Source of the DNA: a virus
Strand: one strand, 5' to 3'
IMG/VR virus record: IMGVR_UViG_3300032293_000181
Span: 1-30,121 of that record
Length of the DNA: 30,121 nt
Shown here: piece after piece, positions 1-30,121 of the stretch
How the letters are laid out: every line of letters begins with the position of its first letter
How positions within the stretch are numbered: position 1 is the stretch's first letter
Position numbers and translations under genes: made by a program
The notes under the pieces: generated by a model
What the model saw: only the letters and a program-made list of their open reading frames with translations
The model's database searches: none
Told to the model about the DNA's origin: nothing

Positions 1-123
1 ATGCAAAAAGCCCACGTTTCCCTTCATGGATTCCAAAACGATGGGTTCGGAGTACGGTGTGATGCGTCCGCCCGTTTCTGTCTCCTTGACCTTGCGCACG
101 TGTATGTGCGTGAATCTCCAATC
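1..123. repeat. Direct terminal repeat, copy 1 (circular closure)
   Basis: These 123 bases are identical to the last 123 bases (29999..30121). The repeat lies inside the helicase gene, and the frame continues correctly across the join. It is therefore best read as the overlap an assembler leaves when a circular or circularly permuted genome is cut at an arbitrary point, giving a unit length of 29,998 bp. A true short terminal repeat of the packaged DNA cannot be excluded, but its position inside a coding sequence argues against it. Confidence 0.95.
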
Positions 124-867
124 GACTGGGTGGCCAGCATAACGATGGCACACGACTACACAGTCGGCTCGGTTGCCCCACTTGCCCCCTCCTTCAATAT
201 CCGCAATACCTACGGGCATAGGAAGGCCTGCGTATTCGTGCTTGTCGTGGTGGACTTTTCGCATCGCCTCGGTCACGGGGTGCGTGCTTACGATGGTGGT
301 GATTTGGTTCGAGTGGCTGAACACACGGAAGGCACTTGCCACCTCGTAGTGATATTCGTGCATTGATACCTTTCCAAGGCGGGTCTGATCGGTGCGCAGG
401 GAGTTATACGGGTCAACAAATGCACCCGTGTAGTCCCAGTCCGCCAATGCCTCTCCGTAAATATCAAGCAGCTCGAATGCTGAAAGGATCTTGTTCGGGT
501 TTATGAACTTGAAAAAGTCATCCAGGAAAGCCAGGTCGGAGTACATTCGCTGGGGATCAATCATGTTGATCGGCTTCCCGTTTAGGAACTCCACCAACTT
601 CCGCTGAATTGAATGCACCTCGTTCTCTGCCGTGTAGCAAAGCCACTTCTTGCCGTAGGTGATGGACTGCATGAGCATCAGGTAGAACATCGTGTGCGTC
701 TTGCCCACGTTGGCATGCCCCGTGGTAACGATGAACTCACCTGGCTTGAACCGAAGGAAGTCATCAATGGCATCGTTTCCGATGCGACCCATGTCGAAGT
801 ATTTACCCATTTGCGCTCGTTCGAGGTACGGAAGGGTGTCCGTAAGGGAGATAATATCTGAATGCAT
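1..867 (-). CDS. DnaB-type (SF4, RecA-fold) replicative helicase, first 289 codons; continues at 29998..29957
   Basis: ATP-driven DNA unwinding motor, probably for phage replication. The gene starts at ATG 867 and runs off base 1. Across the circular junction it ends at TGA 29957..29959, for 302 residues in total. It contains a Walker A motif GHANVGKT at residues 50-57, a CYTAENE motif, a Walker B strand AFVDPYNSL, a THP motif in IVSTHPVTEA (sensor-like H3) and a C-terminal WGNRADCVVV block. This is the order seen in SF4/DnaB C-terminal domains. The N-terminal DnaB primase-interaction domain is missing, so this is a RecA-core-only form, as in some small phages. The start is preceded by the leader AAAACCAATCA and a TATGTTTG box at 886..893, directly after a terminator. 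A recombinational ATPase is the main alternative. Confidence 0.85.
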   Translation of the reverse strand, partial: MHSDIISLTDTLPYLERAQMGKYFDMGRIGNDAIDDFLRFKPGEFIVTTGHANVGKTHTMFYLMLMQSITYGKKWLCYTAENEVHSIQRKLVEFLNGKPINMIDPQRMYSDLAFLDDFFKFINPNKILSAFELLDIYGEALADWDYTGAFVDPYNSLRTDQTRLGKVSMHEYHYEVASAFRVFSHSNQITTIVSTHPVTEAMRKVHHDKHEYAGLPMPVGIADIEGGGKWGNRADCVVVCHRYAGHPVDWRFTHIHVRKVKETETGGRITPYSEPIVLESMKGNVGFLH

Positions 868-868
868 T

Positions 869-879
869 TGATTGGTTTT
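869..879 (-). promoter_or_regulatory. Leader motif AAAACCAATCA before the helicase start
   Basis: On the minus strand AAAACCAATCA ends one base before ATG 867. The same motif precedes starts at 1675, 2032 and 27752, with variants before 1407 and 27139. An exact reverse complement sits at 947..957 on the other side of the terminator. Confidence 0.55.
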
Positions 880-885
880 ATTTTG

Positions 886-893
886 CAAACATA
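886..893 (-). promoter_or_regulatory. Putative -7 box TATGTTTG upstream of the helicase
   Basis: Perfect match to the Bacteroidetes -7 consensus TAnnTTTG, 18 nt before the helicase ATG and immediately after the terminator U-tract. No TTG is seen 19-21 bp upstream, where terminator hairpin sequence lies, so a host-type -33 element is missing. A phage-modified polymerase (for example with the sigma factor at 28758..29300) could be needed; that is inference. Confidence 0.45.
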
Positions 894-927
894 TTAAAAA
901 AAAAGAAGGTGGGGTGTTACCCCCACC
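893..927 (-). terminator. Rho-independent terminator between the OB-fold gene and the helicase
   Basis: In the minus-strand RNA a 7-bp GC-rich stem (GGUGGGG / CCCCACC, 927..921 with 914..908) with a 6-nt loop is followed by UUC and nine U residues. It lies 27 nt past the stop of the gene at 955..1407. It closes the early unit, and a new -7 box follows immediately. Confidence 0.8.
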
Positions 928-946
928 CTCCTACCTAGGTGCCACC

Positions 947-957
947 AAAACCAATCA
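947..957 (-). repeat. Distal arm of an 11-nt perfect inverted repeat (partner 869..879)
   Basis: The plus strand reads AAAACCAATCA here and TGATTGGTTTT at 869..879. In a readthrough minus-strand transcript the arms can pair around the terminator hairpin and bury the helicase leader. The arm overlaps the stop codon of the upstream gene. Confidence 0.6.
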
Positions 958-1407
958 GAAAGGCACCTCGGTTACACGCTCGGCCATGTGCTGCGCATGG
1001 CTTACTTCTTTTTTCTCGTTTGCCATCCAGTCATTGAAGATCTGGGCGGTAGCGAGAACTTTGTCTTGGCCGATTGGCTGGCCTTGACCAATGAATGCGT
1101 TGCAGTATTCGACTGCTGCTTTCAATGCTACCTGACGGATGATTGATGCGCTGCGAGCGGAATCGTCTGCGGGCTTGCGGTATGCGCTTGCGCCTCCTCC
1201 GTTGTAAGCAGGGCGATCAATTTTAATGGTTCCCTTCTCGTTGATCGTGAAGGCCAACTCGTCACCTGGCTGGTGTGGCTCGCTGGAGTTCTTTGAGAAG
1301 ATCGTACCATGCCGACCATCGTCAAAGGTCATTTGGTATTTGTAGAATGTTGCACCATCGCCTGATGTCCAGGTACCTGCGGGGGAGATTGATGTTACTT
1401 TTGCCAT
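955..1407 (-). CDS. Putative OB-fold single-stranded DNA-binding-like protein (150 aa)
   Basis: Residues 1-65 look like a small beta-barrel: alternating hydrophobic strands with aromatic residues (FYKYQMTFDDGRHGTIF), then a GDELAFTINEKGTIKI strand. A basic and serine-rich linker and a helical tail follow (SIIRQVALKAAVEYC, LATAQIFNDWM). From memory, Bacteroidetes phages often carry such OB-like proteins beside replication genes; the function here is inferred from that and from the position between RusA and the helicase. It lacks the acidic C-terminal tip of a typical SSB. ATG 1407 is preceded by AAAAAACCAGTC, a variant of the leader motif, and by a TAAATTTG box at 1431..1438. A strong terminator follows. 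Confidence 0.55.
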   Translation of the reverse strand: MAKVTSISPAGTWTSGDGATFYKYQMTFDDGRHGTIFSKNSSEPHQPGDELAFTINEKGTIKIDRPAYNGGGASAYRKPADDSARSASIIRQVALKAAVEYCNAFIGQGQPIGQDKVLATAQIFNDWMANEKKEVSHAQHMAERVTEVPF

Positions 1408-1430
1408 GACTGGTTTTTTAAGTTATTAAA

Positions 1431-1438
1431 CAAATTTA
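1431..1438 (-). promoter_or_regulatory. Putative -7 box TAAATTTG upstream of the OB-fold gene
   Basis: Matches TAnnTTTG exactly, 23 nt before ATG 1407, overlapping the stop of the upstream gene. No clear TTG lies at 19-21 bp, so the call is tentative. Confidence 0.35.
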
Positions 1439-1675
1439 CAATTTTATTTTGACTTGGGGAAATTTTCCATTTGAGATACGCTCCCAGTATTTGTGACCTT
1501 CTTTTGATTGTTCCCAGGTAAATGCTCCCAATACAAACAAACGCAATGTGTATTCTGCACGGCTGCAGAAAATGAATCTGGCTTGCTTGGCTCCGTGTTG
1601 CTTAATCACGTTGCGCATCCACTTGATCTGGATCTCCCTCGGTAGGGATTTTAGGCATTCGACTGCTGTTTTCAT
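1436..1675 (-). CDS. Conserved-type small phage protein of unknown function (79 aa)
   Basis: I do not recognise a catalytic family. The start MKTAVECLKSLP and a basic, aromatic middle (AEYTLRLFVLGAFTWEQSKEGHKYWE) suggest a compact helical protein. It begins like the two paralogues at 25825 and 26064 (MKTA / MKQTA), which may be chance. ATG 1675 is preceded directly by AAAAAAACCAATCAC, the leader motif, but no TAnnTTTG box is visible upstream. It sits between a coiled-coil protein and the OB-fold protein in the early unit. Confidence 0.7.
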   Translation of the reverse strand: MKTAVECLKSLPREIQIKWMRNVIKQHGAKQARFIFCSRAEYTLRLFVLGAFTWEQSKEGHKYWERISNGKFPQVKIKL

Positions 1676-1688
1676 GTGATTGGTTTTT

Positions 1689-1847
1689 TTAGCTGCGCAG
1701 CTCTTGGAGCAATGCGTTTTTTATGACTTCATTCTCGGCTTCCAGAAATTCAATCTTGGATGCCATTGCCTCCACTCGGTGCTGAAGGAACTCGATCAGC
1801 TCTTTTGCTGCATCGGGGGATAGGTTCATGCGGCTAGTGTATTCCAT
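1689..1847 (-). CDS. Small coiled-coil protein (52 aa)
   Basis: Unknown function. The start ATG 1847 shares a base with the upstream stop (TGATG), which decides the start: a longer frame reading back to 2090 overlaps the whole upstream gene and is poor coding sequence. The C-terminal half (residues 18-50) is a heptad-like helix with ELIEFLQHRVEAMASKIEFL. It is probably a small regulatory or accessory protein of the early unit. Confidence 0.6.
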   Translation of the reverse strand: MEYTSRMNLSPDAAKELIEFLQHRVEAMASKIEFLEAENEVIKNALLQELRS

Positions 1848-2032
1848 CAGTTGTTGGATGTTAAAGTGAATCCAAACTCTTCTGCGTAGTCGGTTGCTCC
1901 GATCTCGCCCCAGACCTCCATGGTCTTGATGGTTTCGTCCTCTAGGTAGACGATTGACAAAGTACCTCCGATGAACTCGGCTTCTACTTTTTTGGCATTG
2001 TATAATGCCTCGTTCGTGATTTTGATTTGCAT
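1847..2032 (-). CDS. Small acidic early protein of unknown function (61 aa)
   Basis: Not recognised. Short beta-strands and an acidic character (VEAEFIGGTLSIVYLEDE; TMEVWGEIGATDYAEEFG) suggest a small beta-rich protein. It is the first gene behind the best promoter of the early region (2061..2090) and has the leader AAAACCAATCA four bases before its ATG. It is therefore probably well expressed early. Confidence 0.65.
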   Translation of the reverse strand: MQIKITNEALYNAKKVEAEFIGGTLSIVYLEDETIKTMEVWGEIGATDYAEEFGFTLTSNN

Positions 2033-2035
2033 GTC

Positions 2036-2046
2036 TGATTGGTTTT
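2036..2046 (-). promoter_or_regulatory. Leader motif AAAACCAATCA before the gene at 1847..2032
   Basis: Copy of the leader element, 3 nt from ATG 2032 and inside the transcript expected from the promoter at 2061..2090. Confidence 0.5.
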
Positions 2047-2060
2047 GTTGTTAGACATGG

Positions 2061-2090
2061 CAAACATAAAACGACTTTTTGGATTGGCAA
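2061..2090 (-). promoter_or_regulatory. Bacteroidetes-type promoter TTG-N19-TATGTTTG
   Basis: On the minus strand TTG (2090..2088) lies 19 bp before TATGTTTG (2068..2061), matching the known -33/-7 arrangement of the primary sigma factor of Bacteroidetes. It sits in the 66-bp gap after the RusA-like gene, and transcription would start about 20 nt before ATG 2032. Confidence 0.65.
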
Positions 2091-2098
2091 TAACTTTT

Positions 2099-2488
2099 TT
2101 ACAATTTTTTTCCAATTATTTTCAGAACCCCAGTGTTTACGGGCAATTCCTTATCTCTGGAAATTGTCAATTTGGTAAAAAACTTGCTCGTATCATCCTT
2201 GCAACCGCCCCAATATCGGAAAGCATCAGCTCCAAACTTGATGGCCATGATGCAGTTGTCATTGTCGTATCGGTAGTTGTGGGTGAGATGGATCTCATAA
2301 TCTGCCAATACGACCTTTCTCTCCAATCCCAACTGGGCGAGTAGGTGGTGCTTAATAATATCGCCCTCCTTTTTTCGGATCGCCCAATGCCTACCCGAGT
2401 AGAATTTGTTTAGCGATGGGATCTTTCCCAGTATCAGCTCATAGGAATGAATCTCCGAAGTTGCCGTGCAGGTCGTAGTGATCTCCAT
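2099..2488 (-). CDS. RusA-like Holliday junction resolvase (129 aa)
   Basis: Expected to cut four-way DNA junctions formed during phage replication or recombination. The sequence has the RusA layout: an N-terminal PSLNKFYSGRHWAIRKK segment, the acidic site YDNDN at residues 74-78 (RusA family DxDN), a further Asp at 88 and KDD at 97-99 near the C-terminal third. Length fits the family (about 120-140). It lies in the early unit just downstream of a small unknown gene (8-nt gap). Catalysis is inferred from these acidic residues; overall similarity looks distant, so a related nuclease fold is possible. Confidence 0.7.
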   Translation of the reverse strand: MEITTTCTATSEIHSYELILGKIPSLNKFYSGRHWAIRKKEGDIIKHHLLAQLGLERKVVLADYEIHLTHNYRYDNDNCIMAIKFGADAFRYWGGCKDDTSKFFTKLTISRDKELPVNTGVLKIIGKKL

Positions 2489-2496
2489 TGTTACCG

Positions 2497-2685
2497 TTAG
2501 ACATTATTGCCCGCCAGCGTGATGCCTCCTTCTTTTCGGTATTTTCTTTCGTCTCTTGTGACGCTTTCTTGCTTGGGGTAGTCGCAGAACCCGAAGTGGT
2601 TGAGGAACGCATTGGTGTAGTCGTTTTTAGCACGGCCTTCTTCTACGGCCAGGTAGTATTTGCGTTTGCGGTTGTCTGTTGGCAT
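2497..2685 (-). CDS. Small basic early protein, unknown (62 aa)
   Basis: No family recognised. The N-terminus is very basic (MPTDNRKRKYYLAVEEGRAK), followed by YTNAFLNHFGF and more charged residues. It is the first gene after the noncoding region at 2686..2944. A copy of the leader motif lies about 40 nt upstream at 2727..2737 instead of next to the start, so either the leader is longer or that copy has another role. An overlapping frame at 2439..2633 was rejected as less gene-like. Confidence 0.55.
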   Translation of the reverse strand: MPTDNRKRKYYLAVEEGRAKNDYTNAFLNHFGFCDYPKQESVTRDERKYRKEGGITLAGNNV

Positions 2686-2944
2686 GTTGCAAAATTGTTC
2701 TAAAAAAAAATAAAAACAAATTTGCGTGATTGGTTTTTTTGTTTATTTTACCAAAGTAAGTAGTATATAACTAGTTAAGTAAGTTAAGTAATACTAGTTA
2801 AGTTATTTAGTTAGTTAGTTACTTAAGTACGTAAGTAAAATTAAAAATAAAATAAATCCTGCGATTTAAGCCACGTTCTACTAACCACCTATACCAACAT
2901 ACCACTTTTGGTATTAAATGCGTTACAACGCACCTAAATGCCCT
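2686..2944. other. Noncoding region with AGTT-rich direct repeats and two dyads
   Basis: About 259 bp with no credible gene, the largest noncoding gap in the genome. From high to low coordinates it holds a dyad TGCGTTGTAACGCA near 2919..2932, a dyad ATACCA-CTTT-TGGTAT at about 2899..2914, and an AT-rich block at about 2760..2840 built of TTAAGT/AGTT units. ACTAGTTAAGT occurs twice in that block (2770..2780 and 2793..2803). It lies between the last lysis gene and the first early gene. It could be a replication origin, an early control region or both; no DnaA box or full promoter is visible. Confidence 0.6.
2727..2737 (-). promoter_or_regulatory. Leader motif AAAACCAATCA in the early noncoding region
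   Basis: Exact 11-nt copy of the element found before the starts at 867, 1675, 2032 and 27752. Here no ATG follows directly; the next gene starts about 42 nt downstream. A near match to the -7 box (TTACTTTG) lies a few bases upstream. Confidence 0.45.
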
Positions 2945-3325
2945 CTATCGCTTAATTAAGAGTGCAAATCCAAACACAACCATCGCAGCCACTATCAACT
3001 GCCAAAAAAAAGAACTCACGCCCCTATCTCTTGTCTGGATCTTTACGGGCACGTTCTTCGTGATTCGGATCGTGTCGGGTATGCACGTGGCACTTACTCG
3101 GATAGTGTCCCAGCTGCGCACCAACTTCACACGCACCTTTTCATTTGTCACCGTGATGCTATCAATCTCACGCAGCACTAGCGTATCGGTCAGCTTCCGC
3201 TCCTTCGTCACGATCACCGTGTCGTATCGGTATCTCCAAACCTCTCCGCCTTTCTTCACGGCCTGCTTCAAATGCCATTCCGCACTGCATCCAGCCAATA
3301 GCAACAGCAAAACGATTGCTCTCAC
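2945..3325 (-). CDS. Unimolecular-spanin-like lipoprotein (126 aa)
   Basis: Proposed last lysis protein, joining inner and outer membranes of the Gram-negative host. The N-terminus is a lipoprotein signal with lipobox LAGC and acylated Cys at residue 13. The middle (residues 20-100) is strand-rich with repeated DT(I/V/L) units (YDTVIVTKE, LTDTLVLRE, SWDTIRV, IPDTIRI). The C-terminus (about 105-124, FFWQLIVAAMVVFGFALLI) is one membrane helix followed by KR. Lipid anchor at one end and membrane helix at the other is the u-spanin topology known from phage T1. It overlaps the endolysin end by 4 nt (ATGA). Function is inferred from topology and position. Confidence 0.75.
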   Translation of the reverse strand: MRAIVLLLLLAGCSAEWHLKQAVKKGGEVWRYRYDTVIVTKERKLTDTLVLREIDSITVTNEKVRVKLVRSWDTIRVSATCIPDTIRITKNVPVKIQTRDRGVSSFFWQLIVAAMVVFGFALLIKR

Positions 3326-3741
3326 TTGAATGGCACGTATTTAGTGGCTCCCTTCTCACGCTTTGCACGAAGTGCTTGCCCTCGGTTCTTGCTCTGTGAG
3401 TACGATACATGCACCCAATCGGGTTGCTCCTTGTCTCCGAACTCCCAAATGAGTTGGTCAAATTCTACATTGTCTTTGATCCAATGGAACAACGCAGCAT
3501 TGTCAACGCATTGGCAATCAGCCGCCTCGCCTTTCATGTGCTGGCTTGACCTACTGCCCCCAATAGCAGCATTGACTCGTGCATTCCTGAAGCCAGAAGT
3601 GATACGGATGGCTCCCAGGGCTTCTCTCGCTGGTTGTAAGACGTTTTCTATCAACGCCTGGAGGTTTTCCTTCTGCTCTTGATTTGGCTCGTTGTGAATG
3701 CCCGTTTTCGTAACGCACAATTCTTTGATGGTAAAATTCAT
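3322..3741 (-). CDS. Endolysin, zinc D-Ala-D-Ala peptidase, M15 family (139 aa)
   Basis: Cell-wall peptidase that should cleave peptide cross-links for host lysis. The M15 zinc ligands are visible: SxxHxxGxAxD around His68 and Asp75 (SSQHMKGEAADCQC) and His111 in DWVHVSY; ITSGFRN is the usual substrate-side strand. Length fits single-domain M15 phage enzymes and there is no signal peptide, so release would depend on a holin. ATG 3741 was chosen because the upstream in-frame start at 3768 is a TTG and adds residues atypical for the family. Neighbours are two small membrane proteins upstream and the spanin-like gene downstream. Confidence 0.88.
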   Translation of the reverse strand: MNFTIKELCVTKTGIHNEPNQEQKENLQALIENVLQPAREALGAIRITSGFRNARVNAAIGGSRSSQHMKGEAADCQCVDNAALFHWIKDNVEFDQLIWEFGDKEQPDWVHVSYSQSKNRGQALRAKREKGATKYVPFK

Positions 3742-3804
3742 TTCGTTGTAACTTGTCTTATATGGCAATTATTGCAAGGCATCTATCCGCTAAATGGGAC
3801 TTTA

Positions 3805-3981
3805 TTATTTGTCTAGCTTTTTATCTCCATCCCGTGCCATCATCAGCGCAAATCCGCCCATCAAAAAGGCGGAGAACTCCGATAGCGTTGCTTTCTCAAA
3901 CCACACCAACCCACCCCCGAACATGATCAGCACCAATCCGAAGGCCGTGGTTTTCCAGTTGCGAAAGATCCGCTCGATCAT
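3805..3981 (-). CDS. Small membrane protein, holin candidate (58 aa)
   Basis: Begins at ATG 3981 overlapping the upstream stop (ATGA) and ends at TAA 3805..3807. The protein has a basic N-terminus (MIERIFRNWKTT), a hydrophobic stretch AFGLVLIMFGGGLVWF and a second FSAFLMGGFALMMA, then a charged tail DGDKKLDK. Two potential membrane helices next to the endolysin make it a good holin or holin-like candidate; the family is not certain. Confidence 0.7.
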   Translation of the reverse strand: MIERIFRNWKTTAFGLVLIMFGGGLVWFEKATLSEFSAFLMGGFALMMARDGDKKLDK

Positions 3982-4139
3982 TTGTTCCGCTTTACATCTC
4001 TAGCCCATCGCCACAACGTGTACGAAAGGGAAGCCAAAAGCACAACGATCCCCAGGATCTGATGGATTTGGGCGATCAATACTCCGCCCGTTGTCAATGA
4101 CCATGTAGTTACTACGGCCTCCGTGCTATCGCTTTTCAT
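3978..4139 (-). CDS. Small single-helix membrane protein, holin or antiholin candidate (53 aa)
   Basis: ATG 4139 overlaps the upstream stop (ATGA), which favours it over an earlier in-frame start at 4166. One strong membrane helix (about 26-43, ILGIVVLLASLSYTLW) is followed by a basic tail (RWARDVKRNK), giving an N-out, C-in prediction. It is part of a run of three small membrane proteins in the lysis cassette. Confidence 0.65.
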   Translation of the reverse strand: MKSDSTEAVVTTWSLTTGGVLIAQIHQILGIVVLLASLSYTLWRWARDVKRNK

Positions 4140-4516
4140 TCCTCTATCGGTGCTGGGGGTTGGCAATAGGCGGCATCTGGGTTGGCTGCGCAGTATTCAG
4201 CAGCGTAAACTTCCTCCCATCCTGCAAAGATGTGAATGCCGCAAGGTGCAGGCCACACAACCGATTCAGCATAGGCGGCAAGCGGCTCGTTCTGCCATAA
4301 GATGTCAACGGCATAGTTTGGATTCTCGGCTACACAGATGCGCTCTCCTTGCTCGTTTGTTTCCCATTGGGTGCAGATATGCCCCAACTCTACAACGGCC
4401 ACTACAAGCTCCGTATTCCACGTTGTTTCCGTAATGCCATCCAACGAGATGGTTGTTGTTTCTATTGCTTTTTTGGCTGTTGCCCAGTCAGCAAATTCGT
4501 ATTTGTTGAATGTCAT
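4136..4516 (-). CDS. Unknown protein downstream of the receptor-binding gene (126 aa)
   Basis: Not recognised. It is acidic and rich in Trp, Ala and Cys (late segments GWEEVYAAEYCAANPDAAYC), with no membrane helix. It lies between two membrane proteins, with ATGA overlaps at both ends, in the region between tail fibre and lysis genes. It could be a fibre-associated or lysis accessory protein; nothing in the sequence decides. Confidence 0.65.
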   Translation of the reverse strand: MTFNKYEFADWATAKKAIETTTISLDGITETTWNTELVVAVVELGHICTQWETNEQGERICVAENPNYAVDILWQNEPLAAYAESVVWPAPCGIHIFAGWEEVYAAEYCAANPDAAYCQPPAPIEE

Positions 4517-4710
4517 AGTAAGTAAATAAATAATCCGCCTAAAAGTGTTGCAATCAAATCCTTGTAGTCAAATCCTCCGTATCTTATTTCGTCTATTAAT
4601 TCCTTGCCTGCTGCTGCGACAAGCACGACCAACATACTACCCGAAATAAGATAAAGCACCGCACCACCTACGAAGTGCAGTACCTTATCGAATGAAGTCC
4701 AAGAACTCAT
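4513..4710 (-). CDS. Small two-helix membrane protein, VanZ/YfiM-like motif (65 aa)
   Basis: Contains FDKVLHFVGGAVLYL, a membrane segment SGSMLVVLVAAAGKE, and GGFDYKDLIATLLGGLFIYLL. The LHFxxG plus KExxDExxxGGFDxxDLxAT pattern resembles small membrane proteins of the VanZ-like or DUF2279 type, often seen in phage lysis regions. It overlaps both neighbours by 4 nt. A holin or accessory membrane role is plausible. Confidence 0.65.
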   Translation of the reverse strand: MSSWTSFDKVLHFVGGAVLYLISGSMLVVLVAAAGKELIDEIRYGGFDYKDLIATLLGGLFIYLL

Positions 4711-6431
4711 AGCGTGGTCAACTCTGCCAGTTGGGCGTTTGTTAGACGGGTCTTGAAAACGAGGGCTTGGTTAACGGATTGCTCCAGCCCTGCCGTTATG
4801 AATCCACCGACATTAATTTGAGAGGTGGCGGGAACTGTGGCTGAATTATCAACAGCGATTTGAACCCCGTTGATATAAAAAGCGTAGTCATTTAATTTAT
4901 ATGCTACCGCTATTTTATACTTTCCGTTCACGGGTGTCGGTGTTGTTATGTTAACTTGTGTCGCTGCACCCGCTTCCGAGTATAAATACCAACTACCCGT
5001 CGCAGCGTTTCCAAAATGTATTCTGTTGTTTGTTGTGCCGTCCGACAAGGTGGCAAAGACGGAATCTACGGAATTGTTAACCCAATTAATTTCCGCAAAC
5101 AAAGTCCCCTCCGTCTGCCCAATTAAAGAGGTAATGCCCGTCTTTGTAGCAATGTCGGCCACACGGGTAACACTTGCGCCCAGCGTTGGAATGTAAGAGG
5201 TGGCGTAGGCTCCTGCTTCCAGTTGTGCGCCCCAAATGTAAATACCGCTAGTTCCGTTACCAGCGTATTGATTATTTGTAGTGTTTCCAGTGGTCGGTCC
5301 AACATTTATATATAGCGTTGGGTCAGGGGCTACAGCGGTAACGGCACATTTGTACCAACCATTGGCGTACTGGGTGATTACCGCACTTGCTCCAGAACTT
5401 ACCGCAACAACGGTACCAGTGCTTAAATCAAATACTCCCGCATTACTTCCGCCAAAAAGGTCTAACCAAACTTTTGTCCGTTCGGCTGCTTTTGCAAATA
5501 CCGATAAAGTGTAAGTTGCTCCGTTCGTTACGCTTATTGCTTGATAAACGCTGTGACCACTTGTTGCACTATTTTCTACGATTTTATCAGCTCCATAATA
5601 TCCAGCAGGGTCAAGTGTTGCTGTAGTATTTGCAGAAATAGTAGAATCTATATTTGTCCAGTTTGCATTATTAAGTTGCTCCGAATAAAGGGCAAGGTTT
5701 GTCCGCTGCGGTTCCAGCAACAAACGAGGACAAGAACTACCTAAATAGTCCAGACGGGGTAAGTTGCTCACTGGCCCAACTGATACGGCTGCGGTGGTGG
5801 TGGGTATGTAGTTTGTTGCTATGTCGCCCGTTTCAAGCTGGGCAAAAGCTATGCTAATATCAAGCGTTCCAGATTGGCCAACCCCACCAATTAAGCCAAT
5901 ACGAAAACTGTAAACTGTTGTAGCTGCAGTTCTAACAGTTGAAATACGAACCCAATCCGTGCTTGTGATAGTTACATTATCCGTTGAAGCATTAGTTAAT
6001 GCAAAAGTTGCGCTACCCGCTGAATTTAATTTTGCATAAACAGAAACTGTTGTTGGTACTGTAGTTCCTGCAATATCTTGTTGCAGCCAACTGCGGTCAG
6101 AAGTCGTGGTGCCACCGCCTAAATTGCATTGCAAACGCCAGCCGTTATTTCCTCCAAAGGGGTCGGTAGTGTAGTTTGCAGTAACTACGGGAGTAGTGCC
6201 AGCACCTTGTGCAATCTTATTCCAAGCAGCATTTGAAAACGTATTGCTTTGCAGGCAAATGTTTGTCCGCACCTTCTCAATAAGGCCGTTGCTGGCCACA
6301 CGGGTAGCACCCGAAGCACGGGTAAAAGTCAAATCGCCCGAACCATCAGTAGGCTTCTCTGCGTAAATCTTGCTTGTCTTGTATCCGCTTGGTATAACAA
6401 CAAGCGAAGCATCATCGTAAAAACTACTCAT
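4707..6431 (-). CDS. Tail fibre / receptor-binding protein with two jelly-roll-like repeats and a C-terminal lectin domain (574 aa)
   Basis: Probable host-binding protein. After a short N-terminal virion-attachment region (TFTRASGATRVASNGLIEK), two related beta-sandwich domains follow. The first is about residues 58-215 (SNTFSNAAW start, AFAQLETGDIATNYIPT end), the second about 245-420 (EQLNNANW start, WGAQLEAGAYATSYIPT end). Each has a carbohydrate-binding-module-like core (TVSVYAKL / TLSVFAKA). The C-terminal 150 residues look like a concanavalin/LamG fold (GTLFAEINWV, GKYKIAVAYK, YAFYINGVQ). No enzymatic motif was seen. It is Ser/Thr/Ala-rich, as usual for fibres, and follows the head genes. 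Confidence 0.78.
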   Translation of the reverse strand: MSSFYDDASLVVIPSGYKTSKIYAEKPTDGSGDLTFTRASGATRVASNGLIEKVRTNICLQSNTFSNAAWNKIAQGAGTTPVVTANYTTDPFGGNNGWRLQCNLGGGTTTSDRSWLQQDIAGTTVPTTVSVYAKLNSAGSATFALTNASTDNVTITSTDWVRISTVRTAATTVYSFRIGLIGGVGQSGTLDISIAFAQLETGDIATNYIPTTTAAVSVGPVSNLPRLDYLGSSCPRLLLEPQRTNLALYSEQLNNANWTNIDSTISANTTATLDPAGYYGADKIVENSATSGHSVYQAISVTNGATYTLSVFAKAAERTKVWLDLFGGSNAGVFDLSTGTVVAVSSGASAVITQYANGWYKCAVTAVAPDPTLYINVGPTTGNTTNNQYAGNGTSGIYIWGAQLEAGAYATSYIPTLGASVTRVADIATKTGITSLIGQTEGTLFAEINWVNNSVDSVFATLSDGTTNNRIHFGNAATGSWYLYSEAGAATQVNITTPTPVNGKYKIAVAYKLNDYAFYINGVQIAVDNSATVPATSQINVGGFITAGLEQSVNQALVFKTRLTNAQLAELTTL

Positions 6432-6649
6432 CAGTTAAAGTTTAATTCGTCTATTGCATTCTCCAAACACTCGAAGCCCTCAATCGTACCGCTATCCGCA
6501 AGCACCCGAATCTCGTATGCCTCTGCGTATGTGTATGCGTTATTAAAGCACGCAGGCACGCCATCAGCGGGTAAGCTGCGGGTGTTGTAGTCCTCGTCTC
6601 CCCAATCGGAGGAGCAGTAAATCTCGCCCCAGTTATTATTTGTTGGCAT
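6431..6649 (-). CDS. Small virion-associated-type protein with YExRVLADxGT motif (72 aa)
   Basis: Function unknown. Residues 45-62 (YEIRVLADSGTIEGFECL) closely match a segment of the 427-residue tail protein at 17859..19142 (YEARVLADGGTYEENTCL). The N-terminal half is rich in Asn, Asp and Trp. It is translationally linked to the receptor-binding gene (shared stop/start at 6431) and may help fibre attachment; that is inference. Confidence 0.65.
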   Translation of the reverse strand: MPTNNNWGEIYCSSDWGDEDYNTRSLPADGVPACFNNAYTYAEAYEIRVLADSGTIEGFECLENAIDELNFN

Positions 6650-6767
6650 GTTGCTTCAAAAATTCAATGAGTTTTCTTTCGTTTTCGGGCTTTACTTTAT
6701 ACCTACATGTACCATCCGTGGAACGATTGTCCGTCCGTGGGGTACATTTCACCATTCTGATTTTCAT
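6636..6767 (-). CDS. Small overlapping gene (43 aa)
   Basis: Open from ATG 6767 to TAA 6636..6638. It starts inside the end of the connector gene (65-nt overlap in another frame), fills the only gap before the next gene and overlaps that gene's start by 14 nt. The product is basic: MKIRMVKCTPRTD, then CRYKVKPENERKLIEFLKQH. The last part looks like a real amphipathic helix. No function is known to me. Confidence 0.6.
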   Translation of the reverse strand: MKIRMVKCTPRTDNRSTDGTCRYKVKPENERKLIEFLKQHANK

Positions 6768-7200
6768 AGTATTCGGGGGTCAAAGATCCGTAGAATGTCA
6801 AATACGATACGAGGCGTCTGCCATAGTGTTCAGCGATGTCACGCTCCCGTTGGATCAGGTACTCCAATTCGCTCTTTTCAATGCCTTCGGAGTTCTCGCT
6901 CTGCTTCTTGAACACGCCTCCGTTGCTCACCTTGTATGCAAGGAAAGGCAGGATCTCGGTCATGGAGTAATGCACAAGAACGTCCTGCACGTAGTCCTCC
7001 AGCAGCGTTTCGTAATTGCCCGCCAGGGTGTTGTTCAGTACGTCCGTCTTTAGTCGGTTGTACAAGGCCGTGCCTAACAACGCCTGCACGTGGATGTCCT
7101 GGGCAATTTTAATAAACTGAATCATCTGATCTCTGTCCACGTTGCCATTGATGGCCGTGCGCTTAACGAGATCTTCGGGGCTGATAAATAGTGGGTACAT
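6703..7200 (-). CDS. Head-tail connector / head completion protein (165 aa)
   Basis: Mostly helical protein immediately downstream of the portal, with the pattern of Bacteroidetes phage head completion proteins (DUF6712-like as I recall): an N-terminal ISPEDLVKRTAINGNVD, a middle LLGTALYNRL, then LEDYVQDVLVHYSMTEILPFLAYKV and SNGGVF. The C-terminal tail is polar. It probably docks on the portal ring in the capsid vertex. No enzymatic motif. Confidence 0.7.
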   Translation of the reverse strand: MYPLFISPEDLVKRTAINGNVDRDQMIQFIKIAQDIHVQALLGTALYNRLKTDVLNNTLAGNYETLLEDYVQDVLVHYSMTEILPFLAYKVSNGGVFKKQSENSEGIEKSELEYLIQRERDIAEHYGRRLVSYLTFYGSLTPEYYENQNGEMYPTDGQSFHGWYM

Positions 7201-7213
7201 GTTTTATATAACC

Positions 7214-9223
7214 TTATTTTGGGATTCCACGCTTTTCAGCATACTCCTTCGTATATCCTCGGTAGTCCTGATCGAAGGGGATCTTCGCCACCTTTGGGTC
7301 GTTGACGGGCAACTTCACCCCCAACTTGCGCAGGTCGTTAACCGATACCTCGGATCGTGGATTCTTCGGGTCTGGCTTCACGCCCTTTGCTCTTGCCAAA
7401 TACGTCTTACGCATCCAGAAGTGCTTGCAATTCGGGCCGCCCTTGTACAGGAGGATGTCGTATGTTGCTGATCCACCCTCTCCGAATCCCGCATTCACGG
7501 GCTTGTTGGCCATCGCTTCAATGTCCTCCAATCGGTAAACCTTCGCAGCCCCTAGCATCAAGCGACAAAACTGACGCTCACCACCTGGCTCACCTGCGTA
7601 TGCGTAGCGCACCTTGTACGCAAAGCCCTCTTTGGTCACTCCGTCCTGCACGCTCTTTGAATTTGAGAAGGCACTGCCCGTAGAGGCGAATTGCACCTCC
7701 CGCATCTTTACGATGTCCTCATCGGTCAATGCTCCCTCATCAACGAGTTCCCATTCCTTCTCATCGACCTCCTCTCCGAGGTCAATCAATTCCTGCACCC
7801 AACCCCCGAAGGCGGGATCAGATGCTTTGGACTTTTTTTCGGACTTCATTTGGGTGATCACCGCAGACGAGTTGCCCGTGAACAAGGCACGTGCTACGGA
7901 TGGCTCAAACTGCAACATTTGTACCAGGAAGGTGATTGCCTGGTCTTGGGTAAGAACGCCCTCCTGAACGGCTCGCATGATGTCCAGCGAGGATGCAATC
8001 TGCGCTCCGTTGTACGATGCCTCCTTTTGAATCAGCTCCTCATTCACATCGGCAGGCAGCGTGGTGGTAACTTGCTCCTCTACCTTTACGCCCGTCTCCT
8101 CTTCAATCGTCTGCTGATCAGTCACCTTGATGTCGTTGAACTCCATCGGGGAAAGCGGCTTAAAGTATAAGTTCAATGCCGTATTGTTGGCTGCAAGCAG
8201 TTCGTCCAAAGCCGAGATGATACCAATCTGAATGGGACGGATCACAGTATTGTCCATCAATAGATAGGCGTTCTTGATCTCGTCCGCATTGCTACCCAGT
8301 CCCGTGTTCTCCTTGATGCCGAACAGCATCGGGCTAGTCACTCGGTGGCCAACCATGATCTTTTGGCTGGATTCACGGGAAAGGAACTCGTACTGCAAGT
8401 GCGCCTCTGAAAGCTCAACGGGTTCAATCGTGGCTGCCTTATTTGAATCGTCATTAAAGGCCAGGATCCAACGCCCTGCGTTATTCGTGCCCTGCCACTT
8501 CTGGCCAATGGTTGAATTTATATTGTCCTGCTCCTCCTGCGGTGGGATCCCGTTATTGAAGTTGATGATCATGGACGGAGCCAGGCCATTCTTGATATTG
8601 TTGATGTGGTAGTTCGCTACCTCCTCCTCCAATTCCGCATACGGAAGGGCTGCCATGTAACGGGGTGGTGAGTAGTAGTAGGATCCTGCTGCATACGGGC
8701 GGTAGAAGTAAATCTCACGCTTCTCGGTGGTCATGCCAAAAGCCCCGATGCGGGTCACTTGATTGCGGTTGCGGATCTTTGTCCAATCCCAAGCGTAGTA
8801 GTAGGCATTTATTTTGCCCTCCTCATCGCACTTCTCCGCACGTAACGTCTGCACTGGCATGTGGGTGATCTCTGCGATGGCCGACTTGTCAGCATTCCAC
8901 AACACCTGCAAAGCCCCGTTGCCCAACCAATACACGTCATTCGCAAAGCGGTATACATCCTCCTCACTCAATAGGCGCTTCATCTCCAGGTATGCCGTTG
9001 GATTTGCTGCTGAATTTGAGGCATCCAGTCCCTTGCCGTAGATCATGTCGGCAATACCCGTGATCACTGCGTTGTTGGTAGCGGAACCGACCCTGCGGTC
9101 AATGAGGTACTGATAGTAGTTATTGTCCTCCCCGTATTCCACCCAATCTAGGCGGGGGTTCTCCACGATTGCAGGCGCAACGTAGGAGGCGAACTCAACC
9201 ATTTTGATATTGTTACTGGCCAT
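7214..9223 (-). CDS. Portal protein fused to a C-terminal Cys/His domain (669 aa)
   Basis: Dodecameric portal through which DNA is packaged. Residues 1-470 look like a portal: an N-terminal WVEYGEDNNYYQYLIDRR segment, a helical stem region with VTSPMLFGIKENTGLGSNADEIKNA, and clip residues. The C-terminal part carries an extra domain at about 534-616 (FAYKVRYAYAGEP, RQFCRLMLGAAKVYR, YDILLYKGGPNCKHFWMRK) with conserved Arg, Cys and a CxHxW motif. I take this to be a MuF-like minor head protein domain or another capsid-internal domain fused to the portal. Length is clearly above a stand-alone portal (about 400-500). It overlaps the upstream gene by 11 nt. Confidence 0.8.
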   Translation of the reverse strand: MASNNIKMVEFASYVAPAIVENPRLDWVEYGEDNNYYQYLIDRRVGSATNNAVITGIADMIYGKGLDASNSAANPTAYLEMKRLLSEEDVYRFANDVYWLGNGALQVLWNADKSAIAEITHMPVQTLRAEKCDEEGKINAYYYAWDWTKIRNRNQVTRIGAFGMTTEKREIYFYRPYAAGSYYYSPPRYMAALPYAELEEEVANYHINNIKNGLAPSMIINFNNGIPPQEEQDNINSTIGQKWQGTNNAGRWILAFNDDSNKAATIEPVELSEAHLQYEFLSRESSQKIMVGHRVTSPMLFGIKENTGLGSNADEIKNAYLLMDNTVIRPIQIGIISALDELLAANNTALNLYFKPLSPMEFNDIKVTDQQTIEEETGVKVEEQVTTTLPADVNEELIQKEASYNGAQIASSLDIMRAVQEGVLTQDQAITFLVQMLQFEPSVARALFTGNSSAVITQMKSEKKSKASDPAFGGWVQELIDLGEEVDEKEWELVDEGALTDEDIVKMREVQFASTGSAFSNSKSVQDGVTKEGFAYKVRYAYAGEPGGERQFCRLMLGAAKVYRLEDIEAMANKPVNAGFGEGGSATYDILLYKGGPNCKHFWMRKTYLARAKGVKPDPKNPRSEVSVNDLRKLGVKLPVNDPKVAKIPFDQDYRGYTKEYAEKRGIPK

Positions 9224-9623
9224 AAATTTTGAATGTATTGTCCATCATTTCCTGCACCGTATCTAGAACGGGTTGGTAGGTGCTTATTGTTTCCCCTTGC
9301 GGTAGCATGATAAATCTGTCACTGCATAGAATCTTGCTGTTTACGAACTGCCCCGTTACTAGGGTCTGCTCTGCTAGTCGCACCATGTACGGCACCTCGG
9401 CTTCCAACCCTACCGATGAGTAAGTAAAGGTAAACTGACGGGTGTCCTTATTGAATGTGGGGGAGGTCACGTTGTAGATCGTGATGGTTCTGCCGTCTTT
9501 GGAGTACAAAACCATCTGCACCCGCCATGTTACCCCGTACCCAGTCAGCGCATCGTTGCCGTTTTGCCAGTCCCGAACGGGCAAAGTCACCACGTTGTTG
9601 GTATCAAATGATAGGAAAGTCAT
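9213..9623 (-). CDS. Beta-rich virion protein, unknown (136 aa)
   Basis: Beta-strand rich (VTLPVRDWQNGND, WRVQMVLYSKDGRTITIY, FTFTYSSV), ending in a helix EMMDNTFKIYG. It resembles no family I can name with certainty; an Ig-like or head-tail joining protein is likely from the position before the portal. ATG 9623 is chosen over an open frame back to 9758 because that extension reads through the terminator hairpin. The start is preceded by TATATACGC, shared with the scaffold gene. Confidence 0.6.
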   Translation of the reverse strand: MTFLSFDTNNVVTLPVRDWQNGNDALTGYGVTWRVQMVLYSKDGRTITIYNVTSPTFNKDTRQFTFTYSSVGLEAEVPYMVRLAEQTLVTGQFVNSKILCSDRFIMLPQGETISTYQPVLDTVQEMMDNTFKIYGQ

Positions 9624-9633
9624 GCGTATATAA
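9621..9633 (-). repeat. Start-site repeat TTATATACGCATG (copy 1)
   Basis: The 13 bases at the start of this gene are identical to those at the start of the scaffold gene (12133..12145). It may be a translation-initiation or promoter element for late genes, or chance in a short AT-rich stretch. Confidence 0.35.
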
Positions 9634-9660
9634 CCCCCAACTGACACATGTGCGACAATT

Positions 9661-9688
9661 AAAAACAAAAAAGCCACCCGAAGGTGGC
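9661..9688 (-). terminator. Rho-independent terminator with UUCG tetraloop, between tube-like gene and portal cluster
   Basis: In minus-strand RNA GCCACC-UUCG-GGUGGC (9688..9673) forms a 6-bp stem closed by the very stable C(UUCG)G loop, followed by UUUUUUGUUUUU. It lies 24 nt past the stop of the gene at 9712..10266. It would lower transcription into the portal and connector genes. Confidence 0.88.
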
Positions 9689-9711
9689 CTCTTTGCTCGT
9701 GTAGGAATTGA

Positions 9712-10266
9712 TCAGGAACCCACCACGATGGTCGGCTTTGTGCCGAGCAATCCAGCAAACGGGTTGTTTGGAACTGCGCCCAACAAGAAGTTGGCAGGCA
9801 CCCGCTCGTTGGCAGTCAACGTGATGTTGTAGCCAGTCAAATCACCGAATGCGGATCCCGTTACGATGCTTCCGCCCGTAACCTCGGAGCCATGCTCCAG
9901 ACCCATCACCCATGCGTTGCCGTTGTTATCCTCAACAACCACCACGGGCTTTGCCCATGCCAGCAATTTCACCTCTTTGTGGGTGTCAGCGTCTTGCTTT
10001 TTCAGCACTACGTTCAACACTTGCTCAAAGAAGGTCGTGCCATTGTCACGGCTGGAGTTGATGTTTTGCTCGAAGTTTGACGTGCCCTTCAAGTCGTATT
10101 TGTAGGCGGAGGTGGCCGTAGTGGCCAACTGATCCAATACGTCCGTGTCAGCAGTGTCGTAGGAGATCTGTGCCAGGTCAAGCGAGTTGATGAAGTAGAT
10201 TGCATTCAATCCACCTACCTGGTCTTTGCACGGCTCAATACGGCCGAGTGTTAATGAACATGCCAT
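9712..10266 (-). CDS. Putative major tail tube protein or abundant virion protein (184 aa)
   Basis: Beta-rich protein directly downstream of the capsid gene (apart from an HNH insertion). Recognisable pieces are MACSLTLGRIEPCKDQVGG, AIYFINSLD, KGTSNFEQNINSSRDNGTTFFEQ and VVVEDNNGNAWVMGLEHG, which I recall from a widespread Bacteroidetes phage structural family. An alternating strand pattern, no enzymatic residues and a strong terminator directly after it all fit a highly expressed structural protein, most likely the tail tube. The exact role is inferred. Confidence 0.6.
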   Translation of the reverse strand: MACSLTLGRIEPCKDQVGGLNAIYFINSLDLAQISYDTADTDVLDQLATTATSAYKYDLKGTSNFEQNINSSRDNGTTFFEQVLNVVLKKQDADTHKEVKLLAWAKPVVVVEDNNGNAWVMGLEHGSEVTGGSIVTGSAFGDLTGYNITLTANERVPANFLLGAVPNNPFAGLLGTKPTIVVGS

Positions 10267-10270
10267 GATT

Positions 10271-10612
10271 TTATTTTTTTTTGAAGTCCTTATTTATTTG
10301 AGTTTTCAATCGGTGACAATTTGCGCAAAGGGTTTGGAGATTGGCGAGGTCGTTATTCTTTCTGTTTCCATCTATGTGATCCACATCTAATTGGCAACTG
10401 TGAACTGGAACGAATCCGCACAATTCGCATTTGTCCTTTTTATATGGTCTGTATACCTCCCGCAGTTGCATTGCTCGAAACTTGATCAATCTGACCTTGC
10501 CCTTACAATACCGACTGCACCATTTTTTCTGCCTCTTTTCTAGTTTCTTTCCGCACCCAAAACACAAAAGGGGAGACGAGGGTGCGCTACCCAAGTCCCC
10601 CCCTTGCGTCAC
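10271..10612 (-). CDS. HNH endonuclease inserted between capsid and tube genes (113 aa)
   Basis: Site-specific nuclease, probably a free-standing homing-type element. An N-terminal zinc knuckle (CFGCGKK, then WCSRYC, about residues 17-36) precedes the HNH core: CELCGF, DVDHIDGNRKNND, LQTLCANCHRLKT, with paired CxxC motifs. It begins at GTG, since no ATG is available before the first zinc motif. A run of seven G follows the third codon, a place where slippage could switch the frame. It splits two genes that would be expected to be adjacent. Confidence 0.82.
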   Translation of the reverse strand: MTQGGDLGSAPSSPLLCFGCGKKLEKRQKKWCSRYCKGKVRLIKFRAMQLREVYRPYKKDKCELCGFVPVHSCQLDVDHIDGNRKNNDLANLQTLCANCHRLKTQINKDFKKK

Positions 10613-10625
10613 TTTGTATCGCTAA

Positions 10626-11558
10626 TTAGGCGTAGTAAACCAAATCAGCACCAACTCCGAACTGAACACCAGCGGAGAAGCGCATGATGAAGCGTACGTT
10701 CTTTGATCCGTCCAGGTCGCCCATGTCCAGAACCTTCACCTCGTTTTGATCGCTCAACAAGCCAGTTCCGAAGAACAAGTTTGACTTCTGTCCAGCAACC
10801 ATTTTGTTGGTTCCCAATCCAGGAGCGTGGAAAATCTTAACGCCTTCGAACATCAGCTCCTGGTTGTTGAACCACGTAGCTCCTTTTGCGTCAATACCCG
10901 CAGCACCCAAGCCAGAAGCACCGAAGCCACCCAACGCACGAACGTAGGCCTTCAATACATTGGTAGGAACGTACAAGTGCAAGTCCTCCTTACCGAACAA
11001 AGCAACGGGGATGGCATCAATTACCTTGCCCATCTCGGTCAATACGTTGGAAGCAGTTACACCACCAGTTGCAGCGGTTACGTCAATAACGGTGCTATCG
11101 GCAGCAAGCAATGCTTGGAATCCGTTGAACTCGCCAGCATTGGCGGTAGCTCCAGTCCACATTTTTTGCTCAATCCACTCGGCAACCTTGCCAGCGTTGT
11201 AACCAACGAAGTAGTCAACGAAGTTCTTTGGCAATACGTCAAAAGCGGAGTAGCCCATTTGGATGGCTTCCCAATCGCTCTCAAAATCGCTCTTGCACAA
11301 CTCCAAGTTCACCTGCAAAAACTCTGGCTGCAGGATGCGCTCGGTCAAAGTCAAAGCGGAGGTGTCGGTGAAGTCGCAGGTCTGATCCTTAACGATGCCG
11401 TCAAGCTCTACACGCTTGATGACTTCTTTGTACTTCACGTTTGGCTTGATGGTGATACCACCTTTGGCCAAGGTTTCGCCCGACAAAAGGGCAGCAGAGA
11501 TGTATTTCCCTGCAAATTCACCAGCATACGTGGTGGTAATTGAAGTGCTAGTAGGCAT
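10626..11558 (-). CDS. Major capsid protein (310 aa)
   Basis: Main shell protein, placed after protease and scaffold genes. Features typical of an HK97-fold capsid in this phage group: N-terminal Thr/Ala-rich arm, E-loop-like strands (IKPNVKYKEVIKRVEL), a spine helix region (SDWEAIQMGYSAFDVLP, NAGKVAEWIEQKMWTG), the A-domain (LHLYVPTNVLKAYVRALGG) and a C-terminal strand VKIFHAPGLGTNKMVAGQ. A cleavage site could not be assigned. The leader AAAAAACCCCAAT before the ATG is a loose version of the early leader motif, with no Shine-Dalgarno. Confidence 0.82.
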   Translation of the reverse strand: MPTSTSITTTYAGEFAGKYISAALLSGETLAKGGITIKPNVKYKEVIKRVELDGIVKDQTCDFTDTSALTLTERILQPEFLQVNLELCKSDFESDWEAIQMGYSAFDVLPKNFVDYFVGYNAGKVAEWIEQKMWTGATANAGEFNGFQALLAADSTVIDVTAATGGVTASNVLTEMGKVIDAIPVALFGKEDLHLYVPTNVLKAYVRALGGFGASGLGAAGIDAKGATWFNNQELMFEGVKIFHAPGLGTNKMVAGQKSNLFFGTGLLSDQNEVKVLDMGDLDGSKNVRFIMRFSAGVQFGVGADLVYYA

Positions 11559-11574
11559 TTCTTATTGGGGTTTT

Positions 11575-12135
11575 TTAATTGAACAATTTGTTAAACACAC
11601 GATCTGCCGTAGTGGCGGAACGCTTTGCACTGATTTGGAATTTCAGTTCGGGCTTAACCTCCACGGGAGCAGCCACGATGGGCTTCTCTGCGGCCATTAC
11701 CACCTCTTTCACTTCCTCCTCTTTTACCTCGGCTTCAATGGACATCTCTTCTTTTTTGCCCATCTCCGCCTTCATCATTTCAACCTCCTCTTTCAGAGAT
11801 TGAATCATCGCCATAACCTCGGGAAGGGTTGGCTCGGCAGCAGCAGCTTCCACCTCAATGGTGACTTCTTGCTTCTCCTCCTCCTCAACCATTTCCTTGA
11901 TTTCAGCGATCACGCCTTCTTCCGTCACGACCAAGATGCGTCCGTCCTCCATGGGGTATTCGCCCACGGGTACGGCAACCTTCTCGCCTTCGCTTCCGAT
12001 CAGGAAGATGTTTTGCCCTGCCTCCAATACCTCGGCCTCAACCATGGTACCATCGGCCAGTTTCGCACTTGCCAATTCAACCACTTCTGGCTGGATGGCG
12101 AGTTCGATCTTTTTGAAAATGTCTGTCAAATTCAT
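11575..12135 (-). CDS. Capsid scaffold-like protein (186 aa)
   Basis: Predicted assembly scaffold. It is very rich in Glu/Lys/Ala/Met, with a helical coiled-coil centre (about residues 100-135, VMAMIQSLKEEVEMMKAEMG), an N-terminal beta-like segment (MVEAEVLEAGQNIFL) and a basic C-terminus (SAKRSATTADRVFNKLFN) of the kind that contacts capsid protein. It lies between protease and capsid genes, the standard place. Its start carries the TTATATACGCATG repeat. Confidence 0.75.
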   Translation of the reverse strand: MNLTDIFKKIELAIQPEVVELASAKLADGTMVEAEVLEAGQNIFLIGSEGEKVAVPVGEYPMEDGRILVVTEEGVIAEIKEMVEEEEKQEVTIEVEAAAAEPTLPEVMAMIQSLKEEVEMMKAEMGKKEEMSIEAEVKEEEVKEVVMAAEKPIVAAPVEVKPELKFQISAKRSATTADRVFNKLFN

Positions 12136-12145
12136 GCGTATATAA
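12133..12145 (-). repeat. Start-site repeat TTATATACGCATG (copy 2)
   Basis: Identical to the 13 bases at 9621..9633. Both copies include the ATG of a virion gene. Confidence 0.35.
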
Positions 12146-12155
12146 TTGTTTTGGG

Positions 12156-12308
12156 TTAGTTCTGGGTATTTTTACCTCCAATGAAGCCGATGCCCTGGGC
12201 TTGCATGTCCATCGGGTCGCAGCATTTACGGGAGTAGGTCTTGCCGTCTTTGCACAAACAACCCCTTCGGGAGTTCTGGGGCACGGGTGGTTTGGGGTTA
12301 TTTTTCAT
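12156..12308 (-). CDS. Small cysteine-rich protein (50 aa)
   Basis: Starts at ATG 12308 inside the end of the protease gene (11-nt overlap). The core is RRGCLCKDGKTYSRKCCD followed by QAQGIG, with CxC and CC pairs that could bind metal. I recall similar short CxC...CC(D)...QAQGIG proteins near Bacteroidetes phage structural genes. An upstream in-frame extension (to 12401) lies inside the protease gene and was not used. Function unknown. Confidence 0.7.
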   Translation of the reverse strand: MKNNPKPPVPQNSRRGCLCKDGKTYSRKCCDPMDMQAQGIGFIGGKNTQN

Positions 12309-13242
12309 TTTCGCTGATTTTAGATTCTGCCCAACGCTTTCCAGCCAATCCACCCCAAAGGAGGTAGGAGATGGTGCCGCATGCGCTGCTATCGCTCTCA
12401 TCGTAGTATTCTTCGGCTCGTGCTAGGTAGCTAGCCATGCGCTTGATTGTCTCCATGCTCAATGCCTGACCGCTAGCCAACTGCTGCGCACGTACCTTTC
12501 CCACCTGGGTGGCGCACTTGTTGCCGCCTTTCTCATTCAACTCAATGCCCCGCTTTGCGTTGTTGCGTACCGCCTCTGGGTAGTCCGAGTAGGATTCCAT
12601 CTCAATACGCAGGCCACCCTTCACACGCTTGTCGTTTTTCAGCACGCCCTTCATGGCACCGAGGATGTACAGCTCAACAAGGTGCTGGGCTTCTTGCTCC
12701 TCAATTTCGGCCATGCTCATCTCAACATTCATCACGGGCTTATGTGCGAAGTAGCCCTCAATGCTGAAGCCGTTGTATTTGCCTGCCTTTACGTCATCCC
12801 ACACCTGATCATTGTCCACCTTGCGGGCTTGCATCCACGTGCCTACGGGGTAATTCATTCCGTACTTGCGGGTCTTGTCATGCACCTCGTCCTCAATGAT
12901 CCACTGCTCCACCGTGGTCACTCCGTTAACGGATGAGGAATGCTCGGTTGTTGTTTCACCTTGGTACCCCTTTTTTAGGAACAACTCCGCTGCTTTGCGG
13001 ATGGTCTGCTCCGTGAAAAATACGTAGTACTCCTCCCCCGTCTTTTTATCCACCCGATATATGGGCTTATTCGGGATCAATACCGCACCCATGATGATCC
13101 TCTTCTCCTCGTTTTGTACGGCAAACTGCACCTCCTTGGAAAGTGCTATAAAGTCCTCCTCAATAGCGGGGCTTTCCACCACGCTGATGGCATTTACGCC
13201 CATCATTTTTTCGTCCTCTAGGACTAACTCAAAGTATTTCAT
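12298..13242 (-). CDS. Prohead protease, XkdF-like, with a C-terminal extra domain (314 aa)
   Basis: Maturation protease for the capsid. The N-terminal part (residues 48-170) matches the XkdF-like serine protease pattern: GAVLIPNKPIYRVD, the catalytic region TTEHSSSVNG (His101), VGTWMQARKV, and NGFSIEGYF with Ser160 as nucleophile candidate. Residues 218-310 form a separate helical domain (YSDYPEAVRNNAKRG, GKVRAQQLASGQ, MASYLARAEEYY, CGTISYLLWGG, GKRWAESK) that recurs in Bacteroidetes phage head proteins; its role is unknown. It is linked to the tape-measure gene by an ATGA overlap at 13239..13242, an uncommon neighbour. Confidence 0.85.
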   Translation of the reverse strand: MKYFELVLEDEKMMGVNAISVVESPAIEEDFIALSKEVQFAVQNEEKRIIMGAVLIPNKPIYRVDKKTGEEYYVFFTEQTIRKAAELFLKKGYQGETTTEHSSSVNGVTTVEQWIIEDEVHDKTRKYGMNYPVGTWMQARKVDNDQVWDDVKAGKYNGFSIEGYFAHKPVMNVEMSMAEIEEQEAQHLVELYILGAMKGVLKNDKRVKGGLRIEMESYSDYPEAVRNNAKRGIELNEKGGNKCATQVGKVRAQQLASGQALSMETIKRMASYLARAEEYYDESDSSACGTISYLLWGGLAGKRWAESKISENEK

Positions 13243-15155
13243 CCTCCTCCGAATGTTGCGCTGTTGCGGATTCTCCGCTCTAGCATGTTAGCGTTATTCA
13301 TTTGTTGACCTACCACGTATGCCTGCATGGGTTGGTTGAACATTCCCGCAAGGGGGTTCTGCCCTATTCCCGTAAATGAGATGTTCGGTGTGAATCCACC
13401 TCCTCCACTGCTAGCCGATGATGCAGCACCCCCAACCGATGGTGCCTCTGCCGTGGTCTTTCCTGCTTCAAATTTGCTCTTTGCGATTGTTGCTATCTGG
13501 GCTGCACCCGTTACCGCAGCGATACCCGCCTGCACGAATCCAGCAGGGCCAGGGGTCGTTGCAAGCTGATTCATGATGGCTGCGGCCGTGTTGGCTACTG
13601 CCTCACCCAAACGCAGGGCTTTCGTGATGGCAAATGTTTTCTTTGCGTTCTTCTCGTCTCCTTTTGAGAACGCCTCTGCCAGTTGCGCCAATGCACCAAA
13701 CGCCTGCCCAGTCATCTCCAGCTTCTTGGCGTTGTTGGCCATCTGGCGTTGCTCGTCCAACTTGTCGTACTTCTCATTGACCCTGCGCTCCGCCTCACGC
13801 TGTGCTGCCGTGATCTCCGCTGCCTTCTCGGCAGTACCCTGACCTGATTCAATGAGTGAGCGCATAGCTGCCATGGAATCGGCCTTGATCTGCATCAAGT
13901 CACGTTCACGATCCGACTGTGCTACACCTCGGATTTTGTTTACCTGATTATTAAACTCTACAAGGGCAGCAACACGGGAGGCATTGGTCTTGTTGATTAG
14001 CTCAATCGTCTCACGCTCCCCGTTCTTGATAAATGCCTGATACTCCAGTTCTTTCTTTGCTGCCTCCTCACGCAGTTTTATGCCCGCTTCTAGGGCTGCT
14101 TTGTCCTCATTTTTCAACGAGGTGACTTCCGCCTGCAATCGCTTCTGTCTGCGTAGCGTTTCGGTCTCCAATTCCAGCACCTTGGCTTGGGCTTCGGCTC
14201 TTGCTTTTAGATCCTCATCCGTGCTTGTTTGCGTTTTTAGTCGCTCGTCAAGGTATTTGAGGTATGCACGGGCATTGTTCTGCTCGGCACTAGCTACCTT
14301 TTGCTCCAGCGCAAACGCTTTCTCAACTGCTGCGATACGCTCCTCCGTGGACTTTGTAGTGTCATCGGCAATCATCCGTGCCGTGGCAATCTCCTTGTTG
14401 GATTTGGCACGCAACACAATCAGCTCACGTTCCCGATCCTCTACCGCATCCAACGCCTCGGCCAGCTCCATTCCCTTCTTGGCTGATGCAGTCAATTCGT
14501 TGCCGAACTTCACCGCACTATCTACGGCTGCTCCGAGTTTTTCGGTCATGTTCTCTACACCCAATCCAACCTTGCCGACTGCATCCGCAGCAACCTTTCC
14601 AGCTTCTTTGAAGTTACCCTTCAATGCCAATCCGATTGCCTTTGCTACCGCAGGAATGAACTCCAACAATCCCTCCAATCGGTTGGTGATGTTGGTCTTA
14701 ATTGCATTGCCAAAATCGGAAAGGGCTTTCTTTGGGTTTTGGAATGCCTTGAACAACGCCTCTCCCAATGTGATGGCTACCTGCGTGATCTTATCTATAA
14801 CGGCACCCAGACCCCCCATGATTACCGCAAGTGCATCTGCACCTCGGCTGGTACGGGTAAAGTAAGCAGCAAGCGAAGCAACCACTACCACCAAAGCACC
14901 AATACCCGTGGAGATAACCGCTCCTTTAAGCGATGTCATTGCACCGATGGCGGTCTTTGCCCCAGATACTAGCCCCTTCATTGCGGACACCCCGCCCTGG
15001 GTGAACTTGTCTAGGGCTTCCGTTCCTGCTTCTACCGTCCCGTTGAGTTCGTCCGCCTCCTTGTTGGTCTGCTTTAATGCCTTATTCAGCTCGTCAACCT
15101 TGAGAACGGCCTCCCCGTTTTCGACTTTTAGCTTTATAGTTTTCTCCGTTGCCAT
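13239..15155 (-). CDS. Tail tape measure protein (638 aa)
   Basis: Sets tail length and helps DNA passage. It is long and helical, with a hydrophobic segment near residues 70-90 (VISTGIGALVVVVASLAAYF), a long charged coiled coil in the middle (about 240-460), a further hydrophobic stretch near 540-565 (AAIMNQLATTPGPAGFVQAG) and a Gly/Ser-rich end. ATG 15155 (MATEKTIKLKVENG) is preferred over ATG 15176 because it gives the usual N-terminus. At about 1.5 angstrom per residue the tail would be near 95 nm, a siphovirus-type length. It is unusually distant from the chaperone gene. Confidence 0.82.
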   Translation of the reverse strand: MATEKTIKLKVENGEAVLKVDELNKALKQTNKEADELNGTVEAGTEALDKFTQGGVSAMKGLVSGAKTAIGAMTSLKGAVISTGIGALVVVVASLAAYFTRTSRGADALAVIMGGLGAVIDKITQVAITLGEALFKAFQNPKKALSDFGNAIKTNITNRLEGLLEFIPAVAKAIGLALKGNFKEAGKVAADAVGKVGLGVENMTEKLGAAVDSAVKFGNELTASAKKGMELAEALDAVEDRERELIVLRAKSNKEIATARMIADDTTKSTEERIAAVEKAFALEQKVASAEQNNARAYLKYLDERLKTQTSTDEDLKARAEAQAKVLELETETLRRQKRLQAEVTSLKNEDKAALEAGIKLREEAAKKELEYQAFIKNGERETIELINKTNASRVAALVEFNNQVNKIRGVAQSDRERDLMQIKADSMAAMRSLIESGQGTAEKAAEITAAQREAERRVNEKYDKLDEQRQMANNAKKLEMTGQAFGALAQLAEAFSKGDEKNAKKTFAITKALRLGEAVANTAAAIMNQLATTPGPAGFVQAGIAAVTGAAQIATIAKSKFEAGKTTAEAPSVGGAASSASSGGGGFTPNISFTGIGQNPLAGMFNQPMQAYVVGQQMNNANMLERRIRNSATFGGG

Positions 15156-15289
15156 GCCCTTACTATTTGCGTCCATGCTTGACGCAGGTCGGTGATTAGA
15201 TGATATTTTCCCTTTGCGATTTCAACCTCCTCGCCCATGCCGTAGTGCTTGGCACGAAGCGCATCAACTATAAAACCGAGGTCGATCAT
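15134..15289 (-). CDS. Small basic protein between tail tip and tape measure genes (51 aa)
   Basis: Begins at ATG 15289, which overlaps the upstream stop (ATGA). It ends 21 nt inside the tape-measure gene with a basic tail (IVRAWQRRKL). It contains MIDLGFIVDALRAKHYGMGEEVEIAKG. Tightly coupled at both ends, so a tail-assembly role is likely; the family is not recognised. An earlier start at 15355 was rejected. Confidence 0.6.
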   Translation of the reverse strand: MIDLGFIVDALRAKHYGMGEEVEIAKGKYHLITDLRQAWTQIVRAWQRRKL

Positions 15290-17868
15290 ATCTGTTGCAC
15301 TTCCATCCTGACGTTCCATAAACTTGATGCGTTTTCGTTTTTCAAAGATCTGCACTCTACCCCCACCACTCGGTCGTTGACGATTAGCATCTCCACCTTG
15401 AAGTTATGGTCTGTTGGCTGCACACGAATCTCGGTAACTACGTCCTCCGCTGCACCCCGCTCAACCATGTAGTAATGCGATGAGGCGTACGTGCCGTTGC
15501 CCGTTTCATTCACCACCGCAGTCAGTTCAAAGATACGGGTCTGCCCTTCCTTAAAAGCGAACGGGCTGCGGGCATAGTCCACCTTGAATGTTCCTGCCTC
15601 CTCGCTCACGCCTTCCGTATCAAGGTTGCACTCCAAAAAGAAAACCTCATTCGGTTGCGTTGCCGTGGGTCTATCCTCCTCCAATGAAAGCAATGCCGTG
15701 GTGCGGATGCCTTCCAGGTCGTTCAGTAATGATAGCGTCTTGGTCGTACGCCAATAGCAATCACCCGTGTTCGTGTTGAATTTGTAGCCGTAGTATTCGC
15801 AGCATCCCAAGGTCGTAAGGCCATTCACCGTCCCGTCCGAGTTCATTGCCGTGGGTACCTCCGTGCAAATCACACCATTTGCAAACGAGGCACGGAACAA
15901 CTCCACCGAGCAGGTGCGTTTGTCGGGGTCGTACCCTGCGATCTTATTGATCCGCCAGTATTCCCCATCAAAATATACCTGGGTGTTCAGTTGCAACGAG
16001 TACACCTCAATCGGCTCCAATACCGCCTGGGCTGTTACCATCACCGCATCCGAGGCGTAGATCTCGGTCACGTAGGTAGTCCAGAATTTAGTAAACAGAT
16101 TATTGAACGGAGGCACCACATTGTCCAACACCGTCTGCCCAAATGAAAGGCAAATGTTATCGGCTAGCCCCTTTGAGTAAACACCGAATTTTGGGTACTC
16201 GGCAACAACCTCAATAGAAGGTGAAACCGTATCTAGTACAAAGTATTGCGGTGCGCCAGCAACGCCATGGTACCACATAAGGCGGGGTTCCGAACTGATC
16301 GCCTTGCCTTCTAGGTCGAACAACTGCAAAACTTCAATACCCGCAGCATTGTTCAATCGGTTGTACATGGAGGAAACGAACGGAACCTCCACGGTGAAGT
16401 CACCCTGCGCAAACTCATTCCCCGTGTCCGCTACCCTCAAAGATCCATGTGGGTACCCAAACGAGTTCTGGAATGCGGTCTCTATTATGGATTCGCCTGG
16501 TGCGAAGTTGAAGTTGATAGCACGGCCTTGCAGGTCGGTAGTTGGTTGCACAACCACGGGCTTTGAGATGTCTATCTTTCTAGTCCAATCCTGCACCACC
16601 CCTTCCGCAATCCACGTCTGGTAGTCGTAAATGTTTAGCGAGTTGGGGGTATCTGGCACAATCACTAGGTTGAACAACTTTGCAAACCCAGCCAAAAAGT
16701 CACGCTGCTTGATCTTTGGCATCACCTCCGCCACTTGCAACGTAGCCCCAAACGGAGTAGTCGGTGCATTCGTACATGTCCAGGTGTAAGGTTTCAGAGT
16801 TTTGTAAATGTTTGTCACCCCCATTGCACCATTGTACGCTGCATAAACTTCCACCGTATCGCCTGCATTCAGCAACAAGGTAAAGTTCACGCTGTACGTT
16901 GTGGATGCCGAAACCCAGTACGTGTTGCCGTACACGCCATTGATGTACGTTGCAATTCGGAAATTGTAAGCATCTAAAATCTCACCCGATAAATTGAACG
17001 TATAAGATCCGTAAACGGGTGCGGTGTATTCGTCCGTGGTCAAATCAAAGTTGCTCCCTGGGTCGTATGCCTCGGTGTTGAATGTAAGTTTTGACGGGGC
17101 TAATGCGTTTCCATTTGGTATGTCCGTGTTACCACTTTTACTTGCTGAAAACAAACGAGCATTGACCACATCGTCCGCACTCGTAAGTGTATCGGGCGAC
17201 CAAAGCAGCATGTACAAATCATCCAGGTACTCCGATTCCCAAAACCCAGTTGCATTGATCTCATAGCCAGCCGATGAAAAAATCCTTTCGATCAGGTCTT
17301 TAACTAAAATGTGCGGGTAAAAGTCGGCCTCGGAAAGTGGTGTCAATACGTTCTGTGGCTTGAACACGGAATCCGTTGCAAACCCTTCCTTGTCCACCAT
17401 GCCGTACACAATGGCACCGCCAATGGGTGTAGTCCATGAATCGTAAATGTTCGTCCACGTGTATGCGTGGTTGAGATCATCGAACGTCAACTCGTTCAAT
17501 TCCTTCTCACCCAACGAACGGGCAATGCCTCCAACGGATCCAGCCACAAGCACCTCGTACTGCGTCACCACTCCGTCAACGATGGCCACGTTCAAAAGCT
17601 GAAGGTACCCATCTAACAGATTCACGCCATCGGCAAAAAGCGATACGTCCTGCTTTGCGTACACGTTAAGCCCACCAGATACCGATACATCGTAGTAGTG
17701 CTTAAAAAAGGCGTTGTTTGCGTCTGTTGCTGGGATCGTGAAGTTCTGGGAGATGGGGCTAAATACCACCCCAGGATCCCGTAAGTCCGCCACGTTGTAG
17801 TCCAACGAGATGCTCTCGTCTCCGTAGAGATCCAGGTACCCGCTTGCTGTTTGGATTGTTAGAGCCAT
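15286..17868 (-). CDS. Large tail tip / baseplate-type protein (860 aa)
   Basis: The largest gene after the tape measure. The N-terminus has the pattern SLDYNVADLRDPG...FTIPATDANNAFFKHYYDV, which I associate with a widespread Bacteroidetes phage tail protein whose N-terminal domain resembles a tail hub. The rest is strand-rich with many aromatics, consistent with a multi-domain tail tip, and no catalytic motif was seen. It overlaps the upstream gene by 10 nt. The role (hub, tip or side fibre) is inferred. Confidence 0.7.
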   Translation of the reverse strand: MALTIQTASGYLDLYGDESISLDYNVADLRDPGVVFSPISQNFTIPATDANNAFFKHYYDVSVSGGLNVYAKQDVSLFADGVNLLDGYLQLLNVAIVDGVVTQYEVLVAGSVGGIARSLGEKELNELTFDDLNHAYTWTNIYDSWTTPIGGAIVYGMVDKEGFATDSVFKPQNVLTPLSEADFYPHILVKDLIERIFSSAGYEINATGFWESEYLDDLYMLLWSPDTLTSADDVVNARLFSASKSGNTDIPNGNALAPSKLTFNTEAYDPGSNFDLTTDEYTAPVYGSYTFNLSGEILDAYNFRIATYINGVYGNTYWVSASTTYSVNFTLLLNAGDTVEVYAAYNGAMGVTNIYKTLKPYTWTCTNAPTTPFGATLQVAEVMPKIKQRDFLAGFAKLFNLVIVPDTPNSLNIYDYQTWIAEGVVQDWTRKIDISKPVVVQPTTDLQGRAINFNFAPGESIIETAFQNSFGYPHGSLRVADTGNEFAQGDFTVEVPFVSSMYNRLNNAAGIEVLQLFDLEGKAISSEPRLMWYHGVAGAPQYFVLDTVSPSIEVVAEYPKFGVYSKGLADNICLSFGQTVLDNVVPPFNNLFTKFWTTYVTEIYASDAVMVTAQAVLEPIEVYSLQLNTQVYFDGEYWRINKIAGYDPDKRTCSVELFRASFANGVICTEVPTAMNSDGTVNGLTTLGCCEYYGYKFNTNTGDCYWRTTKTLSLLNDLEGIRTTALLSLEEDRPTATQPNEVFFLECNLDTEGVSEEAGTFKVDYARSPFAFKEGQTRIFELTAVVNETGNGTYASSHYYMVERGAAEDVVTEIRVQPTDHNFKVEMLIVNDRVVGVECRSLKNENASSLWNVRMEVQQI

Positions 17869-19142
17869 GCTTTGTTTTTCAATGGGTTGGCGTAGTCAAG
17901 CGTGAACGTGTACTGCGTCAAGAAGTCATTGACGCTGGTCTTGTACGTGATCTGCGAATCCGTCAGCACCACCGATGCCTCCTGCTCCACAACTTGCAAC
18001 ACGGGCGATACCATCATCTGCTTGATCATCTCATTCATCTCGTCTGGAATGAATCCCGTGTTCACCACGAGCTGCTCCTGCGCCTGGGTGTTGAAGTATT
18101 GCTTCTGCGCTGCGTATGCAGGCATGGATGCCACTCCCGACTGCCGTGTCACCACGTTGGCGGAGTAGGTCTCCCGCTCGGCACGGATGCTTTCTACGGA
18201 CTTTTTCTGAACGAGCAAATAATCCCACGCTCCGTATTTGTTTTGGAACGCAAGGGTGAGGGGTTCGTATCTCGGTTCGCATTGCACCTCAAAGCGATAC
18301 GTGCGCAGCACTGTGGTGTCTGCCAAAAACTCCACCGTGTACCATTGCAGATTTGAAACGGAAGATGGTGGGTTGCTGATAAAGGCAGCCAGGCAAGTGT
18401 TCTCCTCATACGTTCCACCATCGGCAAGAACACGGGCTTCGTATTCGTCCACAATATAGGCGGCATACTCGTTGAGGTTAGCAATGCCCACGGGTACATA
18501 CCACATCCAGTTGCTTGAATTGGTGCCTCCCGTGATTGACAAACTGGAGAAGCTGATCACCGAATCCGATCCATCCGAGTACGTTATGCGAATGCGGTCA
18601 GGCGGTGCCTCTGCTCCTAGCATCACTCCAATGGTCATGGCTTGGTTCTCTTGGATGGGAATGCCAACGGGTGATTGTGGCATGGAGGTGAGGATTCCTT
18701 CGGTGTCCGTTACCACGTCTTGATTCAAGCCCTCTGCAAATTCCGTCCACCCATCGTATGCCTTTATGGTTGAGGATGTTGCTGAAACGCTACCCGTTCC
18801 CGCTGATGTGGTGTACTCACGGAACTTGACCTGCACGTTCACCACCGAGGCGATGTTATTCTGCGCTGCGGGATCATCGTGCTGGATGTTCGTAGCCGAT
18901 AGGAACGATTCCACTAGGTTGCGAATGTCAAAGTACCCATAGCGTCCAGAAACGGGATCAGGTCTGCGGGTTAGTCGGTAATTGTAAGACCCAGGAACCG
19001 ATGCGCTGCTGCCCGTCCAGATGTACACATCCGCCACGTACTTAAATCCAGCCGATGCGTATGCGGTAGAATCCAATCCGTACACCATGGGCGAACCTCC
19101 AAAGGCGTATGCGGGTGGCTGTTGAACTATCGTGATCGCCAT
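17859..19142 (-). CDS. Tail structural protein with YExRVLADGGT motif (427 aa)
   Basis: Beta-rich virion protein. The N-terminus (IVQQPPAYAFGGSPMVYGL, YVADVYIWTG) and a late block CEPRYEPLTLAFQNKYGAWDY are features of a common Bacteroidetes phage structural family, as I recall it. Residues 234-251 carry the motif shared with the 72-residue protein at 6431..6649. Position between a gp10-like protein and the tip protein suggests a distal tail or baseplate role. Starts one base inside the upstream stop (19142). Confidence 0.65.
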   Translation of the reverse strand: MAITIVQQPPAYAFGGSPMVYGLDSTAYASAGFKYVADVYIWTGSSASVPGSYNYRLTRRPDPVSGRYGYFDIRNLVESFLSATNIQHDDPAAQNNIASVVNVQVKFREYTTSAGTGSVSATSSTIKAYDGWTEFAEGLNQDVVTDTEGILTSMPQSPVGIPIQENQAMTIGVMLGAEAPPDRIRITYSDGSDSVISFSSLSITGGTNSSNWMWYVPVGIANLNEYAAYIVDEYEARVLADGGTYEENTCLAAFISNPPSSVSNLQWYTVEFLADTTVLRTYRFEVQCEPRYEPLTLAFQNKYGAWDYLLVQKKSVESIRAERETYSANVVTRQSGVASMPAYAAQKQYFNTQAQEQLVVNTGFIPDEMNEMIKQMMVSPVLQVVEQEASVVLTDSQITYKTSVNDFLTQYTFTLDYANPLKNKAWL

Positions 19143-19654
19143 TACTTATATTTTTTATTCAGTTCGTTGATTGTAAAGTCAAGGAATTGCATCACGTCCA
19201 ATTCGTATGCCTGGCGCAGCTCCTCTGGCAGTTGCTTGAATCCCAGGTTAAAGGGACGGGTGTAGAAGTCAGTGGGCTGAATGCCTTTGGCTTTGATCTT
19301 GATCATTACCCTGCGGGCTGTTTCTGCATAGGAAAGGAACTTGCTCGTCTTGCTATCCTTGAATTGAAACTTGCGCCTTGCCACCCATGCGTAAATAGCT
19401 CCAAACGGGGGCATCTTTCCTGGCTTCCTGCCCTTGTCCACCCACTCCCCGTATGCCTCCATCAGGAAGTCGAACTCAATGCTCTTGGGGTTCACCTTCA
19501 CCTCGTAGTCCAACGAGTTGTATAGGGTCTTGGTTACGTTCTTTTTTTGGCGTGTTAGGTTAGCCCGTGACTGGGTCACCAGGTACTTGCCGAATTTATC
19601 AAGGGCTAGCTTGGTGTTCTCGGCTTTTTTTAAGTCGGGCTTTCCCGTGGCCAT
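19142..19654 (-). CDS. HK97 gp10-like tail completion / neck protein (170 aa)
   Basis: Helix-rich N-terminus with GKYLVTQSRANLTRQKKN, followed by LYNSLDYEV, YGEWVDKGRKPGKMPP and AIYAWVARRKF. This basic strand and EyGxxVdxGrkPgkmPP segment resembles HK97 gp10-type proteins that complete the head-tail neck or tail terminator. It lies directly after a second completion-like gene (TGATGG overlap). Confidence 0.65.
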   Translation of the reverse strand: MATGKPDLKKAENTKLALDKFGKYLVTQSRANLTRQKKNVTKTLYNSLDYEVKVNPKSIEFDFLMEAYGEWVDKGRKPGKMPPFGAIYAWVARRKFQFKDSKTSKFLSYAETARRVMIKIKAKGIQPTDFYTRPFNLGFKQLPEELRQAYELDVMQFLDFTINELNKKYK

Positions 19655-20121
19655 CAGCAGATGATCGTTGGGTTCGGGGTTTCAATCTGCAAGGTCATCT
19701 TCCACCCGCAAAGGGTGTTCTCAAAGTCCTCGTCTATCGGCTCGCATACGGGGTCGTTAACGAGGCGAAAGCCATCCGTGTACAGCGTACCCCTGCGCAT
19801 GGATGAAATCATCTCTTGTGCGCTAAAAAGGGCACGGTGGTATATGTCCTGCTTCATTGCTACCCCTTCGTAGGAGTAAGGATCCACGTTCGGGTCTTGC
19901 TTGGAGTAGTCCACCACGTCCATCACGAGGATGTCCACATCGTAAATCACCGTCCGCTCCTGCACTTCGGCCTGCCCAACTAGCACATGGCACAACGGGA
20001 ACAAGGTCATCTTGCGCATGTCCACGTCAAAGATGTTGCCCCACGTGGTAGTGTTTATATACGAGGCGTTTGTGGCTGCCGTTTGGATGGCTTCGCACAA
20101 CTGATAGTAACCGTATTTCAT
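19654..20121 (-). CDS. Tail terminator-like protein (155 aa)
   Basis: Mixed alpha/beta protein: a first helix (YGYYQLCEAIQTAATN), strand VIYDVDILVMDVVDYS, acidic C-terminal segment and final strand CGWKMTLQIETPNP. This plan resembles phage tail terminators, which form a ring on top of the tail tube. Assignment is by shape and position between the chaperone and the gp10-like gene, not by a clear motif. Confidence 0.5.
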   Translation of the reverse strand: MKYGYYQLCEAIQTAATNASYINTTTWGNIFDVDMRKMTLFPLCHVLVGQAEVQERTVIYDVDILVMDVVDYSKQDPNVDPYSYEGVAMKQDIYHRALFSAQEMISSMRRGTLYTDGFRLVNDPVCEPIDEDFENTLCGWKMTLQIETPNPTIIC

Positions 20122-20135
20122 GTTTAGTAAACCTT

Positions 20136-20381
20136 TTACTTTACTTTTTGCAGGGCGGTGTCAACCTTGATCTTGTCAATTTCGTATGCCAGCCACATCA
20201 AGCACTGCTTCAATGGTGCCTCCGTGACGGCTTCAACATGTAGTACATTGCCTTGAGCGAGTTGATGGACAACTGCAAACCATCCCCATCGCTTTCCGAA
20301 CTGGGCTTTGATCCCCCTCGGATCCCCTTCCCCTTCAAAGACATCGCTGAACTCATCTGCAATGCGAGCTGCAAACGTGTA
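20136..20381 (-). CDS. Tail assembly chaperone, -1 frameshift extension (C-terminal part of a 242-aa fusion)
   Basis: This frame has no good start of its own (first start-like codon is GTG) but is open and gene-like: YTFAARIADEF, FGKRWGWFAVVHQLAQG, PLKQCLMWLAYEID. It lies in frame -1 of the gene at 20210..20863, and the slippery heptamer T_TTT_TTT (20387..20381) lies at codons 160-161 of that gene. Slipping by one base joins residues 1-161 to the 81 residues encoded here, as in the lambda gpG/gpGT pair. The two frames overlap for about 170 bases. Confidence 0.75.
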   Translation of the reverse strand, partial: YTFAARIADEFSDVFEGEGDPRGIKAQFGKRWGWFAVVHQLAQGNVLHVEAVTEAPLKQCLMWLAYEIDKIKVDTALQKVK

Positions 20382-20863
20382 AAAAAAGTTAAGCACCCCT
20401 CCACGATGCTCATGTCCACGTCCTCAAATATCTTTCCGTCATGGATGGCTGGGTCGTATTTTGCGATCTCGTACCTCCCCGCACCCTTCTTGATGATCGG
20501 GCGGTATAATACCCCCAGCCACTTGGTTGCGTTCTTGATCGGCTCCCGCATGTATTCCTGGCAATCTATAAACTCACCCAGTGAGATATTGTCCAAGTCG
20601 GGATGGAATCCGTACTCCACGCCATCCAGCTCTATGGTCTGGCGCAAGGGTGGCTTCTCCGATAAGGCGAAGGTCAGTAAACTTTTGATGTCATCTAAAT
20701 CGGCCTTGGGAAACATGGGGTACTCGTCCGCATCTATGCCGCAGAAAATTGATAGCGCAAGTTGGTCACCCGTCTCCTCGGTGGGGTTGGCACCAATGAA
20801 ACGCTGGTAGTCCTTCAGCTTGATGTCGGCCAGGCAGTTGGGTACTATTATTCTTCGAAGCAT
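20210..20863 (-). CDS. Tail assembly chaperone, zero-frame product (217 aa)
   Basis: Chaperone that keeps tape measure and tube protein competent before tail assembly. The conserved part includes NCLADIKLKDYQRF, LSIFCGIDADE, LDGVEYGFHPDLDNISLGEF and KWLGVLYRPI, then a polar tail ending SLKAMYYMLKPSRRHH. It contains the slip site that yields the longer form (see 20136..20381). The start overlaps the end of the upstream glycosyltransferase. In lambda-like phages the tape measure gene normally follows directly; here it is about 5 kb further on. Confidence 0.75.
   Translation of the reverse strand: MLRRIIVPNCLADIKLKDYQRFIGANPTEETGDQLALSIFCGIDADEYPMFPKADLDDIKSLLTFALSEKPPLRQTIELDGVEYGFHPDLDNISLGEFIDCQEYMREPIKNATKWLGVLYRPIIKKGAGRYEIAKYDPAIHDGKIFEDVDMSIVEGCLTFFTRLQLALQMSSAMSLKGKGIRGGSKPSSESDGDGLQLSINSLKAMYYMLKPSRRHH
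20381..20387 (-). promoter_or_regulatory. Slippery heptamer T_TTT_TTT for -1 frameshifting
   Basis: Seven T residues with the zero-frame phase X_XXY_YYZ (ACT TTT TTT ACA). Both tRNAs can re-pair in the -1 frame. This is a canonical slip site type; no clear downstream pseudoknot was identified by eye. Confidence 0.7.
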
Positions 20864-21771
20864 TTTTCTCGGGTGTTGTTGATATTGTCAATGTGAAAGA
20901 ACTGCACGTCCTCGTACAACTGCTCCGCCAATCCACGTGCTACCTCTGGGGTGATTGTCTCCAGGGCTTCCTTCCAATCGTATGCCGTCTTGCATAAGAT
21001 GGAGTTGGTGGAATTTAGGAAGGGCGTGTACGGGTGCATGTCTTGCGCAATCAGGCACGTTTTAGTAAACCCCGCCTCAATGGCTTTGAGGTTGGACTTG
21101 CATCGGTTAAATTCAGTCGGTGCCAATGGGGCGATTGAAACGTCCAAGTCACGATACAACTCCCCGTAGTTGGTGTAGTCCTTTCGGGGGAAGGCGTGCT
21201 TTGTGTGGATCGCCTGCTGATAGTATTCGATTGCCCACGATTCATGCCCAGACAAGTCAATGCCGTTCCATTGCAGGTCATAGTCGTGATGCAAGGCACC
21301 CAGGTACCCCACCCGCAAGGTGTCGCTCTTGGTTTTCTCTCCCATCCATTGCTCTCTCCTTGGGTCAATGGCGTTGGGCAGGATCCAGATTGGTACATAC
21401 GGGTTGATCTTTTGCAGCTTCTCGGCAAGGTACCCATTGGTGGTATGCAACTGGTCTGCAATCTTGATGGTGTTGATGATGTGCGTTCCCTTCACCTGGC
21501 TTTTGCTGGAATGGTTGTGGGGGAGGTTCCACCAATCGTCAATGTCCAAGATCAACTTGATATTGTACGCATTCAGCATCGCACGGAACTGCCGATGGTC
21601 TTTTGATGCAATGCCTCGGTTGACCACGAGGTACGAAACGTGCCCCTTCAATTTGTCCAGATCCTCAATGGTTCCAAACTTCACCATGTAGCCACGCATC
21701 AGCATGTCCTCGTACGGCACCTGGAGGCGGTGGTAAAATACCCCGCTCTCTTTTCCAATTACTAATATCAT
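20848..21771 (-). CDS. GT-B fold glycosyltransferase (307 aa)
   Basis: Likely transfers a sugar to a protein, DNA or polymer acceptor, but its substrate cannot be told. The GT4/GT1-like layout is visible: acidic acceptor side DIDDWW at 76-81, a linker, then PNAIDP at 132-137, VGYLGALHHDYDL near 154-166 and the donor-side DVSIAPLAPTEFNRCKSNLKAIEAG region about 210-234. It is placed between the large terminase (ATGA overlap) and the chaperone, an unusual place for an accessory sugar enzyme. It may modify virion proteins; that is inference. Confidence 0.75.
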   Translation of the reverse strand: MILVIGKESGVFYHRLQVPYEDMLMRGYMVKFGTIEDLDKLKGHVSYLVVNRGIASKDHRQFRAMLNAYNIKLILDIDDWWNLPHNHSSKSQVKGTHIINTIKIADQLHTTNGYLAEKLQKINPYVPIWILPNAIDPRREQWMGEKTKSDTLRVGYLGALHHDYDLQWNGIDLSGHESWAIEYYQQAIHTKHAFPRKDYTNYGELYRDLDVSIAPLAPTEFNRCKSNLKAIEAGFTKTCLIAQDMHPYTPFLNSTNSILCKTAYDWKEALETITPEVARGLAEQLYEDVQFFHIDNINNTREKCFEE

Positions 21772-22925
21772 CTCAAAGAATATCTGCCAAAGTTAGGGTT
21801 TGCCTTCTTGTTGAACACCGCATAGCGGGCAGCGTCAATGGCGTGGTTGAAAGCGTCAATCGGCTTGTTGAGCAGGTTCCCATTCTTGTCCTCCACCCAC
21901 TTGTAATTTTGTAGCTCTTTTACTAGGTTCTTGCTTCGGGGGGTCACTACTAATTTGTAGCGTTTCAGTTGGTCAATGCCTGCCATCACGCTATCCGCCC
22001 CCTTCAACGTGGGCTTCACGTTCCACCCGAATTTGTGCAGCTCGTCAATGCTCTTGGGTTCGGCACTATCGGCAAAGATCTCTGCACGCCTATCTAGTCC
22101 CAACGAGGCCAGGGTGTTGTGAATGTCCCGATTCGTCATTCCCGTTTGGTATATGTACTCGTCCATGTACAGATTTGTGCCGTGTTCGTACACTGCCACG
22201 AGGGTGGTTGGGTCGTTTGTGTAGCCGAAGTCCATTCCATAAGCCAATAGTTTTGCGTCTGTCGGGATCTCTCCCGTGGTGAATGAGAAGATGGCTGCTC
22301 TGTTACTGCCACGCTCTCCCAATCCGTACACCCGCCAATAGTCCTCATCGGTGTCACGCAGGCGTTCGATCTCCTCAACGATGATTTGATCCAGGAAAGG
22401 ATTGTCTAGGTACGTGGTCTGATAAAAGTCGCAGTCCTCCCGTGGTATTACTCGGTCGTAAATCCAGTGGAAGGTATCGGAGGGGTTGTAGTCCAGCACG
22501 ATCTTGCCATCCGTACGGAAGATGAGCTGCTGCCAATCCTCGTAAAACAACTCATTCGCCTCGTTGATGTATAGCATGTTGCGCTTACGCCCCCTTATCT
22601 TTTGCGGCTGGTCAAGGGAGATGAACTCGATCATGTTGCCGTTGAGGTGGTACTCATGGCTGCTCATGTTGTGATGCTCCTCACGGTAAAGGTCATGCGC
22701 TCGCAGGATCTCCAGGAAGTCACGCATCACGGACGCACGCAGGGACGGGAAGGTCTTACGGCAGATGGTGACCACCTTCCCCGTGTTGGTAGCACAATAA
22801 TGAAAAATAACCCACAGCAGGATGTTGTACGTTTTCCCGCTGCGAGTTCCCCCTTGCTCAACTGTGATGCGCTTGTCGCTTTTGAGCAGGTGTTTGAAGA
22901 CCTTATTCGTTCGGATCCGTGTCAA
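21768..22925 (-). CDS. Terminase large subunit (385 aa), PBSX-like
   Basis: DNA packaging motor and headful-cutting nuclease. Walker A is GGTRSGKT at 25-32, the Walker B region is NMLYINEANE at 116-125 (hydrophobic strand with catalytic Glu), then a coupling region IVLDYNPSD at 142-150. The nuclease domain shows Asp232 (MDFGYTNDPTT), Asp286 (ADSAEPK) and the final DAFNHAIDAARYA motif at 358-370. The start is TTG 22925: a TAG lies three codons upstream, and no ATG or GTG occurs before the Walker A motif. The end overlaps the glycosyltransferase gene. Confidence 0.9.
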   Translation of the reverse strand: MTRIRTNKVFKHLLKSDKRITVEQGGTRSGKTYNILLWVIFHYCATNTGKVVTICRKTFPSLRASVMRDFLEILRAHDLYREEHHNMSSHEYHLNGNMIEFISLDQPQKIRGRKRNMLYINEANELFYEDWQQLIFRTDGKIVLDYNPSDTFHWIYDRVIPREDCDFYQTTYLDNPFLDQIIVEEIERLRDTDEDYWRVYGLGERGSNRAAIFSFTTGEIPTDAKLLAYGMDFGYTNDPTTLVAVYEHGTNLYMDEYIYQTGMTNRDIHNTLASLGLDRRAEIFADSAEPKSIDELHKFGWNVKPTLKGADSVMAGIDQLKRYKLVVTPRSKNLVKELQNYKWVEDKNGNLLNKPIDAFNHAIDAARYAVFNKKANPNFGRYSLR

Positions 22926-23250
22926 TGACCTCTACCTCAAATTGCTTGCTCGTTGAGATGTCCAACTCGGTGCGCTCCACATAGCCCCGCTTTTTGGCTT
23001 TCGTTTTCAAAAAGAAAATGGTTGCCGTGGAGTTACCCTCCTTGATTTGCTTGTGCAGTTGGCTTTCCACAAAGTCGATGGTCATGTCTGCGATTGAATC
23101 CACTCGCTGCCGATAGTCCTCATCATGCTTGTACCATTCGTAGTGGGTGTTCCTGGCAATGCCGACCTGCTTGCAGGCGGTTGTCACAATTCCGAGGGAT
23201 TTTTCAAGTGCCTCGACCATTGCCGTTTTTTGTATGTCCTTATTCGTCAT
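22903..23250 (-). CDS. Terminase small subunit (115 aa)
   Basis: DNA-binding partner that recognises the packaging site. The N-terminal helix-turn-helix (about residues 8-45: MVEALEKSLGIVTTACKQVG, ARNTHYEWYK) is followed by a helical oligomerisation region (IDFVESQLHKQIKEG) and an acidic tail. It is immediately upstream of TerL (23-nt overlap) and has an ATGA overlap with the ParB-like gene. Length fits small subunits of the PBSX type. Confidence 0.82.
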   Translation of the reverse strand: MTNKDIQKTAMVEALEKSLGIVTTACKQVGIARNTHYEWYKHDEDYRQRVDSIADMTIDFVESQLHKQIKEGNSTATIFFLKTKAKKRGYVERTELDISTSKQFEVEVIDTDPNE

Positions 23251-23726
23251 CGCTTCAGTTTTACATTGAACCCATTTGCAAGCAATTCGTTGTACACTTC
23301 CTCCCGTTGCTCCATCGTCTCTAGGAGGATTTCAATACGGTACGATTCCTTTTTTTCTTCTATCTCACCCCCTGGCAAATCTAGTCCCCAGTTCTCCAAA
23401 TCAAGGGCATCCCATTCGTTTGCTAGGATGTCCCAATCCCATTCTCCAAAGCCCACGTTGTCTTTGATTATGAACTCCTGCTGCTGGGAGTGGGTGAGGT
23501 TTTCCGCTACGATGATTGGCACCTCTGTCAACCCTGCCGCCTGGCATGCCTTTAGTCGCATGTTTCCCCCCAGTACCACCATATCGCTGTCCACAACGAT
23601 AGGGCGAAGCTCTAGCATTTGAGGGAAGTCCTTTATGCTTTGTACTAGCTTCTTGAACTTATCGTCCTTAATGAAGCGGGGGTTGGTCTTGTTTGGGATG
23701 ACCTGGGAAATAGGAACATGTTTCAT
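23247..23726 (-). CDS. ParB/Srx-like domain protein (159 aa)
   Basis: Residues 1-80 are a ParB N-terminal-like domain: HVPISQVIPNKTNPRFI, FKKLVQSIKDFPQ, LRPIVVDSD and the GGNMR nucleotide-binding motif at 53-57. The C-terminus is acidic and ends in a coiled segment (LLETMEQREEVYNELL). In phages such domains often sit before the terminase and may be CTPase switches or part of DNA-modification proteins; here there is no methyltransferase domain. It is a small stand-alone version. Confidence 0.75.
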   Translation of the reverse strand: MKHVPISQVIPNKTNPRFIKDDKFKKLVQSIKDFPQMLELRPIVVDSDMVVLGGNMRLKACQAAGLTEVPIIVAENLTHSQQQEFIIKDNVGFGEWDWDILANEWDALDLENWGLDLPGGEIEEKKESYRIEILLETMEQREEVYNELLANGFNVKLKR

Positions 23727-24256
23727 CTCAAATAGTTATAGTAGCAAAGGTACTCGTTAATCACACGTGTTGTGCCTTTTTTGTACACCTCCTGGGCAAA
23801 TAGCCCGTCTGCCTCATATAGCATTTGGAATCGGCTCTTGCCAATGGTTCCGATCTTTACCATGAAGGAGGCGGTATCAATGTTCCCGACCCGTGGGGAT
23901 TCCGTTGCCCGCAAGCGTGGCTCTCCGTTGCGATACACCTGCGCCCAGTTCACAAAGTCCTCGTTGCAATCTTTTACCGCCTGATACCAATCGGGGTGGA
24001 TGATATTGTCATCGTCCAGAAAATACACGTAGTCGTTGTGGCTTGCGCTTATTTGCAGGTAGTCAATCGCTGCGTTGCGCAGTGGATGTCCCCATGCTCC
24101 TCCAAAGTTGGAACGCATTACGTTTATTCCTTTTGGGATGTTGCTCTTTCGTGTGGAGTAGTCCAGCATCACGAGCCATTTGCATTCTGCTGGGATGCTC
24201 TCACGTAGGTATTCCAGGTTCTCTGGGCGGGAGCAGGGCGTGATGATGTGGATCAT
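23723..24256 (-). CDS. GT2-like glycosyltransferase (177 aa)
   Basis: Short GT-A fold enzyme. Recognisable are the N-terminal nucleotide-binding strand MIHIITPCSRPENL and the metal-binding DDDN at 81-84 in VYFLDDDNIIHPDWY, with the donor region GAWGHPLRNAAIDYL before it. At 177 residues it is shorter than full GT2 enzymes (about 250-300) and looks like a core domain. ATG 24256 overlaps the upstream stop (ATGA); an earlier in-frame start at 24280 was rejected. Together with the gene at 20848..21771, two sugar-transfer enzymes flank the terminase. Confidence 0.72.
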   Translation of the reverse strand: MIHIITPCSRPENLEYLRESIPAECKWLVMLDYSTRKSNIPKGINVMRSNFGGAWGHPLRNAAIDYLQISASHNDYVYFLDDDNIIHPDWYQAVKDCNEDFVNWAQVYRNGEPRLRATESPRVGNIDTASFMVKIGTIGKSRFQMLYEADGLFAQEVYKKGTTRVINEYLCYYNYLR

Positions 24257-24468
24257 TTTGTACGCACAAATTTCACGCACTCGTTGAATGCGTCATCGTT
24301 GATCTCTTCGCTCTGGAACTCCAAAATGAAGTTGCGCCCCTTCCTGCGGTACACCTCGTAGTGGTGAATCATAACCCCTGACACGTAAACGTTTACTCGC
24401 AAGATGTAGTGGCGATTGATTACGGCCTCAAGGGTGAACCCGTGATAGGTGGTGTTGGTGGATTTCAT
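24253..24468 (-). CDS. Small basic protein, unknown (71 aa)
   Basis: Strand-rich with HGFTLEAVINRHYILRVNVY and YRRKGRNFILEF. No family recognised with certainty. It is coupled to the GT2 gene (ATGA overlap) and begins one base after the homing-type endonuclease gene ends, with upstream bases TATCTACGC. Confidence 0.6.
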   Translation of the reverse strand: MKSTNTTYHGFTLEAVINRHYILRVNVYVSGVMIHHYEVYRRKGRNFILEFQSEEINDDAFNECVKFVRTK

Positions 24469-24469
24469 T

Positions 24470-24964
24470 TTATGCGTAGATAAAGTTTGTTTTCACTTTC
24501 GTCCTTCCAGATATTGACTTACCAAGAGATGTTTCACTCATCCCGCATGATTCAGCCGCCTCTTTGATTGTGTAGTAATATATCCCAGTGCTTGTGTTCA
24601 ATACAATACGACCATTCCTATCATTCATGCATGAATGCATGATGTTCTCTTTCTGCGTTATTTGCTCCAAATTAGAGATTGAATTGTTCGACTTGTCTAA
24701 ATCTTTGTGATTTACTACCAAGCCATCTTTCAATCCAACAAATGAAGACACAATTAAACGGTGAACAAGGTGCTGCTTTCGGACTGGGTACGTCAAGTTT
24801 ACAGCCATGTAACCGTTTGAGCATTTGAATGGGTTGACTATTGATTCTTTGATGATCCTATGGTGACCACCAATTCTAACCTTGCGCTCAACGCTTCTTA
24901 TTCTCCCAGCATCTGATGCCTGATAGAATCCGTTTAGTCCTGGAATGTCAACCCAATTTTCCAT
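24470..24964 (-). CDS. Homing-type HNH endonuclease with NUMOD4 and C-terminal NUMOD1-like domain (164 aa)
   Basis: Selfish free-standing nuclease. The N-terminal NUMOD4 signature is ENWVDIPGLNGFYQASDAGRIRS. The HNH core is about residues 68-112: HRLIVSSFVG, VVNHKDLDKSNNSISNLE, with His at NHKD. The C-terminus has a DNA-binding NUMOD1/IENR-like part (YTIKEAAESCGMSETSLGKSISG). Its sequence is visibly more AT-rich than its neighbours and uses AT-rich codons, a sign of separate origin. No intron is evident, as flanking genes are intact. Confidence 0.85.
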   Translation of the reverse strand: MENWVDIPGLNGFYQASDAGRIRSVERKVRIGGHHRIIKESIVNPFKCSNGYMAVNLTYPVRKQHLVHRLIVSSFVGLKDGLVVNHKDLDKSNNSISNLEQITQKENIMHSCMNDRNGRIVLNTSTGIYYYTIKEAAESCGMSETSLGKSISGRTKVKTNFIYA

Positions 24965-25217
24965 TTTTCTTCATTTTTTGTAAATGCAAATTGCTTAAAA
25001 AATCCTCTGATAGTGATGTGCCAAAATCTGCTTCGTGGTGACATGAGTGACAGAGTGCCATCAAGTTTTCTATCACGTCTCTTGTTTTGCTGCCTCCCAT
25101 TCCTCTCGGTCGGATGTGATGCACCGCCACGGCACGGCTGCCACACACCTCACAAGGCACAAACTCCACGGGGCTGATGCCCATGGCTTGAAAATATATT
25201 TTAGTGTGCTTCTTCAT
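24948..25217 (-). CDS. HNH endonuclease / nuclease-like protein (89 aa)
   Basis: Small zinc-binding HNH protein: CEVCG, VAVHHIRPRGMGGSK (His-His motif), then ENLMALCHSCHHEADFG with CxxC. ATG 25217 is preferred, as an upstream TTG (25229) lies inside the preceding gene. It overlaps the homing-type endonuclease gene by 17 nt. Such a short HNH protein could be a homing enzyme or a packaging nuclease; the latter is usually next to terminase genes, and those are only about 1.7 kb downstream. Confidence 0.78.
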   Translation of the reverse strand: MKKHTKIYFQAMGISPVEFVPCEVCGSRAVAVHHIRPRGMGGSKTRDVIENLMALCHSCHHEADFGTSLSEDFLSNLHLQKMKKNGKLG

Positions 25218-25449
25218 ACCGATCGCCAAGGTATACAGCCCCAGTTATTTTTTCCAGCTTTATTTCGGTTGCTGCTTGCAGCCCGTATCGGTCAATGAGT
25301 TGAATCATCGCTTCTTTGTCGGCACGGACGCACGGCAACTGTTCCCATCGGCTGCTGAACCACACCTTTTTTGTCTGGGCTTTTTTGGCTTTCTTGTAAC
25401 TGATCACCGCATCCACCATCCAGATTGCCTTGCTTGGTTCGCAGGCCAT
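25201..25449 (-). CDS. Small basic protein, unknown (82 aa)
   Basis: Starts at ATG 25449 sharing a base with the upstream stop (TGATG). Contains basic YKKAKKAQTKKVWFSSRWEQL and a later QLIDRYGLQAATEIKLEK. No recognised family. A TTG one codon earlier was rejected. Confidence 0.6.
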   Translation of the reverse strand: MACEPSKAIWMVDAVISYKKAKKAQTKKVWFSSRWEQLPCVRADKEAMIQLIDRYGLQAATEIKLEKITGAVYLGDRYEEAH

Positions 25450-25673
25450 CAATCAAAGTTCAAATTGTTATCCGTCATCAGCTCACGCAGGCGATCACGG
25501 CACGCATAGTACGCCTTGATCTCCTCCTCGTGCATACCATCGTGCGAGTATTTGGTATTGCTGCGCAGCCATTGATCCAATTCCCAAAGGACGGAGTGCA
25601 TTCGGTGGCCTTTTGTTGCCATGTCAAACTCTATTTGATCGTCTGGCAAGTTGTATTCTAGCGTTGCTTTCAC
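25449..25673 (-). CDS. Small acidic protein, unknown (74 aa), GTG start
   Basis: Contains LEYNLPDDQIEFDMATKGHR, a helical WELDQWLRSNTKY and a C-terminal helix ACRDRLRELMTDNN. I recall small phage proteins of this shape in Bacteroidetes phages but know no function. The GTG start overlaps the stop of the upstream membrane-protein gene. Confidence 0.65.
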   Translation of the reverse strand: MKATLEYNLPDDQIEFDMATKGHRMHSVLWELDQWLRSNTKYSHDGMHEEEIKAYYACRDRLRELMTDNNLNFD

Positions 25674-25828
25674 TTCCGTATGGCCTTAATAAATCCACGA
25701 ATAAATCCAATACCAAATCTAATTGGCACAGGAGAAAGTACCCAAAGCCAAGACCAATCAATAACTGAGGTCACTTTGAGTACGACAAACAATGCTGTCA
25801 ATAGGATTGCAAATAGATTATCCTTCAT
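25670..25828 (-). CDS. Small membrane protein, Fragile-X-F-like (52 aa)
   Basis: ATG 25828 overlaps the upstream stop (ATGA) and the stop overlaps the next GTG. Two membrane segments are visible: residues 5-22 (LFAILLTALFVVLKVTSV) and 25-43 (DWSWLWVLSPVPIRFGIG), then a basic tail. The VLK(V/L)T.VI.WSW.WVLSP pattern recalls proteins annotated as transmembrane Fragile-X-F. Its role is unknown. It is the only gene in a stretch otherwise without a listed frame. Confidence 0.7.
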   Translation of the reverse strand: MKDNLFAILLTALFVVLKVTSVIDWSWLWVLSPVPIRFGIGFIRGFIKAIRK

Positions 25829-25850
25829 TTCTCTTTGGTGTTAAAGGTTT
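25824..25850. repeat. 27-bp direct repeat at gene junction, copy 1
   Basis: Differs in one base from 26063..26089. Both copies cover the end of a gene (TFNTxEK) and the start ATG of the next. Confidence 0.75.
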
Positions 25851-26067
25851 CTTGATAATAATATTCCGCAGGACCAGGCCCACCCATTAAAGTACCTTCT
25901 ACTTGGCCGTCAATATGAGCTTCAATAATCTGCTCCTTCTCTTTCTCAATATAATCCCACTCTATTGTATCACGAACAAAATCTAAGGCGCTACGAAAAT
26001 TTACATCAACTGATATATCTCGTGCTTCAGTTACCTCTTTAAGTAGCAGTTGCATTGCTGTTTTCAT
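25825..26067 (-). CDS. Tandem paralogue 2, small acidic protein (80 aa)
   Basis: Unknown function. It shares the start MKTA, a central KEKEQ helix (EKEKEQIIEAHIDGQ) and the end YYQETFNTKEK with its neighbour at 26064..26312, so the two arose by duplication. The C-terminal region is glycine/proline-rich (TLMGGPGPAEYYY). It overlaps both neighbours at ATGA. Confidence 0.65.
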   Translation of the reverse strand: MKTAMQLLLKEVTEARDISVDVNFRSALDFVRDTIEWDYIEKEKEQIIEAHIDGQVEGTLMGGPGPAEYYYQETFNTKEK

Positions 26068-26089
26068 TTCTCGTTGGTGTTAAAGGTTT
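26063..26089. repeat. 27-bp direct repeat at gene junction, copy 2
   Basis: Partner of 25824..25850 with one mismatch; a remnant of tandem gene duplication or conserved gene-end sequence. Confidence 0.75.
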
Positions 26090-26312
26090 TATCATAGTGT
26101 TCGTCTATGGTAGATACATTGCCCTTGAAGTATTCGTATTCAAACGTTTCAACAAATAAGCACATCTGCTCCTTTTCCATCTCTTTGGCTTGCTCGCATA
26201 TTAAAAGCATTTTTTGTTCCTCCTCTGGAAATACATCAGCGGTGCAAAACGTACCAAGGTACTCGGCTTTCTTAAGCTCTTGAATCAACCACTCAACTGC
26301 CGTCTGTTTCAT
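26064..26312 (-). CDS. Tandem paralogue 1, small acidic protein (82 aa)
   Basis: Unknown. It starts MKQTAVEWLIQELKKAEY, has a central EMEKEQMCLFVETFEYEYF and the end YDKTFNTNEK. The matching gene ends directly downstream. A dyad at 26335..26364 lies just before its start. Confidence 0.65.
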   Translation of the reverse strand: MKQTAVEWLIQELKKAEYLGTFCTADVFPEEEQKMLLICEQAKEMEKEQMCLFVETFEYEYFKGNVSTIDEHYDKTFNTNEK

Positions 26313-26334
26313 TTGTCACTCATATTTTGCGAAA

Positions 26335-26364
26335 TTTGATACACAAAGTGTTTTGTTTATCAAA
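26335..26364. promoter_or_regulatory. 30-bp near-perfect dyad between nuclease gene and paralogue pair
   Basis: TTTGATA-C-ACAAA-GTGT-TTTGT-T-TATCAAA: 12 of 13 arm positions pair around a 4-base centre. It overlaps the nuclease stop codon and precedes ATG 26312. No U-tract follows, so it is more likely an operator or RNA hairpin than a terminator. Confidence 0.55.
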
Positions 26365-27139
26365 GTTGACCTACAATGGTGTAATTGTCCAGCTCGGGTT
26401 CCTCAACCCCCATAAAGAACTCCTTGTACAAGGCGATGGCCTCGTCCAGTTTCTCCTTGCCTGACTGCAAAAAGTCGGGGGAGATGGTGTAGATTCCGAT
26501 GTCCAACGAGCCCTTGTCAATGGCAATGAAAATAAACTTCTCAATCGGCACCCCAAAGAGGCGGGTGTAGATGTATGCCTGCATATCGTACCCGTACTTC
26601 TTGGCACTGTACGGGAAGGCACGCAGGTCGCTAGTGGTTTTCAAGTCGGCAATGAATCCAGGGGAGTATATGTCGGCTTTTGCTCGGAAAGGCAAGCCCT
26701 CAATATACCCGATCTCTGGCACCTCAAAGCTGCACCCCTGGATGTAACCCATCACCGCCTCGTTGCGAAGCAAAGCATCTGCAATACGCTGCGCCTCCTT
26801 CAATTCCTTGGCGGTGATTATTTTACCGCCTCGTGCTTTTGCCTCCTGCCACGCCTTCGTGTTCTTGCTTTGCACATCAATCACCTCATAGTCCCCCATG
26901 AGTTCGGGCTGCAACACCATCACGTGCGCAAGTTTACCCACAGTGAACGCATCGCTATCCTCCTGCCCGTATTTGGTAACGTAGTGGTAGGTCTTGGGGG
27001 ATTGCAATAGCAACTTGCATGCGCTGGACGATAAGGCGGAACGGCCTAGGTTGCCATAATAAAAATCGTCATCCATCATTTGATCCAGGAGCGTCTCACG
27101 ATCCCAGGTAGTGCCGTTAAGTAGTTTAATTACTTTCAT
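26360..27139 (-). CDS. PD-(D/E)XK exonuclease, RecE/exo VIII-like (259 aa)
   Basis: Probable recombination exonuclease. The fold is visible in order: KLAHVMVLQPE with His72, a conserved FRAKADIYSPGFIADLKTTSD core with Asp156, Asp165 and Lys167 (D...DxK active site), and the helix YGYDMQAYIYTRL with Gln187. This matches the PDDEXK phage family related to RecE (DUF3799-like). No partner annealing protein was recognised. Start MKVIKLLN follows ACACAAACCAA, a partial leader motif; it overlaps the upstream gene by 14 nt. Confidence 0.82.
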   Translation of the reverse strand: MKVIKLLNGTTWDRETLLDQMMDDDFYYGNLGRSALSSSACKLLLQSPKTYHYVTKYGQEDSDAFTVGKLAHVMVLQPELMGDYEVIDVQSKNTKAWQEAKARGGKIITAKELKEAQRIADALLRNEAVMGYIQGCSFEVPEIGYIEGLPFRAKADIYSPGFIADLKTTSDLRAFPYSAKKYGYDMQAYIYTRLFGVPIEKFIFIAIDKGSLDIGIYTISPDFLQSGKEKLDEAIALYKEFFMGVEEPELDNYTIVGQL

Positions 27140-27359
27140 TTGGTTTGTGTAAAATAGAGTTAATGTCGTTTACTAAAAAGAGCTTTCCTCTTTCGTCCTG
27201 CTCTACTTTTAACCCCACCTCCTCCAATAGCTCTAGGTATCTATACACGGAGCGGACGGTTATTTTCAGCGTCTTTGAGAGATAGTGATGCGATTTGCTT
27301 TCTCCAGATTGCAGCTCCTTAATAAGCTGGAACACCCGATAAATTCGATGCTGATTCAT
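27126..27359 (-). CDS. Winged helix-turn-helix protein (77 aa)
   Basis: Start ATG 27359 was chosen: the in-frame extension to 27488 overlaps the upstream gene and is unlike a protein. The sequence is one wHTH: HRIYRVFQLIKELQSG, HHYLSKTLKITVRSVYRYLELLEEVG as recognition helices, then a wing KVEQDERGKLFLV. It resembles HTH_11/WYL-regulator N-termini, without an effector domain. It may control early or late gene expression; the target is unknown. Confidence 0.72.
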   Translation of the reverse strand: MNQHRIYRVFQLIKELQSGESKSHHYLSKTLKITVRSVYRYLELLEEVGLKVEQDERGKLFLVNDINSILHKPNESN

Positions 27360-27360
27360 C

Positions 27361-27633
27361 TCAAAAATGCAGGTAGTTAAAGTCCTGCTCCATCGCACGT
27401 TGGTACAACGGCTCCCAGTTAAACCCTGGCACCATATCGGGTTGGTACGGGTGCTGATCAACGTCACCAATTCCGTAAGCATCCACAACGTCCAACCGCC
27501 AACGCATCATGTCATTCACGGACTTAAATCCTGCCCATGCTGCAAAGACCTCATGGTATGAACCATCAATATCCTCGGGTGCCAGGCCTTGGTTCTCGGC
27601 CTCGTACATCAAATCGGTATATGTTACTTGCAT
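27361..27633 (-). CDS. Small acidic protein, unknown (90 aa)
   Basis: Acidic and rich in Asp, Trp and Tyr (EDIDGSYHEVFAAWAGFKSV, DDMMRWRLDVVDAYGIGDVD-like region). No family recognised. It starts inside the end of the membrane protein gene upstream (10-nt overlap) and ends just before the wHTH gene. Confidence 0.6.
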   Translation of the reverse strand: MQVTYTDLMYEAENQGLAPEDIDGSYHEVFAAWAGFKSVNDMMRWRLDVVDAYGIGDVDQHPYQPDMVPGFNWEPLYQRAMEQDFNYLHF

Positions 27634-27752
27634 AGCACCTGGGCAATATAGGATGGAACGATGAAGATCGCCAGGAGGGCGGTGCTAACGATTAGGTACC
27701 ACGCCAACCATACGGTAACGTCTTGGAACCAGTTGATCAGTTTGTCTTTCAT
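27624..27752 (-). CDS. Small single-helix membrane protein (42 aa)
   Basis: Starts at ATG 27752 with leader AAAACCAATCA one base away and the best promoter of the genome upstream (27775..27805). N-terminal MKDKLINWFQD is amphipathic, followed by VTVWLAWYLIVSTALLAIFIVPSYIA, a membrane helix. Strong expression is implied. Role unknown; membrane remodelling or superinfection exclusion are possible but unsupported. Confidence 0.65.
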   Translation of the reverse strand: MKDKLINWFQDVTVWLAWYLIVSTALLAIFIVPSYIAQVLCK

Positions 27753-27753
27753 T

Positions 27754-27764
27754 TGATTGGTTTT
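27754..27764 (-). promoter_or_regulatory. Leader motif AAAACCAATCA before the gene at 27624..27752
   Basis: Exact 11-nt copy of the leader element, one base before ATG 27752. Confidence 0.5.
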
Positions 27765-27774
27765 TAATGATACC

Positions 27775-27805
27775 CAAAACTAAAAAGGATATTTCACATG
27801 GCCAA
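27775..27805 (-). promoter_or_regulatory. Bacteroidetes-type promoter TTG-N20-TAGTTTTG
   Basis: On the minus strand TTTG (27806..27803) is followed after 20 bp by TAGTTTTG (27782..27775), a full match to the -33/-7 consensus. Transcription would begin close to the leader motif of the gene at 27752. Confidence 0.65.
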
Positions 27806-27812
27806 ATTTTAT

Positions 27813-27956
27813 TTACATTTTTTTCTGCCATTGCGCATAACACACTGACAATCTTTGTTTTGGGTCTTGAAATTCTTTGTTCATAACCTCGTCAGCCATG
27901 CAGCGTTGCACAAATTCCTGCTGATCTTCCGTGGGTTTAGGTTCTGGGATGGGCAT
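27813..27956 (-). CDS. Small CMxDxxM protein (47 aa)
   Basis: ATG 27956 to TAA 27813..27815; overlaps the upstream gene by 20 nt. The protein has a proline-rich start (MPIPEPKPTE), then EFVQRCMADEVMNKEFQD and QRLSVCYAQW. The RCMxDxxM...FxDxxQRxxVCxxxW pattern is, as I recall, a widespread short phage family often fused to, or next to, portal or protease genes. Here it is far from those genes. Function unknown. Confidence 0.75.
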   Translation of the reverse strand: MPIPEPKPTEDQQEFVQRCMADEVMNKEFQDPKQRLSVCYAQWQKKM

Positions 27957-28431
27957 AGTTTAGGATCTTAAATGTTTTAAGTGGGGCAATGTCTATCAAT
28001 TCAAGGCGGGAAATTACGTCCTGCCTGCCTTCTCTGTTGTACAATTTGTGGTACGCCTGCTGCTTCGGTACAAATTCCTTCACGACCAACCGCTCACACA
28101 ACGCAAGCAGCTCCGTTCGGGACACCATGGCAAGGCCTCCAATGGCTTCAATATCAAAGGCAATGTATTCGGCCTGACCAAATAGCCATCCATCATTGCC
28201 TCGGACGTTGATAAACTCAACCCAGATCTCATGCGGGTAGTTGTTTCCCTTCACGTCAACCGAGGTCTGGCCACCTGGGCGCATAACCCAATAGTCAATG
28301 TGGTAGTTTATGTCCTCGTGCTTCGTGGACTGGCGGCATTGGTAGCCGATGGCGGAGCAAGCGTCAACGAATCGTTGCGCACTCACCCTACCCAGGTGAT
28401 CACTATCCGACCACCTCTGATTGCTCACCAT
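27937..28431 (-). CDS. PD-(D/E)XK nuclease-like protein (164 aa)
   Basis: Core is HIDYWVMRPGGQTSVDVKG: Asp46, Asp59 and Lys61 give a D...DxK arrangement, followed by EIWVEFINVRGNDGWLFGQ and AEYIAFDI. This is a plausible restriction-endonuclease or junction-cleavage fold; similar phage proteins often lie by replication genes. Catalytic role is inferred from these residues only. Overlaps both neighbours. Confidence 0.6.
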   Translation of the reverse strand: MVSNQRWSDSDHLGRVSAQRFVDACSAIGYQCRQSTKHEDINYHIDYWVMRPGGQTSVDVKGNNYPHEIWVEFINVRGNDGWLFGQAEYIAFDIEAIGGLAMVSRTELLALCERLVVKEFVPKQQAYHKLYNREGRQDVISRLELIDIAPLKTFKILNYAHPRT

Positions 28432-28822
28432 AAGCTGAATGCAATGCGGTCAGTTCCTTCATCCACGATGCCCACAATTTAGGGGAGCAAGTGCAAGGCA
28501 CGACCATTTTGTGACGAAACGTACGGGCGTGAATCTTTGCAATCTCCTCCCGCTCCTGGGCGGTCAGCTTATGCTTGCCGATCACCGTCCCCAGAAACTC
28601 GTACTCGGCCTGCGTAAGGCATTCGGGTGACTTAAACGGGAACAATCTATTCAGCTTCTCCTTGCGTGCATCACAACCGCAGTCAATGCCCGTGGCTTCG
28701 CTGAACCAATCTACCGCTGCCTTGATTCCCGTTGCCGTGGTGATCGTTTCCACTACATCACCCACGCCTTTTGGCTTCCTTCCACGCTTGATAGGTGCCT
28801 TCGGTTCGTTCTCTGATTTCAT
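28403..28822 (-). CDS. Conserved-type phage protein with GxDCGCxxRKExLNxLFP motif (139 aa)
   Basis: Residues 1-20 are basic and proline-rich, then GDVVETITTATGIKAAVDWF and GIDCGCDARKEKLNRLFPF, a motif I recall from many Bacteroidetes phages without known function. The C-terminal part has CTCSPKLWASWMKEL, a short Cys-containing helix. The CxC pairs suggest metal binding. It overlaps the sigma-factor gene by 65 nt. Confidence 0.65.
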   Translation of the reverse strand: MKSENEPKAPIKRGRKPKGVGDVVETITTATGIKAAVDWFSEATGIDCGCDARKEKLNRLFPFKSPECLTQAEYEFLGTVIGKHKLTAQEREEIAKIHARTFRHKMVVPCTCSPKLWASWMKELTALHSAYGEQSEVVG

Positions 28823-29300
28823 TCTTTGTTTTTTTTAATGTTTGACGTATTGAATCCCTGCCGATACCCGTCCCCCTGGACAGTGCAGAGATTGTAAAGT
28901 TCGTGCTGATCTCTAATACCTGCGCATCGTACCACCGAATCGCCTTCATCTCATCACCAATGGCAGATACAAGCTCCTCCCAGGTGCGATCCTCCTCGTG
29001 GTTGTATTCGTCTGTTGATGCAGCAAGCCATTTGTCCAGCTCGTACATGTCACCAAACGAGATCTTTTGCACCTTTTTTTTGGTGGCCGATATTTTCAAA
29101 CACAAATTCACGCAAGCCCGATACACAAAAAAGAAATTTACCTTTCCTTCTTGTATAAAATGCGTCTTGCCTTCGCTTTCTAACACCAAAAGCCGCAGGA
29201 AAACTTCTTGCACAACGTCCTCTGCGAGTTCGTAGTCCACATATCCCTTGATGAAGTTAACTAACTTCCTGCGGTTCTGGCGGTAGAATAGTTCGATCAT
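28758..29300 (-). CDS. ECF-like sigma-70 family factor (180 aa)
   Basis: Could redirect host RNA polymerase to phage promoters. Region 2 is residues 12-40 (LVNFIKGYVDYELAEDVVQEVFLRLL), matching the core-binding and -10-reading helices. Region 4 is about 121-165, with an HTH ISALSRGTGIGRDSIRQTLKK. The linker (70-115) is acidic and unlike standard ECF factors. It lies next to a DnaA-like protein and helicase genes (ATGA overlap at 29297). Confidence 0.8.
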   Translation of the reverse strand: MIELFYRQNRRKLVNFIKGYVDYELAEDVVQEVFLRLLVLESEGKTHFIQEGKVNFFFVYRACVNLCLKISATKKKVQKISFGDMYELDKWLAASTDEYNHEEDRTWEELVSAIGDEMKAIRWYDAQVLEISTNFTISALSRGTGIGRDSIRQTLKKTKNEIRERTEGTYQAWKEAKRRG

Positions 29301-29698
29301 GTGAACACGGCTTTCATTTGCTCTACTTTGTGCCGTAAAGATATGATTTCCTCCTGGAGTAGAGATATTTGCGTATTTTTTTGCGCAATTCTCTGCCTCA
29401 ATTCGTTACGTTCCCCGACTACGGCATCAAAATCTGGCAATGTATTGTCCACTTCTTGATACTTCATGCACTCCCATGCGATCTGATAGGCACGATGGTA
29501 TGCCTCTGACTTGCGGAAATCCAACCCCATGTAGTGCAGGATCGTGGCGTGCGTGCGTTTCATCATATCACCCAATTCAACAAGGGTGTAGTGCTGACGG
29601 ACAGCATGCACGTATGCGCATCGGATGATCACGTTTGATTGCTTGCGTGTCCCATCATCATCGTGTCCAACTAAAATACAAAATTCTCGGTAGGTCAT
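29297..29698 (-). CDS. DnaA domain IV-like DNA-binding protein with coiled coil (133 aa)
   Basis: Residues 18-60 resemble the DnaA DNA-binding domain: SNVIIRCAYVHAVRQHYTLVELGDMMKRTHATILHYMG, matching the host pattern R...YL...SLxEIGxxFGxRxHxTVxHA. The rest (about 85-130) is a coiled coil, RNELRQRIAQKNTQISLLQEE. The AAA+ ATPase part of DnaA is absent. It may bind origin-like or regulatory DnaA-type sites, or act as a competitor. It sits between sigma and coiled-coil genes (ATGA overlaps). Confidence 0.75.
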   Translation of the reverse strand: MTYREFCILVGHDDDGTRKQSNVIIRCAYVHAVRQHYTLVELGDMMKRTHATILHYMGLDFRKSEAYHRAYQIAWECMKYQEVDNTLPDFDAVVGERNELRQRIAQKNTQISLLQEEIISLRHKVEQMKAVFT

Positions 29699-29976
29699 AT
29701 CTCTATACGGTTCAGTAATTCTTGGTATTTTTTCTTCTCCTCTTGCATCTGATGGTGCAGGGCATTTATCTCGTTGGTCATTTGGAAGAAGCGCAGCTCT
29801 ATTTCATTGTGATAGTCCGCATGCTGCTTGATCAATGTCGCTGCGTTTTCTATCGCCTGGAAGTGCGGAAGCACATCACGGTTTCCTGCCTCGTACAACT
29901 CCAAAAGAAAATGCGCTGCACGTTGCACGTCAGTCACCTTGGACTGAATGTAAAAATCAAACGGGAACGTGGCCAT
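29695..29976 (-). CDS. Coiled-coil protein, unknown (93 aa)
   Basis: N-terminus FPFDFYIQSKVTDVQRAAHFLLEL and a long C-terminal helix (EIELRFFQMTNEINALHHQMQ, EEKKKYQELLNRIE). It starts inside the end of the helicase gene (20-nt overlap) and overlaps the DnaA-like gene. Perhaps a helicase partner or loader; there is no direct motif for that. Confidence 0.6.
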   Translation of the reverse strand: MATFPFDFYIQSKVTDVQRAAHFLLELYEAGNRDVLPHFQAIENAATLIKQHADYHNEIELRFFQMTNEINALHHQMQEEKKKYQELLNRIEI

Positions 29977-30121
29977 GATTCAGTAAGTTAGTTCCGTTAT
30001 GCAAAAAGCCCACGTTTCCCTTCATGGATTCCAAAACGATGGGTTCGGAGTACGGTGTGATGCGTCCGCCCGTTTCTGTCTCCTTGACCTTGCGCACGTG
30101 TATGTGCGTGAATCTCCAATC
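29957..30121 (-). CDS. DnaB-type helicase, 3' end (continuation of the gene at 867..1)
   Basis: Bases 30121..29999 repeat 123..1, and 29998..29957 add the last 13 residues (NGTNLLNHGHVPV) and a TGA. The end overlaps the start of the next gene (ATG 29976) by 20 nt in another frame, which supports translational coupling. Confidence 0.85.
   Translation of the reverse strand, partial: DWRFTHIHVRKVKETETGGRITPYSEPIVLESMKGNVGFLHNGTNLLNHGHVPV
29999..30121. repeat. Direct terminal repeat, copy 2 (circular closure)
   Basis: Exact copy of bases 1..123. Joining 29998 to 1 restores one helicase reading frame. Confidence 0.95.

Follow-up and report, generated by a model that had tools for sequence, protein, structure and literature searches.

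Results

A repeated leader precedes early genes in the window

The sequence analyzed, referred to here as the window, is the whole 30,121-nt stretch of viral DNA in IMG/VR record IMGVR_UViG_3300032293_000181. An ssb-like gene, a helicase gene, an exonuclease-like gene and several small genes are read from its minus strand, and their leaders and associated features are collected in Table 1. The 11-nt motif AAAACCAATCA occurs six times in the window when both strands are counted, versus 0.03 copies expected by chance, and six or more copies were obtained in 0 of 100 shuffles. Five of the copies are on the coding strand, and four of these end 1, 1, 3, and 1 nt before the ATGs at 867, 1675, 2032, and 27752, as the initial annotation had described. 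The fifth, also noted there, has no start codon close behind, and is possibly a decoy or a long leader. Close variants had been assigned to the genes at 1407 and 27139 as well; the former has one (AAAACCAGTCA, which overlaps the ATG), but the latter has only the 7-mer AAACCAA. The 42-aa product of the gene at 27752 appears by eye to have a single membrane span.

The TAnnTTTG boxes reported upstream of four leaders are real, and are located 18, 23, 28, and 22 nt before the ATGs at 867, 1407, 2032, and 27752, with TTG upstream of two of them at the spacing (∼19–20 nt) of the Bacteroidota -33 TTG. We take TAnnTTTG to be the ordinary -7 element of Bacteroidota promoters. It is not enriched over the whole window (15 copies vs. 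17.4 expected), but in the relatives described below, a box was found within 50 nt upstream of 166 of 353 leader-bearing starts (47%), compared with 168 of 2728 other starts (6%).

Table 1. Locations of the ssb-like gene, its 3′ structures, the leaders and the promoter boxes in the window.
Feature	Position	Strand	Remarks
ssb-like gene, 150 aa	955..1407	-	OB-fold-like N-terminal half; tail ends EVPF; hairpin at 3′ end
Predicted hairpin AGGTGCC-TTTC-TGATTGGTTTT-GGT-GGCACCT	937..968	-	Fold and compensatory stem changes; spans 3′ end of ssb-like ORF and 3′UTR
Anti-leader TGATTGGTTTT in transcript	947..957	-	Hairpin loop; begins with the TGA stop codon of the ssb-like gene
Predicted strong intrinsic terminator GGAGGGTGGGGG..CCCCACCTTC plus poly-T	903..932	-	Adjoins hairpin; second hairpin in fold
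Leader, helicase gene (ATG 867)	869..879	-	Exact-copy search
Leader, 79-aa gene (ATG 1675)	1677..1687	-	Inside operon, no promoter box
Leader, 61-aa gene (ATG 2032)	2036..2046	-	Predicted loop pairing reaches 13 nt, duplex -21.1 kcal/mol
Leader, 42-aa gene (ATG 27752)	27754..27764	-	Exact-copy search
Leader AAAACCAGTCA, ssb-like gene	1407..1417	-	Predicted loop pairing includes one G-U
Degenerate leader, exonuclease-like gene (ATG 27139)	27140..27146	-	Full leader in close relatives
Orphan exact copy	2727..2737	-	ATG 2685 lies 41 nt further on; U-rich stretch behind
TATGTTTG, -7-type box before helicase leader	886..893	-	
TAAATTTG box before ssb-like gene	1431..1438	-	
TATGTTTG box before gene 2032	2061..2068	-	TTG 19 nt upstream
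TAGTTTTG box before gene 27752	27775..27782	-	TTG 20 nt upstream

An antisense copy forms the loop of a hairpin at the end of the ssb-like gene

The sixth exact copy, which the initial annotation overlooked and which proved to be key, reads on the plus strand and is thus antisense. In the transcript of the ssb-like gene it becomes the loop of a predicted hairpin, AGGUGCC-UUUC[UGAUUGGUUUU]GGU-GGCACCU, as a perfect reverse complement of the leader. The 91-nt region from 885 to 975, which contains this hairpin and the adjoining terminator, has a predicted folding energy of -40.2 kcal/mol (z -5.3). Because the stop codon is inside the loop, a terminating ribosome would cover it. A poly-T stretch is found no more than 95 nt from the ssb-like stop in 128 of 137 related loci (classes A to C, below), and the last 300 nt of the ssb-like gene lack a promoter box in 122 of these 137, so in most loci the release of a separate RNA would require processing.

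The product of the ssb-like gene may act as a single-stranded DNA-binding protein. All aligned relatives end in PF, and the protein model has a predicted five-strand N-terminal domain whose best PDB matches are OB-folds (RPA, POT1), although these are weak (E 0.02 or higher); searches with family models matched only PHROGs of unknown function.

Loops and leaders change together in related phages

We gathered 253 related loci, of which 145 were non-redundant. The same hairpin ending of the ssb-like gene was present in 137 non-redundant loci, with three different loops, UGAUUGGUUU, UAGUGUGUGUG, and UAGGUGUUUC, defining class A (109 loci), class B (12 loci) and class C (16 loci); counts given for classes B and C rest on those 12 and 16 loci. 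Each class had its own leader before start codons: AACCAATC was found there in 317, 0, and 0 copies in classes A, B, and C, respectively, AACACACA in 0, 24, and 0 copies, and AACACCTAA in 0, 0, and 16 copies. The eight loci without the hairpin had zero copies of any class leader before starts, and in the class D relatives (L013, L014, L173–L181), which have the ssb-like gene, both hairpin and repeated leader are absent. A further locus, L016, was picked up by a pattern of anti-leader followed by leader, but was rejected, as the 51-kb contig that it belongs to has a single chance pair and lacks a hairpin regulon.

The position of the anti-leader is identical in each of the 109 non-redundant class A loci. 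When the 24 nt around each ORF stop were examined for at least 9 nt complementary to at least two leaders, the ssb-like stops passed in 108 of 109 (A), 10 of 12 (B), and 12 of 16 (C) cases, as did 13 of 3068, 1 of 473, and 3 of 531 other ORF ends, respectively; these decoy ends, together with control motifs, exclude a chance origin of the antisense copy. Extra antisense copies of GATTGGTT in class A fall mainly at one conserved coding position ∼2.2–2.9 kb downstream. The stem varies around a constant loop, with 97% of cells paired and four of eight pairs changed on both sides between groups, and the covariation score was 0.507, compared with 0.254 after shuffling (0 of 500 shuffles). Two more sets gave smaller support for compensatory stem changes.

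Hairpin and leaders lie on one strand, the minus strand in the window and likewise a common strand in the relatives. The leaders are sense-oriented, with a median distance from core to start of 4 nt in classes A and B and 10 nt in class C, and precede ∼30 protein families, about half without a promoter box. The ssb-like gene has its own leader in 98 class A cases, but classes B and C showed none before ssb, other early genes being the targets there. In classes A and B the helicase leader directly follows the hairpin; in class C, which has few targets per contig, the helicase genes lack a leader while distant genes have one. Comparison of the loci thus establishes, at the level of sequence, the hairpin, its complementarity to the leaders, the co-variation of loop and leader, and the rules of strand and position.

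These results bear on the initial proposal that the leader is a phage-specific translation or transcription element marking an early regulon. Loss of the motif before homologous genes in related phages had been named as evidence against it; instead, the leader is kept in more than 100 loci, also before non-homologous genes. It is phage-specific, precedes early and replication genes and, judged by position, is transcribed. The results do not support a role as a stand-alone signal, however, because the leader is one partner of a complementary pair, the other being the loop in the ssb-like 3′UTR hairpin, and the partners change together. A reading as a translation signal in its own right or as an rRNA complement was rejected, since the leader sequence changes with loop class.

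Duplexes predicted between loops and leaders of the same class had energies of -13.5 to -21.1 kcal/mol, or -8.5 kcal/mol for the degenerate 27139 leader, and every duplex between classes was weaker, for the most part at -4 to -11 kcal/mol. The leaders are A/C-rich and unstructured. An apparent match of 23 class A leaders to loop B (at least 8 nt) consisted of A-runs facing U-runs, and the cores were not involved.

Discussion

We consider it likely, from the patterns of complementarity and co-variation, that the leaders are targeted by an antisense RNA derived from the ssb-like 3′ end, which would repress the early genes. The ssb-like transcript would end in a stem-loop whose 16–22-nt loop exposes the reverse complement of the leader, with the intrinsic terminator behind it, and the active form would be the mRNA 3′ end itself or a processed small RNA of ∼80 nt. 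Such an RNA, once made, may pair in the cell and in trans, over ∼8–15 bp, with leaders upstream of ssb, the helicase and exonuclease genes, and a number of small early genes. A duplex over the ∼12 nt that precede the AUG would most likely block 30S initiation. As ssb-like transcripts build up, early genes would fall together, giving a negative feedback loop that could set the size and timing of the early phase. Points against this reading are the place of the stop codon within the loop, the lack of a promoter box close upstream of the hairpin in most loci, and the small number of targets per contig in class C.

The position of the leaders at starts points to repression rather than activation or stabilization. 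The same pairing might nevertheless work positively or by another route, such as protection of mRNA 5′ ends, recruitment of RNase III, or action only in cis on the next gene of a read-through RNA, and many leaders do lie near a likely mRNA 5′ end, while the helicase leader is ∼70 nt downstream of the hairpin, directly following it in classes A and B. We regard this as unlikely. Cis action on the next gene is not the general role, since in class C the leaders are on distant genes with none on the helicase gene, and structured initiation regions reduce translation in Flavobacterium (PMC6847099), which favors repression.

Still less probable is that a phage regulatory protein binds the leader, as an operator or RNA motif, with the copy after the ssb-like gene being another, reversed site. 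Repressors often run phage early regulons, many leaders lie close behind promoter boxes, and a double-stranded site can be read either way round, but a DNA operator should be independent of orientation and tied to promoters, whereas here orientation is strict and promoter boxes are missing at about half of the sites. The site follows start codons and not promoters. Without exception, the antisense copy is found at the ssb-like stop and within the loop of a hairpin whose stem co-varies, while the leader copies are in sense orientation before starts, and a protein would need repeated changes in specificity alongside every site. The idea that the leader is simply a favorable initiation sequence for translation without Shine-Dalgarno pairing, copied before many genes, draws on the fit of A/C-rich, unstructured leaders to Bacteroidota initiation regions and on a second repeated start context, ACCAACGAGAAATG, which occurs in the same genomes without an antisense partner. 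It would make the antisense copy coincidental, which is scarcely credible given the co-variation of loop and leader over three classes and the 108 of 109 ssb-like stops against 13 of 3068 decoys. Similarly, the Bacteroidota promoter (-33 TTTG/-7 TAnnTTTG) and Kozak-like A-rich initiation region match the boxes and A-rich leaders seen here, but leave the conserved CCAATC core and the class switching unexplained.

The proposed antisense RNA most resembles OppZ and CarZ of Vibrio cholerae, which are autoregulatory sRNAs derived from 3′UTRs (PMC7398697). As in those systems, the hairpin lies between an mRNA stop codon and an intrinsic terminator, is complementary to the start region of its own gene or operon (through the class A ssb-like leader), and is proposed to give negative feedback. 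In contrast to OppZ and CarZ, it is phage-borne, with probable Bacteroidota hosts, its loop is set around the stop codon, one loop has up to about six separate target leaders, and at least three specificities exist, the targets having switched in concert. In FinP/traJ, specificity comes from the loop sequence and a translation start is targeted (PMC5415839), and specificity is likewise set by the loop in the plasmid RNAs RNAI and CopA. However, these cis-encoded antisense RNAs, like OOP, are transcribed opposite their targets, while the hairpin and targets described here are on the same strand in separate places.

C4 RNA of phages P1 and P7 is read from the same strand as its target, and blocks translation through short complementary stretches. 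The hairpin RNA would likewise be a phage-encoded antisense RNA on the strand of its targets, but C4 controls one anti-repressor operon in lysogeny and the hairpin many early genes. An Rfam scan of the window gave no gathering-level match and no C4 among the weak matches. C4 is described as a phage-encoded antisense RNA in PMC8198154 (citing Citron and Schuster, 1990). Other phage RNA regulators include lambda OOP, aQ, and PreS, as well as VpdS and 24B_1 (PMC12197685); in the passages of that review that we consulted, none is described with a repeated leader regulon or such a 3′UTR loop, and these regulators belong mostly to temperate phages of Proteobacteria. The initial annotation knew of no described element of this sequence, and we found no description of the leader either: a full-text literature search for the 11-mer returned, judged by titles, unrelated sequence strings only. 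Neither an ssb-like relative nor a DNA match was found among cultured phages, and GTDB genomes gave one weak match only.

Loop-leader pairs could also act as RNA immunity (incompatibility) groups, in which a phage would silence early genes in a co-infecting phage from its own class and spare those of another class, driving the concerted switching of loop and leader. We put this forward tentatively, as a doubtful but possible extension; different classes do share metagenome samples (A and B, L012 and L112, in 3300034104; B and C, L109 and L137, in 3300042373).

To our knowledge, Bacteroidota translate without Shine-Dalgarno pairing and few small-RNA mechanisms are known in them. Loop-leader pairs may offer simple orthogonal RNA parts for gene control in such hosts, and the arrangement suggests a rule for other phages: find a repeated leader first, then search 3′UTR loops for its complement. 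These phages probably carry a built-in antisense RNA with which they turn down their own early-gene set, and if so, they would contain a post-transcriptional early-gene regulon, probably in Bacteroidota hosts, in which many unlinked genes appear to be under the control of a single short loop that has been re-specified in step with its whole set of targets, providing a natural experiment in RNA co-evolution.

An antisense copy of the early leader

The initial annotation had described an 11-nt motif placed before early start codons, usually behind a TAnnTTTG box. Its five coding-strand copies of AAAACCAATCA were recovered, four of them ending 1-3 nt before an ATG, the boxes lay where they had been reported, and the early genes do share this leader. 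The observation is thus confirmed, and the reading attached to it is supported in part. Missed in that account was an antisense hairpin partner: six exact copies are found in the window (0.03 expected), and the sixth, at 947..957, is on the opposite strand. Read in the transcript sense, 957..947 is TGATTGGTTTT, the first three bases of which are the stop codon of an SSB-like gene, and it is located in the loop of the hairpin AGGUGCC-UUUC-UGAUUGGUUUU-GGU-GGCACCU, so that the loop is a perfect antisense of the leaders. An intrinsic terminator lies directly 3' of the hairpin, and the 91-nt hairpin region has a predicted fold of -40.2 kcal/mol (z -5.3). The leader variant before the gene itself, AAAACCAGTCA, still pairs with the loop via one G-U. 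We term the gene SSB-like because the evidence for the name is a protein tail ending in PF, the neighbouring genes and a model resembling an OB-fold whose structural matches are weak.

The exact copy lacking a nearby start codon is conserved in the related loci L008 and L011; it may act as a decoy (sponge) transcript or form a long leader for gene 2685. Several small genes 3' of the exonuclease have a second repeated context before their starts, CCTTTAACACCAACGAGAAATG (variant ACCAAAGAGAAATG), with about six AACGAGAAATG copies in the related locus L035; no antisense partner for it was found.

The first 123 bases of the window recur at its end, indicating that the genome, of about 30.0 kb, is complete and either circular or terminally redundant; a helicase gene spans the record ends. 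All recognisable genes are on the - strand, including terminase, portal, tail and glycosyltransferase genes and an early module of helicase, SSB-like gene, RusA-like resolvase and exonuclease. A run of short repeats in the gap separating late and early genes, upstream of the early module, is possibly an origin or control region. The sigma-factor-like gene may serve the phage as a transcription switch, potentially in concert with the antisense RNA.

Features of the window
Feature	Position	Strand	Details
Terminal direct repeat, 123 bp	1-123 and 29999-30121		
SSB-like gene	955..1407	-	
Orphan exact leader copy	2727..2737		no start codon within 40 nt; then CGCAAATTTGTTTTTATTTTTTTTT
Short GTTAGTTAGTTA/TTAAGTAAGT-type repeats	2760..2880		
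Second start context CCTTTAACACCAACGAGAAATG	25825..26067 and 25670..25828	- (starts)	also in L035
Sigma-factor-like gene	28758..29300	-	phrog_1740, E 8e-9; among early genes

Stem covariation in relatives

Scans of viral contigs with two queries, the SSB-like protein and the exonuclease, yielded 253 loci carrying the ssb-like gene, 145 of them non-redundant; none of the cultured phages searched matched. In close relatives five or six early ATGs have the leader in front of them, some of these belonging to genes absent from the window. At 75% exonuclease identity the same arrangement is found with a wholly different stem, GAGUCACC...GGUGACUC, and more distant relatives with the same loop have stems CGCAACG(A..)GUCCG...CGGACGUUGCG or CGUAACGACC...GGCCGUUACG. 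Pair counts on three alignment sets of these hairpins support the stems. In set A7, 97% of cells were paired and 4/8 pairs had changed on both sides, with a covariation score of 0.507 vs 0.254 for shuffled alignments (0/500) and no higher than 0.188 for slid controls; three pairs in A5 and one in A6 had changed on both sides.

Loop and leader change together

Relatives were sorted by the loop at the ssb-like stop into classes A, B and C, with class D having no hairpin. The class B loop is UAGUGUGUGUGUUUUUUA within stem GCAGUCC/GGACUGC and the class C loop UUUUAGGUGUUUC within CCAGUC/GACUGG, and the early-gene leaders, AAACACACA(CACA) and AACACCUAAAA respectively, are the reverse complements of their own loops. 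The anti-copy is present at the stop in 109/109 (A), 12/12 (B) and 16/16 (C) loci, counts that follow from the class assignment; the leaders are therefore the test. Counting copies at most 16 nt before an ORF start in non-redundant loci, AACCAATC occurred 317 times in class A, AACACACA 24 times in class B and AACACCTAA 16 times in class C, with every other combination, and all three motifs in class D, at 0. Reversed or rearranged control motifs gave 16, 3 and 0 copies in the respective classes. The ssb-like stop was complementary to at least two leaders in 108/109, 10/12 and 12/16 loci, vs 13/3068, 1/473 and 3/531 decoy ORF ends from the same contigs.

Loop and leader often pair over more than the core, in stretches reaching 15 nt. 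Own-class duplex energies ranged from -13.5 to -21.1 kcal/mol, the degenerate 27139 leader being the exception at -8.5, and other-class duplexes were weaker in every case. In the SSB-like protein tree, where many forks are weak, class A sequences fall to either side of B and C and the classes require four changes in all, suggesting that specificity has probably switched more than once.

Predicted target genes

Among the predicted class A targets, the commonest are the ssb-like gene, a ~48-aa gene just upstream, the downstream helicase, the exonuclease and several small early genes. Class B targets include helicase and a small 42-aa gene; in class C one target gene, of 53 aa, lies upstream of ssb and another, of ~60 aa, ~4 kb downstream. 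Two class B loci, L043 (~4560) and L123 (~6550), have genes that read as GIY-YIG-like precisely between the ssb-like hairpin and helicase, each with its own class B leader, so the leader goes with gene position, not one gene family. A TAnnTTTG box lies at most 50 nt upstream of about half of targets vs 6% of other starts. Since targets lacking a box include genes inside operons, the element, judged from sequence, belongs to the RNA and start codon rather than the promoter.

Proposed mechanism

The sequences establish the hairpin, terminator, complementarity, co-variation, and strand and distance rules. We propose that the 3' end of the ssb-like transcript serves as antisense RNA against the early leaders. 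In Flavobacterium, unpaired A-rich sequence favours initiation without a Shine-Dalgarno, and structure near the start reduces it (PMC6847099); for this reason an 11-bp duplex that runs up to the AUG is expected to be repressive. In class A the early gene giving rise to the RNA is also one of the predicted targets, so the circuit would be a negative feedback loop; it would reach other replication genes too. The stop codon within the loop suggests that ssb translation may control when the loop is exposed. The RNA may either be processed from the transcript or function while still within the mRNA; in most loci the final 300 nt of the ssb-like gene contain no promoter box.

The hairpin's position at an mRNA 3' end and predicted pairing with start regions resemble OppZ and CarZ (PMC7398697), sRNAs that are released from the 3' ends of mRNAs by cleavage and pair with start regions of their own operon (PMC7398697, PMC9438474). 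It also resembles the phage antisense RNA C4 of P1/P7 (PMC8198154); membership of the C4 family was rejected, there being no Rfam match, and the hairpin does not belong to the cis-encoded antisense RNAs. The passages on phage sRNAs from one review (PMC12197685) describe nothing of this kind.

In the class D clade (L013, L014, L173-L181) the next gene directly follows the ssb-like gene, and hairpin, terminator and repeated leader are all absent there, making it a natural no-RNA comparison group. On the comparative evidence, the finding goes beyond the repeated leader first observed, to an antisense hairpin of phages that probably governs a regulon and whose three specificities have co-evolved with the leaders.

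Follow-up and report, generated by a model that had tools for sequence, protein, structure and literature searches.

Base-pairing control by the 3′ ends of mRNAs is already known. In the trans-acting small RNAs of the CpxQ type, which derive from 3′UTRs, the end of an mRNA together with its terminator carries a seed for several 5′UTRs, and CisR is said to be a phage-related example of an RNA of this origin. The loops of plasmid antisense RNAs, which are encoded opposite their target, set incompatibility groups, and P4 CI and P1 c4 RNA belong to the phage antisense and small RNAs. Others, namely STnc6030, sas, VpdS, PreS and OOP, are covered in a review whose main text contains no word starting with Bacteroid or Flavobacter (PMC12197685). 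The closest documented mechanism is that of the S. aureus icaR mRNA, in which a motif in the 3′UTR pairs with the translation initiation region and blocks initiation (PMC3868564).

The locus described here lies in a phage record of 30,121 bp, the whole of which was analyzed and is referred to as the window. We propose, at a probability of about 60%, that the 3′ end of its SSB-like mRNA is a base-pairing regulator that targets early mRNAs in trans at their 5′ ends, most probably blocking translation initiation. Like icaR, the SSB mRNA of one loop class (AB, below) could pair its own 3′ end with its own initiation region; unlike icaR, the phage system is phage-encoded, would share its target among several other mRNAs and uses a dedicated leader in an SD-less context. 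With the 3′UTR-derived sRNAs it has in common an mRNA 3′ end with a terminator and a conserved seed complementary to several mRNAs encoded elsewhere, whereas its seed is a hairpin loop holding a stop codon and its putative targets are the phage's own early genes. It resembles the phage antisense RNAs in being a proposed phage RNA that acts by base pairing, as some known ones do on phage genes, but its anti-leader loop does not overlap the target, one loop serves a shared leader, and there are three specificity classes. As in the plasmid antisense loops, the loop sequence changes together with the target and defines orthogonal classes, but here loop and targets are at separate places. The new parts relative to known systems would be a leader shared by many of the phage's own genes, so that one loop addresses many viral transcripts, and the exchange of code words, which are rewritten on both sides. 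In open-licence PMC papers searched with narrow terms, neither the element nor any RNA regulator in phages of this kind was found described.

A hairpin at the 3′ end of the SSB-like gene, ahead of the helicase gene

Because the record carries a 123-bp exact direct terminal repeat (window 1-123 and 29999-30121), it is probably a complete, circularly closed phage genome of ~29,998 bp; the helicase gene spans the join. The portal protein, with a relative in Nonlabens phage P12024S (39.7%), and the helicase, whose distant relatives in the phage collection amount to 12 records (best 33%, Maribacter phage Panino), point to a tailed phage that is distant kin of Flavobacteriia phages. The host is probably a Bacteroidota bacterium, and the promoter-like boxes in the window are of the Bacteroidota TAnnTTTG type. 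No cultured relatives of the SSB-like protein were present in the phage collection, and a helicase profile search of genome_contigs (host genomes) returned 0 relatives. One partial SSB-profile match (34%) in a MAG called Halomonas (L356) was taken as chance or unrelated.

All genes relevant to the inverted repeat are on the minus strand, and the features of the locus are listed below in their order on that strand.

955..1407, minus: SSB-like gene, 150 aa, with a C-terminal ...VPF tip (ORF call)
933..972, minus: hairpin, arms 972-962 and 943-933, 10 pairs and 1 mismatch, 18-nt loop 961-944
947..957, minus: anti-leader segment TGATTGGTTTT within the hairpin loop, the record's only antisense copy
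903..932, minus: intrinsic terminator stem-loop, then a T run (terminator scan)
886..893, minus: TATGTTTG, Bacteroidota-type -7 promoter-like box of the helicase unit (from the sequence; consensus TANNTTTG, PMC6847099)
869..879, minus: leader AAAACCAATCA of the helicase; start codon 867-865
1..867, minus: DnaB/primase-helicase-like gene, putative loop target (phrog_18375, E 3.3e-30), running off the contig end into the terminal repeat

The SSB-like protein had no match in Pfam. Its AF2 model contains an OB-like N-terminal barrel with a weak Foldseek match to the RPA OB-fold (E 0.027), and PF is the C-terminal end in all six of the aligned SSB-like members (6/6). SSB-like tips (DVPF, DAPF, DDPF) also end the helicases of classes B, C and D, e.g. 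in G016, G009 and G013; the one A′ helicase that was inspected (G003) is without such a tip.

As the first-pass annotation of this DNA had reported, TGATTGGTTTT at 869-879 and AAAACCAATCA at 947-957 are exact 11-nt reverse complements, 67 nt apart. No longer complement joins the helicase start region to the sequence upstream of it, and 0 of 200 dinucleotide shuffles reached this length. The promoter-like box that the annotation had seen just after the terminator indeed lies between terminator and leader, at 893-886, but the terminator itself had been misplaced at 893..927: its stem runs from 932 to 903 on the minus strand and is followed by T's. What had gone unnoticed is that the distal arm, 947-957, is the middle of the 18-nt loop of a second hairpin and hence is not free, and that the leader to which the proximal arm belongs is present in several copies. 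The SSB-like stop codon (957-955) is inside the same loop, and the hairpin adjoins this stop codon with the terminator next to it, i.e. it is an mRNA 3′ end that shares its terminator. The folding z score of the hairpin and terminator region was -3.33 versus shuffles. Rfam 15 gave 0 matches in the window at the gathering score, and in region 700-1100 only sub-threshold matches at the level of chance. The sole other strong intrinsic terminator in the window (strict scan) is at 9694-9667, minus, within the structural gene block.

The annotation had further proposed that the two arms pair in cis only, in an RNA that reads through the terminator, so that the helicase start is masked and escapes through transcription from its own promoter. 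When the readthrough RNA was folded, which was one of the checks the annotation had suggested, the minimum-energy structure did not contain the 11-bp pairing (-46.1 kcal/mol free versus -44.4 kcal/mol forced; nested folds, no pseudoknots), because the distal arm is held in the competing hairpin. The cost of forcing the cis pairing is only 1.7 kcal/mol in this nested model, which speaks for the cis proposal, as does the position of the arms on either side of terminator and promoter; against it, the hairpin competes and wins in the nested fold.

Leader copies and their placement

The leader AAAACCAATCA occurs six times in the record, five times on the minus strand and once on the plus strand, and the pattern read backwards occurs 0 times. 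Four of the five minus-strand copies are at most 5 nt from a start codon, and all leader-bearing sites are outside the structural gene block. Besides the helicase leader, the following were identified.

1407..1416, minus: leader AAACCAGTCA of the SSB-like gene itself, with an A to G change that keeps a G.U pair with the loop; -13.6 kcal/mol
1677..1687, minus: leader AAAACCAATCA of a 79-aa gene; start 1675
2036..2046, minus: leader of a 61-aa gene, within a 14-nt complement CAAAACCAATCAGA; start 2032
2727..2737, minus: leader AAAACCAATCA ~40 nt ahead of an ATG, not near a start codon (from the sequence)
27140..27149, minus: degenerate leader (CACAAACCAA) of a 259-aa gene; weak duplex, -8.5 kcal/mol
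27754..27764, minus: leader AAAACCAATCA of a gene for a 42-aa small hydrophobic protein; start 27752

The strongest duplex tested in the window was that of the 61-aa gene leader (-21.1 kcal/mol), and the 259-aa gene is doubtful as a loop target in this phage. Early and late gene blocks are separated at window 2754-2825 by AT-rich imperfect tandem repeats (AAGTAAGTTAAGTAATACTAGTT, TAGT), which are possibly an origin or control region.

To place the complements, each record was scanned for exact complements of at least 10 nt to its own 19-nt loop, not counting the loop. There were 108, of which 105 were on the helicase strand and 95 at a start codon, based on the criterion that an ORF of at least 28 aa starts within the complement or up to 15 nt behind it, which 33.8% of random places (3246/9600) also satisfy. 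Matches of 10-mers on the helicase strand numbered 221, versus 19.0 expected from shuffled loops. A TAnnTTTG box was located at -48..-8 of 48 of the 91 targets, which were chosen by motif, compared with 42 of 1003 other ORF starts, and such a box stands between terminator and leader in the window and in many relatives. In Flavobacterium promoters the distance from the TAnnTTTG element to the start site is often 4 or 5 nt (PMC6847099), and given this spacing the leader starts a few bases from the predicted mRNA 5′ end in many units.

The position of the leader directly behind promoter-like boxes would also fit an element that works as DNA: the leader could be an operator, an iteron or a promoter element that is initially transcribed, with an inverted site in the loop. 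We consider this very improbable, as the loop copy is always in the opposite orientation and 105 of the 108 other copies are on one strand, while changes of the G.U type occur and the loop is set within a kept stem. No conserved promoter box was found inside the SSB gene, and for that reason the putative regulator probably consists of the end of the SSB-operon transcript on its 3′ side; transcripts initiated at the 893-886 box would be without the loop and would serve only as targets.

Loops and leaders in related phages

Eighty helicase loci were fetched and 57 distinct upstream regions were scored, the window included and duplicates collapsed (loci L013, L017 and L074 were too short and were left out of upstream scoring). 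A complement of at least 9 nt to the helicase start region was present in 53 of the 57, and in the remaining four (L010, L019, L039 and L052) the loop is farther upstream, behind an insert, at -649 in L010, -594 in L039 and -783 in L019. In L019 and L039 the gene inserted behind the terminator bears the leader, and in L052 (record G017) the hairpin is separated from the helicase by a tRNA with a long insert (Rfam RF00005). The distance from hairpin to leader ranged among relatives from 67 nt to several hundred nt.

These data divide the earlier proposal. That the arms pair stood up well: they are very probably meant to do so, in view of the 53 upstream regions with a complement, and a leader kept while the distal arm was lost, the pattern the annotation had held to be at odds with its proposal, was seen in none of the 57. 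The helicase switch acting in cis only did not: the arms do stay adjacent in most relatives, but there are five exact minus-strand leaders in the record, the distance varies up to several hundred nt, inserted genes take the leader, and the readthrough RNA folds without the pairing. We therefore regard a purely cis-acting switch as unlikely, and cis pairing as possibly a side effect.

Two SSB scans and a second helicase scan agreed with the first helicase scan. The second helicase scan used a D-type profile, for which 80 of 587 relatives were kept; an AB loop was present in all 23 of the loci inspected upstream, and no further loop class was found among them. A regular expression for the loop, which was built on the three known classes and is blind to others, matched 319 loci; this set is redundant, since many loci are pieces of a shared contig that overlap, and it reduces to 35 distinct stems, 34 of which have at least 6 pairs (L304 has 4 by the same scan). 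In a de novo search for leader and anti-leader, the known hairpin ranked top in G005, G018 and G013 and level with a trivial match in the window; it was missed in G009, and nothing convincing was returned in P12024S.

Three loop classes, AB, C and D, were apparent in related phages, in which the hairpin and the pairing are kept while the sequences switch in parallel (loop/leader pairs TGATTGGTTT/AAACCAATCA, GTGTGTGTTT/AAACACACA(C) and TTTTAGGTGTTT/AAACACCTAAAA).

Class AB: loop TGATTGGTTT; leaders AAACCAATCA(G)
Class C: loop TAGTGTGTGTGTTT; leaders AAACACACA(CAC)
Class D: loop TTTTAGGTGTTTC; leaders AAACACCTAAAAC

The D helicase differs in that its ATG is 3-4 nt after the box, and pairing with the loop, at ATGAAACACC, takes in the start codon. 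C phages, whose loop is of low complexity, have between one and three clear targets.

The specificity of the classes was examined in a matrix of 24 records with simple gene calling, in which an exact loop complement of at least 9 nt was counted in the leader, -22..+3. For the A-class loop, genes with such a complement numbered 13/117 in A, 17/167 in A′, 17/113 in B, 9/100 in B′, 0/277 in C and 5/271 in D. The C loop had complements at 10/277 genes in C and the D loop at 16/271 genes in D, each with 0 in the other classes. Expressed as rates, own-class matches occurred at 9-15% of leaders in each of A, A′, B and B′, at 3.6% in C and at 5.9% in D, and cross-class counts were 0 save for the 5/271 D genes that match the A and B loops; the reversed, sense and complement-only controls gave 0-4 per cell. 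Most of the AACCAATC places in D records are internal to coding regions, lie antisense or lack a good start. At one of them, +3660 from the helicase start, the 42-aa gene of record G019 (class D) has a real AB-type leader AAAAACCAATCAATATG; this gene was probably acquired and brought a foreign code word, which makes it a natural mismatch test.

In a second test, genes were picked by protein homology, without reference to the motif. The leaders of the helicase bound the loop of their own class best in 12 of 12 distinct windows, and the own loop was also bound best by 7/9 leaders of the 42-aa gene, 8/12 of the p53 coiled-coil-like gene, 13/20 of the 259-aa gene and 13/16 of the SSB gene (AB 10/10, C and D 3/6). 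The 42-aa gene leader reads AAAAACCAATCAAATG in A, AAACACACACACAATG in C and AAACACCTAAAACAATG in D, and the 259-aa gene has the leader in some phages only. As own-loop preference is incomplete for the 42-aa, SSB, p53 and 259-aa genes, not every homologue is a target.

The sequence comparison shows that loop and leader match as complements, that they have remained so in diverged phages and that they switch jointly; selection on the pairing is well supported. The compensatory changes that the first-pass annotation had recommended looking for in relatives were thereby obtained across classes. A single 11-nt pair would by itself be modest evidence, and a chance or neutral inverted duplication might account for it; that explanation has next to no probability given a pairing kept across classes with changed sequences and at several genes, and it is contradicted by the class matrix. 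In the tree of 24 helicases, in which C and D are each well supported and AB has support of 92/91, three specificities require two class switches, and since there are only these two and the records within a class are near copies, independent switch events are few.

Evidence of covariation within a class is weaker. In 54 B-type sequences, 540 of 540 loop-leader cells pair and nine of the ten pairs are invariant; at the tenth, 8 of 54 leaders have changed C to U, which keeps a G.U pair. The outer stem of these sequences shows 99.3% pairing, with three sequences changed on both sides (CG to UA), but B-type pairs changed on both sides did not exceed the control, as 80 of 500 shuffles were as high. 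An alignment in which the A leaders were out of register with the B leaders was left out of the counts.

The three orthogonal loop-leader classes in related phages are also what might be expected of an incompatibility or superinfection device, in which a resident phage would use its RNA to silence same-class phages that enter later and so drive loop and leader to switch. Phage antisense RNAs with a role in exclusion are known (STnc6030 and sas; PMC12197685), but there is no evidence here of lysogeny or co-infection, and we find such a device improbable as the explanation; it is compatible with early-gene control, the two not being exclusive.

Proposed regulation of early mRNAs

We infer that the element works as RNA, in trans and by repression, the last from the position of the pairing and from what is known of SD-less initiation. 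According to the proposed regulation in trans, the SSB-like mRNA would end in a hairpin presenting an 18-25-nt loop, whose sequence is the antisense of a short leader with which several mRNAs of the early or replication module of the same phage begin. The SSB transcript, either whole or as a piece ending at the terminator, would pair in trans with these leaders, and in class AB its loop would also pair with its own 5′ leader. Pairing would extend over the start codon or the bases immediately ahead of it and so block 30S binding; as SSB mRNA rises, the helicase and other early genes would be turned down together. Because the stop codon is within the loop, translating ribosomes would hide the loop, and the regulator may act only upon a pause in SSB translation or after processing. 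The stop codon in the loop thus suggests coupling to SSB translation.

A different outcome of the same pairing would be activation or stabilization of the leader mRNAs, by protection or unfolding of their 5′ ends, or the main partner might be the 5′ end of the SSB mRNA itself, i.e. autoregulation between 5′ and 3′ UTRs. All 10 distinct SSB leaders of class AB pair best with the AB loop, at a mean of -14.5 kcal/mol, as these readings would have it; however, the SSB gene is without an own-loop leader in C (1 window) and mixed in D (5 windows), there are many other targets, and a position over the initiation region favors a block. We give these readings a small but real chance of being correct. 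Returning to repression in trans, we extend it only tentatively, at just under even odds, to a one-to-many RNA regulon in Bacteroidota phages, in which an anti-leader loop would control every unit with a matching leader and at least three orthogonal code words would be exchanged as a set, possibly also conferring class-specific immunity. If true, this would provide Bacteroidota with orthogonal RNA regulators as a natural set, the question of how multi-target RNA regulons change specificity could be addressed in a clean system, and it would reveal early-gene control in an uncultured phage group that recurs in public metagenome contigs.

Hairpin and terminator are separated by a tRNA or tRNA-like stretch in A′ and in some D phages. 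Rfam 15 matched only tRNA in eight relatives, and the A′ stretch was unsupported as a tRNA by ARAGORN or Rfam. In part of class D, a tRNA gene with a long insert (RF00005, 44.2 bits) is located between hairpin and terminator at 3729-3849 in L052 and at 3800-3920 in L077, and 5′ processing of the class D tRNA might create the 3′ end of the regulator.
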